From NCBI GenBank assembly GCA_028280565.1, contig JANQLQ010000203.1, forward strand, positions 1 through 54,068: DNA of 54,068 nucleotides, in the 5' to 3' direction. Positions within the stretch are counted from its first letter, which is position 1, and the number at the start of each line of letters is the position of its first letter. A program made the translations under genes and the position numbers. The notes under the pieces were generated by a model. That model worked only from the letters and a program-made list of their open reading frames with translations. It did not search any database and was not told the DNA's origin. Positions 1 through 54,068 of the stretch are shown piece after piece. This stretch comes from Fulvivirga sp. (GTDB lineage: Bacteria > Bacteroidota > Bacteroidia > Cytophagales > Cyclobacteriaceae).

Positions 1-38
1 GTACTGCGGTAACACGTGGGAGAGTAGGTCGTTGCCAG
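1..38 (+). rRNA. rrf: 5S ribosomal RNA, 3' end only
   Basis: The first 38 bases carry the conserved 3' part of bacterial 5S rRNA (GGTAACACGTGGGAGAGTAG and the closing GTTGCCAG). The 5' part lies outside the window. A strong hairpin terminator follows within about 12 bases, as expected at the end of an rRNA operon. The exact mature 3' end is approximate. Confidence 0.9.
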
Positions 39-50
39 TTTTTATTCCTA

Positions 51-83
51 AGGGGAGCGTTGCTAAGCAACCTCCCCTTTTTT
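51..83 (+). terminator. Intrinsic terminator of the rRNA operon
   Basis: AGGGGAG (51-57) pairs with CTCCCCT (72-78), and the inner arms GTTGC (59-63) and GCAAC (67-71) extend the stem around a TAA loop. A run of six T follows at 78-83. It sits directly after the 5S rRNA end, so it most likely ends the rRNA transcript. Confidence 0.9.
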
Positions 84-473
84 GATTTATAAGGGATAAG
101 GGAAGTTAGGCTTATATTCTTGAAGGACAAGGTGAAATGTAAACCAGCCTTTTACCCTACAACCAGGACTCGATAACCATTTATCACTTTGTTGTGGTCC
201 AGGGTAGTTTTGGAGAATAAGCTTGGTGTATTTTGGTGCATTTGCGCCTTGGTGACGAAGCTTCCCCGGCCATCAAGCCACTAAAGCTCAAAGAAGGACC
301 TTCTTTACCCGCTAACCTAGTCCTATTTTTAGATCATACTCGCGCCTACACGAACCCTTCAATGCCTGTGAAATAGGCATACTTGCCTACCTTTTTACAA
401 GTACAGGTTACTCCTTATTATTTCTGACATCTCTGGATATTTTTGGTTTACTTTACAACCAGTTCAAAAGAGT
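84..473. other. Intergenic gap after the rRNA operon
   Basis: There is no credible gene in these 390 bases. About half is an inverted copy of dispersed repeat family R1 (160-345). The rest is unassigned; a promoter for the following gene should lie before 474, but I could not define one with confidence. Confidence 0.6.
160..345 (-). repeat. Dispersed repeat R1, copy 1 (inverted)
   Basis: The reverse complement matches the segments at 23819-24003 and 31009-31188 over nearly the whole length. Shared blocks include a TTGGTGCATTTGC-like core, GAAGCTTCCCCGGCC and CACTAAAGC. All three copies are intergenic. The element resembles the widespread CACCAAG/CACAAAG-type bacterial intergenic repeats. Ends are estimated by eye. 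Confidence 0.75.
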
Positions 474-3188
474 ATGAAGCGGACATCTATACTGATTACA
501 ACTCTCATTGTCTTGTCGGCCTTAGGGTATTTGTTATATGACAAATATTACCCTGCTAAAGTAACCAACCTCCTTAGCCTAGTTCCGGGAAATGCATCCT
601 TGGTCTACGAAAACAAAAGGCCCTTTGAAACCTGGGACAAACTCCTCAAGAGTGATCTATGGTCGACATTAGGCCAAATCCCCGCTTTCAATGGCTTACA
701 AAGATCCTTAGAGGAGTTAGACAGTGCCGGTGGTCAAACAGGGCTAGTGGAGAATAGTACAAGTGCCGGTGTCTTATTATCAGTGCATAAGATCAGCAAC
801 ACAAAGTTGGACGCCATTCTTTATCTCGATTTGGGACAGCCGGTAAGCCAAGAAGCGTTCGGTAAGATCCTGGGGGACTTGGAAAAGGAAGGAGAATTAA
901 AAATGGTGAACCGGACCTACCAAGGTTTCCAGATCACAGAACTATTGAAAAAAGAGGAGACCAAAGGGTTTTCCTACATTGTGTATAACAATTTGTTTGT
1001 GGGGAGCTTCACTTCCTTTTTGGTTGAGGATGTAGTCCGTTTGATCAATGCTAAATACCAGGGAGGCTTTTTTGATATTAATGCGCCACTCAACAGTATG
1101 CCTAAACTTGCTAAAGATGATGGCAATGTCTACATTGACTTCAATCAATTCAGTAGCTTGGTCAACGTTTTCAGTGATAGTAACCTTGATATTGCCAGTA
1201 GCTTTGCTCATTCCATGTTTTATGATGTAACCCTCGAAAATGATTTGTCACTTTTCAGTGGGTTTACGCAAACACAGGGACAGGACCTCCTGCATACCTT
1301 TTTAGCTCAACTTCCTCAAAAAAATAATTTCCAATACTATGTCAGCAATAAAGCCAGTCATTTCTACCAACTCGGGTATGCTGATGGGGAGACTTGGCAT
1401 TCCCAGTTAATGGAATATTGGAAGCAGTCACACCCTGCTTTTTTAGAAAGCCGCACGAAGTTTTCCAAAGACCACAATTATGACTTTGATCAAATGTTTG
1501 CATGGCTGGGCACAGGGATCGGGTTGGTAAATATACCCTCTTCTACCAAAGATCCTCATAGGCTGATCATCATTGACACCAAGGATATCACAGAAGCTCT
1601 TAACCAGCTCAACCGGTTTTCCGAAAGCCTTGCTAGACTCCAAAATGATTCGGTTTATGTGGAAGGCTTTGGGGGCCTGACGATCCGTGAATTGAAAGTA
1701 AAGGATTTCCCGATGCAGTCTTTTGGCCCCCTGTTTACAGGGTTTGAAGAAACCTTTTATACCTCTATCGATGAATATATCCTATTGTCAGGGAGCATAC
1801 AGACGATTAAAGAACTCGTGAGTGATATTGAAAATGAAAATACGTTAGGTAGATCCGTGAGTTATAATAAATTCAGTGCCAATACCCTGGAAGAATCAAA
1901 CTTTAAACTGGTTGTCAATACCTCGGGCCTTTGGGAAAATCTCTTGGTGAGTATAAGCCCGGCATGGAGGCCTTTTTTCCAAGAAAGCGCCAAAAAACTC
2001 AAAAGCCTTCGTTATTTGTCCTTTGACTTCAGCGCGTTAGATGATTCGTTCTATTCCAGTTTTGCTGTTCAGTATAATCCCCCGAGCTTTTCGTTGGAGA
2101 AAAAGCTTTTTGAGACCGAAGGTGTAATAGCCCTGGACTTTCCGATCATTACGAAACCCAACGTTGTAAAAAGTCATGTCGATAATAGCAGGGAGGTACT
2201 GTTGCAGGATTCACAGGATTACGTCATGCTCTTGTCGAGTTCAGGTGAAAAGCTTTGGCAAAAGCAACTGGAAGGAGCCATGACCAGCGAGGTAGACCAA
2301 GTGGATTACTATAAAAATGGGAAACTGCAATATTTCTTTGCCACGGAAAAGAGTATTCATATCATAGACCGCTTGGGAAACTATGTAGACGGTTTTCCTC
2401 AGCCGGTAGAATTTAAGATAAAGTATGCCTCGGTCATCGATTATGATAAAAGTAAACGATACCGTTTCATGCTAGCGGATGAGCGTGGTAACTTGTACTT
2501 GTATAACAAAGAAGGGGTGAACTTGGAAGGATGGACCCCCAAGGCACTCCCCGGAAGATTGGCGTTTGAACCGTTTCACTTAAGGGTGAGGGCCAAAGAT
2601 GTGATCATAGCCGTCCAAAACGATGGTACCATCCATGTTATGAATAGAAGAGGCGAAAACATGCCGGGGTTCCCGCTGGAAGTCGCAGGCAGGTTTGAAG
2701 GTAAGGCTTATGTAGAGCTGGGTGCTGACTTGGCAAAAACTACGATCACGATACTTTCTTTGGAAGGCAGGCTGATCCAGTTTAACCTGGCCGGGAATGT
2801 AGTGAGCACAGAACAGCTCTACCGGCCTACACAAGAGTCTGTGTTCAGGCTGATCAACGATGCTCTTGGCAAAACTTATTTGATTGCCCGGCAAGATTTG
2901 AGCAGGCTGGTGTTGATGGATCGGGATAAAACGGAAATGCTGTCCAAAGATTATCTAAGCACGGAAAAGCTCGAGGTTCAATACTACAATTTTTCTAGCG
3001 CTAACCAGGTATACGCAGTTACAGACCGGGTGCAGGGATTCACCTATGTTTATGATACGGATGGTGAACTGATAAGCGCCAGGCCCATTGATAGTGAGCA
3101 AGAAATAGGACTAATGTATTACGACGCACAAAGTAACTACGAGATATTTGCCGTTTCAGGCAACACTTTCAAGAAATTAAGCTTTTAG
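474..3188 (+). CDS. Membrane-anchored protein with DUF3352-like region and C-terminal propeller-like domain
   Basis: The function is not known. The 904-residue protein has one N-terminal hydrophobic segment (about residues 5-23) preceded by MKRT, so it is probably anchored in the inner membrane with a periplasmic body. The first half resembles DUF3352-type proteins (the segment beginning LVPGNASLVYE, then alternating strands and helices). From about residue 555 the sequence shows repeated short strand modules with Gly-Asn/Asp turns such as DRLGNYVDGFP and DERGNLYLYNKEG, as in PQQ/WD-like beta-propellers. The MscS channel gene follows after 3 bases, so the two are probably cotranscribed. That suggests an envelope role, perhaps with the channel, but this is inference. 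Confidence 0.75.
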   Translation: MKRTSILITTLIVLSALGYLLYDKYYPAKVTNLLSLVPGNASLVYENKRPFETWDKLLKSDLWSTLGQIPAFNGLQRSLEELDSAGGQTGLVENSTSAGVLLSVHKISNTKLDAILYLDLGQPVSQEAFGKILGDLEKEGELKMVNRTYQGFQITELLKKEETKGFSYIVYNNLFVGSFTSFLVEDVVRLINAKYQGGFFDINAPLNSMPKLAKDDGNVYIDFNQFSSLVNVFSDSNLDIASSFAHSMFYDVTLENDLSLFSGFTQTQGQDLLHTFLAQLPQKNNFQYYVSNKASHFYQLGYADGETWHSQLMEYWKQSHPAFLESRTKFSKDHNYDFDQMFAWLGTGIGLVNIPSSTKDPHRLIIIDTKDITEALNQLNRFSESLARLQNDSVYVEGFGGLTIRELKVKDFPMQSFGPLFTGFEETFYTSIDEYILLSGSIQTIKELVSDIENENTLGRSVSYNKFSANTLEESNFKLVVNTSGLWENLLVSISPAWRPFFQESAKKLKSLRYLSFDFSALDDSFYSSFAVQYNPPSFSLEKKLFETEGVIALDFPIITKPNVVKSHVDNSREVLLQDSQDYVMLLSSSGEKLWQKQLEGAMTSEVDQVDYYKNGKLQYFFATEKSIHIIDRLGNYVDGFPQPVEFKIKYASVIDYDKSKRYRFMLADERGNLYLYNKEGVNLEGWTPKALPGRLAFEPFHLRVRAKDVIIAVQNDGTIHVMNRRGENMPGFPLEVAGRFEGKAYVELGADLAKTTITILSLEGRLIQFNLAGNVVSTEQLYRPTQESVFRLINDALGKTYLIARQDLSRLVLMDRDKTEMLSKDYLSTEKLEVQYYNFSSANQVYAVTDRVQGFTYVYDTDGELISARPIDSEQEIGLMYYDAQSNYEIFAVSGNTFKKLSF

Positions 3189-3191
3189 CCA

Positions 3192-4808
3192 ATGACCATG
3201 AACAAATATCTTTCACTGATCCTCTTTCTTTTGATAGGGCATCTCACTTCCGGGCAAGTTAGGGATACCCTGGAGTATAGCCTGGCCACGCCATACAATA
3301 CCATTTTAACACATTTGGGCTACTTGCAAGAAGATTCGTATTACCCTTCAATAGCGGCTAAGGTGTTCGACCCTGGCGAGGTCGAAGAAAGCGAGGCGAT
3401 CAAACTGGCCATAAAACTTAAACAGGTCTTGGACGGGCAGGGGATTTTTATAGAAATGGACGATCTCCCGCGGAAAAAAGACTATGTGGACTCCGTCACT
3501 AACCGGTCCCGGTATTACCTGACTAAAAAATACCCGGGGCTTTACCTAGAAAAAAGAGGACAGAGATGGTATTATTCTAGCAGGACGATCAGCAGTATAG
3601 AAGGCTGGCATAAGCAGGTGTACCCGCTGGGCTTGGATAAGCTCTTGGAAGTATTGCCTTCTTTTGGAACCGTCAAGATCATAGGGCTGCATTTATGGCA
3701 ACTACTGGGTATTCTTATTATCACCCTCGCCTCTTTTGTTTTTCATAAGCTTTTTACCCTTTTGTTCGAAAAGCTTATCATCCAGCTCTTGCTAAAGTTT
3801 GGGTATCGCAAATTAGCCAATGAGATCATAGTGCCGGTCGCTAAGCCCATTAGCTTCCTTGTGATCTTCCCGTTACTTATATTGCTAGTTCCCGTGCTGC
3901 AGTTGCCGATTACGATGAATAAGTACGTGATACTAATATTGAAGGCCGTGTGGCCGGTGTTTGCGATTGTATTCTTTTACCGGTTGGTGGATATTTTTAG
4001 CTTTTACTTTGCTAAAATGGCCGAGAAGACAGAGAGTACCCTCGATGATCAGCTGGTCCCCTTGATCCGTAAAGTACTTAAGACCTTCGTTGTCGTAGTG
4101 GGAGGGCTTTTTATTTTAGATAACCTTGAATTTGATATCACGGGCCTAATTGCGGGGATCTCTATCGGGGGTTTGGCATTTGCCTTGGCTGCACAAGATA
4201 CCATCAAAAACTTTTTTGGCTCTTTGATGATCTTTGTTGATCGCCCTTTCCAAGTGGGAGATTGGATCACTTCAGGAGATGTGGACGGTACGGTGGAAGA
4301 GGTCGGCTTCCGGTCTACTCGTATCCGGACGTTTCGAAACTCGGTAATGTACATTCCCAATGGTGTCATTACCAACCGGATGATCGACAACCATGGACTT
4401 CGAAAGTACCGAAGATTTATGACTCGTATTGCACTGACTTACGACACCCCGCCGGAGTTGATAGAAGCTTTCGTGCAAGGGTTAAAAGAATTAGTTAAGG
4501 ATCACCCCAATACCCGGAAAGACTACTACGAGATCCACTTTAATGATATGGGAGACTCTTCACTTGATGTCTTGTTTTACATTTTCTTTAAAGTCCCTTC
4601 ATGGTCGGATGAATTGCAATCCCGGCACGAAGTGTTGCTCGAAATCGTTAAGCTAGCCGATCGGCTTGGGGTGAACTTCGCTTTCCCTACGCAAACCCTG
4701 CACGTGGAGACATTTCCCGAGAAGAAGGGAAATTCCCCCGAGTATGATAAGAATGCCCAGCAGTTGCAAAAAGTGCTCAAGGAATACCGTGCAGAAAAAC
4801 AACAATAA
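3192..4808 (+). CDS. MscS-family mechanosensitive ion channel
   Basis: Small-conductance mechanosensitive channel that would release solutes when membrane tension rises. The 538-residue protein starts with a signal-peptide-like segment ending near TSGQ (residue 22), then a periplasmic stretch of about 130 residues. Several membrane segments follow (about 165-335), then the pore-lining helix with its Gly/Ala pattern GISIGGLAFALAAQ (319-333). The family signature FVDRPFQVGDWI is at 346-358, and a C-terminal beta and alpha/beta cytoplasmic domain follows. It is longer than E. coli MscS (286 residues) because of the extra N-terminal part. An ATG two codons downstream (3198) is an alternative start. 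The gene converges on bioA with only 8 bases between the stop codons. Confidence 0.92.
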   Translation: MTMNKYLSLILFLLIGHLTSGQVRDTLEYSLATPYNTILTHLGYLQEDSYYPSIAAKVFDPGEVEESEAIKLAIKLKQVLDGQGIFIEMDDLPRKKDYVDSVTNRSRYYLTKKYPGLYLEKRGQRWYYSSRTISSIEGWHKQVYPLGLDKLLEVLPSFGTVKIIGLHLWQLLGILIITLASFVFHKLFTLLFEKLIIQLLLKFGYRKLANEIIVPVAKPISFLVIFPLLILLVPVLQLPITMNKYVILILKAVWPVFAIVFFYRLVDIFSFYFAKMAEKTESTLDDQLVPLIRKVLKTFVVVVGGLFILDNLEFDITGLIAGISIGGLAFALAAQDTIKNFFGSLMIFVDRPFQVGDWITSGDVDGTVEEVGFRSTRIRTFRNSVMYIPNGVITNRMIDNHGLRKYRRFMTRIALTYDTPPELIEAFVQGLKELVKDHPNTRKDYYEIHFNDMGDSSLDVLFYIFFKVPSWSDELQSRHEVLLEIVKLADRLGVNFAFPTQTLHVETFPEKKGNSPEYDKNAQQLQKVLKEYRAEKQQ

Positions 4809-4816
4809 ACGTGGCT

Positions 4817-6088
4817 TCAGCAGGTATCCAAGAACTCTTCGATCACGGCATGTACATGCCCTAATTGCTGCGGGTCAATGACATAGGGAGGAAGCACATA
4901 GATCAAATTTCCTAACGGCCTGAGCAAAACGTTTCGTTGCAGGAAGAAGGGGTATAATACATTTCGCATTTCGCTGAAATACGAACTATCCTGGTCCGTT
5001 TTGAACTCCAGCGCCAGGATGGTTCCCAGGCTCCTAATATCATTCAATATCGGCCGCGATTGGTTTTTGACGACAAATTGCGCTTGCATTTCACTGATCC
5101 ATTGAATGGCCTGCTGGCATTCTTTTTTTGACAGTAATTCAAAACTTGCATTGGCCGCTGCACAAGCAATGGGATTTGCCGTGAAGGAATGACCGTGGAG
5201 AAATGCCTTTTTTAACTGGGTAGAACGATAAACTTTCATTACCTCTTCCGTACAAGATGTGACGCCAAGCGCCATCGTACCTCCCGTCAGGCCTTTGGAT
5301 AAGCAAAGAATATCCGGTTTATGGTCTAGGTGCTCGGAAGCGAACCATTTTCCTGTACGCCCAAACCCGGTCATCACTTCATCTGCAATGCACAGCACAT
5401 TATTTTCCTGGCAAATAGAGATCAACTGGTCCAAAAATGGTGCGCTGTAGATCCTCATGCCGGAAGCCCCCTGTACCAAAGGCTCAAAAATAAAGGCAGC
5501 TACATCTCCTTGGCTTACTAAGTCCTTAAACTGGTTTAAAACTTCACCCTCCGTATCCGGGTATGGGAAATCAACATAATCCACATCGAAAAGGAACGGG
5601 ACAAAGGGCGTTGTAAAATCTCCTCTTTCACCCACGGACATGGACCCAAAAGTATCCCCATGGTACCCGCCGTCAAGCGCGATCACCTTTTTTTTAGGGA
5701 TGCCCTGGTTATACCAATATTGGAATGCCATTTTTAAGGCTACCTCAACCGCCGTGCTACCATTATCCGAATAGAATATTTTGGACTGGTTTCCCGGTAG
5801 TACAGATAATAAGTTTTCAGCTAGTTCTATGGCCGGCTGGTGTGTGAACCCCGCAAAGATCACATGCTCTAACTGGTGTGCTTGCTGGCTTACCTTTTCT
5901 GCAATATATGGGTGGCTGTGACCGTGTAGATTCACCCACCACGATGATACGGCATCTATGATCTTGCGGCCGTCTTCTGTATGCAAGTAAACCCCTTCGG
6001 CCTTAGTGACCATTAACGGATCGTCAACGCCTGCCAAGGGGGTAAAGGGGTGCCATATTGAATTCTTATCCTTGGTTATCCAATCCAT
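4817..6088 (-). CDS. bioA: Adenosylmethionine--8-amino-7-oxononanoate aminotransferase
   Basis: PLP enzyme that converts 7-keto-8-aminopelargonate to 7,8-diaminopelargonate, with S-adenosylmethionine as the usual amino donor. The 423 residues match the family length. Visible features are SSWWVNLHGHSHP near the N-terminus, DNGSTAVEVALKMA, the PLP aspartate region CIADEVMTGFGRTG, and the Schiff-base lysine in CLSKGLTGG (about residue 265). It is the last gene of a minus-strand operon bioF-bioD-bioA; its start lies inside the 3' end of bioD (23-base overlap), so translation is probably coupled. bioB, bioC and bioH are not in the window. Confidence 0.96.
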   Translation of the reverse strand: MDWITKDKNSIWHPFTPLAGVDDPLMVTKAEGVYLHTEDGRKIIDAVSSWWVNLHGHSHPYIAEKVSQQAHQLEHVIFAGFTHQPAIELAENLLSVLPGNQSKIFYSDNGSTAVEVALKMAFQYWYNQGIPKKKVIALDGGYHGDTFGSMSVGERGDFTTPFVPFLFDVDYVDFPYPDTEGEVLNQFKDLVSQGDVAAFIFEPLVQGASGMRIYSAPFLDQLISICQENNVLCIADEVMTGFGRTGKWFASEHLDHKPDILCLSKGLTGGTMALGVTSCTEEVMKVYRSTQLKKAFLHGHSFTANPIACAAANASFELLSKKECQQAIQWISEMQAQFVVKNQSRPILNDIRSLGTILALEFKTDQDSSYFSEMRNVLYPFFLQRNVLLRPLGNLIYVLPPYVIDPQQLGHVHAVIEEFLDTC

Positions 6089-6689
6089 TTAAATTTGCCT
6101 TTAGCTGTTCTGCATAATGCTTTACCTGTGAGAAATTCACTTCTTCCAGTTGCGGGATCTTGAGTAAGCAAGGAGCATCGGTATGCCGTGTAATGATCTC
6201 TTCAGTAGCTTCATTCGGGGGACCGTTAAAAATGATCCCTAACAAAGGGTAGCCTCTTTGTTTGATCAATTCCAAGGAGAGCATTGTATGATTAATACTT
6301 CCTAAATAATGATTTGAGACCAGGATGATCTTGGCATTGAACCGGGGCACGAGGTCAATGATAAAATCCTCGTTATTCATAGGTACTAACATACCCCCGG
6401 CTCCTTCGATCACTAAATGATTTTGAGTGGCTGGAAGTGCAAAATCTTCTTTTTGGATCGTGACTCCATCCACTTCAGCGGAATAATGCGGAGAAGCGGG
6501 CGTATTAAGTACATAGCGTTCTTTATGGCAATAAACGGACCCTGCCGTAATTTTTTTAAGTGTTTCCGTATCAGTAGGGTATCCTGCCTGTACCGGTTTC
6601 CAGTATTCTGCGTGTAGCGCCTCGGCCAATATAGCGGACACCACGGTCTTGCCACTGTCTGTTCCAATGGCTGTTACAAAGTAATTCAT
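6066..6689 (-). CDS. bioD: Dethiobiotin synthetase
   Basis: ATP-dependent carboxylase that closes the ureido ring of dethiobiotin from diaminopelargonate and CO2. The 207-residue protein has the P-loop variant GTDSGKT at residues 9-15, the substrate lysine in the following helix region (EYWKPVQAG) and the conserved VIEGAGGMLVPMN segment. It overlaps bioF upstream by 4 bases (ATGA) and bioA downstream by 23 bases, which supports one tightly coupled transcript. It is slightly shorter than the roughly 225 residues of E. coli BioD but has the core motifs. Confidence 0.95.
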   Translation of the reverse strand: MNYFVTAIGTDSGKTVVSAILAEALHAEYWKPVQAGYPTDTETLKKITAGSVYCHKERYVLNTPASPHYSAEVDGVTIQKEDFALPATQNHLVIEGAGGMLVPMNNEDFIIDLVPRFNAKIILVSNHYLGSINHTMLSLELIKQRGYPLLGIIFNGPPNEATEEIITRHTDAPCLLKIPQLEEVNFSQVKHYAEQLKANLNGLDNQG

Positions 6690-7804
6690 AGGACCGCTAA
6701 ACTATCAATCAAAGACGAAATTTCATCATATGTATTGAAACTATGTAAACAGATTCTTATCCTTTCCTTCCCTTCTTTTACCGTAGGGGATAAGATCGGC
6801 CTCGCATCAAACCCTGCTTGATTCAGTTCTTTAGAAACTTGGATCACGCGCTCGTTTCCCGGGATGATCACAGCTTGGATAGGATGGGTGCTTTCCGTAC
6901 ATTCAAACTTGTGCGCGATACGTTGAAATTCTGCCTTAAAATGTGCTACCCTGTCCTGCACCTGTTTTTGAAGTGTTTGATGTGTAGCCAGGTAATCAAA
7001 AGCCTTACGAATAGCAATGTAGGTGTGTGGGGGTGGAGCGGTGCTGTAGATGAACGGGCGAGCAAAATTGACAAGGTAGTCTCTTAAAAGCCGGCTGCCT
7101 GCCACGGCGGCTCCATGAATTCCCATAGCCTTACCAAAAGTGTACACGCGTGCAAAAATGTCATGGTGCAATTCAGTAGACATGGACAGCCCGCCCCCGT
7201 ACTTTCCTAAAACACCCGTGGCATGGGCTTCGTCTATGATCACGTGGACACCGTAAGGCTCCATGGCCTCAAGCAACTGGGCTAAGGGGCACTGGTCCCC
7301 GTCCATGGAATAGACCGACTCCACTGCAACGAAAATGTTGCCCTTGGCAAGCTTTACTTTTTGGGTCAAATCAGTAAGGTCATTGTGCCTGAAACTGTAC
7401 TTAGTGGCCTGGCTAAGACGAATACCATCTTTGATGCAGGCGTGAGATAACTCATCGTAAATGACCGTATCTCCGCGTTGTGGGAGGGTGGAAAAAAGAG
7501 CGAGGTTGGCCATATAACCGCTGTTAAAAACTAGTGTATCCTCCGCGTCGAACAGGTGAGCCAAGTATTTTTCGGTTTTTTCAGCGATATCGCTGTTGCC
7601 GGAAAGTAAGCGTGAACCGGTAGAACCGTTGCGCAATCCCTCGTTAGCTTCACCAATGAGCTTGCCAAGCTCTTCGGTACGGGCCAGTCCCAGGTAATCG
7701 TTAGAGGTAAAATCAATTAAGTCACCTTGTGGGGTGAGTTGTCTGTAGTTTTTATTGTCCTTTCTTTTTTTTAGTGCTGTCGTTATCCTTTCTTCAAGCA
7801 ACAT
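6686..7804 (-). CDS. bioF: 8-amino-7-oxononanoate synthase
   Basis: PLP enzyme of the alpha-oxoamine synthase family that condenses a pimeloyl thioester with L-alanine in the first committed step of biotin ring formation. Of the 372 residues, the recognisable parts are DFTSNDYLGLA near the N-terminus, NSGYMANLALFSTL, the PLP-binding DEAHATGVLG, and the lysine of TFGKAMGIHGAAVAGS (about residue 226). It is the first gene of the bioF-bioD-bioA operon. The start is 56 bases from that of the divergent LpxR-like gene. A close paralogue, 2-amino-3-ketobutyrate CoA ligase, is unlikely given the bioD/bioA context. Confidence 0.94.
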   Translation of the reverse strand: MLLEERITTALKKRKDNKNYRQLTPQGDLIDFTSNDYLGLARTEELGKLIGEANEGLRNGSTGSRLLSGNSDIAEKTEKYLAHLFDAEDTLVFNSGYMANLALFSTLPQRGDTVIYDELSHACIKDGIRLSQATKYSFRHNDLTDLTQKVKLAKGNIFVAVESVYSMDGDQCPLAQLLEAMEPYGVHVIIDEAHATGVLGKYGGGLSMSTELHHDIFARVYTFGKAMGIHGAAVAGSRLLRDYLVNFARPFIYSTAPPPHTYIAIRKAFDYLATHQTLQKQVQDRVAHFKAEFQRIAHKFECTESTHPIQAVIIPGNERVIQVSKELNQAGFDARPILSPTVKEGKERIRICLHSFNTYDEISSLIDSLAVL

Positions 7805-7829
7805 GCCATTTTCTTTTTATATTTAGGCG

Positions 7830-7837
7830 CAAAAATA
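7830..7837 (-). promoter_or_regulatory. Candidate -7 element for the biotin operon
   Basis: On the minus strand this reads TATTTTTG, a perfect match to the Bacteroidota -7 consensus TAnnTTTG. It lies 26 bases before the bioF start codon. No clear TTG-type -33 element is at the expected distance, so the call rests on the -7 match and position only. Confidence 0.35.
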
Positions 7838-7860
7838 AAACTTATCGTCTAGAGTCGAGT

Positions 7861-8862
7861 ATGCCAAGATCAGTGGTTCGAGTGGTGGCAGTCATGGTAT
7901 GTTTAGTCACGTCTCCCCCATTATTTTCACAAAATAAAGCCCAGGTCAGGAAGAGCCATCGCATGGATCGCGAGTTGGAGTTTACCTATGATAACGATGT
8001 TTACCTTCTTACAGACAGGTATTATACTTCGGGCCTTAATGTGGCCTATTCAAAACTGATCCGGCCGGAGAGTAATTTTTACCGGCGATTCAGCAGTAAA
8101 AGATCAGACTCGTCGAAGTTGGTGACCCGATATCATTACGGGCATAGCATTTACACCCCGAATGGGATCAAAAAAAGAGATTTCAATGACTTTGACAGGC
8201 CCTATGCAGGTTGGCATCACCTTCGGTTCGAGGTGATGAATTTCCCAAATGTACATACGGCCAATACCTTCGAATTAGAAGTAGGATTAGTGGGTAGACG
8301 ATCCGGGTTAGGGAACTTTCAAGAGTGGTGGCATAACGCATTCAACATCGTGCAACCCCGTGGATGGCAATATCAAATAAGCTCCGAGCCTATCCTGAAT
8401 TTTTCTTATAACCGTACCCGGAATTGGCGCTTGACCCGGAAGATACAGGTTATGACGAACTCTGGGATGAAAATAGGCAACGGTCAGAACCGGTTGAACC
8501 AAGAGGTGACCCTGCGGTTGGGAAAGTTTAACGCGCTCAATAACAGCTCTATCATGAACAGCCGTGTCTCACATTTTGTCCCCCAGCTAGGAGAGTATCT
8601 TAGCAATGGGGAAGAGGCTTTTGTCTTTTACGGCTTAAATGCCAACTATATTCTCAGTAACATCCTGATCCAAGGGAGCCTATTCAATAATGAAAGCCCC
8701 CATACAGAGGATATCCATAACTTGGTCTTTGTCCAGCGCTGGGGTTTTCTTTACTCCAATTATTATGTCACTTTTTATTTTACATATTACCGGTTGGGTA
8801 AGGAAGTAGTTGGAGGGCGCAGCCATCGCTACATTAATCTCAACCTGGCGTTCCGGTTTTGA
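7861..8862 (+). CDS. LpxR-family outer-membrane lipid A deacylase
   Basis: Probable outer-membrane beta-barrel esterase of the LpxR/DUF2219 family, which removes the 3'-acyloxyacyl chain of lipid A. I chose the ATG at 7861 (333 residues) because it gives a clean signal peptide ending LFSQ; a longer frame opening at 7774 would run into bioF. The family pattern FTYDNDVYLLTDRYYTSG is at about residues 40-58, including the Asn-Asp pair that is part of the LpxR active site, followed by HYGHSIYTPN. Alternating amphipathic strands and a C-terminal Phe (LNLAFRF) fit a barrel. The substrate is inferred from the family. Confidence 0.85.
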   Translation: MPRSVVRVVAVMVCLVTSPPLFSQNKAQVRKSHRMDRELEFTYDNDVYLLTDRYYTSGLNVAYSKLIRPESNFYRRFSSKRSDSSKLVTRYHYGHSIYTPNGIKKRDFNDFDRPYAGWHHLRFEVMNFPNVHTANTFELEVGLVGRRSGLGNFQEWWHNAFNIVQPRGWQYQISSEPILNFSYNRTRNWRLTRKIQVMTNSGMKIGNGQNRLNQEVTLRLGKFNALNNSSIMNSRVSHFVPQLGEYLSNGEEAFVFYGLNANYILSNILIQGSLFNNESPHTEDIHNLVFVQRWGFLYSNYYVTFYFTYYRLGKEVVGGRSHRYINLNLAFRF

Positions 8863-8865
8863 GCG

Positions 8866-9726
8866 CTATTTTTTGGCGCGCATTTTTTCCAGCATGTCCC
8901 ACATGTCCTGTGTGATCATTTCCAGCCCGTTGAATTCTCCTGCACCTTGCAACCATTCACCGCCGTCAATGGTCACTACCTCGCCATTGATATAAGCTGA
9001 ATAGTCGGACATAAGGTAGGCAGCCAGGTTGGCAAGCTCTTGGTGATCTCCATACCGGCCTACGGGTATTCTTTTCAGCGGGTCTAACTGCTCTGCTACC
9101 TCGCCGGGGAACAGTCTTTTCCATGCTCCTTCCGTAGGAAAAGGTCCAGGGGCTATGGCATTGCTCCTAATGTTATATTTGGCCCACTCTACCGCCAGCG
9201 AACGGGTCATAGCCAATACACCGGCCTTGGCACAGGCAGACGGTACTACGTATCCCGATCCGGTCCAGGCATACGTAGTCACGATATTGAGGAATACGCC
9301 CGCCTGCTTTTTTTCGATCCAATTTTTACCGGCCGCTAAGGTAAAATTTGAAGTGCCTCGAAGCACGATGTCTATGACGATATCAAAGGCACGATGCGAA
9401 AGGCGCTCCGTAGGGCTGATAAAATTGCCCGCGGCGTTATTCAGCACGCCGTCCACTTTGCCATACTTAGTCTCCGTTTCGCGGATCACGTTTTCTATCT
9501 CTGCATAATTGCGTATATCACAAGCAATAGGAAATACCTGTCCGCCGGTTTCTTCCATCAACTCTTTGGCCGCCTGCTCAAGTACTTCTATTTTTCTACT
9601 GGTGATGGTCAAATTAGCTCCTAATTCAAGCAGGTACTTTCCCATGGATCGCCCTAGCCCGGTACCTCCCCCCGTAACGATGATTGTTTTATCCTTTAAT
9701 GATCCTTCTTTTAACATCCCATTCAT
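8866..9726 (-). CDS. SDR oxidoreductase, 2,4-dienoyl-CoA reductase type
   Basis: NADPH-dependent short-chain reductase, probably acting on 2,4-dienoyl-CoA during breakdown of unsaturated fatty acids. The Rossmann motif TGGGTGLGRSMG is near residue 18 and NNAAGNFISPTERLS near residue 92. The usual SDR Tyr-x3-Lys is replaced by Ser-x3-Lys in VVPSACAKAG, exactly as in mammalian DECR enzymes. The C-terminal INGEVVTIDGGEW and GEFN segments also match that subfamily. The 286 residues fit. It stands alone on the minus strand, tail to tail with the LpxR-like gene (3 bases apart). An alternative start lies three codons downstream. Confidence 0.88.
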   Translation of the reverse strand: MNGMLKEGSLKDKTIIVTGGGTGLGRSMGKYLLELGANLTITSRKIEVLEQAAKELMEETGGQVFPIACDIRNYAEIENVIRETETKYGKVDGVLNNAAGNFISPTERLSHRAFDIVIDIVLRGTSNFTLAAGKNWIEKKQAGVFLNIVTTYAWTGSGYVVPSACAKAGVLAMTRSLAVEWAKYNIRSNAIAPGPFPTEGAWKRLFPGEVAEQLDPLKRIPVGRYGDHQELANLAAYLMSDYSAYINGEVVTIDGGEWLQGAGEFNGLEMITQDMWDMLEKMRAKK

Positions 9727-9899
9727 AGTATACTCGTTTTAATCCTGCCTAAGATATGGAATGTAAGTACTTTCACCTTGGTTTTGTTTCATTTTATCTA
9801 TTGGATATACTAATAGTCGGTGCTTTCTTCAATAACTGGCCGGATTATAGCGCTTTATCTATCCAAATGGGGATATTTAGCCTTTAAAACCGATTGGCT

Positions 9900-10826
9900 A
9901 TGAAAAAATGGATTTTGGGCTATGCTATATTAGCCGGGCTGACCATAAGCTGTGTTACCCAGAAAAAATATGACGACCTTTTGTCAGAAAAGATCCAGTT
10001 AGAGACAGACCTTACCAATGCTAAAGACAGCCTCGAAACGGCGCTGGCCCGAGCCAGCCGGCTGAAAGCAGAAGCAGAGCAACTGAAAGCCGATACGGCA
10101 GGCCTTGGTGAGTACATACGTAAGGACCGTAAGAAGTTAGCTGACTTAAAAAAGGAATACGACCAGCTTGAAACATATTACAACAACTTGCTGAATAACA
10201 GCGGCAAGCTGACGCGTGACTTGGCAGAGCAGCAGGAACGCCTGTTATCTTTAAAAGAGAATTTAGAGCAAACCCGCCAGGTATTAGACGAAAGAGAAGC
10301 GAAAGTAAAGGAACTTGAGGATATCTTGGCCAAAAAGGATGAGGCAGTAGAAGCCTTAAAAAATAGAATCACAGGTGCCTTGCTCAATTTCAAAGAAAAT
10401 GACCTTACTGTGGCAGTCAAAAATGGAAAGGTGTATGTATCCTTGGCGGAACAGCTCTTATTTAAATCGGGGAGCACCGTGGTGGATGGCCAAGGGGTAA
10501 AGGCTTTGCAACAACTTGCCCAGGCGATCAAAGACCAGGAAGACATTAACATTATGGTAGAAGGACATACCGATGATGTGCCTATATCCCGTACCTCGCA
10601 ATATATGAAAGACAACTGGGATCTTAGCGTACTACGGGCCACCTCGATCATTCGCATCCTGACCGATGCTGGTCTGCCCACAGAACGTGTGACGGGTGCT
10701 GGGCGTGGGGAATTTTTTCCTGTTGCTGACAATGATTCCTCTACTGGCCGGCAGAAAAACCGTAGGACCGAAATTATTATTACTCCTGACCTGGACGAAC
10801 TCTTTGAAATATTGGAAAGTAATTGA
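9900..10826 (+). CDS. OmpA-family peptidoglycan-binding lipoprotein
   Basis: Predicted outer-membrane lipoprotein that tethers the outer membrane to peptidoglycan. The ATG at 9900 is preferred over an upstream TTG at 9894. The signal ends in LTISC, a lipobox with Cys at about residue 18. A long charged coiled coil covers about residues 25-155. The C-terminal OmpA/MotB domain (about 170-300) holds VEGHTDDVPI, the Asp-x-x-x-Leu-Ser segment (NWDLSVLRATSI) and GRGEFFPVADN...RRTEI. The gene stands alone, with non-coding DNA on both sides. Confidence 0.92.
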   Translation: MKKWILGYAILAGLTISCVTQKKYDDLLSEKIQLETDLTNAKDSLETALARASRLKAEAEQLKADTAGLGEYIRKDRKKLADLKKEYDQLETYYNNLLNNSGKLTRDLAEQQERLLSLKENLEQTRQVLDEREAKVKELEDILAKKDEAVEALKNRITGALLNFKENDLTVAVKNGKVYVSLAEQLLFKSGSTVVDGQGVKALQQLAQAIKDQEDINIMVEGHTDDVPISRTSQYMKDNWDLSVLRATSIIRILTDAGLPTERVTGAGRGEFFPVADNDSSTGRQKNRRTEIIITPDLDELFEILESN

Positions 10827-11867
10827 GGTTAATGGGGAGTCCAAAAATGATTAGGGCCCGGCACCCGGTCGTTTAAGTTGAACACGGGATGCTAAGGGGG
10901 TTACCATTCCCACCAGGTCCGGGATGTTGTGATTTAAAAGGAGGTTTTCTTTGATCTCTTGTGTAAATGACCTGCGTTGCAAATGCTTGCTGTAATCAGG
11001 GTGCCTTTGAAAATTAGCTTTGATAGTAGGACACTTAATTTTGGTAAGTTAAGCTATATTTTTAAGATGTTTCGGGTAATGGGAACCTCGCAATGAGCAG
11101 TTTAAGCGAGATTTCGGGGTTCTAAGTCCAGTTTTCATTTTCTTTTGCACGCCCAAAAGAAAACGAAACAAAAGAAAAAGGCGCCAGCAACCAAGCCCAT
11201 TTTCCCCGCGAAACGCGCTATACAGCCCCTACAGGCTGCTTGCCCACAAGCCTCAAATGGGCCGCGCTGTTCCTGGATGTCTCCCCTCCATATGCCACTT
11301 GAATTTTCAATGATGCTCTAATCATTTCAAAAACAGGTACTTATCATCACTGCGAGCGGTACTATTTTTCCGAAAATGCTTGGCGTTGGAATGTCAAAAC
11401 GGGAAAAATGATCTTCACAACGAGGCTGGCATGACCGGTGGGCGTGTTACGAAGCTGCCCGCCTCCTGCCGTGTACTGTGTGTACTCATTTTGCATTTTA
11501 CGAGAAGGGGATCGCTTCACGCATCGCTAAAGCCATCCCACCAAGTTCGCGATAACGAAAAAACAAAAGTATGTCATAGGTGGCTTTTTTATCCCATGGG
11601 GATTCTTTTGGAGCAGGCACAGGAGTAGGAAAGAGGCTTGGCAGTCCCGCTGTTTGAAGGGATTACCGCAGCTTTCAATGCTAAAACCCGCTTAGGAGCC
11701 TCACAAGGACGTTTATTTTCTTTTTTCGATCCATCCTTAACATATGTCTCAACCCGAAAACTGCCATTAACTTCGGGTTAAATAATGAGGGGATTAAGCC
11801 AGGGTATAATGTGCATGAGGTATAAGTAACGCTTTACTACCATGACTTAATCACCCTATCCCCAGGC
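10827..11867. other. Long intergenic region with repeat R2
   Basis: About 1.04 kb without a credible gene. It contains repeat R2 copy A (11000-11319) and a 13-base match to repeat R3 (GCGTTGCAAATGC, 10973-10985). Short TCACTGCGAGCGG and GGGGATCGCTTCACGC segments resemble widespread GCGAGCGAAGC-type repeats. A stem-loop AACCCGAA (11751-11758) / TTCGGGTT (11772-11779) lies near the right end. An open frame at 11380-11628 has no family features and looks spurious. Confidence 0.65.
11000..11319 (+). repeat. Dispersed repeat R2, copy A
   Basis: About 320 bases that match 20320-20639 in the same orientation with high identity from the TGAAAATTAGCTTTGATAGTA start to the TTGAATTTTCAATGATG end. It contains a perfect 10-base inverted repeat, TTTTCTTTTG (11138-11147) / CAAAAGAAAA (11154-11163), with a 6-base loop. 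Open frames inside are not conserved between the copies and appear non-coding. Confidence 0.85.
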
Positions 11868-12599
11868 CTAGTAAGACCTTCTTTTCACACTGCTTTGATC
11901 ACTCCTGCTGCGGCTAGGTGTTGTTGATCTCCTGCTGCTGCCTGCGGAGTAAGATTGGCGGCTCCTTCTTCGCTCCACATTTACCGGCTGGCTACGGCTA
12001 CGTTTATTTTGCTGCGTAGCGTGATAGGTCGTTCGCCGTTGGGGGTGTGCGTGCCTTTGGCTACGGCCCTGGTTAACCCTAGGTGCAGTGCTCTTTGAAA
12101 CACGTGAAGACGAATTCGTATGATGGTGTTTATTGACTACCACTGTTTTATGATGATTGTGTACTTGTACATTTTTTTGTACATGGATATTCTTACGGTA
12201 AACTACATGGTTGTGCCCGTGATGGTGATGACTACGGCAGGTAGTATAGTAGGTGCGGTAGTAAACAGGGTGGTAACCACACCGATGAGAACAAACATGG
12301 TCATGAAAAGGGTAATAATCCCAATGCCTCGTCCTGTACACATGGCCCCGGGGACCTATATGAACTTCAACAAAAACATCACCTCTTTGAAGCAGCACCT
12401 CGAAAAATAGGCTTCCCCTACGTACTACGCGTGTGGCATGTACCCATTCATACCCATAGTAATTGTCATGTACCACATGGCTTACGTGTACGGGGATATC
12501 CCAAGAACTTTCAATTCCAAAAGAAGCAATGAAATGCTGGGTATTCCCTTTGAATGAGATCGTTGTAATGAAGACAACGAGTAATGTAATCCTTTTCAT
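11868..12599 (-). CDS. Secreted histidine- and arginine-rich protein
   Basis: No family recognised. The 243 residues begin with a good signal peptide (MKRITLLVVFITTISFKGNTQ). The first 90 residues after it are rich in aromatic residues, His and Val. A strongly His-rich stretch follows (CRSHHHHGHNHVVYRKN and VNKHHHTNSSS, about residues 120-165), then a low-complexity basic tail of Ser, Arg, Gln and Thr up to the C-terminus. The His clusters could bind metal and the basic tail could bind polyanions; both are guesses. The gene stands alone on the minus strand. Confidence 0.7.
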   Translation of the reverse strand: MKRITLLVVFITTISFKGNTQHFIASFGIESSWDIPVHVSHVVHDNYYGYEWVHATRVVRRGSLFFEVLLQRGDVFVEVHIGPRGHVYRTRHWDYYPFHDHVCSHRCGYHPVYYRTYYTTCRSHHHHGHNHVVYRKNIHVQKNVQVHNHHKTVVVNKHHHTNSSSRVSKSTAPRVNQGRSQRHAHPQRRTTYHATQQNKRSRSQPVNVERRRSRQSYSAGSSRRSTTPSRSRSDQSSVKRRSY

Positions 12600-12677
12600 G
12601 GCAATTTACATTTGGTCCGCCTCGTAAGGACCAAGGACTATGCCAAAAAGGAAAAAATTAATTTAATTATTTCATTA

Positions 12678-14660
12678 TCAGTTATTTATAATGAATATTT
12701 TTTCAGGTTTTAGATTACCTACTTGTAAAAAATACATGCCGGTTTGTAGGTTACGAGTATCAATTCTTACGCCTGTTCCTTCGCTAGTGATGGGCATTTC
12801 CCGTAGGGTTTGACCCTGTAGGCTGATCACTTTTAACATTGACCCCGTGTAAGGTGCCATGTTAGTGACGTTAAGGAATCCTTGTGTTACAGGGTGAGGG
12901 AAAACGTTCAGCTTACAAGTGCTCGCGTCGTTTTGAACATTGATAATGTCAGAGTAGTCGACATGCCCATCGAAATCCACACTTTTTATTTGATAGTAGA
13001 TATTTTCACAATGAGAGACCACAGTAGAGTAACTGTAGGATTTAATGGCAGCCTCCGAATTAGATTTAGGCACCCTGCCGATCTTCCTGAGATTTTTGGC
13101 GTTACCTACGCCTTCGTACACTTCAAAGTGGCTATTGCCAATCTCTTCTGAAGTGGCCCAGTTTAAGGTGACCTGGCCGTCGTTGATACTTCCGTCAAAA
13201 CTTACTAGCTGAACGGGTAGAGGTCTAGTAGTAAAGGTGACGAAGACTTGGTGAGAAACACCTGTCGGTCCTGATGCAAAGCGATCTCCATAAGCCGTTG
13301 CTGTAATTAGATATTCCAGGTCTTCAAGAAGATCATCATCGTCAATTTCAGGAAATCTAAATGAGTTGAACTGTCCTCCGAGAGAATAAAAAGATCCGTT
13401 GTTGTTGTCACTTTCACTGCGAAAATTCCTGTTGGTATTCAAGGAAAAACGTACACTAGATCTTGAATTAAGATTTTGAGTTGATGCGATTATATCTAAT
13501 TGATTGACATTATGATCATTTAAATTAATAACGTCATTGTTTGAAATCGGCCCGATAACTTGATCCGTTGCATCGTTAAAAAGCGAAAGCCCCGTAATCG
13601 CTGGATCAGAACTGCTATTAACAACTTCTACATCCAAAGTATCAGAGTTAGTATTAGATTCATTGTCTGTTACTTCTAAAGAAAATCTATAGGATCCGGG
13701 CTGGGTTATTGTTACCGATAGATTGGGAGTATCATCACGGAACGTCAGAGCTGGAGCAGATCCGGGTATTTGATCCCAGTTATAGCTTTGTATGGTGCCG
13801 TTGGGATCAAACGCAAAACTTGTTATTAACAGGTTTTGTGAGCTTCCAAGGTAAGTTTTGCTCTCACCAATCTCTACAATAGGTACATAATTTGAAGCGT
13901 CATTCTTTTTGAGCGCTAGCAACCACTCGTAAATATTGTACCCACTGCTTAAGTCATATATTTCGTCCCAGCCTTCATGTCCCTTGGCTTGCAAGGAGGT
14001 CAAATAAGCTTCCAAATAAGGAGGTTGAAGACAGCTATTTAGAGCATCTATCACAGTTTTTGATCCTTTTCTTGAGCCACCACCGGTAATATTGATTAAT
14101 CCGTCATCCTCTCCATGAAAAGCCCATACGGCCACACCATCCAAATCACATATATTATCTACAGGTGCATTGCCGCTGATTGGAGCTATTCCTATTAAAT
14201 CGTTCGGGAAAGCTAGAGAATAGTCCCAAATTCCTTTGGCGCCCAAGCTGATACCGCTACCAAATTTTCGATCAGAATCAATATTATAATCATTTTCGAC
14301 ATCTTGAACCACCTCTTGAGCCATATTGACATCCCATTCAAAATTATTATCTGGTCCGGCAGCTTTCACATGTGGTGCTACTATGATCATCGGGATATTT
14401 TGGAAAAAAGAATTATTTCTAATTGCCTTGGGTAACCCTTTGGTCCTTGATCTGCTTATGTCTGGGCCCATTGCCTGTGCCCCATGTAAATACAACAACA
14501 ATGGATAAGCTGTACTACCATCATAAGAATTAGGAACGAAAATAAGATATTCCGTTCCCGCAGGCGAGGTTTCAACACTCATGTTTTGGGCGTTTAGCAG
14601 CGTACAGGCCAAGCAAAGCCCAATACAGCAAACAGAAGTAAGCCTTTTCAACATCATCAA
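12678..14660 (-). CDS. Secreted alpha/beta-hydrolase (esterase-like) with PKD-like domain and T9SS sorting signal
   Basis: Exported enzyme related to carbohydrate esterase family 1 and polyhydroxyalkanoate depolymerase-like hydrolases; the substrate is unknown. The 660-residue protein has a signal peptide (LACTLLNAQ), then an alpha/beta-hydrolase domain at about 25-265. This holds LLLYLHGAQAMG, the nucleophile motif GISLG, the likely acid in FHGEDDG and the likely base His in KGHEGWDE. A PKD-like domain follows (about 270-350), then a less clear beta domain (350-475), an FnIII-like segment (LNWATSEEIGNSHFEV), and a type A T9SS sorting domain ending in MYFLQVGNLKPEKIFIINN. The part encoding the hydrolase and middle domains looks more AT-rich than the neighbouring genes. 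Confidence 0.87.
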   Translation of the reverse strand: MMMLKRLTSVCCIGLCLACTLLNAQNMSVETSPAGTEYLIFVPNSYDGSTAYPLLLYLHGAQAMGPDISRSRTKGLPKAIRNNSFFQNIPMIIVAPHVKAAGPDNNFEWDVNMAQEVVQDVENDYNIDSDRKFGSGISLGAKGIWDYSLAFPNDLIGIAPISGNAPVDNICDLDGVAVWAFHGEDDGLINITGGGSRKGSKTVIDALNSCLQPPYLEAYLTSLQAKGHEGWDEIYDLSSGYNIYEWLLALKKNDASNYVPIVEIGESKTYLGSSQNLLITSFAFDPNGTIQSYNWDQIPGSAPALTFRDDTPNLSVTITQPGSYRFSLEVTDNESNTNSDTLDVEVVNSSSDPAITGLSLFNDATDQVIGPISNNDVINLNDHNVNQLDIIASTQNLNSRSSVRFSLNTNRNFRSESDNNNGSFYSLGGQFNSFRFPEIDDDDLLEDLEYLITATAYGDRFASGPTGVSHQVFVTFTTRPLPVQLVSFDGSINDGQVTLNWATSEEIGNSHFEVYEGVGNAKNLRKIGRVPKSNSEAAIKSYSYSTVVSHCENIYYQIKSVDFDGHVDYSDIINVQNDASTCKLNVFPHPVTQGFLNVTNMAPYTGSMLKVISLQGQTLREMPITSEGTGVRIDTRNLQTGMYFLQVGNLKPEKIFIINN

Positions 14661-14789
14661 ATTGGGGTTTTCATGGATTAAGTTTTCCCGCTCGCCTCTA
14701 ATTCCCTACACGTCAATAAAGTTAGTTAATTTACCTAATACATTTATGTTAATTTTTTAATATTTTTTAGTTTTATTTTAGTAATCCCT

Positions 14790-17700
14790 TTAGTCGTTGA
14801 GAATGACCGCTTTTACCTCCTTACTTTTTACTAATGCATTGAACTGTGAGATGTCTTCTGCCAGGATTTGATCCAGTTTATCCAGTTCGGCATCAATTTT
14901 GGCCGTTACTTCTGCTTTGAATGCTATGGCCTGTTTTGTAGGCTTGAAATCACCCATGGCCATTAGTGAATTCAAATGTCCTAACTTGTTATTTAACCGG
15001 ATCGGGAAGTTGAGCGGATCTTGACGGCTTTGATTTTTGGTTTGGTATAGGGCTTCCTCTATTTCCTTCATTGCCTGCAGTATTTCTTTAGAACTGTCCT
15101 TGATCTGCTGGTATTCTTCTCCCTCCAGCCGGGAGGTAACCCTATTGATCTGCTCACGGGCTTTGCGAATGTTTTTGATGGCTTGGTTGGTCTCTGTCAG
15201 TTTAGCGATCACTTCGTTAAGAAAGTCGAATTGTGCTTTTAAGTCTTCCTCGGAAGAAGTAGACCTGGGATCTTTTAGGATTTGAAAGCTCACCTCTTGT
15301 TCGTTACCCTTATAAAGCAACCGGGCCTTGTAGGTGCCTGGCAAGGCACGGGGGCCGTCTAAAGAGGCCCACCATAAGATCATGCCGTCGAATCCTTCGG
15401 CACCGGGATATTGCATATTCCAAACCAGGCGGTTGAAGCCGGGCTTTGACTCCAATTTTCCTTCCTTTTTCTCCTTATCTTTACCGGGAGCGCTGCTGAA
15501 TGCTTTGATCAGCTTTCCGCCCTCTTCCATGATCTCAATCCTCAATGTATCCGCCTGGGAGGTATCTTTCAAGTAATAATGGATCATCACTCCACCCGGG
15601 TGATTTTGCCCGGTAGTTTTTGATTGCCCGCCACTTCTTCCCCGCATCCTGTAGCTGTTCATAGGGGCGAATAAGTGGGCCTCGCTGTTTGCCACGGTAT
15701 TATCGAATTGATGTAATGGCGTAAGATCATCGATCAGCCAAAAACTTCGGCCTTGGGTAGCCGCGATCAAGTTGTCATTTTTTACGGCCAAGTCAGTAAT
15801 GGGGACTATAGGCAGGTTCATTTGAAAGGTTTGCCAGCTGACCCCATCGTCAAAAGAGATATACATCCCGCTTTCAGTGCCTGCATAAAGTAGTCCTTTT
15901 CTTTTGGGATCTGCCCTGATCACTCGAGTAAAATGCTGCCTGTCAATACCACCGGTGATCAAGGTCCAACTTTTGCCATAGTCCTTAGTTTTGTAGAGAT
16001 ACGGGGTATAATCCCCAAGTTTATAACGGGTGCCGGCAATGTAGGCCCCGCCTTTCACAAAAGGATCTACCTCGATACTATTGATCATCATCCATTCGGG
16101 CATCGTGGGTGGACTTACATTTTCCCAATTCTTGCCGCCGTCCCGGGTGATGTGCACGAGGCCATCGTCGGAGCCGGTCCAGAGCAGGTCTTTCTCATAA
16201 GGCGATTCTGCCGCTGCAAAGATCGTGGCATAGTACTCTACGCTGGTGTTGTCCTTAGTAATAGGCCCGCCAGAAGGCCCTAGCTTTGTAGAATCATTCC
16301 GGGTAAGGTCCGGGCTGATCACCTCCCAGGATTCACCTTCATTGTAAGTGACGTGGACATGATTCGAGGTGGTGTACAGCTTTTTATTGTCATGGGGTGA
16401 GAAGAAAATAGGGAAATTCCATTGGAATCGATACTTCATTTCTTCGGCGCCATGCCCCATGGGATTGTCGGGCCATACGTTTATTGCCCGGATCTCCCCG
16501 GTTTTATGGTTTACGCGGGTCAAAAAGCCGTCATAACTACCACCGTATACGATGTCATTGTTTGCAGGGTCTACGGTAATATGGGCACTTTCCCCGCCGG
16601 CGGTGGACTCCCAATCTCTTTCACTGATGGAACCGCCAGTGGTCCTGTGGGCGATCCTTACCGTGCTGTTGTCTTGCTGGGCGCCGTAGATACGATAGGG
16701 GAAATGATTATCCGTAGTCACCCGGTAGAATTGAGCGGTGGGTTGGTTGTGGTAGGTCGACCAGTTCTCGCCGCCATCATAGCTTACTTGCGCGCCGCCG
16801 TCGTCGGCAATGGCCATACGTTGGTTGTCTCCCGGCGCGATCCAAAGGTCATGGTGGTCGCCATGAGGGGCGTTGAAAGCTTCAAAAGTTTTGCCGCCAT
16901 CTTTTGACCGGTGATACCGGACGTTCATCACGTATACGCGGTCCTCATCTTGGGTATCGGCATAGATCCTGGTGTAATACCACGCTCGTTGCCTCAGGCT
17001 CCTGTCCGAATTCATTTTTTTCCAGGTCTTACCAGCATCATCGGACCGGTAGACCCCACCGTCTTTGTTTTCTATGATAGCCCATACGCGGTCAGAATTT
17101 ACCGGGGAGACGGTTACCCCTGAAATCCCCCAAACTCCTTTAGGCAGGCCTTCATGGGCACTGATGTTGGTCCAGGTGTCGCCCCCGTCGGTACTTTTCC
17201 ATAGTGCAGAACCCTCTCCACCACTCTCCAAACTGTAGGGTGTCCTCCTGATCCTCCAGGTAGAGGCATACAATATGCGCGGGTTATTGGGATCCATGAT
17301 CAAATCGACGGCACCAGCGTCACGGTTGGCAAAGAGTATTCTCTCCCATGTTTTTCCTCCATCCTTACTCCGGTATACACCCCGTTCATCGGAAGGCTTG
17401 AATAGATCTCCCATGACAGCAGCGTATACCAGGTCAGGGTTCTTAGGGTGGATACGGACCCTGGGTATATGACGTGAGTTTTCCAAGCCTATCGATTTCC
17501 ATGTCTTGCCTGCATCCACAGACTTCCACATGCCATAGCCGTAACTTACGTTTCCCCTTACTGTCTTCTCACCACCGCCTACATAGATGACATTGTTATC
17601 CCAAACACTTACCGCTACTGCTCCTATCGACCCTCCAAAAAAACCATCGGAAATATTTTCCCACGTATTACCTGCGTCTGTGGTCTTCCATACGCCGCCC

Positions 17701-17927
17701 CCGGTAGCCCCGAAATAATATAAGTTAGGCTTGCCAGGCACCCCGGTGACTGTGGCTGAACGACCTCCCCTGTATGGACCGATACTCCGCCATTCCATGC
17801 CCTCGTACAAGCTGGGAGCAAAGGTAAGCTTCGGCGAAGAAGCGGATTTTCGTTTACGTTGGGAGAAACTGTCGGGATGACTACAAAGCAGTGTAGCAAG
17901 TAATAAGAATGAGATGAAATTCTTCAT
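14790..17927 (-). CDS. Secreted sortilin/BNR-repeat beta-propeller protein
   Basis: Large exported protein (1045 residues) of the VPS10/sortilin-like or BNR-repeat group, often labelled glycosyl hydrolase, although no enzymatic activity is shown. The signal peptide ends near SFSQ. Many Asp-box (BNR) motifs of the type SxDxGxTW occur through the first 750 residues, for example KTTDAGNTWENIS, KSVDAGKTWKSIG and SYDGGENWSTY, giving one or two propellers. The segment SIGPYRGGRSATVTGVPG near the start is typical of the family. About residues 750-900 form a beta domain with RLVWNMQYPG. The last 150 residues are helical and charged. No T9SS domain is visible. It may bind proteins or glycans in the periplasm. 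Confidence 0.85.
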   Translation of the reverse strand: MKNFISFLLLATLLCSHPDSFSQRKRKSASSPKLTFAPSLYEGMEWRSIGPYRGGRSATVTGVPGKPNLYYFGATGGGVWKTTDAGNTWENISDGFFGGSIGAVAVSVWDNNVIYVGGGEKTVRGNVSYGYGMWKSVDAGKTWKSIGLENSRHIPRVRIHPKNPDLVYAAVMGDLFKPSDERGVYRSKDGGKTWERILFANRDAGAVDLIMDPNNPRILYASTWRIRRTPYSLESGGEGSALWKSTDGGDTWTNISAHEGLPKGVWGISGVTVSPVNSDRVWAIIENKDGGVYRSDDAGKTWKKMNSDRSLRQRAWYYTRIYADTQDEDRVYVMNVRYHRSKDGGKTFEAFNAPHGDHHDLWIAPGDNQRMAIADDGGAQVSYDGGENWSTYHNQPTAQFYRVTTDNHFPYRIYGAQQDNSTVRIAHRTTGGSISERDWESTAGGESAHITVDPANNDIVYGGSYDGFLTRVNHKTGEIRAINVWPDNPMGHGAEEMKYRFQWNFPIFFSPHDNKKLYTTSNHVHVTYNEGESWEVISPDLTRNDSTKLGPSGGPITKDNTSVEYYATIFAAAESPYEKDLLWTGSDDGLVHITRDGGKNWENVSPPTMPEWMMINSIEVDPFVKGGAYIAGTRYKLGDYTPYLYKTKDYGKSWTLITGGIDRQHFTRVIRADPKRKGLLYAGTESGMYISFDDGVSWQTFQMNLPIVPITDLAVKNDNLIAATQGRSFWLIDDLTPLHQFDNTVANSEAHLFAPMNSYRMRGRSGGQSKTTGQNHPGGVMIHYYLKDTSQADTLRIEIMEEGGKLIKAFSSAPGKDKEKKEGKLESKPGFNRLVWNMQYPGAEGFDGMILWWASLDGPRALPGTYKARLLYKGNEQEVSFQILKDPRSTSSEEDLKAQFDFLNEVIAKLTETNQAIKNIRKAREQINRVTSRLEGEEYQQIKDSSKEILQAMKEIEEALYQTKNQSRQDPLNFPIRLNNKLGHLNSLMAMGDFKPTKQAIAFKAEVTAKIDAELDKLDQILAEDISQFNALVKSKEVKAVILND

Positions 17928-18155
17928 TGTTTTGCAGGTTAAGTTACTGATTAGGACCGGCCTAATTTATGGGAAAGAAAGTTTAATGAAATGGGCTATT
18001 TGACCAACGGTAAACACTGTAGTCAGCCGTCCAACCTGGGAATAGTCTCTATCGAACATGGATTGTTATTTTTATAAGATTTTTCGGTTTTTAGTCGATT
18101 TCAACTCCCAATGTGTAGCTGGAATTATTACTTTTACTCTATAGTTCTTATAGCG

Positions 18156-20264
18156 ATGAGAGTATTTTTTTCGGGATTACTCGTGTTCTTGTGTAGCTTG
18201 TGCATTACATCACTAGGGCAAGATCTGTACATGTTGGATAGTATCAGGTCAAAAATACCTTATGCCGACCTGGACGTAAGATCATTGCTTTACGAAACTT
18301 TAGCTTGGGAATTCAGGAAATCTCACCCGGACAGTACGATCTTTTATGCCAATAAATCGATCGAATTGATCAACAAGGAAGGGTTAGGAAGGAACCGGGC
18401 GCAAGCGCTTAACTTTATCGGGGTAGGTCATCATTATCTTGGCGACAATGTTAAGGCCTTCGAAATGTTTCTCAACGCAAAGGATGAAGGTTTGGCAGTA
18501 GGGGATTCGGTGCAATACGGACACGCCCTGAACAACCTAGGGCGTATCTATCTTAACCAGGGGGACTTTTTAAAAGCATATGATGATTTTCATAATGCTT
18601 TAGAGGTCTTTAAGAACATAGGCGATGAAGAAGGGGAGGCGTACGCTTATAAAAGCTTGGCGGAATTGTACCAAACCCAGAACAACACCTCAAAGGCCTT
18701 GGAAATGTCTGAGAAGACCTTGAAAATAAGATCTCGGGTAAAAGATATTGACGGACAGATCTCGATCATGGCAGAGCTGGCCAGGATCTATGAAAACTTA
18801 GAAAACTACGACAAAGCTTTTGACTACTACCTGCAAGCTAAGGTTAAGGCAGAAAGTGTAAATGATGCCATTGGTATAGCTCGTATCAATTTAGGGATAT
18901 CGCAACTCTACTACAAGCAAAGAAAGAAGGCAGAGGCGCTTATATATGGACAAAAGGCGTTAAGAACGGCCGAGACCAGCCGGAACCGGGACCTTACTAA
19001 CCAGATCCGCCTTCAACTCTCAAAAGTATTATTAAGTAACCAGGAATCGATCGCCGCCAAGGAGCATTTATTGCGAGTGGTGGCCAATTCTGATATTACC
19101 ATGCAACTGCCGCTGGAAAAAGAGGCTTATTTGCATTTGTCCGAGATCAGTAAAACAGAAGGAGATGTAGAACTTGCTTTCCAGTATTTTACGAAATATG
19201 CCGAGCTTAATGCTGCTTGGAGTGACGCCGAGGCAGCCCGTAAGATAGAACGGTACGAATCACGGCTGGAAATCGAAAAAAAAGAGCGAGAGAATGAGGT
19301 GCTTCGATTGAATCAAGCTCGTAACAAGGCGGTAATTGAACGGCAAAAGTTTGAAAAGATAGCGCTGATAGCTATTACGGGGGTCATAGGGGTGCTCATG
19401 ATCAGCATCTGGTATTTGGGGCGAAAAAGAAAACAGGTAAATCTTAAACTCCAGCATAAAAACGAACAGATTGCCCAGCAGGCGAATGAAATCAATAAGC
19501 AAAATGCACAGATCAATATCCAGAATGGCAAGTTAAAGAAAAGGAATGATCAACTCGCTGAACTAAACAGTGAAAAAGACACCCTAATGAACATCGTGGC
19601 ACATGACCTAAAGTCACCCCTGAACCGTATAAAAGGGATAACTGAGCTGATGGGAATGACTAAACTGGATGGTGAACAACGTAATTTAGTAGGCCTGCTT
19701 AAGCAGATTTCGGATGGTAGTATCCGGCTCATCGGTGACCTGCTTGATGTTAATGCTTTTGAAGGGGAGGCAAGAAAGACCCATATACATGCCGTGGATG
19801 TTCATGATATGTTATTAAAAAAGGCAAAGTCTTTCGATACCGAAGCCAAGACTAAAGATATCATCATCTGCACGGTGGGCGAGGACTCAAAGATTTTGGT
19901 CGATACAGATGATTCTTATCTCTCCCGGATATTGGATAACTTGATTTCCAATGCGATCAAATTTTCCGGTAAAGGAAAAAAGGTTATGCTGTCAGCATTG
20001 CGTGAAGATGATCATGTTCTTGTGAAGGTAAAGGATGAGGGGCCCGGGTTCACAGAGGAAGATAAAAAATGTCTTTATCAAAAATTTAAAAAGCTGAGCG
20101 CTCAACCCACAGCCGGTGAAACCAGCAATGGGCTCGGCTTGGCCATCGTCAAAAACCTGGTAGACCGCATAGGAGGCGAGGTGTCTCTCCTTTCGTCGCC
20201 CGGTGAAGGTAGCGAATTCACCATAAAGCTTTTCATAGGCCAAAATCAGCCGATTTTGGCATAG
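18156..20264 (+). CDS. TPR-containing sensor histidine kinase
   Basis: Membrane sensor kinase. The ATG at 18156 is chosen (702 residues) because it opens a proper signal peptide (LLVFLCSLCITSLGQ); an ATG at 18111 would add 15 residues. A periplasmic part of about 380 residues holds tandem tetratricopeptide repeats (for example ALNFIGVGHHYLGDN and ALNNLGRIYLNQGDF). A transmembrane helix lies at about 400-420, then a coiled coil, then the H-box NIVAHDLKSPLNRIKG (about 478-494) with the phospho-accepting His. The N-box is LDNLISNAIKFSGKGK, and the G boxes are VKDEGPGF and NGLGLAIV. No receiver domain or adjacent response regulator is present, so its partner is elsewhere. Confidence 0.93.
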   Translation: MRVFFSGLLVFLCSLCITSLGQDLYMLDSIRSKIPYADLDVRSLLYETLAWEFRKSHPDSTIFYANKSIELINKEGLGRNRAQALNFIGVGHHYLGDNVKAFEMFLNAKDEGLAVGDSVQYGHALNNLGRIYLNQGDFLKAYDDFHNALEVFKNIGDEEGEAYAYKSLAELYQTQNNTSKALEMSEKTLKIRSRVKDIDGQISIMAELARIYENLENYDKAFDYYLQAKVKAESVNDAIGIARINLGISQLYYKQRKKAEALIYGQKALRTAETSRNRDLTNQIRLQLSKVLLSNQESIAAKEHLLRVVANSDITMQLPLEKEAYLHLSEISKTEGDVELAFQYFTKYAELNAAWSDAEAARKIERYESRLEIEKKERENEVLRLNQARNKAVIERQKFEKIALIAITGVIGVLMISIWYLGRKRKQVNLKLQHKNEQIAQQANEINKQNAQINIQNGKLKKRNDQLAELNSEKDTLMNIVAHDLKSPLNRIKGITELMGMTKLDGEQRNLVGLLKQISDGSIRLIGDLLDVNAFEGEARKTHIHAVDVHDMLLKKAKSFDTEAKTKDIIICTVGEDSKILVDTDDSYLSRILDNLISNAIKFSGKGKKVMLSALREDDHVLVKVKDEGPGFTEEDKKCLYQKFKKLSAQPTAGETSNGLGLAIVKNLVDRIGGEVSLLSSPGEGSEFTIKLFIGQNQPILA

Positions 20265-20280
20265 AATCCTATGGTATGGC

Positions 20281-20317
20281 CCGGCTTTAAACCCTATCAA
20301 AGATCACTGGTTTAATA
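20281..20317 (+). repeat. Left direct repeat flanking R2 copy B
   Basis: CCGGCTTTAAACCCTA followed by a variable centre and CACTGGtTTAAT. It matches 20649-20685 with about eight differences and lies immediately left of R2 copy B. R2 copy A at 11000 does not have this flanking pair. Confidence 0.65.
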
Positions 20318-20319
20318 GG

Positions 20320-20639
20320 GGTGTCCTTGAAAATTAGCTTTGATAGTAAACGCTTAATTTTGGCAAACTAGGCTATATTTTTAGGATGTTTCGGGTAATG
20401 AGAGCCTCGAAATGAGCAGTTTTGGTGGGGTTTTGTGGTTCTAAGTCCAGTTTTCATTTTCTTTTGCGCGCCCAAAAGAAAACGAAACAAAAGAAAAGGG
20501 CGCCAGCAACAAAGCCCATTTTCCCCGCTAAACACACTACCCAACCCCTATGGGCCGCTTACCCACAAGCTTCAAATGTGCCGCGCTGTTGCTGGAGGTC
20601 TCCCCTCCATACGCCACTTGAATTTTCAATGATGCCCTA
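20320..20639 (+). repeat. Dispersed repeat R2, copy B
   Basis: Matches 11000-11319 along its length. The internal inverted repeat is conserved (TTTTCTTTTG at 20457-20466, CAAAAGAAAA at 20473-20482), while its loop differs by one base (CGCGCC here, CACGCC in copy A). Confidence 0.85.
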
Positions 20640-20648
20640 CTGCAGGTT

Positions 20649-20685
20649 CCGGCTTTAAACCCTACCCGGGACCACTGGTCTAATG
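20649..20685 (+). repeat. Right direct repeat flanking R2 copy B
   Basis: Begins with the same 16 bases CCGGCTTTAAACCCTA as 20281 and continues with ACCACTGGTCTAAT. Together with the left copy it brackets the R2 element. Confidence 0.65.
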
Positions 20686-20771
20686 AGAAATGTGACCAGT
20701 AATGAAAAAGATCGCTTTTATTCTTACGATTTTACTTTTTTTGTGGTACTTGGGAAGTCTCGCTAACCTGT

Positions 20772-20940
20772 AAACCTCGGTTCGATTTAAAATCATTGTA
20801 GTCTAGGCTTAACATGAGGTTTAGCATAGTTTCACAGTCTTTAAACTGGGGAATAGTTTCCGTTCTACGACGCAACAGATTCCGGCTCTCGCCATTAGCC
20901 CTCCCACAGCCACCGGCGCGGAATGACGTTCATTTTTTAA
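20772..20940 (+). repeat. Dispersed repeat R4, copy A
   Basis: Matches 45461-45620 in the same orientation. Shared blocks include TCGATTTAAAATCATTGTAG, TCTTTAAACTGGGGA, CCCGGCTCTC-like bases and a terminal CGGAATGACG. It ends close to the 3' end of the cystathionine gamma-synthase gene. Confidence 0.8.
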
Positions 20941-20945
20941 TCGAG

Positions 20946-22085
20946 TCAGTTTATCGCCTGCTTTAGGTCCTCGATGAGGTCTTCCACGTCTTCAATTCCT
21001 ACGCTCAACCGGATCAAGGAATCCAAAAGCCCGATTTTTTGACGCTCTTCGTAAGGAATACTGGCGTGGGTCATGGTAGCGGGGTGGTTGACCAGTGATT
21101 CTACACCTCCTAACGATTCGGCCAGGGAAAAGTAGCGAAAGCTCTCCATCACACGGAAGGCTTCTTCTTTGTCATTTCCCTTTAGAGTAAATGAGATCAT
21201 ACCCCCAAAATCCTTCATTTGTTCCTTGGCGATGGCATGGTTCGGGTGTGATGATAGCCCGGGCCAGTAGAGTTTATCTACCTTTGGATGATCCTGTAGA
21301 TATCCTGCAATGGCCTGGCCATTTTCTGTGTGTCGCTGCATGCGTAAGTGCAAAGTTTTTATGCCCCTTAGCGTTAAGAAAGAATCCTGTGGCCCTGGAG
21401 TGGCACCACTGCTATTCTGGATAAATGCGAGGTCAGCGGCCAACTGATCATCATTAAGGGCCAAAGCGCCCATGACCACATCCGAATGACCTGCCAGGTA
21501 TTTAGTAACAGAGTGCATCACAATATCGGCTCCAAGGTCCAAGGGAGTCTGCAAATAGGGGGTAGCGAAAGTGTTATCCACCCCTAGCAGCAGGCCATGT
21601 TTCTTGGCTATATCGGAAGCGCCCCGGATGTCGATGATGTTCATCATGGGGTTAGTGGGTGTTTCTATCCATAGCAATTTGGTATTGCCGTTAATATATT
21701 TCTCGATGTCCTGTACATTTTCCATGTTAATGAAGTGGAACTTCAGTCCATACTTGGAAAATATTTTAGTGAACAGGCGATAGGTACCTCCGTAGAGGTC
21801 GTTTGCCGCTATAATCTCATCCCCGGGCTTAAAAAGCTTTATAATAGCATCAATAGACGCTAGCCCGGAAGCAAAGCAAAGGCCATGACGTGCATTCTCC
21901 AAGGCGGCAATGTTCTTTTGTAACGCGTCGCGTGTTGGGTTTTGTGTCCTGGAATATTCGTAACCTTTATGATCACCCGGTGACGCCTGTACGTAAGTAG
22001 AAGTTTGGTAGATCGGTGTCATGATGGCCCCGGTAGAAGGGTCTGGCTCTACGCCGGCATGGATTGCTTTTGTTCCGAATTTCAT
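20946..22085 (-). CDS. metB: Cystathionine gamma-synthase / gamma-lyase family PLP enzyme
   Basis: Trans-sulfuration enzyme that most likely makes cystathionine from an activated homoserine and cysteine. The 379 residues match the Cys/Met metabolism PLP family: MTPIYQTSTYVQ, EYSRTQNPTRDALQ near the N-terminus, the cofactor lysine in HSVTKYLAGHSDVVMG (about residue 197), TLRGIKTLHLRMQRH, and SLAESLGGVESLVNHPATMTHAS near the C-terminus. Sequence alone does not separate gamma-synthase from gamma-lyase or O-acetylhomoserine-type activity, so the gene symbol is tentative. It is a single gene on the minus strand with about 280 bases upstream. Confidence 0.85.
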   Translation of the reverse strand: MKFGTKAIHAGVEPDPSTGAIMTPIYQTSTYVQASPGDHKGYEYSRTQNPTRDALQKNIAALENARHGLCFASGLASIDAIIKLFKPGDEIIAANDLYGGTYRLFTKIFSKYGLKFHFINMENVQDIEKYINGNTKLLWIETPTNPMMNIIDIRGASDIAKKHGLLLGVDNTFATPYLQTPLDLGADIVMHSVTKYLAGHSDVVMGALALNDDQLAADLAFIQNSSGATPGPQDSFLTLRGIKTLHLRMQRHTENGQAIAGYLQDHPKVDKLYWPGLSSHPNHAIAKEQMKDFGGMISFTLKGNDKEEAFRVMESFRYFSLAESLGGVESLVNHPATMTHASIPYEERQKIGLLDSLIRLSVGIEDVEDLIEDLKQAIN

Positions 22086-22232
22086 TAGTCTAACAGTTTA
22101 TTTTTCAAACGGCAGAAGCTCGCAGTCGGCAATAAACAGTCAGTAGCCCCCTGTTTTGCCCACTGCTATTTACCTATTACCAACTGATCGAGGGCTTTCC
22201 AATACCGCAAATATTGTTCTTCATGTACCCTA

Positions 22233-22255
22233 TACGTTAATTCAAACTTAACGTA
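22233..22255. promoter_or_regulatory. Perfect 8-base inverted repeat upstream of metB
   Basis: TACGTTAA (22233-22240) and TTAACGTA (22248-22255) are separated by seven bases. It lies about 150 bases before the cystathionine gamma-synthase start and downstream of the parA operon, where an operator could sit. No related site was noticed elsewhere in the window. Confidence 0.35.
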
Positions 22256-22369
22256 ACACTTGAGAACATGCTCTTAGATGGATCGCCTTATTAATGCCCG
22301 CTAAATTAGAATTTTTAAGATAACAACCGCCTCACCGCTACCACAAATTTCACACGGGTGTCCGCCATG

Positions 22370-22738
22370 TTACATCTCCTTCCAATATGAAGATATTGCG
22401 GCTTTCCAGTTTTCAGGGTTGTCTAGGTAAAGGATGGTATTCATCAGCATTTTATCATTCGCGCCTTGCAGCCCCATGTTTTCTAAGGATTGACGAATAA
22501 TATCATACAGGGTTTCCCGGAATTCTACGGGGTTAGTATCAGAAAGAGTTTTTAAGTAGGAGATCACTTGCGCTTTATCCAGTGGTGCCTGTGCAGTAGT
22601 TGAAGGTCCCGTGGGAGGTGTTACTTCTTCTGCGGGGACAGTGTCCTCTGCTCTCTCGGGTTGTACAAAAGAAGAAGCTTGTTGGTTAAGAAATGAATCA
22701 AGGTCTTTTAAAGGATTTTTACGCTTTGCCATCTCCAA
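22370..22738 (-). CDS. Small protein encoded with ParA, probable ParA partner
   Basis: No family recognised. The 122 residues have a short basic N-terminus (MAKRKNPLKD), a disordered middle rich in Pro, Thr, Glu and Ala (about 28-55), and a helical C-terminal part with FRETLYDIIRQSLENMG. The start overlaps the end of parA by about 20 bases, so the two are translationally coupled; the ATG at 22732 is an alternative. Positively charged N-terminal tails are a known feature of partner proteins that stimulate ParA-type ATPases, so a partner or cargo-adaptor role is a reasonable inference. ParB motifs are absent. Confidence 0.7.
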   Translation of the reverse strand: MEMAKRKNPLKDLDSFLNQQASSFVQPERAEDTVPAEEVTPPTGPSTTAQAPLDKAQVISYLKTLSDTNPVEFRETLYDIIRQSLENMGLQGANDKMLMNTILYLDNPENWKAAISSYWKEM

Positions 22739-23357
22739 GTTGCTTTAAGATTTCCTGTGCTATTTGATGATATTGTTTTTCTGCGAGGATCGTGCTGTAG
22801 TTTACAAACAGGTTTTTCTGGGGTACCGCTACCTCCAAGACGTGCGCGTCCAAGCTGTCCATAGCTTCCTGTATCGTCTTGTTTTTCGTCTGGCTATGGA
22901 TCCGGTTAGGGAGTACCATGATCTTGAGGTTCGTGTTCAGCTCCCGGGCAGGGGAAAGGTCTGTGATCGTTTGATAGGTGACCAAAAGATCATTTTGAGT
23001 TAAACTGGAGGGTACAACCACCGCATCGCTAACGAGGCATAATCTTTTTATTCCTTCATCCGTGGTTTTCCCGGCGCTGTCCACGATGATGTAATCATAC
23101 GTGTTTTTGGGTTTCATAGCCTCCAGCTCATCAGCGATCTTGTCGTCTTCAGACCCTAAGATCTCGAAGATTGCCTCGCTTTTGGCATTGGATTGGAAGA
23201 CCTCCATTTTTCTCAGTGTACTTAGCGTGTAGTTCGTGTCTGTTTCGATCAATGCTACTTTGTACCCGAGGTTGTTCAGCATAGTGGTAAGATTGATGGC
23301 ATTCGTGGTTTTACCGGTACCTCCCTTGCGGCTGATAAATGAAATTACCTTTGTCAT
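22719..23357 (-). CDS. ParA/MinD-family ATPase
   Basis: Deviant Walker ATPase of 212 residues. The Walker A motif RKGGTGKTTN is at about residues 9-18, with the signature Lys at its start. The second strand motif VALIETDTNYTL and the switch segment YIIVDSAGK (about 90-98) are also present. The short length and lack of an N-terminal HTH fit the orphan, cargo-positioning branch rather than plasmid ParA. No parB or parS-like site is nearby; instead a small basic-tailed protein is encoded downstream with overlap. It probably moves or spaces a cell component on the nucleoid; the cargo cannot be read from the sequence. Confidence 0.88.
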   Translation of the reverse strand: MTKVISFISRKGGTGKTTNAINLTTMLNNLGYKVALIETDTNYTLSTLRKMEVFQSNAKSEAIFEILGSEDDKIADELEAMKPKNTYDYIIVDSAGKTTDEGIKRLCLVSDAVVVPSSLTQNDLLVTYQTITDLSPARELNTNLKIMVLPNRIHSQTKNKTIQEAMDSLDAHVLEVAVPQKNLFVNYSTILAEKQYHQIAQEILKQLGDGKA

Positions 23358-23442
23358 ACAAAAAATTGGATTAGCTAAAAATAGAAATCATGCCCAGTAA
23401 AACCAAATCTTGGCTTACTTTGCCCGAAATAAGCGAATAAAC

Positions 23443-23802
23443 ATGAAAAAAGTATACTATTTATCCACATGTGATACTTGTAAAAGGATCATTAAAGAAT
23501 TGGGGATTGGAGACGAATTTGATTACCAAGATATCAAAACGGATCGTATTACGGAAGAACAGTTAGAAGAGATGAAAGGCCTTGCCGGTTCTTACGAAGC
23601 CCTCTTTTCACGCGTAGCCCGGAAATATAAAGAGTTGGGGCTCAAAGATGTTAAGCTGGAAGAAGAAGACTACAGGGATCACATTCTCCGGGAATACACA
23701 TTCTTAAAAAGGCCGGTATTCATGATTGGTAACGACATTTTCATCGGCAATTCCAAAAAGACCGTTGAAAAGGCCAAGGCAGCTTTAGGAATTGACTCTT
23801 AA
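23443..23802 (+). CDS. ArsC/Spx-family thioredoxin-fold protein
   Basis: The ATG at 23443 gives a 119-residue protein with a thioredoxin-like fold of the arsenate reductase/Spx/YffB group. The N-terminal strand and redox motif are visible (YYLSTCDTCKRIIKELG, Cys-x-x-Cys at about residues 9-12), as is the later strand YTFLKRPVFMIGNDIFIGNS with the cis-Pro type RPV. It could be a glutathione- or thioredoxin-linked reductase or a redox regulator; no ars genes are nearby, so arsenate reduction is not supported by context. It is divergent from parA with 85 bases between the starts. Confidence 0.83.
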   Translation: MKKVYYLSTCDTCKRIIKELGIGDEFDYQDIKTDRITEEQLEEMKGLAGSYEALFSRVARKYKELGLKDVKLEEEDYRDHILREYTFLKRPVFMIGNDIFIGNSKKTVEKAKAALGIDS

Positions 23803-23818
23803 AGGTTTAAACAGTTGA

Positions 23819-24003
23819 ACTTGATATAAAAATAAGGCTAGGTCAAATAAAATAGTAAAGAAGACCCCTTTGTGATTCTTTGAGCTTTAGTGCCGTTGTG
23901 AACTAGGAAGCTTCGCCACCAAGACGCAAATGCACCAAAGTACACCAAGTATACTAGCCAAAGCTACCCTAGATAACATCAAAATGATAAATGGTTATAG
24001 GGT
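23819..24003 (+). repeat. Dispersed repeat R1, copy 2
   Basis: Matches 31009-31188 in the same orientation and 160-345 inverted. Shared blocks include CCCCTTTGTGAT, AGCTTTAGTG, GCAAATGCACCAA and the terminal GATAA..GGTTAT segment. It sits in a convergent intergenic gap. Confidence 0.75.
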
Positions 24004-24005
24004 TC

Positions 24006-24090
24006 GTTGGATACCGGCATTACAAATGTTGGCGTCAGTGCCCTTTAATACTTAGTGGGTTCGCGTTGCAAACGCGGACCAGTCTAAGGA
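24006..24090 (+). repeat. Dispersed repeat R3, copy A
   Basis: Matches 45669-45748: TTGGATACCSGCATTACAAAT, GTGCC and GGGTTCGCGTTGCAAA are shared. The right end can fold (GGTTCGCGTT pairs with AACGCGGACC), a REP-like property. R1 copy 2 abuts it on the left. Confidence 0.75.
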
Positions 24091-24140
24091 GGGATCAATA
24101 GTTCTAAAACTCGAAGTCACCCAGTGAACTACGGAACTTA

Positions 24141-25469
24141 CTAAATCCCGGAATTCATATCGAATTTCTCCAAGTAGTCGGCTACCCTTCGCACGACCAT
24201 TCCTCCTAATGAGCCGTCTACTACACGGTGATCATAGCTATGGGATAGGAACATCTTGTGCCGGATCCCTATGGTATCCCCATAAGGAGTTTCTATCACG
24301 GATGGCTTTTTAACAATGGCCCCGAGCGCTAGTATGCCTACTTGTGGCTGAACAATGATGGGAGTGCCCATGACATTTCCAAAAGAGCCTACATTAGAAA
24401 TCGTAAAAGTACCGCCTGTCAGCTCTTCCGGGGTGAGTTTGTTATCACGTGCCCTTTTGGCCAGGTCGTTCACCTTATTCGCCAACCCTACGAGGTTCAA
24501 TTGATCGGCATTCCTGATCACGGGTACGATCAAGTTCCCGCTGGGAAGAGCAACGGCCATCCCTATGTTAATATCTTTTTTCTTGATGATCTTATCGCCG
24601 TCTACCTGCACATTGATCATAGGGTAGTCTTTAATGGCTTTGACTACCGATTCTATAAATATAGGTGTAAAGGTAAGATTGCCTCCTTCTCGCTGCTTGA
24701 AAATGGTTTTGTTTCGGTTTCTCCAAAAAACAATGTCCGTAACATCGGCCTCCACGAACGAGGTAACGTGGGGTGCTGTCCTTTTTGAGTCCACCATCCG
24801 CTCGGCGATCATTTTGCGCATACGATCCATTTCGATGATCTCATCGCCGCCGTTGATCGAGACGCTCACTTTCCCGGTTATTCGACGTGCTCCGGATACA
24901 ACTGGGTGCGCTACCTCCTCCTGTACGGGCGCTGGGCTCGGTGTCGTATCGCTTCGGTGCTCTAGGTAAGATAGTATATCTTTTTTGGTTACCCTGCCTT
25001 CTTTGCCGCTGCCGGGCACGGTCTCCAGCTCCGCCATAGGGATGCCCTCCTGCTTGGCAATATTCTTTACCAACGGAGAATAAAATCGGCCGGGTACAGG
25101 CTCACTGCTATGGGCGGCACCGTTGGACTTGGCCTGTCCGTTTGATACAACCGGCTCGCTGGTAGAATGGTCATTGGTTACGGCAACGGGTTCTGCTACA
25201 GGTGTAGTTACAGGCTCTTCCTCGTCACCCTCCGTGGCAATAATAGCTATGGGCTTGCCTACTTCTACCACCTCCCCGTCTTTGGCTAGAATCTCTTTGA
25301 GTACACCGGCATGGGTAGAAGGGACCTCCGTATCTACTTTATCAGTAGCTACTTCTAGGATGGATTCATCTTGCTCGATGGTATCTCCCTCTTTTTTCAT
25401 CCATGAAAGGACTGTAGCTTCCATGATACTTTCTCCCATTTTGGGCATCAATAATTCTACCAGTGCCAT
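24141..25469 (-). CDS. 2-oxo acid dehydrogenase E2 (dihydrolipoamide acyltransferase)
   Basis: Core subunit of a 2-oxo acid dehydrogenase complex that transfers an acyl group from lipoamide to CoA. The 442 residues show one lipoyl domain (1-80) with the lipoylated Lys in EVATDKVDTEVPS (about residue 43), a Glu/Pro/Ala/Ser-rich linker, a peripheral subunit-binding domain (FYSPLVKNIAKQEGI, about 128-165), and the catalytic domain ending in SHSYDHRVVDGSLGG with the His-x3-Asp-Gly active site (near 415). Whether the substrate is pyruvate, 2-oxoglutarate or a branched-chain oxo acid cannot be decided, because no E1 or E3 gene is adjacent. It is 48 bases downstream of cinA on the same strand. Confidence 0.93.
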   Translation of the reverse strand: MALVELLMPKMGESIMEATVLSWMKKEGDTIEQDESILEVATDKVDTEVPSTHAGVLKEILAKDGEVVEVGKPIAIIATEGDEEEPVTTPVAEPVAVTNDHSTSEPVVSNGQAKSNGAAHSSEPVPGRFYSPLVKNIAKQEGIPMAELETVPGSGKEGRVTKKDILSYLEHRSDTTPSPAPVQEEVAHPVVSGARRITGKVSVSINGGDEIIEMDRMRKMIAERMVDSKRTAPHVTSFVEADVTDIVFWRNRNKTIFKQREGGNLTFTPIFIESVVKAIKDYPMINVQVDGDKIIKKKDINIGMAVALPSGNLIVPVIRNADQLNLVGLANKVNDLAKRARDNKLTPEELTGGTFTISNVGSFGNVMGTPIIVQPQVGILALGAIVKKPSVIETPYGDTIGIRHKMFLSHSYDHRVVDGSLGGMVVRRVADYLEKFDMNSGI

Positions 25470-25517
25470 AAGCGTGTAATCTGATTATTTTTTAAAAACA
25501 ACTGCAAAATTACCATT

Positions 25518-26783
25518 TTAGTTTTTTATCTCAATCGTTTTCAGTAAAGATATACGGATCAAATTGAGCACGGCGATAGCAGAAGCTTTTATGTTGATTT
25601 CACGATCTTTCCACAGTTGTAGCTTTTTGGCTACGGTATCATTTCCATCGGCATAGGCGATCCAAACGGTCCCCACGGGCTTTTCGGGCGTACCGCCACC
25701 CGGCCCCGCGACCCCACTGGTAGCTACCCCAATATCAGCATTAAATTTCTCCCTTACCCGGTTTGACATTTCAATGACTGTTTGTTCGCTCACTGCCCCG
25801 TTTTCCTTCAAAGTATTTTCCTTTACGCCAAGCAAATCGATCTTATGGTCGTTATGATAGGGGATAACGGAACCTCGATAATACGCGGAGCTTCCTGCTA
25901 CCGATGTGATCATATGAGATAAGTAGCCTCCTGTACAACTCTCTGCAATGGCAAGGGTCTTTTCTTGCCCGGCAAGCATCTTTCCTACCACGGCTTCTAT
26001 TTGATCACGGTTGTATCCGTAAATGTACTTGCCTATTAAAGGCTTTAAACTGGTTATTTTTTCTTCTACTTCATCTACCAACTGTTCTTGGTCCTCACCG
26101 ACTGCCGTCAGCCTGAGCTTGACCTGCCCTAAGCTTGGCAGGTAGGCGAGCCCGATATGTGGCGGGAGTGTAGCTTCCCACCCTTTTATCATGTCAGCAA
26201 GCCATGACTCGCCGATACCAATGGTCTTGATGATCTTATGGTAGATAATATCTGTACTGAAGACGTTTTTAATACGTGGGATCACCTCCTTTGTCATCAT
26301 GAGCTGCATTTCACGTGGTATGCCAGGCATGGAGACAAATACCTTTCCATTCCTTTCAAACCACATACCCGGCGCGGTGCCGATCTTATTGCTTAGCATG
26401 GTGCAGCATTCCGGTAGCGCCGCTTGCAGCCGGTTTACTTCGGTAAGTTCTCTTCCTTTGCTTTTAAAAAATTCGGAGACTTCTAACAGCGCCTGTTCAT
26501 GCATCTTTATTTCGCAGTTGAAATACTCTGCCAAGCAGGGCTTGGTAAGGTCGTCGTTCGTAGGGCCAAGACCCCCGGTGATCAGTACCACATCGGCACG
26601 TTGTTCCGCATCATGAAAAGCAGAGAGCAGTTCTTCTCGTTTATCCCCGATGGTCGTTTTTCGGACCACCTTTATGCCTATATTATCCAATTCTGTACTT
26701 ATCCATTGGGAGTTCGTATCTAAGATGTGCCCGTAAAGGATCTCATCACCAATGGTCAAAATCTCTGCTTTTGTTTTATGCAT
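25518..26783 (-). CDS. cinA: CinA-family protein (nicotinamide-nucleotide amidohydrolase)
   Basis: Two-domain CinA of 421 residues. The N-terminal molybdopterin-binding-like domain (about 1-170) starts AEILTIGDEILYGHILDTNS and includes VLITGGLGPTNDDLT; in homologues it has ADP-ribose pyrophosphatase activity. The C-terminal amidohydrolase domain (about 260-415) has LAIAESCTGGYLSHMIT and GVAGPGGGTPEKPVGTVW, and converts nicotinamide mononucleotide to nicotinate mononucleotide in pyridine-nucleotide salvage. Historic names tie it to competence. It is probably cotranscribed with the E2 gene downstream; the upstream Ig-like lipoprotein gene is divergent. Confidence 0.94.
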   Translation of the reverse strand: MHKTKAEILTIGDEILYGHILDTNSQWISTELDNIGIKVVRKTTIGDKREELLSAFHDAEQRADVVLITGGLGPTNDDLTKPCLAEYFNCEIKMHEQALLEVSEFFKSKGRELTEVNRLQAALPECCTMLSNKIGTAPGMWFERNGKVFVSMPGIPREMQLMMTKEVIPRIKNVFSTDIIYHKIIKTIGIGESWLADMIKGWEATLPPHIGLAYLPSLGQVKLRLTAVGEDQEQLVDEVEEKITSLKPLIGKYIYGYNRDQIEAVVGKMLAGQEKTLAIAESCTGGYLSHMITSVAGSSAYYRGSVIPYHNDHKIDLLGVKENTLKENGAVSEQTVIEMSNRVREKFNADIGVATSGVAGPGGGTPEKPVGTVWIAYADGNDTVAKKLQLWKDREINIKASAIAVLNLIRISLLKTIEIKN

Positions 26784-26933
26784 AGCCTTTAATTCATGAT
26801 CTATGTATTGAAAATGGAAATTTCTGGAAAATGTTTAACATTTTGATAAGGTCAGTGCAACTGTTTCGAGAGATGCCCTGTCAAGACATGTAAACACCCA
26901 AAAAGAATTAAACCATTTATCAAAACCAGGTCC

Positions 26934-28235
26934 ATGAAAACACTCGCTAATACAAAATTTAAGAATTCATTAAGATTTGCTTTATTGTTCATAGCTATTG
27001 TGACGCTTATCTTCGTTTATGGCTGTGATACCTTCGAGGAAGATGCCCTCCCTCCCGAAGAAACCGTTGAAATATCGTCTGACCAGGTGTATGTTTTGCC
27101 GAATAGCTCTTCGGTAATTGATCTTGCCAAGGTGATCTCTGCAAAGCAGGAAGTGTCAGTGACCATAACCGATCAGCCTAACAATGGTGAGTTTAGAAAT
27201 ATCAGCGGAAATTTATTCAGGTACCAGCCTAAAGAAGATTTTTTAGAAGGTACGGATCAAGTGGGGTTTGACGTTTTTGATACGAACAGCCAGCAGCTTT
27301 CCCAAGGGGTGATCAATATCAACATAACACAGGACACCAGCCTGTTCCCATGTACGATCATTGCCGTAGAAGATCAAGCCGAAACACGCATTAATCAGCC
27401 TGTATTCATTAATGTACTTGGGAATGATAGGTTATGCGGTAGCGATTCACTGCAGGTAGAGGTAGCTGTGGTTAGCCAACCTGCGAATGGGGAGGCTGAT
27501 TTTTTTGGCAATGTTTTACAATACTTTCCCAACCAGGGGTTTGCCGGTACGGATAGTTTGCTTTACAGGGTAAATCCTCCGAATGAACCCGATAGTGGCT
27601 CAGTAGCATTTGTATTTATACAGGTGAATGCCCCGCTCCCTTGTGAACTCGATGCTAGGGATGATAGCCTTAACTTTATCATACCCAATGACGATTTTTG
27701 GACGCCACAGGTGGATGTAAATGTCTTGGCCAATGATTCATTATGTAACGCAGACTCATTAGCTATTGGTTTTGTAACTATTGTTCAGCCTACAAGGTTT
27801 GGCGATGTGGCGGTGGTTGAAAACAACATAGTACGTTACTGGATAAACACCGGCATAGGGAATTACCGCGATTCGTTAGTGTACGAGATCTGCAAAGACC
27901 AGGTCTGTGACCGAGCTACCGTGGTATTCAACATCGAGGAGGCAATATCTGTATTAGTTCAAGGTGTGGATGATACCTATGACTTGAGCGATTTTCCCAC
28001 GAGCAACACCTACTGGTTCAATGTGCTTCAAAATGATATCTATACTAACCTATCCAACGTAAATATTGAAATAGCTCAGCAGGCAAAAGCAGGAGAAGTT
28101 GGAGTTTCTGACAAACAGGTGGTTTATTCCCCCTTTAATCCCCAAGCGCAAACAGATAGTTTAGTATACAGGATATGTGAAGAAATAGGAGATGGAATAT
28201 TCTGCGATAGTGCGGTGGTGAGAATAAAGCTATAA
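26934..28235 (+). CDS. Cell-surface lipoprotein with tandem Ig/cadherin-like domains
   Basis: Predicted lipoprotein: the N-terminal hydrophobic segment ends in LIFVYGC, with Cys at about residue 30. The remaining 400 residues form about four beta domains of the Big_9/cadherin-like type. Each carries the VxxND hallmark: INVLGNDRLCGSDS, VNVLANDSLCNADS and FNVLQNDIYTN; the first domain is more diverged. Paired Cys in each domain suggest disulfides. It has no enzymatic motif and could serve in adhesion or structure. The ECF sigma factor gene follows 69 bases downstream on the same strand, so it may belong to that transcript. Confidence 0.8.
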   Translation: MKTLANTKFKNSLRFALLFIAIVTLIFVYGCDTFEEDALPPEETVEISSDQVYVLPNSSSVIDLAKVISAKQEVSVTITDQPNNGEFRNISGNLFRYQPKEDFLEGTDQVGFDVFDTNSQQLSQGVININITQDTSLFPCTIIAVEDQAETRINQPVFINVLGNDRLCGSDSLQVEVAVVSQPANGEADFFGNVLQYFPNQGFAGTDSLLYRVNPPNEPDSGSVAFVFIQVNAPLPCELDARDDSLNFIIPNDDFWTPQVDVNVLANDSLCNADSLAIGFVTIVQPTRFGDVAVVENNIVRYWINTGIGNYRDSLVYEICKDQVCDRATVVFNIEEAISVLVQGVDDTYDLSDFPTSNTYWFNVLQNDIYTNLSNVNIEIAQQAKAGEVGVSDKQVVYSPFNPQAQTDSLVYRICEEIGDGIFCDSAVVRIKL

Positions 28236-28261
28236 AAGGTTAGTCCATAGACTTTTATGAG

Positions 28262-28296
28262 CGTGTCATCCGGCTGCTACAGGGCTGGATGACACG
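28262..28296 (+). promoter_or_regulatory. Stem-loop between the Ig-like lipoprotein and the sigma factor
   Basis: CGTGTCATCC (28262-28271) and GGATGACACG (28287-28296) form a perfect 10-base stem with a 15-base loop; two more weaker pairs extend it. It ends 8 bases before the sigma factor ATG. There is no long T-run (TTATTATT follows), so it may be a weak terminator, an mRNA-processing or stability element, or a translation-control hairpin. Confidence 0.5.
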
Positions 28297-28304
28297 TTAT
28301 TATT

Positions 28305-28859
28305 ATGAAAGATCCACGCCTGGTTTTTGAGAAGTGTAAAAAGAACGATCGCAGGGCACAAAAACTCCTTTTTGATTTGTATAAAGGAAGAGTTATGGGC
28401 CTAAGCAGGAGATATACGTCCAGCCGGGAAGAAGCCGAAGATGTTTTCCAGGAGGCATTTATTAAGATATTCAAACACTTACATAGTGTAGAAGAGTATC
28501 GCTATTTAGATCGATGGATAATACGAACGTCAATTAATACGGCGATAAACTATTATCATAAGAATAAACGCCATCATGACTATTTGGGAGTAGATGCTAT
28601 AGAAACGTTTGATGATCATGATGGTAAGATCATTGATCGATTGGATAATGAAAGCTTGCTGGCGTTGATTCACGGGCTGCCCGAAGGTTATCGGCTGGTT
28701 TTTAACCTGTACGTTGTGGAAGGGTATAAGCACAGGGAGATTGCCGAGATGCTCGATATTTCTGAAAATACTTCGAAATCCCAGCTCAGCCGCGCGAAAA
28801 CGCTGCTAAAAGAAAAGCTGGCGCTGTTAGGGGTAAAAAAAATTGAAAAGTATGGCTGA
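28305..28859 (+). CDS. RNA polymerase ECF-type sigma factor
   Basis: Extracytoplasmic-function sigma factor (184 residues) that would direct RNA polymerase to a small regulon. Region 2 covers about residues 20-85, with EEAEDVFQEAFIKIFKHL and the aromatic/basic promoter-melting stretch YLDRWIIRTSINTAINYYHK. Region 4 (about 120-175) has LPEGYRLVFNLYVVEGYKH, the HTH HREIAEMLDISENTSKSQL and SRAKTLLKEKL. Its stop overlaps the start of the next gene by 8 bases, the usual arrangement with an anti-sigma factor. A strong stem-loop lies just before the ATG. Confidence 0.94.
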   Translation: MKDPRLVFEKCKKNDRRAQKLLFDLYKGRVMGLSRRYTSSREEAEDVFQEAFIKIFKHLHSVEEYRYLDRWIIRTSINTAINYYHKNKRHHDYLGVDAIETFDDHDGKIIDRLDNESLLALIHGLPEGYRLVFNLYVVEGYKHREIAEMLDISENTSKSQLSRAKTLLKEKLALLGVKKIEKYG

Positions 28860-30150
28860 TAAGCACGTAGAAGATAAGTTCCGCGATAGGTTGTCAAGTT
28901 ACGAGGAAGAGCCTGGTAAAGACAGTTGGGCATTTATCGAGAGCGAACTCCCGGGCCAGGACCGCCGCTGGTCGATATGGTGGAGGATCACCACGGCAGC
29001 ATTACTGGCTTTGTTGATTGGCATTACCACGGTTCTTTTATTGCCCAGTACCCCGGACAAGGAGGTAGCGGAGGAAGAACAAATTGCTTTTGGAAACGGG
29101 CAAGATGGCAAAGAGGAAGGTGAAACCCCTAATGTGGGTGCTACCACGGACTATTCAAATTCTTTGTCCACTACAGAAAATGAAATACCGTTTGAAAAAG
29201 ACAGGCCTTCAGAAGATAAAATCACGCTGCAAAAAAATCCTGTGGACGATGATCCATACACTAGCATACCCCAGTCACCATTACAAGGTATAGAAGAAAT
29301 AGAAACAGGAACGACCTCTCAAACAACGGAAACAAGTACGGATGTGATCAATGAAACTTATTTTGCTTCTCCATACTTTGTGAAAAATATAGGCTTTGAT
29401 CATACGCATGCTTTACCAGGACTCCCTGATATACAACCCGTACTCCTTGGGAACGGGATGCCTTTTGGGGACCAGGCTGACGTAATCGAAGAGGATAAAA
29501 AAGACCTCCAAAATCGTAAGCTGGCTTTGTACTTTCAAGCTATGCCTACTTTCACGTACAACCGGGTAGAAGCGAACCAGCGGGATGACCAGCTAGTTTC
29601 CGCAGTAGAGAAGATCCCGGCCATCTCTACCGATCGGATGGGGATACGGCTAGAGACGGGGTTAATGTATCCTTTGAATGAAGATTTCAGCGTATTTGCA
29701 GGGCTCTTGTATTTCCAAAGGTCGCAGGAAATAGAGTATTCCTTACAGCGGGTAGATAGCGTCAATATAGAGACAGATGGAGATAGGATCAATTTTTCAC
29801 CCGGATATTCTGAAGAGCGCAACACCTACAACCACCAGCTCCAAAACCTGGGGGTACAGGTAGGGATGACTTATAAAATTCCATCCAACAAGGTATTATC
29901 TTCCTTTGGAGTAGGAGCAGAATTCCATAAATCATTACGGCGCTCTTCGAACGAGCTTTTCGAAGAACCGGACCTTTACCTTTTTTATAATGTTTTTTAC
30001 AGGGTAGAATACCCCAAGGATAAGCGGTTCCGTTTTTTGGCTCAGCCCACGTTTAACTATTCTTTTAACCTTAACAAAAACTTAAGTACCCCTTTCTATA
30101 TCAAACCATACGGATTTGGCTTGAATTTTGGATTTACCTTCAAACTATGA
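28852..30150 (+). CDS. Putative anti-sigma factor with C-terminal beta-barrel-like domain
   Basis: The gene overlaps the sigma factor by 8 bases. I chose the ATG at 28852 (432 residues) rather than a TTG at 28843. The N-terminal 40 residues are charged (DKFRDRLSSYEEEPGKDSW), as in cytoplasmic anti-sigma segments, followed by one transmembrane helix (ITTAALLALLIGITTVLLLP, about 46-66). A disordered Glu/Thr-rich linker covers about 70-165. The last 220 residues have alternating strands (GIRLETGLMYPLNEDFSVFA, FGLNFGFTFKL) with a C-terminal hydrophobic strand like an outer-membrane barrel. It has no catalytic motif. A trans-envelope sensor that sequesters the sigma factor is plausible but unproven. 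Confidence 0.75.
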   Translation: MADKHVEDKFRDRLSSYEEEPGKDSWAFIESELPGQDRRWSIWWRITTAALLALLIGITTVLLLPSTPDKEVAEEEQIAFGNGQDGKEEGETPNVGATTDYSNSLSTTENEIPFEKDRPSEDKITLQKNPVDDDPYTSIPQSPLQGIEEIETGTTSQTTETSTDVINETYFASPYFVKNIGFDHTHALPGLPDIQPVLLGNGMPFGDQADVIEEDKKDLQNRKLALYFQAMPTFTYNRVEANQRDDQLVSAVEKIPAISTDRMGIRLETGLMYPLNEDFSVFAGLLYFQRSQEIEYSLQRVDSVNIETDGDRINFSPGYSEERNTYNHQLQNLGVQVGMTYKIPSNKVLSSFGVGAEFHKSLRRSSNELFEEPDLYLFYNVFYRVEYPKDKRFRFLAQPTFNYSFNLNKNLSTPFYIKPYGFGLNFGFTFKL

Positions 30151-30268
30151 CCCGGGCAATGCTATAATTCGATAAAGATAGATGGCGGGTTCTTTTCGAC
30201 GAATTGTACTTTGCCCCTGGTGGATCATGTTTATCTTTTTGTATTTTTAGGCGACAAATACTGTAATT

Positions 30269-30988
30269 ATGAGGGTTAACCGTTTGTTTTTTCTGTTGAT
30301 GGCTTTTGTGTGTGGCTGTACTTCTACCCAGCTCAACCAATCCTTGGGTACAATAAACGATATACTGGGGGGTGATGAACTTACTACCGACCAGGTAGCT
30401 TCCGGGCTGAAAGAGGCCCTTATCAATGGTATCTCCAATGGCTCAGCAAAGGCATCCAAGGTGGATGGCTATTTTAAAAACCCGAAAATAAAGATCCCTT
30501 TCCCTCCAGATGTTCAAAAAGTAGAGACCAAGCTAAGGCAAATTGGGCTGGATAAGCAAGTGGACGACTTCATAATGACGCTCAATAGGGGAGCCGAACA
30601 GGCGGCAAAGGAAGCCAAGCCGATATTCGTAAGCGCCATAAAATCAATGACCATCCAAGATGCCTGGGGAATACTAAAAGGGGAGGAGGATGCCGCTACT
30701 CAATACTTGACCCGGACCACCTCTGACCAACTTAAGCTGAAATTTCAACCCATAGTCGAAAAAGCGCTCAACAGCACCAATGCCACTCGTTATTATACGG
30801 ACATTATCTCAACGTACAATAAAGTCCCTTTCGTGGATAAGGTAGACCCCGATCTGAACAATTACGCTACTAACAAAGCAATAGAAGGACTTTTTTACTT
30901 GGTAGCCCAAGAGGAGAAAAAGATCAGGGAAGACCCATTAGCGAGGACCTCAGACCTTCTTAAAAGGGTGTTTGCCGAACAAGATTGA
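30269..30988 (+). CDS. DUF4197 lipoprotein
   Basis: Lipoprotein of 239 residues: the signal peptide ends in LMAFVCGC (lipidated Cys at about 17). The body is almost entirely helical and matches the DUF4197 family: DQVASGLKEALINGISNGS, GYFKNPKIKIPFPPDVQKVE, FVSAIKSMTIQDAWGILKG, and the C-terminal ATNKAIEGLFYLVAQEEKKIREDP. The function of the family is unknown. The gene stands alone, 118 bases after the anti-sigma/barrel gene, and repeat R1 copy 3 follows. Confidence 0.92.
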   Translation: MRVNRLFFLLMAFVCGCTSTQLNQSLGTINDILGGDELTTDQVASGLKEALINGISNGSAKASKVDGYFKNPKIKIPFPPDVQKVETKLRQIGLDKQVDDFIMTLNRGAEQAAKEAKPIFVSAIKSMTIQDAWGILKGEEDAATQYLTRTTSDQLKLKFQPIVEKALNSTNATRYYTDIISTYNKVPFVDKVDPDLNNYATNKAIEGLFYLVAQEEKKIREDPLARTSDLLKRVFAEQD

Positions 30989-31008
30989 TCTTTTTACTAT
31001 GAACGTGA

Positions 31009-31188
31009 GTTCGATGTAAAAATAATTGAATAGTAAATAAGGCCCCTTTGTGATACTTTGGGCTTTAGTGACTTGGTGGCGAAGCTTCCCCGGCCACTCA
31101 GAGGCAAATGCACCAAGGGTCACCAAGCTTACTAGCGAAAACTGCCCTGGATAACATTAAACTGATAAACAATTATCGAGTGCAGGTT
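31009..31188 (+). repeat. Dispersed repeat R1, copy 3
   Basis: Same-orientation match to 23819-24003 and inverted match to 160-345 over about 180 bases. Shared segments include GAAGCTTCCCCGGCCA (with copy 1), GCAAATGCACCAAG and CTGATAAACAATTATCGAG-like ends. It fills most of the 239-base gap between the DUF4197 gene and the convergent subtilase gene. Confidence 0.8.
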
Positions 31189-31227
31189 ATGAGGGATGAA
31201 GAGTAAAGTACTGCCATCCCGGGTTTA

Positions 31228-34200
31228 TTAGCGCCTGATGATCTTTTTCCTCGACCTTACTTGGCCATCTTCGAGCTCTAAAAAGTAGATCCCGGGTTCT
31301 AACGAAGTCATATCCACCACATTTTCCACGACAGTGATGGGCATCTTTATGCCTTGGGCATTGAACACGCTGATCTTAGGGAGATACCCGGCAGACTCGA
31401 TGGTCAATCGCCCGGGGGTAGGATTAGGATAGATCGAAAGGCTGTTTTCCCATTCTCCAGGCAGGGAAGTAATGGCCACTACGCGTAATGACTTTTGTGT
31501 TGTATCACGGCAGCCCGTTTCGTCTTGTACCTCTAGCCGGATGGTATATTCGCCTGTTTCATTGATCTCTAAATTTGGATTTTCTTCCGTAGAAGCACTC
31601 TCCCCATTGATCGACCAGCTAAACGAGTTGGCTTCTTGGCTGCTATTTGAGACTGTAAGCTCGTTGTTTTCCACGAGGTTGATCTCTTGCCCGGGAAGTT
31701 CAAAGCCGGCCTTTATCTTACTTACTTCTATGTTTAAACGACCCATTGGGCTTTCTCCGTACAACGCGTTATTCGTGTAAAATATACTGGTATCCCTTTC
31801 AATTTGGCTGAGGACGATACTTTTTCCCTTAGCCGCCAGCTCAGAGCCCTCCAGGTTACGGTAAAAGTTAAAATAATCACTTGCTGGGGGAGAAAATAGG
31901 GTACCATCCCCTGTACATAACTTGATAACTATATCCTGTGGGGCACTGGCAGAAACGGGTGTGATCCGTTGTACTAAACTATCACGGCAGCCTGTAATAT
32001 CTTCTGCTACTAATTTTACTTCGAAAGGTACTGCCGGGTTATAGGAGTAAGTAATATCGGAATTAACTGCCAAAGTTTGACCATCAATTTGCCAGTAAAA
32101 TAATTCATAGGAAGAGGCCAGGCTTTTGAGTTCGATAATGTGGGGACTTGCCAAGTCTTGCGTATCTGGCCGATGGATGAAATCGGCCTTTACAGGACTT
32201 ACCTTCACTTGTACCGTTTTTACATTGCTCGCGTACGTTGAATCTGTGCTGATCACGTAAAAAGTAGTATCCGTACTGAGCACCCCGGAAATGAACTCTG
32301 TACCTGTAAAGATCCTTTGGGTTGTCCCCGGGTCACTGTAGATCTCTAAGTCAGTGGCATTCGCAGGGTCTAAGGTTATAGTTTCTCCATTACAAATGGA
32401 TAGATCCGTAAGCCCGGGTAGATTGCTGCGATTATCGACTTCCAAAGTTTTAGTGATCATCTCCATGCAGCCGATATCGTTTACCACTTGCAGTTGTATC
32501 GTGTAAGACCCCTTTTCGGTGTAACTGGCTAAGGGATGTTGTACATCGGCACTGAAACCGTGGCTGAATGTCCATTGCCATGTCACGGGGTCGATACTTA
32601 AGTCAGTGAGTTGAACGCTAGCTTCACCGGTTTCATCCAAAAGCAAGGGATCCGGGTTGATGGAAAAGTCGGCATTGGCTGGCTTTGTTTTTACCACTAC
32701 CCGCTGGATATCTCCGTCGTAAGGAAGGTCCCGGTTCACGGCGTAATAGACCAGCTCGTTGGATATAGGAGGTGAGGTGAATTCCTCTCCGGTGAAGATA
32801 TGGTTCGCCAGTGCGGCATCGCTGTAAAAGGAAAAAATAGTACCCGAAGAAGGGTTTACCAAGGCCGGATCACCCGGGCAGGTATTGAATACTTCTAGCA
32901 ATGGGGGAGTAGAGATATAGTCATTGTAACGTGCTTGTGCTTGGTTCACGGCATTAACGAGATCCGATAAGCTATTCCCGGTAACCAATACCAAAGCTAC
33001 CTTTTCACTTTGGTTCGTCGCAAGTGCCGAAATAGTTCCTCCCACGACATGGGAGATATTATTCCCCGTATTGGCTTCTCCTGCCGTCCTCTTCGCCACA
33101 CCTTGTGATACGAGGCTATGTTTTACGCTATCCGTAAGATTTATGGGAATATCAGTACTGTTCCCGTTGAAGTTCCGGTTGTTTATAGCGTAATATATCG
33201 GTTGCTGGGCGGTCAACAGCGCTACGCCTGTGTACAACGTATCGGATAAAGCATCTGAAGCATAGCCTAGGTTAAGGGACTCGTGCCAATCGGCCCGGTT
33301 GAAATTTTTGTCGTTCAAGTCCCAATCGGCAAGCAAAGCCACATGGAGATCTTGTAAATCCTTATTCCCTAAATTAGTGATCCTGTACTCTTGGATGATA
33401 TAGTTTTCGTTATCCCATGCTAATGTCTTTTGCTCTAAGTGAAGCCCCGGAGCCCGGGAGCCGCCGCGACTATCGTCAAATGTTACCCTGGCGTCATGAT
33501 GGGCCACGGAGTTATTGTAGAATTTGACATTGCGTACTGCTTGGAAATCAGGTTCCCTGATGTTCAGGGTGAGATTGAGGGGAGCATTGTCCATGACCGT
33601 GTCCTTGTCTAACGCGGTGATCAATCCTACGTTGCCCATAAGCCGTTGATCAAAGCCCTTAAAACCTACGCCGTTGCTAAAAAAATTGTCACGGTATCCA
33701 AGGTCACCGTCACTGTCAAGTGTCATTTGCAATGTGCCATTATCAAAGTTTAAGAAATCCGGTGAGCTCCGGAAACTGATGTATTGGAAGTCTTCGTAAG
33801 TGCCGTCCTTGAAATCCACGCGCAAATAGATAATTTCATTCACCGGGAGACCAGGCGACAATATAACTTTAAATGCCCGGTCGTTATTATCTTTTTCTCC
33901 CAAGGTAGGGATTGAACCGAGCTGCGCGGTGGGCTGCATTACCGTCACATATGGAGAAGTTGAGCTGATCGTGGCGACTGCGTTGAGACTTGGGTACAGG
34001 AAGTTCTTGAAATTCATGGTGATCGACAAGGTATCTCCATAAAAGGCATATGGACCGTTGCCATTATCGTATTCAAAATCTTGGATGCGAATGGCCGGGG
34101 ACGAGTTATCTGTTAGTGCTTTAAGCATATTCAACCTGCCTTTACCGAGCTGTCCTTCGAATGAGCTATTGATCCCCACTTCGTAAACATCATCGGTATT

Positions 34201-35436
34201 GACCCGGATCCTTTCCATGACCTGCTGGGCGGACAGGTTGGGAAATCGTGCCCGGATCAAAGCCGCCAGCCCGGCTACCATGGGAGAAGAGAAAGAGGTG
34301 CCCCTGTTCCGTACAAAACTATCGTTGTTTCCCGTGGTGAATATGTTTTCTCCCGGTGCCACCAAGTCTATGTTGTAGCTGTAAGTAGCCCATGGAGCTT
34401 TTTGATCATCCAGCAGTGTGCCGCCTACGGACAGTACATTATCATACGAAGCCGGGTAAAAATCAAATAACCCATTCGTATTCCCTGCCGCAGCGATCAC
34501 CACGGCATCTTTTTCCAGTACGGCATAGTTGATAATATCTTGCGCATATTGCGAATAAGACGAAATACTACCCCAAGACAGGTTGATCACCTGGCACCCC
34601 AAGTCAGCGGCCAAGGCTATGGCTTCATATCCGTTCCTAAAGCTGTTATTACCACTAGTGAAGATCTTAAAAGGAACAAACCTGGAATTGTACCCCGTTC
34701 CTGCCATCCCGATCCCGTTATTCGTGGAGGCCGAACTTGTACCGGTAACTTGTGAACCGTGTACATCAGTGTCTGCGGCTACATTATTATCATCGTTTGC
34801 AATATCCCAGCCCGCGAAGTTGTCTATCAACCCATCGCCATCATCATCTATACCGTTGATAGGATCGTCATAGTTAATGGCAACATTATCTGCCAAATCC
34901 ACGTGGGAAAGATCTGTGCCGGTATCCAATATCCCGATCACTATGCTGGTATCACCACGCTCTACCGACCAGGCGTCATAAGCATTGATGACGGACAGGT
35001 AATCTTGGCTGCCCGAGATAGGACTAGCGTTAGGGTCATTCGGAATGATTAGCGGCTTATGAAAAAAATAGGGTTCGGCGTAAACCACATCCCCTGATTG
35101 CAGCAGCTCGTTGATCACGTCGAGCGGGTCTTCTCCTTCCGCTAGTGTGAGTTTATACAAGTTTGACAGGGAGTGGGCTTTGGCTCGTTGGTTAGCACTA
35201 TTCGAAATAGCCGCATGACGTATTGCCGGTGCTAGGTCTCTTCCTCCCCATGAACGCGCATTCGTCTTGTTTTTCCGCGAGGTAGAGACAGGATTTTTTA
35301 GTTTAACAATGATTGTTTCTTGTGAATAACCTGTTTTGGATATACCGTCAGGAAGCGTGTACACTCTTTTCGCCTGCCCTTGTGCGAAGCCCACCGCGAG
35401 AGAAAAAATAAGAATTACAAAATGCCTTTTCACCAA
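31228..35436 (-). CDS. Secreted subtilisin-like serine protease (S8) with PKD domains and T9SS sorting domain
   Basis: Large exported protease (1402 residues). The signal peptide ends near GFAQG. A propeptide-like segment (about 30-130) precedes the S8 catalytic domain (about 140-440), with Asp in GILDTGTDLSHVDL, His in TDVHGSQVTGTSS and Ser in GTSFSSPMVAGLAAL. Beta-rich domains follow. Then three tandem modules (about 844-1005, 1006-1162 and 1163-1318), each an Ig-like part beginning near a Cys-Gly/Asp segment plus a PKD part closing in GC(M/R)-x4 (for example LQVVNDIGC, VAEDITGC, LEVQDETGC). A type A T9SS sorting domain (SIYPNPTPGRLTIES to the C-terminus) would send it across the outer membrane. 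Substrates are unknown. Confidence 0.95.
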   Translation of the reverse strand: MVKRHFVILIFSLAVGFAQGQAKRVYTLPDGISKTGYSQETIIVKLKNPVSTSRKNKTNARSWGGRDLAPAIRHAAISNSANQRAKAHSLSNLYKLTLAEGEDPLDVINELLQSGDVVYAEPYFFHKPLIIPNDPNASPISGSQDYLSVINAYDAWSVERGDTSIVIGILDTGTDLSHVDLADNVAINYDDPINGIDDDGDGLIDNFAGWDIANDDNNVAADTDVHGSQVTGTSSASTNNGIGMAGTGYNSRFVPFKIFTSGNNSFRNGYEAIALAADLGCQVINLSWGSISSYSQYAQDIINYAVLEKDAVVIAAAGNTNGLFDFYPASYDNVLSVGGTLLDDQKAPWATYSYNIDLVAPGENIFTTGNNDSFVRNRGTSFSSPMVAGLAALIRARFPNLSAQQVMERIRVNTDDVYEVGINSSFEGQLGKGRLNMLKALTDNSSPAIRIQDFEYDNGNGPYAFYGDTLSITMNFKNFLYPSLNAVATISSTSPYVTVMQPTAQLGSIPTLGEKDNNDRAFKVILSPGLPVNEIIYLRVDFKDGTYEDFQYISFRSSPDFLNFDNGTLQMTLDSDGDLGYRDNFFSNGVGFKGFDQRLMGNVGLITALDKDTVMDNAPLNLTLNIREPDFQAVRNVKFYNNSVAHHDARVTFDDSRGGSRAPGLHLEQKTLAWDNENYIIQEYRITNLGNKDLQDLHVALLADWDLNDKNFNRADWHESLNLGYASDALSDTLYTGVALLTAQQPIYYAINNRNFNGNSTDIPINLTDSVKHSLVSQGVAKRTAGEANTGNNISHVVGGTISALATNQSEKVALVLVTGNSLSDLVNAVNQAQARYNDYISTPPLLEVFNTCPGDPALVNPSSGTIFSFYSDAALANHIFTGEEFTSPPISNELVYYAVNRDLPYDGDIQRVVVKTKPANADFSINPDPLLLDETGEASVQLTDLSIDPVTWQWTFSHGFSADVQHPLASYTEKGSYTIQLQVVNDIGCMEMITKTLEVDNRSNLPGLTDLSICNGETITLDPANATDLEIYSDPGTTQRIFTGTEFISGVLSTDTTFYVISTDSTYASNVKTVQVKVSPVKADFIHRPDTQDLASPHIIELKSLASSYELFYWQIDGQTLAVNSDITYSYNPAVPFEVKLVAEDITGCRDSLVQRITPVSASAPQDIVIKLCTGDGTLFSPPASDYFNFYRNLEGSELAAKGKSIVLSQIERDTSIFYTNNALYGESPMGRLNIEVSKIKAGFELPGQEINLVENNELTVSNSSQEANSFSWSINGESASTEENPNLEINETGEYTIRLEVQDETGCRDTTQKSLRVVAITSLPGEWENSLSIYPNPTPGRLTIESAGYLPKISVFNAQGIKMPITVVENVVDMTSLEPGIYFLELEDGQVRSRKKIIRR

Positions 35437-35769
35437 CTATTTCTTTACAAGTTTTAAATACAGAAACCAATGCGGAGGTAAACGTCTTTAATGCAGAATA
35501 CCAGTTTATACCGATATGAGGTTCCGAAAAGAATTAAATCCTTAAATATCTTGCACTTGCAACGTTAAAGTTAACAATTTTTATCGTCAGGGAACGGGAG
35601 AGAAGAGCTGATGGCCTTCGATGAAAATCAACAACAAAAAAAGAGTTTGGTTCCCGGTTTTGCATAGCTGCTTCTAAAAAGTGCAGGCTTGTCGTGAAAC
35701 TTCCTGGAATAATTTTCAAAGAAAGCTTATCTTCGCCACAAACGATTGTTTCAGCAAATTTTCAATAAA
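35437..35769. other. Divergent intergenic region between subtilase and paaN
   Basis: 333 bases between divergent genes, expected to hold both promoters. TATCTTCG (35728-35735), 34 bases before paaN, is one mismatch from the TAnnTTTG -7 consensus. I see no repeat or RNA gene; a 61-codon minus-strand frame at 35534-35719 has no gene-like features. Confidence 0.45.
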
Positions 35770-37440
35770 ATGAGTCTATTTGAAAAACATAAAGACCTTT
35801 TAGATCAAGCAATGAGAGCCCTCCATGAGCGAACTTTTTTTGCAGCCTATCCAGAGCATCCTTCCCCCAAGATCTATGGAGAAACTGCTGATGAAGAGGG
35901 TAGAAAGAGATTTGAAGCCAGCTTGGGTAAAAAATTCGACGAGCTGAAACAACCCGATCCCCAGGATTGGATAGGAGAGGAGGAATCACCTTATACACAG
36001 GAAAAGCTAGGGGTTACCTATCCGTCTTTTAGCGTAGAGAACTTATTGGGCAAGGCAAAAGATGCTTATCACCATTGGAGAAAAGTAGGAGCAGATGAGC
36101 GGGCCGGTATACTGATCGAATCCTTAGAAGGGGTGAGATCGAGATTTTTCGAAATTGCCTATGCTACCATGCACACCACGGGACAAGGATATATGATGGC
36201 TTTCCAAGCCTCGGGACCGCATGCCGCTGATCGGGCGTTGGAGGCTATCGCATCAGGGTATGAAGAGTTAGGAAGGTTTCCCGGCAAGGCGCACTGGGAC
36301 AAGCCTATGGGGAAGTACAATATTGTGCTGGATAAACAATGGCGAGCCGTACCCAAAGGTATTTCCGTAGTGATCGGCTGCTCTACATTCCCTACTTGGA
36401 ATAGCGTCCCGGGCTTATACGCAAGCCTGGTCACAGGCAACCCTGTGATCGTTAAACCTCACCCCGGTGCGGTACTACCTATGGCAATCGTAGTAGCTGA
36501 GATCCAAAAGGTATTGATAGAAAACGACTTAGATCCCTCTATATGCCAATTAGCCGTAGATAGTTTTGATAGCATGATCACCAAAGACTTGGCTGAACAT
36601 CCTACGGTCAAATTAATAGATTACACGGGTAATTCGGCTTTTGGGAGCTACTTAGAGGCTTTAGAAGGAAAGGTGGTCTTTACCGAAAAGACCGGTGTCA
36701 ACTCCGCTATTCTTGATTCAGCGCAGGACATCGATAAAGTAGCGGCTAACCTGGCCTTTTCCGTGGCGCTCTACAGCGGCCAAATGTGCACAGCCCCGCA
36801 GAACTTCTACATTCCCTCAGGAGGGGTTATTACGCCCGGGGGCAAGGTAAGCTTTGACGAGTTCGCACAAAAGCTGGTGGATAATATCAACGGGCTCGTG
36901 GATAATCCCAAAGCGGGGCCGTTTGTTTTGGGCACCATACAAAATAAAAACACGGGTGATAGGATCTCTAATGCCGCAAATTTAGGAGGTAAAGTATGGT
37001 TGGCGTCGAGATCCATCGAGAATCCTATGTTTAAAAATGCTAGGATCGCCACGCCGGTGGTCATCGAGTTAGATGCTTCTCAAAAAGATAAATTTAGCAC
37101 CGAGCTTTTTGGTCCTATCGTCCTGCTGATCAAAACTAAGGATACTGACGAGTCCATAGCCTTGGCGCAGGAAATGGCTATGGAGCATGGCGCTATCTCA
37201 TGTGGAGCTTACACTACTGACGATACCGTAAAAGAGAAGATAGCGGATGAAATGGCGCTGGCGGCAACTCCTGTATCTTTTAACTTGGTCGGTGGCATCT
37301 ACATGAATCAAAACGCCGGCTTTAGCGATTTCCACGTCACGGGGGGCAACCCGGCCGGGAATGCATCTTTCACCAACCCGGAATACGTCGTAAAACGATT
37401 TACATGGGTGGGGCATAGAGAGCCTGCTGTGCAAGCTTAA
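35770..37440 (+). CDS. paaN: Phenylacetate-degradation protein PaaN, aldehyde dehydrogenase family
   Basis: Aldehyde dehydrogenase-fold protein of the PaaN subfamily. The ATG at 35770 is used (556 residues) instead of an upstream TTG. The N-terminal AYPEHPSPKIYGE segment is typical of PaaN. The cofactor domain shows STFPTWNSVPGL and GNPVIVKPHPGAVLP. EKTGVNSAILD holds the region of the general base, and SGQMCTAPQNFY carries the catalytic Cys (about residue 339). PaaN acts in phenylacetate catabolism, probably oxidising a ring-cleaved CoA aldehyde. No other paa gene is in the window, so an independent aldehyde substrate is possible. Confidence 0.88.
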   Translation: MSLFEKHKDLLDQAMRALHERTFFAAYPEHPSPKIYGETADEEGRKRFEASLGKKFDELKQPDPQDWIGEEESPYTQEKLGVTYPSFSVENLLGKAKDAYHHWRKVGADERAGILIESLEGVRSRFFEIAYATMHTTGQGYMMAFQASGPHAADRALEAIASGYEELGRFPGKAHWDKPMGKYNIVLDKQWRAVPKGISVVIGCSTFPTWNSVPGLYASLVTGNPVIVKPHPGAVLPMAIVVAEIQKVLIENDLDPSICQLAVDSFDSMITKDLAEHPTVKLIDYTGNSAFGSYLEALEGKVVFTEKTGVNSAILDSAQDIDKVAANLAFSVALYSGQMCTAPQNFYIPSGGVITPGGKVSFDEFAQKLVDNINGLVDNPKAGPFVLGTIQNKNTGDRISNAANLGGKVWLASRSIENPMFKNARIATPVVIELDASQKDKFSTELFGPIVLLIKTKDTDESIALAQEMAMEHGAISCGAYTTDDTVKEKIADEMALAATPVSFNLVGGIYMNQNAGFSDFHVTGGNPAGNASFTNPEYVVKRFTWVGHREPAVQA

Positions 37441-37458
37441 GAGAAGGCGTTAGCCATA

Positions 37459-37498
37459 GCTTTGGCCATTAAAAAAACCATAACTTAATGGCCAAAGC
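37459..37498. promoter_or_regulatory. Perfect 12-base inverted repeat between convergent paaN and tauE-like genes
   Basis: GCTTTGGCCATT (37459-37470) and AATGGCCAAAGC (37487-37498) flank a 16-base spacer. The right arm lies within the last codons of the permease gene. It sits where a shared bidirectional terminator would be expected, but no T-run follows the stem on either strand. Confidence 0.5.
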
Positions 37499-38224
37499 CA
37501 CTACGGTGACCACTAAAAACCGTTTGATCCATTTATCCCCCTTTTTTACAGACCACCTGCTGGCGATCCATCCTCCAAAGGAATTTCCTGCTGCCAGGGC
37601 AAGTCCATGGGGCCAGTCAATGACGTCTTCGATCACAAATACGATCAACGCTGCAAAGGTGTAGACCAATGCGACGAATACCTTGGCGCTGTTCGTCTTC
37701 ACCAAGCTGAATCGATTGACCCCCGTCAGTGTGGCCATCATAATAAATCCTACCCCTGCCTGGATAAAGCCTCCATAGATCCCTACAAAAAAGAATAAAA
37801 CCACTCCTATAATAGTAGACTTGGGGTCCGTTTTTTCCCCAGCCCCGTCTGTTTTTCGATTGGGATTAAAAATAGTCAGCACTACCACCATCACCATGAT
37901 AGCGGCAATGATCCGGTTGAACAAAGCATCGTCTAAATTCACTGAGATCTTAGCCCCGACAATGGCGCCCAGCACAGCGGAAAAGGCTAGGTAGAGACTA
38001 TAAGGGAAGGCAGATACACCTTTGGAGCGAAACCCTGCTACGGCGAAAATATTTTGGGAGAAGATCGCCACCCGGTTGGTAGCGTTGGCCACGGTAGAGG
38101 GTAATCCCATAAATATAAGCAAGGGGAGGGTGATCAAAGAACCGCCACCGGCAACTACATTAATAAACCCGGCCACGATCCCGGCCCCGGTGAGAAGTAA
38201 TAGATGAAAAATTTCCACGAGCAA
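37469..38224 (-). CDS. TauE/SafE-family membrane permease
   Basis: Polytopic inner-membrane protein (251 residues) of the sulfite exporter TauE/SafE family, which moves sulfite, sulfoacetate or related organic anions. It has about eight hydrophobic segments in two halves. The family motif VVAGGGSLITLPLLIFMGLP follows the first helix, and the second half has GGFIQAGVGFIMMA. The gene converges on paaN with 28 bases between the stop codons. The substrate cannot be inferred. Confidence 0.9.
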   Translation of the reverse strand: MLVEIFHLLLLTGAGIVAGFINVVAGGGSLITLPLLIFMGLPSTVANATNRVAIFSQNIFAVAGFRSKGVSAFPYSLYLAFSAVLGAIVGAKISVNLDDALFNRIIAAIMVMVVVLTIFNPNRKTDGAGEKTDPKSTIIGVVLFFFVGIYGGFIQAGVGFIMMATLTGVNRFSLVKTNSAKVFVALVYTFAALIVFVIEDVIDWPHGLALAAGNSFGGWIASRWSVKKGDKWIKRFLVVTVVALAIKLWFF

Positions 38225-38365
38225 ACTGGTTGTAAGTGCCGAAGTTACTTAAGAAGAAACTACAAGAGAATCAGTTAATATAATACTTTTGCTAGCCCCG
38301 CTGTAAAAACACATTTTGTTTATGCAGTTCACAAAGGATGTGGTAATTAGCCAGGTCAAACGTCT

Positions 38366-38599
38366 ATGAATATATCAGTTTGTTTACCAGGTAGCTTAAA
38401 GGATCGTCTCGACTCCTACGCCAATAGTAAAGGTGTCACCAAAAACGCTGCGGTTCGAAATGCAATAGAGCTTTTGCTAGAATAGGAGAAGACTTCTTCA
38501 TGGGGCTCTTGGATGGATCATTTTACCGGGGATCCATCCGTAGGGAATTTTGAATTGAATAGATCAGAACTAGAAGCGCCTAGAAAGGATATTTTTTAA
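38366..38599 (+). pseudogene. VapB-like ribbon-helix-helix antitoxin with in-frame amber codon
   Basis: Translation from the ATG at 38366 gives MNISVCLPGSLKDRLDSYA and then a typical RHH N-terminus (SKGVTKNAAVRNAIELLLE). It stops at a TAG at 38483-38485, codon 40. Past the TAG the same frame continues in a recognisable antitoxin tail (SSWGSWMDHFTGDPS, then FELNRSELEAPRKDIF) to a TAA at 38597-38599, for a total of 77 codon positions. The TAG is one base from CAG (Gln), so a single C-to-T change probably inactivated it. The first 39 codons could still make a short DNA-binding domain without the toxin-neutralising tail. Confidence 0.8.
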
Positions 38600-38601
38600 A
38601 C

Positions 38602-38788
38602 ATGGAGTACCTGCTTGATACTTGTGCAGTTAGCTGACTTTGTGAAAGGCATTGAACGTATGTTGATCCATTTAAAAGGCAAATCGCCGATGCAAGTTAA
38701 AAGATCGACAATCACTACGTATGAACTTCAGCATTAGCTAAAAAAGAACCTGCAATTGAAAACTGGAGAAATCCATAAACCAAAAACT
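38602..38788 (+). pseudogene. VapC-like PIN-domain toxin remnant (frameshift, nonsense, truncated)
   Basis: Starts 3 bases after the antitoxin frame ends, in the usual VapBC order. The ATG at 38602 gives MEYLLDTCAVS, the PIN N-terminus with its first catalytic Asp, then a TGA. One base further the frame resumes as DFVKGIERMLIHLKGKSPMQ and STITTYELQH (with the second acidic residue), then a TAG at 38735-38737, then LKKNLQLKTGEIHKP. Similarity ends beside the 3' end of the next gene, so the C-terminal half with the remaining acidic residues is missing. The toxin cannot be functional. Confidence 0.75.
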
Positions 38789-38792
38789 TTTG

Positions 38793-39908
38793 TCAAAACC
38801 GATCCACCTCATTTCCTTCCAGCGTAAGGTAGCTTTTCATTAAGTTAGCAGTGAGACAGGAATGTACCGGGAGAATAACGATAATACTCCCTATGTCATA
38901 CCGGTCAAAAACCTCTTTTTCCACTTTGATCGTACCATGTTCCTGGCTTAGCTTCGAAACATAATTTCGAGTTAAGTCACCCGCTATCCAATTTCCCTCT
39001 TTATGATCGGCGACTGCCCCAAAAATAGGTTTTGTCCCATGCTTTAAAACTAATTGGTCCTTCGAGAAGTGTACCCCTCCACCATAGACGATCAATTCTT
39101 GGCGTTCTTCGTGTTTCGCTACTACCGGGCATGCCATGGCTACGGCAATGTCATCCAGGTGGCAAGCCCCAATGGCATATTGCACTAGGTCGTAAAAGAC
39201 AAAATTACCAGGGCGTATCTCGTCAATTCCCTCGAAATCTTCCATCACGCTACACGTCGGGGTATCGCCGATGGATAGGATCAGCCCGGGAAATTGGGAC
39301 TGGTAAGTGTCTTTAAGCTTTTTTAATGCCCCCGTACTTGATGCATGTATCTCGGCTATTTCCTTATGAGACCTCGCCCCATAGCTATGGCCTGCGTGGG
39401 TCAAAAAACCGCTGAAGTTCAAAATACCAGACCTTTCAATCGCCCCTAAAACAGCTCCTAATTTCTGTGTATCGTCAGCCAGGATGCCCGTTCTATGGTA
39501 GCCGGAATCGATTTTTATGAAAACTTGAACGGGTGTATCTAAGTTTTCAGACAGGAATTCAACGCTAGCAACAGATTCCACCAAAAGGTTCAATCGGACG
39601 GCGGAGGCTAACTTACGAATACGCTCAATCTCTCTTAGGTTTACCGGGAAGGCTACGGTGATATCCTCCCAGCCGCCTTCACTGAAATATTCGGCCATCG
39701 CTAATGAAGATACAGTGATCTTGTCCACCCCTACAGCTTTGAACCATTGTCCAATATGCAAGGATTGATGGGTCTTAAAATGAGGCCTGAAAACCAGGTC
39801 ATGGCGTTTGGCTTTTTCTGCCATACGCCGGATGTTCTGCTTACAAGTTGCTTCATCCAGTAAAAGCGTAGGGTTCGAGATCGAACCCTCTGAAAAAAGA
39901 TCATTCAT
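38793..39908 (-). CDS. D-threonine aldolase / D-serine dehydratase-like PLP enzyme
   Basis: Fold-type III (alanine racemase-like) PLP enzyme of 371 residues. The Schiff-base Lys is in VFRPHFKTHQS (about residue 45). IKIDSGYHRTGI, HAGHSYGA and SIGDTPTCS follow, the last binding the PLP phosphate. Near the C-terminus PVHSCLTANLM contains the His-x-Cys pair that binds the divalent metal in D-serine dehydratase and D-threonine aldolase. It would cleave or deaminate a D-hydroxy amino acid; which one is undecided. It stands alone on the minus strand, and the toxin remnant ends at its 3' edge. Confidence 0.87.
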   Translation of the reverse strand: MNDLFSEGSISNPTLLLDEATCKQNIRRMAEKAKRHDLVFRPHFKTHQSLHIGQWFKAVGVDKITVSSLAMAEYFSEGGWEDITVAFPVNLREIERIRKLASAVRLNLLVESVASVEFLSENLDTPVQVFIKIDSGYHRTGILADDTQKLGAVLGAIERSGILNFSGFLTHAGHSYGARSHKEIAEIHASSTGALKKLKDTYQSQFPGLILSIGDTPTCSVMEDFEGIDEIRPGNFVFYDLVQYAIGACHLDDIAVAMACPVVAKHEERQELIVYGGGVHFSKDQLVLKHGTKPIFGAVADHKEGNWIAGDLTRNYVSKLSQEHGTIKVEKEVFDRYDIGSIIVILPVHSCLTANLMKSYLTLEGNEVDRF

Positions 39909-40080
39909 GGGCTAAACATACATTTAAAGGATCGAAAATTAGGCGATGATGAGGATTAATTGATGGAACTAAGATGACTGCTTCCGTTTATTACTGTACT
40001 GGTAGAGACCTGCTTATTATGATTGTGAGGTGGTTTATTTTAACGTGAATTGGATTTAATTACCAAGTAGTCCATGGTTT

Positions 40081-40165
40081 GACCGCGGAGAAAACGGGGA
40101 AGACCGCCGAGAGTCACAGAGATTATCATTCTATGTCCTCCGCGTATTCACGGTGTACTCTGTGG
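40081..40165. repeat. CACAGAG/CGCGGAG-type intergenic repeat
   Basis: The left half (ACCGCGGAGAAAACGGGGAA then GTCACAGAG) and the right half (ending CTCCGCG and CTCTGTGGTT) are inverted relatives: CGCGGAG 40084-40090 with CTCCGCG 40138-40144, and CACAGAG 40115-40121 with CTCTGTG 40158-40164. The two pairs cross rather than nest. Similar ACCACAGAG-rich intergenic repeats are widespread in bacteria. One copy was seen here. Confidence 0.5.
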
Positions 40166-40330
40166 TTAAAAGCTGGTTTTCAATACTTTGCATGGAAGTG
40201 AAGTATCCTAGGTGGGTTGATTAACCCAAAACTCATGTTATTTTACACATCGAGGATAAGGCTGGCGATCAGCCGGTCATGGAAAACTTTAACGAGTAAT
40301 AAACTTTTTATAGTGTTATTCGTTTTGGTG

Positions 40331-40343
40331 ATAGTATTACTAT
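40331..40343. promoter_or_regulatory. Palindrome ATAGTAnTACTAT (site 1, icd)
   Basis: ATAGTATTACTAT is a perfect 6-1-6 inverted repeat that ends 20 bases before the icd ATG. The same sequence, with the centre base complementary, occurs at 43097 and 48253, and a one-mismatch copy at 47162. Probable binding site of a dimeric regulator. Confidence 0.7.
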
Positions 40344-40363
40344 TACAAAACGACGTAAAGCAT

Positions 40364-41881
40364 ATGAAAAGTTTGTCACTTGAGGCTAATGATTTTGATT
40401 TAAATGAAGAGAAAGCCGTAAAGATCGCGGTGGCGAAGGGAGATGGCATTGGACCCGACATTGTGGATGCCACATTGAACATACTCAGTGCGGCAGGTGC
40501 CCGGATCAAGCCTGAATTTATTGATATAGGAGAGGCAGTCTATTTATCTGGCAACACCTCTGGGATAGCGCCGGAAGCGTGGGACGTTATCCGGTCCAAC
40601 AAAGTGATCTTAAAAGGCCCGATCACTACCCCTCAAGGCAAAGGGTATAAGAGCTTGAATGTGACTTTACGTAAAACATTGGGACTTTACGCCAACGTTA
40701 GGCCTGTTATGTCCTTATCGCCTTATGTACAGACACATTACCCCGAGATGGATGTAGTGGTAATAAGGGAAAACGAAGAAGATCTTTACGCAGGAATTGA
40801 ACACAGGCAAACGCAAGATGTAGTACAGTGCCTTAAATTGATCACTCGCCCCGGGTGTGAAAGGATCGTTCGATACGCTTTTGAATATGCCAAAGCATAC
40901 GGCCGTAAGAAGGTGACCTGTATGCTGAAAGACAACATTATGAAATTGACGGATGGTCTCTTCCATAAAGTATTTGACGAGATCGGCGCAGAATACCCCG
41001 GCATAGACCGGGATGTACAGATCATCGATATAGCCACAGCTCGTTTGGCATCACGCCCGGAAGACTACGACGTTATCGTTACTTCTAACCTTTACGGGGA
41101 TATCGTGTCAGACGTGGCGGCGGAGATCGTAGGTTCCGTAGGAATGGCCGGCTCGGCCAATATCGGGATGAATGTAGCCATGTTTGAAGCCATTCACGGC
41201 TCAGCACCGGATATTGCAGGGCAGAATATTGCCAATCCCTCCGGTTTGCTGAACGCTGCCGTAATGATGCTGGCGCATGTAGGACAGCAAGACGTAGCGG
41301 ACAAAGTGAAAAATGCGTGGTTATCTACCATTGAGCATGGTATGCACACTGCGGATATATTTAAACAAGGAAGAAGCGCCAAAAAGGTCTCTACCGATGA
41401 ATTTGCCCAAGAAGTGATCTCAAGGCTAGGCTCAGTACCCGGTAACTTAAAAGAGAGCGCGTTGGTGAAAGGAAGCGGTAAGATCCAAATCCCTGAATTT
41501 TCAAGGAAACCGGAAGCAAAGGAGCTAGTTGGGGTAGACGTTTTCTTGGACTGGCCGGGAAATGACGCTAACCAGTTAGGCAATGCTTTGAGTGCACTGG
41601 AGATCTTTAAAATGAAACTAAAGATGATCACGAATAGGGGAGTAAAAGTATATCCTGATGGAATGCCGGAAACCTTTTGCACTGATCACTGGAGATGTAG
41701 GTTTGTGTCTGACCAAAGCCAATACGGACCTAATGTAGAACGAAAGTACGAGCCCGTGGACTATGAGCAAGTAGTGGCCTTATTGTCCAAGCTTCATTCA
41801 GAAGGGTTTGAAGTGATCAAAACGGAAAATCTTTATTCCTTTGGCGGCCAGATCGGCTTCTCCCTGGGCCAAGGTGAGTAA
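40364..41881 (+). CDS. icd: Isocitrate dehydrogenase, long Thermus-type
   Basis: Oxidative decarboxylation of isocitrate to 2-oxoglutarate in the TCA cycle. The ATG at 40364 gives 505 residues starting just before the first strand KIAVAKGDGIGPDIVDA. Substrate-binding residues are in LNVTLRKTLGLYANVRP, and metal and active-site residues are in VIRENEEDLYAGIEHRQT, CMLKDNIMK and SNLYGDIVSD. The cofactor loop is EAIHGSAPDIAGQNIANPSG. The C-terminal extension of about 140 residues (with GVKVYPDG and FSLGQGE) is absent from the 416-residue E. coli enzyme but present in the Thermus-type enzyme. NADP is likely but not certain. A conserved palindrome lies 20 bases before the start. Confidence 0.93.
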   Translation: MKSLSLEANDFDLNEEKAVKIAVAKGDGIGPDIVDATLNILSAAGARIKPEFIDIGEAVYLSGNTSGIAPEAWDVIRSNKVILKGPITTPQGKGYKSLNVTLRKTLGLYANVRPVMSLSPYVQTHYPEMDVVVIRENEEDLYAGIEHRQTQDVVQCLKLITRPGCERIVRYAFEYAKAYGRKKVTCMLKDNIMKLTDGLFHKVFDEIGAEYPGIDRDVQIIDIATARLASRPEDYDVIVTSNLYGDIVSDVAAEIVGSVGMAGSANIGMNVAMFEAIHGSAPDIAGQNIANPSGLLNAAVMMLAHVGQQDVADKVKNAWLSTIEHGMHTADIFKQGRSAKKVSTDEFAQEVISRLGSVPGNLKESALVKGSGKIQIPEFSRKPEAKELVGVDVFLDWPGNDANQLGNALSALEIFKMKLKMITNRGVKVYPDGMPETFCTDHWRCRFVSDQSQYGPNVERKYEPVDYEQVVALLSKLHSEGFEVIKTENLYSFGGQIGFSLGQGE

Positions 41882-41945
41882 ATAAAACGATGTTCTTCAA
41901 GAGTGTAGGGTAAAGTTCTATCTTCACGCTCCGTAGATGGCAGGT

Positions 41946-41987
41946 CTGCCCGCCAAGATCATGATGTAAACATATACTGGTGGGCAG
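41946..41987 (+). promoter_or_regulatory. Upstream hairpin in the icd-yitT gap
   Basis: CTGCCCGCCA (41946-41955) pairs with TGGTGGGCAG (41978-41987) through ten positions, one of them G-U. It precedes the terminator-like hairpin at 42045 in the same leader, so the two could form part of an attenuation device, or may simply be an intergenic repeat end. Confidence 0.4.
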
Positions 41988-42044
41988 GTTTAGACCCCAA
42001 GGTTGTCCAAGCCTTCGGAGGCAGTTTTCCAGCTAAGAATACAT

Positions 42045-42069
42045 ACCAGGTCAAGGGCCTGGTTTTTTT
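42045..42069 (+). terminator. Terminator-like hairpin ending 3 bases before yitT
   Basis: ACCAGG (42045-42050) pairs with CCTGGT (42058-42063), followed by a run of seven T (42063-42069). The ATG of the next gene is at 42073. It could end the icd transcript, yet it also occupies the ribosome-binding region of yitT. Transcription of yitT must therefore either read through it or start within a few bases of the ATG. Confidence 0.65.
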
Positions 42070-42072
42070 GAT

Positions 42073-42954
42073 ATGAGCGAGATCAACAAAACCGCATTTT
42101 TCAAGCGAAGCACCATAGAAGCGCTGTGGATCGTAGCTGGAATTTTTTCAGCCGGCTTTGGACTCAAAGGCTTCTTGCTCCCTAATAGCTTCATCGATGG
42201 AGGGGCTACCGGGATCTCACTTTTAATAGCGGAAACTACGATCTTGGATATTTCCTATGTCATACTCCTTGTGAATGTGCCTTTCATTATTGTAGGCTAT
42301 CTCCAGATGAGCCGAAAGTTTGTTTTCAAAACGGCACTGGCTGTAGTGGCTTTAGCAGTGGTGCTGGCCCTGTTAGATTTTCCTATTATCACGGAAGATC
42401 GGCTGCTGGCATCAGTATTTGGAGGGTTTTTCTTGGGGGCAGGTATTGGGCTTAGTGTGCGTGGAGGGTGTGTCATAGACGGTACGGAGATACTGGCCTT
42501 GTATTTCAGCAGGAGACTAAACATTTCTATGGGCGATATTATCATCCTGATCAACGTCCTTATTTTTAGCATATCTGCTTGGTTGCTGGGTATTGAATCA
42601 GCCCTATATTCTATGCTCGCCTATTTTGTGGCTTCAAAAACCATGGATTTTATTATCCAAGGCATCGAGGAATACCTGGGGCTCACCATCATTTCCAAAC
42701 GCAGTGAAGAGATCAAAGAGTTGATCATTGAAGAGATGAATACCGGTGTCACTGTCTTGAACGGACAAGGAGGCTATGACCGGGAAGGCAGCGAATCTAA
42801 AAAAATAGATGTACTTTATACCGTCGTGACCCGGCTGGAGTTATTGAAGGTAAACCGTATCGTGGATGATACCGATCCCAACGCGTTTTTAGTGATCCAT
42901 GGAGTCAGAGATGTGAAAGGAGGGATGTTGAAGAGGAGAAAGGTGCCGCATTGA
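42073..42954 (+). CDS. YitT-family membrane protein (DUF161/DUF2179)
   Basis: Inner-membrane protein of 293 residues. The N-terminal part has about five hydrophobic helices and the family pattern FGLKGFLLPNSFIDGGATGI (about residues 28-47). The C-terminal soluble DUF2179 domain (from about residue 205) has NTGVTVLNGQGGYDREGSE and a final FLVIHGVRDVKGGMLKRRK. The transported substrate is unknown for most members. The start at 42073 is supported by the family N-terminus, although it lies directly after a terminator-like hairpin. Confidence 0.93.
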   Translation: MSEINKTAFFKRSTIEALWIVAGIFSAGFGLKGFLLPNSFIDGGATGISLLIAETTILDISYVILLVNVPFIIVGYLQMSRKFVFKTALAVVALAVVLALLDFPIITEDRLLASVFGGFFLGAGIGLSVRGGCVIDGTEILALYFSRRLNISMGDIIILINVLIFSISAWLLGIESALYSMLAYFVASKTMDFIIQGIEEYLGLTIISKRSEEIKELIIEEMNTGVTVLNGQGGYDREGSESKKIDVLYTVVTRLELLKVNRIVDDTDPNAFLVIHGVRDVKGGMLKRRKVPH

Positions 42955-43096
42955 CGCTTTACAGGCCATAAAGTCCTTGGCGTATTCAGCAGTGTGCCCC
43001 CTGGTATTCCGTTTTTGTATTGCTTACGGAAAGTTAACATTCCCTTAAAAAAAAGAAAGATATTCCATAACCTTTAAGGTGGACTTCTCGTTTATA

Positions 43097-43109
43097 ATAG
43101 TAATACTAT
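43097..43109. promoter_or_regulatory. Palindrome ATAGTAnTACTAT (site 2, TPR-prohibitin-LRR operon)
   Basis: ATAGTAATACTAT, perfect 6-1-6 inverted repeat, ends 14 bases before the ATG at 43124. Same site as at 40331 (icd), 47162 (sbtA/uspA) and 48253 (tetR). Confidence 0.7.
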
Positions 43110-43123
43110 TAAATAGCATAGTT

Positions 43124-43492
43124 ATGCATTTAAGAATATACATATTGCTATTTTTGTGGATCCCCCTTTCAGTAAGTTATGGGTACCACAGGCCGGAAAA
43201 CGACCTGGTACGGGTCGGAAAATCATTCATGACCCGTTATGATTTCGCACAGGCAGTTTTCTTTTTCACACGTGCGATAGAGGAAAACCCCAACTTGGCA
43301 GAAGCCTATGTATACCGGGCACATGCTTACCTTGTTTTGAATAAGTACCAGGAGGCCGTAGACGATTACCAGGTTGCCTTGGAGCTTGACCCTGCATTTG
43401 TCGAAAAATTTGTAGATAGTAAAAAAGAAAGTATTCATACCGGCTCCTATCTACCATCTCCCGGTAGCCTACCCGATGAGACGATCGAATAG
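43124..43492 (+). CDS. Small exported TPR protein
   Basis: The ATG at 43124 gives 122 residues with a signal peptide ending near SVSYGYH. The mature part holds two tetratricopeptide repeats: YDFAQAVFFFTRAIEENPN and AEAYVYRAHAYLVLNKYQEA, ending in VALELDPAF. A short Ser/Pro-rich tail follows. It probably binds another protein in the periplasm. An upstream GTG (43079) would add 15 residues but would place the conserved palindrome inside the coding region. It is the first gene of a likely four-gene operon; the prohibitin gene starts 25 bases after its stop. Confidence 0.78.
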   Translation: MHLRIYILLFLWIPLSVSYGYHRPENDLVRVGKSFMTRYDFAQAVFFFTRAIEENPNLAEAYVYRAHAYLVLNKYQEAVDDYQVALELDPAFVEKFVDSKKESIHTGSYLPSPGSLPDETIE

Positions 43493-43517
43493 AAGTTTCA
43501 CCTTAAATTATAATGCT

Positions 43518-44303
43518 ATGTCTAGATCAATATATATCTTGCTACTGGTGACGTTTGTGACTTTTAGCAGTTGTACAGTAGTGAGGCAAGGGGAAGTAGG
43601 CGTAAAACGAAAACTTGGTAAACTCGATGATAAAACCTTGGGCCCCGGTGCAGTGGGATTCAATCCCATGATCACCCGGGTGATCAAACTTCCCATACGC
43701 ACGGTCAACTTGGAGATTGCCTCAGACCTTCCTTCTAAAGAAGGTTTGAACGTAGCCGCTAATATTTCTATACTTTATCGTATCAAGCCGGAGTATGCTT
43801 CTGATATTATAGAGTCCATCGGTACTAATTACGAGCAAGTGGTCATTACTAGTGTATTCCGTTCCGCATCGGCAGACGTCTGTTCACGCTTTTTTGCTAA
43901 AGACATGCATACTGCCCAGAGGAGCCATATCGAAAAAGAGATCACAAAACATATGTCCGATCTCTTGGGTGACCGTGGGTTTGAAATAGAGGCCGTTCTA
44001 CTCAAGACCATACAACTACCGGCCGGGTTAGCGAGAGCCGTAGAAGAAAAGCTCGAAGCGGAACAGGATGCACAACGAATGGAGTTTTTATTGCAGCGCG
44101 AAAAGCTGGAAGCCCAGCGTAAATTAGTAGAGGCACAAGGTACCCGTGATGCCCAGAAGGTAATTTCCGAAGGCTTAAACCCGGAAATATTGCAATGGCA
44201 AACCATCGAGGCCTTTAAAGAGCTTTCTACTTCCCCCAACTCAAAGGTGATCATCACCAATGGCAATACTCCTTTATTAATGAATGAAATTGAGGGCAAT
44301 TAA
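43518..44303 (+). CDS. Prohibitin/SPFH-domain lipoprotein
   Basis: Member of the SPFH (stomatin/prohibitin/flotillin) superfamily, 261 residues from the ATG at 43518. The N-terminal hydrophobic segment ends in TFSSC, a possible lipobox. The SPFH domain starts VRQGEVGVKRKLGKL and includes SKEGLNVAANISILYRIKP and YEQVVITSVFRSASADVCSRF. A coiled coil follows (EEKLEAEQDAQRMEFLLQRE, then AQRKLVEAQGTRDAQ), and the C-terminus has the usual WQTIEAFKEL. These proteins form membrane scaffolds. A lipid anchor instead of a transmembrane helix is somewhat unusual and uncertain. Confidence 0.9.
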   Translation: MSRSIYILLLVTFVTFSSCTVVRQGEVGVKRKLGKLDDKTLGPGAVGFNPMITRVIKLPIRTVNLEIASDLPSKEGLNVAANISILYRIKPEYASDIIESIGTNYEQVVITSVFRSASADVCSRFFAKDMHTAQRSHIEKEITKHMSDLLGDRGFEIEAVLLKTIQLPAGLARAVEEKLEAEQDAQRMEFLLQREKLEAQRKLVEAQGTRDAQKVISEGLNPEILQWQTIEAFKELSTSPNSKVIITNGNTPLLMNEIEGN

Positions 44304-44334
44304 CAAGGTGCCCGGGACGTTACGAGTTTAGGAA

Positions 44335-44562
44335 ATGGTCTGGATAGTAATGGGTGATGATCCCTGGCCTGACAAGTACATACCCGTGCTTGCCAGGCCA
44401 AAATCAGAATTAACTGGGCTTAAAAAGGATAAGACAGCAGTGAAAATTTTTGACAATGAAACTGACGCACTTCTTCATGCTGAACAATTGAAAGTAAAGT
44501 ATGGCGCTAAAGCAGTGCGTATGTTTTATCCCGATGGTTTTTCCAAAATAATTACCCCATGA
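44335..44562 (+). CDS. Small hypothetical protein
   Basis: No family recognised. The 75 residues are soluble and mixed alpha/beta in pattern (VWIVMGDDPWPDKYIPVLAR, then DNETDALLHAEQLKVKYG and AVRMFYPDGFSKII). It lies 31 bases after the prohibitin gene and overlaps the next gene by 4 bases (ATGA), which supports it as a real operon member. It has no signal peptide, unlike its neighbours. Confidence 0.65.
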   Translation: MVWIVMGDDPWPDKYIPVLARPKSELTGLKKDKTAVKIFDNETDALLHAEQLKVKYGAKAVRMFYPDGFSKIITP

Positions 44563-45455
44563 ACGAAAAAGAAACAGTAAAATTCACCCCTCACTACCTA
44601 CCCGGTTTTGTGTTTTGCATACTTTTTGTCTTAGGCTATGTAAAAAGTGACGCCCAAGATATCCCTAACCGGTATGATGACCTGGAAAAGGCCAAGGCCT
44701 CACCTAGTGATGTGCGATGGCTGGAATTAAAGGATAAAGGCTATAAAGAATTCCCAAAGGATATCTTCCAGTTCACTAACCTTGAGTTCCTGGACCTATC
44801 CGGGAACCAAATAAAAACGGTGCCCGGGGAAATCGACCAACTCATTCGCCTGAAGTACCTAGACCTTTCCGGAAACAAGATCAAAAGGCTACCGGGTTCC
44901 ATGGCGGACTTAGATTCTTTGAATACCTTACACTTGGCTTATTTACCCGGTGTGGACCTAGCGCAGGTGCTCCCGATCATTAGCCAAATCAGTGGGTTGC
45001 GCGTGTTGGACTTGAAATATAACAATATTGAGACTATTCCAGGTTCCATCCGCTATTTTGGGCAGTTAGAACGATTGGACCTTTCCGGTAACCCGATACG
45101 TGTGCTCCCGGAAGAGCTTGCCTACCTGGACCGGTTGAAGATCTTTTACTTGAACGATGACCGCGAGTTTAACTTAGAGCAGAGTTTGGATGTTTTGGCG
45201 GGGATCGATCAACTGCAAGAACTTCATTTAGAAAACGATGATATACAGGTCATTCCCGAAAATATTACCCGGATGAAAAGCTTGGAGTACCTTTACATCA
45301 ATGAGAACCGGTTAAACCAGCTACCGGCAGGAATCAGGACCATGCCCAGCTTGAAATATATCGATGTGTATGATAACCCCATTCCTAATGTGTTTTTGGA
45401 TGAGTACAGGAGGTACCTTGCACCTTCTATTAAGATCAATATTGGCAATAAGTAA
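44559..45455 (+). CDS. Leucine-rich-repeat protein
   Basis: 298 residues. A hydrophobic segment at about 15-30 (FVFCILFVLGYVKSDAQ) suggests export. About nine leucine-rich repeats follow, of the type LxxLDLSGNxIxxLPxxI, for example LEFLDLSGNQIKTVPGEI, LKYLDLSGNKIKRLPGSM and LRVLDLKYNNIETIPGSI. They form a curved protein-binding surface of the kind found in many Bacteroidota surface or periplasmic proteins. It is translationally coupled (4-base overlap) to the preceding small gene and is the last gene of the operon. Confidence 0.88.
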   Translation: MNEKETVKFTPHYLPGFVFCILFVLGYVKSDAQDIPNRYDDLEKAKASPSDVRWLELKDKGYKEFPKDIFQFTNLEFLDLSGNQIKTVPGEIDQLIRLKYLDLSGNKIKRLPGSMADLDSLNTLHLAYLPGVDLAQVLPIISQISGLRVLDLKYNNIETIPGSIRYFGQLERLDLSGNPIRVLPEELAYLDRLKIFYLNDDREFNLEQSLDVLAGIDQLQELHLENDDIQVIPENITRMKSLEYLYINENRLNQLPAGIRTMPSLKYIDVYDNPIPNVFLDEYRRYLAPSIKINIGNK

Positions 45456-45460
45456 TGCCA

Positions 45461-45620
45461 TAACCTCGGGTCGATTTAAAATCATTGTAGCCTAGGCGTA
45501 AAATGAGGTTTTGAATACTTTCACGGTCTTTAAACTGGGGATCAGCTTCCCTCCCCGGCAAAGCAGGTCCCGGCTCTCCCAATAGCCTTGTTACCACCGG
45601 CCCGGAATGACGAATTTTTT
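45461..45620 (+). repeat. Dispersed repeat R4, copy B
   Basis: Matches 20772-20940 in the same orientation, including TCGATTTAAAATCATTGTAG, GTCTTTAAACTGGGGA and CCGGAATGACG near the end. It begins just after the LRR gene stop codon. Confidence 0.8.
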
Positions 45621-45668
45621 TTAGTGGTTGGTTTTACAAGGGGAAGTTTTCCGTCTTGATCACAGTGT

Positions 45669-45748
45669 GTATTGGATACCCGCATTACAAATGCTGGCGT
45701 TAGTGCCTTGTAGTACTCAATGGGTTCGCGTTGCAAATGCGAACCAGT
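45669..45748 (+). repeat. Dispersed repeat R3, copy B
   Basis: Matches 24006-24090 (GGATACCCGCATTACAAAT, TGGCGT, AGTGCC, GGGTTCGCGTTGCAAA). Its end forms a hairpin, GGTTCGC / GCGAACC with a 9-base loop, like REP elements. Confidence 0.75.
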
Positions 45749-45827
45749 AAAAAAAACGCGAACCAGTTTAAGGGGAAATGAGGTGAGTTTATTCCGAGGT
45801 TTTAGTTTTCAAGAAAACGATGCATGA

Positions 45828-46121
45828 TCAGTGTACTAGCCACTGTGCGTCACTTACCAGGCAGACCCCCCCGGATTTTTTCAGCACTTTCCTTAGAGGC
45901 TCTTTGATCTTTTCGAGTTCTTCTTGTGAGCATGCTACGATGAGATAAGTATTTTTGAAAGCGTTGTGCAGCCCCTCGCCATCTTGGATGCCTTTATCTC
46001 CGCTGCCTTGGACGTCTTTGATCATGGTGTAACCATTGACTTGGTGTTCTTCCAAGATATGGATCACCTTTGGGGTTTCCAAAGCGCCCGTAACAATTTC
46101 CACACGTTTTAGATCTTTCAT
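45828..46121 (-). CDS. sbtB: PII-like SbtB-type regulatory protein
   Basis: 97-residue PII-fold protein. It has strands and helices in the PII order (KRVEIVTGALETPKVIHILE, then the T-loop region YTMIKDVQGSGDKG, then NTYLIVACSQEELEKIKEPL and SGGVCLVSDAQWL). It is encoded 7 bases downstream of the bicarbonate transporter gene, as SbtB is in cyanobacteria. There it binds adenine nucleotides and inhibits SbtA. The Cys pair at the C-terminus of some cyanobacterial SbtB proteins is absent. The functional assignment rests on fold pattern plus context. Confidence 0.82.
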   Translation of the reverse strand: MKDLKRVEIVTGALETPKVIHILEEHQVNGYTMIKDVQGSGDKGIQDGEGLHNAFKNTYLIVACSQEELEKIKEPLRKVLKKSGGVCLVSDAQWLVH

Positions 46122-46128
46122 TGCTCAA

Positions 46129-47103
46129 TTAATTTAACCATTCAAGAATATGATAGTAAACCGGTATTCCTATAATTATATTCATTGGGAACGTGATCGC
46201 CAGTGACATAGGTACATACAAACCGGGATTAGCTTCCGGTACGGTCAAGCGTATGGCCGCAGGTACAGCTATGTAAGAGGCGCTTGCAAATAAAACGACC
46301 AGCAGCAAAGAATCCCCTACATTAATGTTGAACATAGAACACAACGCAATACCGAGCGCGGCATTCAATAAGGGAATGAAGATGCTAAAAGCAATAAGAA
46401 ATGTACCCGCATTTTTTAAGGACTGTATCCTTCGCCCTGCTAGCAGTCCCATATCTAAGAGGAAGAATGCCAGCATTCCCTTGAAGATATGGTCGGTAAA
46501 CGGGGCCAAGGCCACGGCCGTTCTTTCCCCACCTAAGATGCCAATGACCAAACTTCCAAGAATGAGCACCACTGATCCGTTAGTCAGCGCTTCTTTGAGT
46601 ATATCTTTATAGCTTCCATTACGTCCGTTGTTGTTTTTATCTTCACGGTAAAGGTTGATCAGCAGTACCCCAATGATAATGGCCGGCGATTCCATCAATG
46701 CCATAGCCGCCACCATATGCCCGCCATACGCAACGTCGAGATCTTTTAAGAAAGCCGTGGCTGTAATGAATGTCACAGCGCTGATCGATCCGTACGTGGC
46801 GGCTATAGCGCCGGCATCGTAAATATTCACCTTCTTTTTTAAGACGTAGAAAGTATAAAATGGGACAACAATAGACATTAGCATGGCCAATCCCAAAGAA
46901 GTGATCACCTCTGGTGTGATCCCGCTATGGGCTAGCTCCACACCTCCTTTTATACCGATTGATAAGAGTAAATAAAGAGATAAGAACTTAGGTATCGGCT
47001 GGGGGATCTCCAAGTCGGATTTTATGAAAACACAGATGAGGCCGAGAAAGAAAAAAAGGACAGCGGGATTTAGTAGGTTGTGTAGAATTGCTTCTATACT
47101 CAT
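46129..47103 (-). CDS. sbtA: SbtA-type sodium-dependent bicarbonate transporter
   Basis: Inner-membrane permease of the SbtA family, importing bicarbonate with Na+. I chose the ATG at 47103 (324 residues), which gives the typical start MSIEAILHNLLNPAVLFFFLG. About ten hydrophobic helices are visible in two inverted halves; the signature stretches are SIGIKGGVELAHSG, DAGAIAATYGSISAVTFITA, GGHMVAAMALMESPAIIIG in the first half and LLDMGLLAGRR and SASYIAVPAAIRL in the second. The PII-like sbtB follows at once. It shares an 82-base divergent promoter region, with the conserved palindrome, with the universal stress gene. In a heterotroph it probably supplies bicarbonate to carboxylases. Confidence 0.92.
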   Translation of the reverse strand: MSIEAILHNLLNPAVLFFFLGLICVFIKSDLEIPQPIPKFLSLYLLLSIGIKGGVELAHSGITPEVITSLGLAMLMSIVVPFYTFYVLKKKVNIYDAGAIAATYGSISAVTFITATAFLKDLDVAYGGHMVAAMALMESPAIIIGVLLINLYREDKNNNGRNGSYKDILKEALTNGSVVLILGSLVIGILGGERTAVALAPFTDHIFKGMLAFFLLDMGLLAGRRIQSLKNAGTFLIAFSIFIPLLNAALGIALCSMFNINVGDSLLLVVLFASASYIAVPAAIRLTVPEANPGLYVPMSLAITFPMNIIIGIPVYYHILEWLN

Positions 47104-47130
47104 AAATTTTTCGTTAGTCGCGGAACATCG

Positions 47131-47138
47131 CAAAGATA
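47131..47138 (-). promoter_or_regulatory. Candidate -7 element for sbtA
   Basis: On the minus strand this reads TATCTTTG, a perfect TAnnTTTG match, 28 bases before the sbtA ATG. If it is used, the palindrome at 47162-47174 is centred near -41, where activators commonly bind. No clear -33 TTG was found. Confidence 0.45.
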
Positions 47139-47161
47139 TGATTGTTTTTCTACCTAAAATT

Positions 47162-47174
47162 ATAGCAATACTAT
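47162..47174. promoter_or_regulatory. Palindrome ATAGTAnTACTAT (site 3, sbtA/uspA, one mismatch)
   Basis: ATAGCAATACTAT differs from the perfect palindrome at one position. It lies in the divergent promoter region, 11 bases before the uspA ATG and 58 bases before the sbtA start. Confidence 0.6.
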
Positions 47175-47185
47175 TATTTTTGTAT

Positions 47186-48133
47186 ATGGAGTTTTTCAAG
47201 GTCTGGGTCGTAGGGCTCGATATGTCCCCTACAGATAGTTTTGTTTTAAGAAATGTAGCGCAGCTAGCTCGTAATTTCAGACCGGATAATATCCATTTTG
47301 TTCACGTAGCGCCAGAACCCGATATCCCCGATGAAGTTTTGAAAGATATCCCGGATCTGCAGGTTCCGGAGTTGGCGTACTACAAATCAAAAGTCCAAAA
47401 ATATGTAGATGAGAATTTTGATGCGGCTTCAAGCATTGAAATACATATCAAAGAAGGTAATGCACTTACCGAGTTACTCCGGGTATGTGATCAGCTCACC
47501 AGTGATTTACTGATCGTTGGGGAAAAAGGCAGCAAAAGCCCGGGCAGGGTGGCCCGAAAGATCGTGAGAAAATCACCTTGCAGCGTCCTTTTGGTACCTG
47601 AACTGTTTGAAAAGAGTATTGACTCTATCCTCGTTCCTACTGACTTCTCCGATTACTCCGAGAAAGCATTAAAAATGGGAGAGACTATTGCCGAGCAATA
47701 TGATGGATGCAAAGTCAATGTGTTGCATGTCTACAAAGATGCTTCAAAATACCTAAGCCAAGTATTTGAAACGGTGCATGAGATCGATGAGATCCTGCTG
47801 AAGCGAAAGACGATTAATGAAAAGCTGACCTCGTACGCTAAGCATAAATTAGAAGAATACCTGCATCAATTTCAACATGAAAAATTAGTGATAACCCCCC
47901 ATATTAAAAGTATCGAAAGAGGGGAAGAGATCAGCAACGCCATTGAAGATTGGATCGAGGTCTACTCCCCCGGGATAGTGATCATCGGGGCCAAGGGGCA
48001 ATCCGCCCCAGCGGCGGCTTTGCTGGGTAGGGTATCTGAGCAAGTGTACTCGAAATGTAACGACCATCTCATGCTGATTATCAAGCGAAAAAATGAAAAT
48101 AGTAGCCTTCTGAAAGTGTTGTTAGGTTCATAA
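47186..48133 (+). CDS. Tandem universal stress protein
   Basis: The ATG at 47186 (315 residues) opens the first USP strand FKVWVVGLDMSPTDSFVLRN. Two USP domains are present. The first (about 1-145) ends in the nucleotide-loop region VGEKGSKSPGRVARKIVRKSPCSVLLVP. The second (about 150-300) begins SILVPTDFSDYSEKALKMG and ends with IIGAKGQSAPAAALLGRVSE, SEQVYSKCNDHLMLII. The Gly-x2-Gly-x9-Gly ATP-binding pattern is roughly kept in both. Upstream ATG or GTG codons would extend the frame into sbtA and are rejected. It is divergent from sbtA, with a shared palindrome, so the two may respond to the same signal. Confidence 0.92.
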   Translation: MEFFKVWVVGLDMSPTDSFVLRNVAQLARNFRPDNIHFVHVAPEPDIPDEVLKDIPDLQVPELAYYKSKVQKYVDENFDAASSIEIHIKEGNALTELLRVCDQLTSDLLIVGEKGSKSPGRVARKIVRKSPCSVLLVPELFEKSIDSILVPTDFSDYSEKALKMGETIAEQYDGCKVNVLHVYKDASKYLSQVFETVHEIDEILLKRKTINEKLTSYAKHKLEEYLHQFQHEKLVITPHIKSIERGEEISNAIEDWIEVYSPGIVIIGAKGQSAPAAALLGRVSEQVYSKCNDHLMLIIKRKNENSSLLKVLLGS

Positions 48134-48252
48134 AAGAGGGTCGCATGACCCTAGCTATGGCCTCGTGAGTATCTTTGAACAAAGATGACCAAATAAATAC
48201 GCTATTCACTAAACTTTTCCCAACCATCTTCGTTATTAGAATATCATAATTG

Positions 48253-48265
48253 ATAGTAATACTAT
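48253..48265. promoter_or_regulatory. Palindrome ATAGTAnTACTAT (site 4, tetR)
   Basis: ATAGTAATACTAT, perfect inverted repeat, ends 35 bases before the ATG of the TetR-family regulator. A site before its own gene makes that regulator the first candidate for the binding protein. Confidence 0.7.
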
Positions 48266-48300
48266 TTAATTAGTTAGTGTAAAAAGATTTAAAAGGATTT

Positions 48301-48978
48301 ATGGCAACTTTACAGCTGTTGATGAACGAGAATTTGTTCATCAGGGACCCGCAGGAAACAGAATTGGGCCGGAAAATCGTGCAAGACAGTATTTGCATGA
48401 TCGATGAATTGGGTTTTGAAAAGTTTACCTTTAAAAAACTAGCGTTGAAAATTGATTCGACGGAAGCCTCTATTTATCGCTATTTTGAGAATAAACATAG
48501 GCTGCTGGTCTACCTGATTGCCTGGTACTGGAACTGGATCGAATACCGGATTGATTTCGGCACCCAAAACATAACCGATCCCGGAAAAAAATTAGCCATT
48601 GCATTACGAATCATTGCAGAAAAAAAAGGTAAGGATCCCTTCTTCCCGCAGATTGATGAGGAAGCCCTTTATCGTATCGTTATTGCCGAATCAGACAAAA
48701 CGTATTTGACCAAGCAGGTGGATGCCGATAACAAAGAGGGGCTTTTCCGTGGTTTTAAGTCACTTTGCGGAACGATAGCTTCCTTTATCCTGGAGATCAA
48801 CCCGGGTTTTGAGTATCCACATTCTTTGATCAGTACGGCATTATTAACGGCACATCAACAACTTTTCTATGCGGAACATTTACCTTCGCTGAGTAACGTA
48901 AAAAAAGTGAACGGAGATATTCACAAACAAAATGAAGATTTTCTTAATATAATGGTTTTCAATACCATCAAGGCTTAA
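48301..48978 (+). CDS. TetR/AcrR-family transcriptional regulator
   Basis: 225-residue dimeric regulator. The N-terminal HTH domain (about 20-75) shows the TetR pattern ELGFEKFTFKKLALKIDSTE followed by ASIYRYFENKHRLLVYLIAWY, where the recognition helix lies. The remaining 150 residues form a helical ligand-binding and dimerisation domain of unknown ligand. An export operon (ABC protein, HlyD, TolC) starts 25 bases downstream on the same strand, the usual layout of an efflux regulator. The palindrome 35 bases upstream suggests autoregulation. Confidence 0.92.
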   Translation: MATLQLLMNENLFIRDPQETELGRKIVQDSICMIDELGFEKFTFKKLALKIDSTEASIYRYFENKHRLLVYLIAWYWNWIEYRIDFGTQNITDPGKKLAIALRIIAEKKGKDPFFPQIDEEALYRIVIAESDKTYLTKQVDADNKEGLFRGFKSLCGTIASFILEINPGFEYPHSLISTALLTAHQQLFYAEHLPSLSNVKKVNGDIHKQNEDFLNIMVFNTIKA

Positions 48979-49003
48979 GCTTAAATCCTTTCCATAACAT
49001 ACC

Positions 49004-51178
49004 ATGCAAAGTAACCAGATCATACAGATCATAAGGGAATCTGCGCTTCTTTTGCAGCAGGATTTCGATGGGCTGAATCTCGCAGAAATTGATTCCTCAC
49101 CTCGCTCTTACGATGTGGATGATATCGCGGAGTTCAGGCGGGACCTTATCGAGGCTGCCAATAAGCAGCGGATCATTTACCTGGAGAATGGCCTTGAAAG
49201 GGAGGAGTTCAGGACCTTCATTAACGATATAGAAATACCGATAATTGCCTTTGAAGAAATAGAAGGAAACCGTGTACCCATCATATTTTTCAAGCAAAAA
49301 AGAAAACTGAAGGTACTCCAGGTGAGCGAGGAAAGTTCGGAAATACGAGAGTGTAGCGAGTCCTATTTCCCTAACCTGTACGAAGAAGACGGTAAGGTTT
49401 CCTTCTTAGGGGTATTCTCATACAAAAGCCTGGTCAGCGATGACCCGGAAGACGGTGAGCTCCAGAAAAAACTTAACCCGGTACAGCGTTTGATCAGGCT
49501 ACTGTCGGAGGAAAAAAAGGACATCATATATGTCTACATATACGCGATTTTGGTAGGGTTGATCGGGCTTACGCTGCCCCTAGGGATCCAGGCAACGGTC
49601 TCGCTGATCTCCGGCGGGGTGGTCTTCAGCTCCGTCTATGTTTTGATCGGCTTGGTGATCATAGGAGTGCTGGCAGCGGGTGGATTGCAAGTCATGCAAA
49701 TAACATTGGTAGAATACCTCCAAAGACGTGTATTTACCAAGGCTGCCTTTGAGTTTGCCTTCCGGGTGCCCAGGATAAAAGCTGAAGCGCTGGTACAGCA
49801 TCATGCCCCGGAATTGATGAACCGGTTTTTTGATGTACTTACGATCCAAAAGGGACTTCCTAAACTCTTGATCGATCTCTCGGCCGGCGTGATACAAATA
49901 TTCTTTGGCCTCCTTTTGTTATCGTTTTACCACCCGTTCTTCGTGTTTTTCAGTATCGTACTGGTAGGGGCACTTGTACTCATATTTTACTTCACGGGGC
50001 CTAAAGGTCTTAATTCTTCTATAAAAGAGTCGAAGTTTAAATATAAAGTGGTGTATTGGCTGGAAGAGCTGGCGCGCACGATCAATTCTTTTAAGCTATC
50101 CGGCAATACCTCATTGCCCATCAGGAAAACGGATTACAATGTCAATAACTATTTAAAGAATCGGAAGGTCCATTTCGGCATTTTGATCAGTCAGTATTCT
50201 ATCGTACTGCTCTTCAAGGCGTTAGTAACGGGCGGGTTATTGATCATCGGTACGGTGCTGGTAGTGAGCCGGGAGATCACTTTAGGACAATTTGTAGCTG
50301 CCGAGGTGATCATTATCCTCACTTTGAGCTCTGTGGAGAAGATCATTATGTACATGGATGTAGTCTATGATATGCTCACAGCGGTGGATAAAATATCGCA
50401 AGTGACCGATCTGCCATTGGAAAAAAGCGGTGGGCTGGATATCCCGAAGGCCTTATTGCACCGTGGGTTTGGTATGAATATCAAAGATCTTAAATATAAA
50501 TTTCCGGATAAGCCCTCGTACACCCTCAAAGGGATTAACCTATCCATCAAAGGAGGCGAACATATTTGTATTTCTGGTAAGGGCGGTTCTGGGAAGACGG
50601 TATTTACCAATACTATTTCAGGGCTTAACACCCATTATGAAGGTATTATCACCATGGATGGTTTCTCATTACGAGACCTTGATCTAACCAACCTTCGTGA
50701 CAAAGTAGGAAAGAATGTATCGCAGGAAGATATTTTCGCAGGAAGCATCCTCGAAAATATACTGCTGGCGAAACCTCATGCGCAACCTGCGGACGCCATC
50801 TGGGCGATCAATACAGTAGGTATCGCCGATGAGATCAATGCTATGCCCGATGGAATGGATACCGAGATGGTCAGCGGGGGAAAGGGGCTTCCGACTAGTT
50901 TAGTAAATAAGATTATTTTGGCACGTAGCCTGGCAAAACGCCCGAATCTTTTGATCTTGAATGATTTCTTTAATGACTTCATTAAAGCGGAGCGTTTTGA
51001 CCTGATCCATATGCTGACACGTAAAGAACACCCCTGGACGTTGGTCGTAGTATCTAACGATCCTGTGATCATGGCGGCATGCGACCGTGTTGTGCTTTTA
51101 GAGGATGGGCTGGTAAAAGCGGAAGGCCCGTTTGAAAATTTAGTAAAGTCTGGTGAGTTGAACAATATCATTAATTGA
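49004..51178 (+). CDS. ABC transporter with fused membrane and ATPase domains (type I secretion/peptidase-less)
   Basis: 724-residue half-transporter of the HlyB-like exporter type. The first 165 residues are a soluble domain in the position of a C39 peptidase but without a visible Cys/His catalytic pattern. The membrane domain has about five to six helices (175-440). The nucleotide-binding domain has Walker A GKGGSGKT (about 525-532), Q-loop NVSQEDIFAG and signature VSGGKG (about 622-626). Walker B reads LLILND: the expected Asp is Asn and the catalytic Glu is Asp. The H-loop region VVVSNDP lacks the switch His. ATP hydrolysis may thus be weak or rely on a partner. HlyD and TolC genes follow in the operon. 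Confidence 0.9.
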   Translation: MQSNQIIQIIRESALLLQQDFDGLNLAEIDSSPRSYDVDDIAEFRRDLIEAANKQRIIYLENGLEREEFRTFINDIEIPIIAFEEIEGNRVPIIFFKQKRKLKVLQVSEESSEIRECSESYFPNLYEEDGKVSFLGVFSYKSLVSDDPEDGELQKKLNPVQRLIRLLSEEKKDIIYVYIYAILVGLIGLTLPLGIQATVSLISGGVVFSSVYVLIGLVIIGVLAAGGLQVMQITLVEYLQRRVFTKAAFEFAFRVPRIKAEALVQHHAPELMNRFFDVLTIQKGLPKLLIDLSAGVIQIFFGLLLLSFYHPFFVFFSIVLVGALVLIFYFTGPKGLNSSIKESKFKYKVVYWLEELARTINSFKLSGNTSLPIRKTDYNVNNYLKNRKVHFGILISQYSIVLLFKALVTGGLLIIGTVLVVSREITLGQFVAAEVIIILTLSSVEKIIMYMDVVYDMLTAVDKISQVTDLPLEKSGGLDIPKALLHRGFGMNIKDLKYKFPDKPSYTLKGINLSIKGGEHICISGKGGSGKTVFTNTISGLNTHYEGIITMDGFSLRDLDLTNLRDKVGKNVSQEDIFAGSILENILLAKPHAQPADAIWAINTVGIADEINAMPDGMDTEMVSGGKGLPTSLVNKIILARSLAKRPNLLILNDFFNDFIKAERFDLIHMLTRKEHPWTLVVVSNDPVIMAACDRVVLLEDGLVKAEGPFENLVKSGELNNIIN

Positions 51179-51183
51179 GAATT

Positions 51184-52536
51184 ATGAATTCGAAAACTGA
51201 GATGACGGATACTCAATTATATACGTTAAGAACATTAAGAACCCCAAGCGCGGGTCGTAACTTGGCCCGGATACTTGTAGGGCTGGTGATCATATTTTTC
51301 ATTATACTTTTTGTGCCCTGGCAGCAAAACATACGCGGTACGGGAGAAGTGACCGCTTTTACACCGGGTAACAGGCCGCAGTCAGTGGAATCCGCCATAC
51401 CGGGCAGGATCTCGAGCTGGAGGGTGAGGGAAGGCCAATTTGTCTATTCCGGTGATACGATCCTTACATTAAGTGAGATCAAGGACGAATACTTTGATCC
51501 CAATCTTTTGTTACGGCTTCGAGAGCAGGTATCAGCGAAAGAAGGGAGTATCGTATCTAAAAGAGAGAAAGCAGACGCCCTGACTACACAGATCTCGGCA
51601 TTGAAAGATGCCTTGGCAGTGAAATACCAGCAGGCACAAAATAAAGTCACCCAAACCGAGCTTAAGCTGTCGAGTGATAGTGTGGATTTCCTAGCTGAAA
51701 AAATACGTTTCAACAACTTTGAAAACCAATATGACAGGAATAAGACCTTGTATGCAGCAGGTAATATTGCTTTGACAAAGTTCCAGGATATTGAGTCTAA
51801 ATTCCAGGAGTCACGGATGAAGGTGGTATCTTCCGAGAATACCTTTCATCAAAGCCGGGCAGAACTCGTCAATGCCCGGGTGGACCTGGCCGGTATACAA
51901 GCCGAGTACCAAGATAAGATCAGTAAAGCAGAATCTGATCTGAATGCCACGTTGGCCGATCTCTATGAAAGTCAAGCTGCGCTGGCAAAACTAAAAAATG
52001 AATTTGCCAATATGCAGATACGGAATGAGCAGTACCAACTCATCGCTCCCCAGTCGGGGTATGTGGTAAGGGCTATGCAAGCTGGGATCGGCGAGACGAT
52101 CAAAGAAGGAGAGCCGGTAGTTACCATTATGCCTTCTAATCCCGATATGGCGATTGAAATGTATGTAAAAGCCATGGATGTGCCCTTGCTCTCTAAAGGG
52201 CGAGAGGTGAGGATCGAGTTCGACGGTTGGCCTGCCTTACAGTTTTCAGGCTGGCCTAGTGTATCTGTAGGTACTTTTGGAGGTGTGGTCCAAGTCATTG
52301 ATTATGTGAACAGCACCGGGGGAGAATTCAGGATACTGGTGACCCCGGATCCTAGTGATGAACCGTGGCCGGAGCAGCTAAGGCTGGGTTCAGGTACAAA
52401 AGGCTGGGTAATGCTGGACAATGTTCCAATATGGTACGAGATATGGCGACAACTGAACGGGTTCCCGCCAAGCCTGTACGAAGAACCGTTGGATGAAAAG
52501 ATTGGTGGACCTGCAAAAGATGAAACAAAAAAATGA
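51184..52536 (+). CDS. HlyD-family membrane fusion protein
   Basis: Periplasmic adaptor of a tripartite exporter, 450 residues from the ATG at 51184 (a TTG at 51175 is less likely). A cytoplasmic N-terminus precedes one transmembrane helix (about residues 24-44, LVGLVIIFFIILFVPW). The lipoyl half-motif SAIPGRISSWRVREGQFVYS follows, then a long coiled-coil hairpin (about 110-270), the second lipoyl half (LIAPQSGYVVRAMQAGIGET), and a beta-barrel domain with VRIEFDGWPALQFSGWP. It starts 5 bases after the ABC gene and overlaps the TolC gene by 4 bases. Confidence 0.93.
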   Translation: MNSKTEMTDTQLYTLRTLRTPSAGRNLARILVGLVIIFFIILFVPWQQNIRGTGEVTAFTPGNRPQSVESAIPGRISSWRVREGQFVYSGDTILTLSEIKDEYFDPNLLLRLREQVSAKEGSIVSKREKADALTTQISALKDALAVKYQQAQNKVTQTELKLSSDSVDFLAEKIRFNNFENQYDRNKTLYAAGNIALTKFQDIESKFQESRMKVVSSENTFHQSRAELVNARVDLAGIQAEYQDKISKAESDLNATLADLYESQAALAKLKNEFANMQIRNEQYQLIAPQSGYVVRAMQAGIGETIKEGEPVVTIMPSNPDMAIEMYVKAMDVPLLSKGREVRIEFDGWPALQFSGWPSVSVGTFGGVVQVIDYVNSTGGEFRILVTPDPSDEPWPEQLRLGSGTKGWVMLDNVPIWYEIWRQLNGFPPSLYEEPLDEKIGGPAKDETKK

Positions 52537-53960
52537 AGTGGCTAGTCCTCTTAAGTATTTTTATCGTTTTTTTTCAGAAGATCCAAGCCCAGCAAGAGCC
52601 GGATACTACCACGGTCTTGGAATTTGATGAATATTACAGGCTGGTCCTGGCGAATCACCCGGTGGTCAAACAAGCGGAACTCCTTACCCAACAAGCTGCA
52701 CAGGAACTAAGACTGGCAAGGGGAGGTTTTGACCCTAAGCTGGAGGGATCCTGGAGTTTCAAGGATTTCAATGAAACAGAATATTATAATATCTTGGATG
52801 TATCCTTGAAAATCCCCGTCTGGTTCCCCATTGACCCTAAGGTAGGAGTGGAGAGAAATCGTGGAACGTATCTTAACAATGAACGTTTCATCTCCCCTAC
52901 CACAGATAATCGCCAGATCTATGCCGGTATCGCGGTGCCTATAGGTCAAGGGCTGTTTATTGATCAGCGTCGGGCTACGATGCGCCAGGCCCAACTTATG
53001 CAAGATATGGCCGAAGCTGACCAGGTAAAGGAGATCAACAAGATCTTACTCACGGCGGCCAAAGATTATTGGGAATGGTACTTTGCCTACAACAATTATG
53101 TGTTAATGCAGCGAAGCATCACCATAGCCCAGGATATCTATGACCGAACTAAAATGGCTTTTGAATATGGGGAAGCGGCTGCTATGGATACCGTGCAGGC
53201 CAAGATCACGTTACTCCAGCGTGTTACAGCCTTCCAGGAAGCAAACATAGAGCGCATAAAAGCATCCCTGAGATTGTCACTTAACTTATGGGACCCTAAT
53301 GGTGCCCCGCTTGACCTGGAGGATAATGTGCGCCCGGAGGATATGGATTTTTCAGCGTTTAATCGCGATCTTTTGGATCAGCTGGTAGAAATGGCGCGGC
53401 AAAATCATCCCGAAATCCTAAAATTGGATCTAAAGAACAGGTCCTTATTAGTGGAACGGGACCTGGCCCGGGAAAACTTAAAACCCAGGCTGGATGTAAA
53501 CTACTTTTTACTTGACCAGCCTATTAGCCCGGGCGGAGAGCAAAACGGGATTGCCGTTGGTGATAACTACAAAGTGGGCGTCGATTTCGCCTTCCCCATC
53601 TTCCTCAGGAAAGAGCGCGCCAAGCTGAACCAGACCCGGTTAAAACTGACGGATAACCGTTTCCAGCGAGATTTTGTAGAGCGGGAGATCATCAACGATA
53701 TCAATGGGCAGTTCAATGCCGTACTTACGACCGAGATCATCATGGCCCAACAAGAAGAAATGGTCAATAACTACGAGGTGATCCTGCAAGCGGAACAACT
53801 TAACTTGGAAAACGGCGAAAGTGACCTGTTCGAGATCAATGTTCAAATTGAAAAATTGATTGATTCCCAGTCTAAGTTGCTAAAGCTACGATCAGACTAC
53901 CAGAAGAATATCATGAATCTTTACTGGGCCGCCGGTATCACAAACTTAGGTCTTCAATAG
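52533..53960 (+). CDS. TolC-like outer-membrane efflux protein
   Basis: Outer-membrane channel of the export system, 475 residues. The signal peptide ends near KIQAQ (residue 19). Two structural repeats of the outer-membrane efflux protein family follow: the first begins FDEYYRLVLANHPVVKQAEL, with long helices around RRATMRQAQLMQDMAEADQV. The second begins DQLVEMARQNHPEILKLDLK and includes EIINDINGQFNAVLTTE. The start overlaps the HlyD stop by 4 bases. With the ABC and HlyD genes it completes a one-operon tripartite exporter, probably under the TetR-like regulator upstream. Confidence 0.93.
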   Translation: MKWLVLLSIFIVFFQKIQAQQEPDTTTVLEFDEYYRLVLANHPVVKQAELLTQQAAQELRLARGGFDPKLEGSWSFKDFNETEYYNILDVSLKIPVWFPIDPKVGVERNRGTYLNNERFISPTTDNRQIYAGIAVPIGQGLFIDQRRATMRQAQLMQDMAEADQVKEINKILLTAAKDYWEWYFAYNNYVLMQRSITIAQDIYDRTKMAFEYGEAAAMDTVQAKITLLQRVTAFQEANIERIKASLRLSLNLWDPNGAPLDLEDNVRPEDMDFSAFNRDLLDQLVEMARQNHPEILKLDLKNRSLLVERDLARENLKPRLDVNYFLLDQPISPGGEQNGIAVGDNYKVGVDFAFPIFLRKERAKLNQTRLKLTDNRFQRDFVEREIINDINGQFNAVLTTEIIMAQQEEMVNNYEVILQAEQLNLENGESDLFEINVQIEKLIDSQSKLLKLRSDYQKNIMNLYWAAGITNLGLQ

Positions 53961-54068
53961 GAAGCGTTGATCACTAGTGTCGTGTCAATCCCCAATTGAC
54001 GTGTAGGATTAAACAATGAACTCTATTTGCCAAGTTGGGAAGTTTTCGACAAGTTAGCAATAGGCAAA
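53961..54068. other. Right-edge non-coding segment
   Basis: 108 bases after the TolC gene. A weak inverted repeat GTCAAT (53984-53989) / ATTGAC (53995-54000) is present without a T-run. Nothing else is recognised before the window ends. Confidence 0.4.

Follow-up and report, generated by a model that had tools for sequence, protein, structure and literature searches.

The window analysed here, a 54,068-nucleotide stretch of DNA, contains four sets of genes preceded by copies of a short palindrome, ATAGTAnTACTAT. The first copy (operator 1, 40331-40343) is exact and lies upstream of icd, encoding isocitrate dehydrogenase (40364-41881, + strand; Pfam Iso_dh, 1.3e-95), where it follows a putative ECF-type promoter (40302-40323, + strand; AAC at 40302-40304, N16, CGT at 40321-40323) that has the same layout before icd in the related genomes G009 and G090. 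Between icd and the next site-bearing gene lies the gene for a YitT-family membrane protein (42073-42954, + strand); its place is kept in G009 and G090, and in this genome it has no site directly before its start. A second exact copy (operator 2, 43097-43109), again behind a putative ECF-type promoter (43069-43091, + strand; AAC at 43069-43071, N17, CGT at 43089-43091), precedes genes for a TPR protein (43124-43492, + strand; domain search), an SPFH/Band 7 protein (43518-44303, + strand; Pfam Band_7, 2.3e-27) and a leucine-rich-repeat protein (44559-45455, + strand; domain search). For both operators there are orthologous exact sites in loci L046 and L050.

Operator 3 (47162-47174), a one-mismatch copy with the sequence ATAGCAATACTAT, lies in a divergent region. 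On one side is sbtA (46129-47103, - strand; Pfam Sbt_1, 1.6e-119; PDB SbtA 7cye, 1.6e-27), whose product is a member of the Sbt_1 family of Na+-dependent bicarbonate transporters and is predicted to transport bicarbonate, followed downstream by a gene for a PII-like protein (45828-46121, - strand; Pfam P-II, 9.4e-13); on the other is a universal stress protein gene, usp (47186-48133, + strand; Pfam Usp, 1.4e-31). A TAnnTTTG-type box, TATTTTTG (47175-47182, + strand), abuts the operator on the usp side and is absent from the G009 counterpart, and the putative -7 box of sbtA, TATCTTTG (47131-47138, - strand), is 23 bases beyond it. The first-pass annotation had named the divergent pair as joint targets; given this distance, usp is the better candidate and sbtA less so. 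Finally, an exact copy (operator 4, 48253-48265), conserved before tetR relatives, separates a putative ECF-type promoter (48212-48233, + strand; AAC at 48212-48214, N16, CGT at 48231-48233) from a gene for a TetR-family regulator, the proposed operator binder (48301-48978, + strand; Pfam TetR_N, AlphaFold2, Foldseek). Behind it is an exporter operon consisting of an ABC transporter (49004-51178, + strand; domain search), a HlyD-type adaptor (51184-52536, + strand) and a TolC/OEP-type outer membrane protein (52533-53960, + strand). The four copies thus stand where that annotation had placed them, at 20, 14, 35 and 11 bases from the start codons of icd, the TPR gene, tetR and usp, and its gene names are borne out by the Iso_dh, TPR, Band_7, LRR, Sbt_1, Usp, TetR_N and ABC transporter domains.

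Across the 9.05 Mb of the genome (labelled G000), ATAGTAnTACTAT occurs exactly five times, as opposed to once for a reversed control pattern, and three of the five copies fall within 8 kb in this window, so that the genome-wide scan proposed earlier upholds the clustering; some three of five random sites would lie within 7.9 kb with a chance of ~2e-5. Together with conservation in place, these counts rule out chance or a scattered repeat. When mismatches are allowed, the palindrome does not stand out: one-mismatch places are commoner for the control (48 vs 29), such that a lone one-mismatch site carries no weight, and at up to three mismatches over the whole window it is not enriched (29 found vs 24.15 expected). 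As the control was equally frequent or commoner (29 vs 48; G000, 27 vs 27), degenerate or one-mismatch searching was dropped as a means of genome-wide target prediction, which was restricted to exact sites. Operator 3 is nevertheless supported, because G009 has an exact site at the orthologous place.

The arrangement recurs in other genomes. In G009, which belongs to another genus, exact sites stand at four places, spaced almost as here: before icd (79% identical to icd of the window), TPR-SPFH, the sbtA/usp pair and the gene for an ECF sigma factor. In G090, exact sites precede icd and TPR, and in genus g10 the site is found before the orthologues of icd, TPR-SPFH and sbtA/usp. This is the conservation for which a scan of related genomes had been suggested, and the "local regulon" of the first-pass annotation is supported as a regulon, which is not only local. 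The wider target set is not kept within the same genus, where four other genomes examined have only one or two exact sites each, and in the genomes of genus g71 there are many sites before unrelated genes (a small secreted protein, an acetyltransferase-like protein) and some exact sites within coding sequence. Taken across the entire family sample, exact sites are no commoner than the control (187 vs 199), indicating that the signal resides in their location. Their distribution also follows that of the TetR protein, with 172 sites vs 157 for the control in the 158 genomes that have it and 15 vs 42 in the 38 that do not (p 3e-4).

To relate site and protein, we compared the regions upstream of tetR genes. 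Among 70 loci from the family (the 30 best hits and 40 picked by hand from the hit list rather than drawn at random), the site is exact in 27 and has one mismatch in 23 (50/70; expected, 0 and 0.32), and among 79 named Bacteroidota loci it is exact in 23 and has one mismatch in 18 (41/79; expected, 0.02 and 0.30). The named loci are the 80 top-ranked of 460 minus L232, which has only 20 upstream bases and was excluded from the site count; some genomes occur in both sets, and removal of identical stretches leaves 86 tetR sites. Mononucleotide shuffles supplied these expected values and also the null for the promoter elements of this genome. The loci lacking a site at up to one mismatch (20/70 and 38/79) include some paralogues and second operon genes. 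The reverse search gives a similar picture. A fuller, 17-base form of the operator, TRATAGTAnTACTATYA, has 17 occurrences (control, 2) across the 295 other genomes sampled from the phylum. One locus was taken per genome, leaving out the second sites of G365 and G477 and the three remaining 17-base sites of G000; of the resulting 15 loci, 13 contain the TetR, 12 of them directly behind the site. The TetR shows almost no variation in the region of its recognition helix, and the same holds for the site. Thus, the earlier proposal that the protein encoded at 48301 recognizes the palindrome gains from both directions, since the site lies upstream of its relatives phylum-wide and a gene-blind search mostly lands beside it, and the palindrome is very probably the operator of this protein. 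The putative operator can be read together with the TetR over the Cytophagales, Saprospirales, Chitinophagales and Flavobacteriales. It is improbable that another regulator binds the palindrome and also controls tetR, for example a TetR paralogue, of which some genomes offer candidates with two or three TetR relatives, or the small HTH protein of L001, whose gene itself follows a site in G000 and G090 but is not seen in the 15 loci of the site-first search, where the TetR is the most regular gene; the near-invariance of its recognition-helix region likewise argues for the TetR itself.

The 48301 protein scores 25.1 bits against TetR_N (PF00440; cut-off, 24), and its AlphaFold2 model (pLDDT 92.8) consists of helices only in a predicted two-domain TetR-type fold; of the Foldseek matches listed, most belong to the TetR family. 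By sequence, a candidate palindromic operator lies near its own promoter, as expected of the TetR/AcrR family. No NCBIfam equivalog is reached at its cut-off (KstR, FadR and SlmA, 20-25 bits vs 120-280), and a family name by this route was rejected. The nearest folds are those of AibR, FadR and KstR2, with TM scores of about 0.5-0.65 and 12-16% identity in the best-ranked; AibR is also nearest by sequence (E 1e-4). The titles of several of the nearest solved structures name acyl-CoA ligands, a weak hint from fold comparison that the ligand might be of this kind. As the closest folds are those of acyl-CoA-binding TetR proteins, they give no pointer to bicarbonate.

Many of the sites adjoin recognizable promoter elements. 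ECF sigma factors use promoters of the form GGAAC-N16/17-CGTC, and AAC-N16-CGT, which conforms to this form in sequence and in its 16-17 spacing, is found upstream of 16 of 32 non-tetR sites, where it ranks top among 4096 triplet pairs x 18 spacers, and of 32 of the 86 tetR sites, for which only 16 second triplets were tried. The 32 sites were chosen by hand as those followed by a gene; promoters orthologous between G000, G009 and G090 are among them, and the divergent sbtA/usp site is counted twice. We also note that the element accompanies five of six sites in this genome, one with N17, which the first-pass annotation had missed. A second type of promoter is represented by the sigma-A box TAnnTTTG, which abuts 15 of the 86 tetR sites and occurs at none of 19 other offsets examined. 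This pairing of the putative operators with two promoter types is new. The narrow range of positions near transcription starts, short of the start codon, might suggest that the palindrome belongs to a promoter or to a 5' leader RNA and is no operator for a protein. Such an explanation is highly improbable, given the two different promoter types, the variable distance from palindrome to CGT (-4 to -27), the presence of sites in shared divergent regions, and a symmetry in which the middle base is A or T equally often. The ECF sigma gene carries a site only in G000 and G009 (2/30 loci examined); the gene adjoining this ECF gene is CutA1-like. The widespread ECF relative, about 45% identical, was rejected as a target as its 28 loci are all without a site, and G090 has the same promoters and no orthologue of the site-bearing ECF gene at E 1e-40.

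The CO2/bicarbonate theme suggested earlier for the targets draws support from other Bacteroidota. SulP permease or beta-carbonic anhydrase genes occur in 24 of the 80 named TetR loci (best 80 of 460) and in none of 28 control loci, and 23 operon heads of these genes carry six exact and six one-mismatch sites; the adjacency of the putative TetR-site pair to such genes in named Bacteroidota is new. The SulP genes lie beside carbonic anhydrase genes, and the nearest structures to their products are 5da0 (5.8e-23) and the BicA structure 6ki1 (1e-21). Outside the 8-kb cluster, this genome has two more exact sites, and behind one of them lie an HTH gene, DUF2490 and a gene for beta-carbonic anhydrase. 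The commonest TetR neighbour is nonetheless abc-hlyD-tolC (34 of these 80 named loci), and in the family, too, the commonest partner is the exporter and no carbon gene. These observations, the acyl-CoA ligands of the nearest solved folds and the presence of usp, SPFH and ECF sigma genes typical of stress responses are what one would expect if operator and TetR were correctly assigned and the signal were a different one (an exported compound, a lipid or acyl-CoA, or envelope or energy stress), with the carbon genes as passengers of a wider stress response. We regard this as possible though doubtful: the fold matches are weak, and SulP, carbonic anhydrase, SbtA and bestrophin, each of which is found behind the site, are unrelated families linked by HCO3-/CO2 handling.

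Our preferred reading, to which we assign a probability of roughly 80%, is that the TetR protein represses its own gene, an inorganic-carbon regulon and the ABC-HlyD-TolC exporter. Comparative analysis establishes that the site exists, that it is conserved and that it goes with this TetR and the two putative promoter types; from these we infer that the protein binds the site physically and acts as a repressor and not an activator, together with the signal and the role in CO2/HCO3-. A TetR dimer would occupy the palindrome at the transcription start of AAC-N16-CGT promoters or slightly past it or, alternatively, within the spacer that immediately precedes the sigma-A -7 box (TAnnTTTG). There it would block transcription, including that of its own gene. 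A metabolite tied to inorganic-carbon status would then free it from the operator, allowing expression of SbtA with its PII-like partner and of carbonic anhydrase, in other Bacteroidota of the SulP permease, and also of icd, the universal stress protein, the TPR-SPFH-LRR set, the ECF sigma factor and the exporter. More tentatively, the TetR might be a Bacteroidota-wide sensor-repressor of inorganic carbon (bicarbonate, CO2 or a metabolite of a bicarbonate-dependent carboxylase) that gates an ECF-sigma regulon through operators over the ECF starts, that of the ECF gene included, a one-component repressor in the role of an anti-sigma factor.

Carboxylation reactions make heterotrophic Bacteroidota dependent on bicarbonate, and these bacteria possess transporters and carbonic anhydrases to supply it; the heterotrophic hosts of this TetR have no known CO2-concentrating mechanism. 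The literature searched, outside subscription journals and preprints and with PMC9723704 among the papers, yielded no regulator of bicarbonate supply in Bacteroidota and no account of the site or its regulator. If the proposed model is true, it adds a previously undescribed carbon-dioxide response in bacteria living on organic food and an example of ECF-type promoters under the control of a repressor that acts at the start site, and the sequence-readable regulator-operator pair would give Bacteroidota a control system for bicarbonate supply with testable targets.

The cyanobacterial regulators of inorganic carbon, CcmR/NdhR and CmpR, belong to the LysR family and control, among other targets, bicarbonate transporters from the families seen here (SbtA, SulP/BicA). 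In contrast, the regulator here is a TetR protein with a different DNA site in heterotrophic hosts, and a LysR gene, found in 4 of the 80 named loci, is no regular partner of the site. The regulon resembles those of ECF sigma factors in having AAC-N16-CGT upstream of many sites and an ECF gene among its targets, and differs in the putative TetR operator over or just past the start site and in the CutA1-like neighbour of the ECF gene. Likewise, although AibR, FadR and KstR2 are nearest in fold, the low identity of the best-ranked, their unrelated targets and the distance from the KstR and FadR equivalog cut-offs set them apart. A parallel in organization exists with autoregulated repressors of the TetR, QacR and AcrR type, which share an HTH above the Pfam cut-off, a predicted all-helical fold and a palindromic operator before the regulator's own gene and a neighbouring exporter operon; unlike these, the protein described here would have a dispersed regulon, with genes for carbon transport, carbonic anhydrase and a sigma factor as well as icd, and many of its operators accompany ECF-type promoters.

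A pattern search of the window bore out the four palindrome positions of the first-pass annotation (40331-40343, 43097-43109 and 48253-48265, and with one mismatch 47162-47174), and the distances it had given to start codons (20, 14, 35 and 11 bases) likewise agree with the sequence. In the whole genome (G000; 9,052,587 bases, 337 contigs), there are five exact copies versus one of the reversed pattern, our control. With one mismatch there are 29 versus 48; as the control is then commoner, weight can be given only to exact sites or to those kept in orthologous places. Counting against the reading given below is the lack of excess in the family-wide sample (187 exact sites versus 199 for the control). 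Each of the four remaining genomes in the window's genus holds one or two exact sites and lacks the window's set, and many of 40 further exact-site loci have the site before unrelated genes or within coding frames.

The two exact copies of G000 outside the window are at C56:7797 and C192:21852. The first lies 149 bases before the gene for an 82-residue helix-turn-helix protein (no family above its cut-off), followed in a row on one strand (L234:5825-7647) by genes for a DUF2490 protein and a 250-residue beta-carbonic anhydrase that matches PDB carbonic anhydrase 2a5v at 2.6e-27. The second precedes, by 19 bases, an ECF sigma gene with a CutA1-like gene directly after it (L005:621-1481). The window's sbtA likewise has a PII-like gene behind it, and CutA1-like and PII-like proteins are of related fold.

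The clearest test of in-place conservation is genus g10, a genus other than the window's. Its genome G009 carries exact copies (C112:136758, 139334, 143386 and 144463) that are spaced by 2576, 4052 and 1077 bases (2766, 4065 and 1091 in the window) and precede, in order, icd (79% identity), the TPR-SPFH-LRR genes, sbtA/usp and an ECF gene; this last is the orthologue of the C192 gene and stands where the window has tetR. Two further sites lie inside a coding frame (L048) and before another universal stress protein (L047). In the second g10 genome, G090, exact sites precede icd, TPR, its own tetR, its own ABC gene, and the same helix-turn-helix protein as on C56, with a carbonic anhydrase gene directly behind.

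The site is also paired with the TetR encoded at 48301..48978. Among the exact-site loci listed, an orthologue (44-73% identity) follows the site in 12 besides the window. When TetR relatives were fetched irrespective of the site and the best match within 250 bases upstream was scored, the family sample (n = 70; 30 best matches and 40 hand-picked) gave 27 exact, 23 with one mismatch, seven with two and 13 worse; the corresponding shuffle values for exact, one and two mismatches are 0, 0.32 and 3.02. The named Bacteroidota sample (n = 79, from the best 80 of 460) gave 23, 18, 13 and 25, versus 0.02, 0.30 and 3.66. Across the 295 other phylum-sample genomes there are 17 copies of a 17-base form, TRATAGTAWTACTATYA (control, two); of 15 such loci, one per genome, 13 hold the TetR, which in 12 immediately follows the site, and two lack it. 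Family-sample genomes with the TetR hold 172 exact sites versus 157 for the control, and those without it 15 versus 42. Around the recognition helix, E55, Y59, R60, Y61, F62 and K65 are invariant in 43 sequences. The predicted structure is all helices and confidently of the TetR fold; its fold neighbours suggest acyl-CoA binders, which speaks against the reading given below. TetR, SulP and carbonic anhydrase genes with an exact site also occur on a contig (L211) whose label, Methyloglobulus, is the name of a gammaproteobacterium, through wrong binning or transfer.

Most likely, TetR proteins of this type are autoregulated repressors with an ancient, nearly invariant operator, and their targets, which change from lineage to lineage, centre on two cores: an ABC-HlyD-TolC exporter, and the uptake and hydration of inorganic carbon. 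Neighbours of tetR in the 80 named loci (best 80 of 460), verified by Pfam on representatives, are abc (34), hlyD (34), tolC (30), SulP (23), carbonic anhydrase (15), DUF2490 (8), icd (6), sbtA (6), SPFH (5), ECF (5) and purK (5). SulP or carbonic anhydrase occurs in 24 of these 80, and any of SulP, carbonic anhydrase, sbtA or icd in 32. Counting only genes within 1.5 kb of TetR, 19-20 of the 80 have SulP and 31 have abc, whereas 28 loci centred on a different gene (98 kb), which serve as an approximate background, contained none of these genes. Typically, DUF2490-carbonic anhydrase-SulP diverges from tetR with the site between (L200 and L216, for example), or SulP-carbonic anhydrase-tetR has the site ahead (L188, L202). 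The best site before 23 SulP/carbonic anhydrase operon heads is exact in six, with one mismatch in six, two in six and worse in five. A further point against this reading is that SulP, with 5da0 and 6ki1 as its closest solved sequences, may have sulfate or a different anion as its substrate. In the family sample abc is the usual partner, and the exporter has a site of its own where tetR is elsewhere (L023, L049, L052, L269, L270, L271). Sites in single genomes or genera precede SulP (G139), bestrophin (G041, G109, G144) and YitT (G060).

Three Saprospiraceae loci (L179, L195, L206) have an ECF sigma gene directly ahead of tetR and an SPFH gene behind it, a partial match in L206. In five named loci (L194, L196, L201, L209, L214) tetR adjoins purK, sometimes with purE, genes of a bicarbonate-using purine step.

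In G000 and genus g10 the regulon has most likely grown to icd, TPR-SPFH, usp/sbtA and a carbonic anhydrase, with an ECF sigma gene within it in G000 and G009. A metabolite reporting inorganic-carbon supply would be the likely signal releasing the repressor, which at a promoter would act by blocking RNA polymerase.

AAC-N16-CGT is the form of ECF-sigma promoters. Five of the six G000 sites have AAC-CGT, at N16 before icd, tetR, the carbonic anhydrase set and ecf and at N17 before TPR, as do four of six in G009 (coding-frame site left out) and four of five in G090. Over 32 non-tetR sites and spacers of 8 to 20, it occurs 16 times at N16, once at N17 and nowhere else, and AAC-N16-CGT ranks top of all 4096 triplet pairs; 86 tetR sites have 32 at N16 and five at N17. 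At tetR sites CGT begins 4-9 or 22-27 bases ahead of the palindrome, which therefore lies over or past the expected start. In genus g71 (L240, L253, L249, L250), exact sites precede a 150-residue secreted acidic protein, two with AAC-N16-CGT, and others lie near an acetyltransferase-like gene.

A second form, TAnnTTTG, starts at the first base past the palindrome in 15 of the 86 tetR sites. The 19 other offsets checked there gave no case, and 1 of 1462 background upstream positions has it; 42 of the 86 have neither strict form. Both layouts appear compatible with repression by polymerase blocking. In PMC9723704, CGT is also present in an ECF-type -10 region, and the TAnnTTTG box of Flavobacterium psychrophilum lies at -12 to -5, so that an abutting palindrome would occupy -25 to -13.
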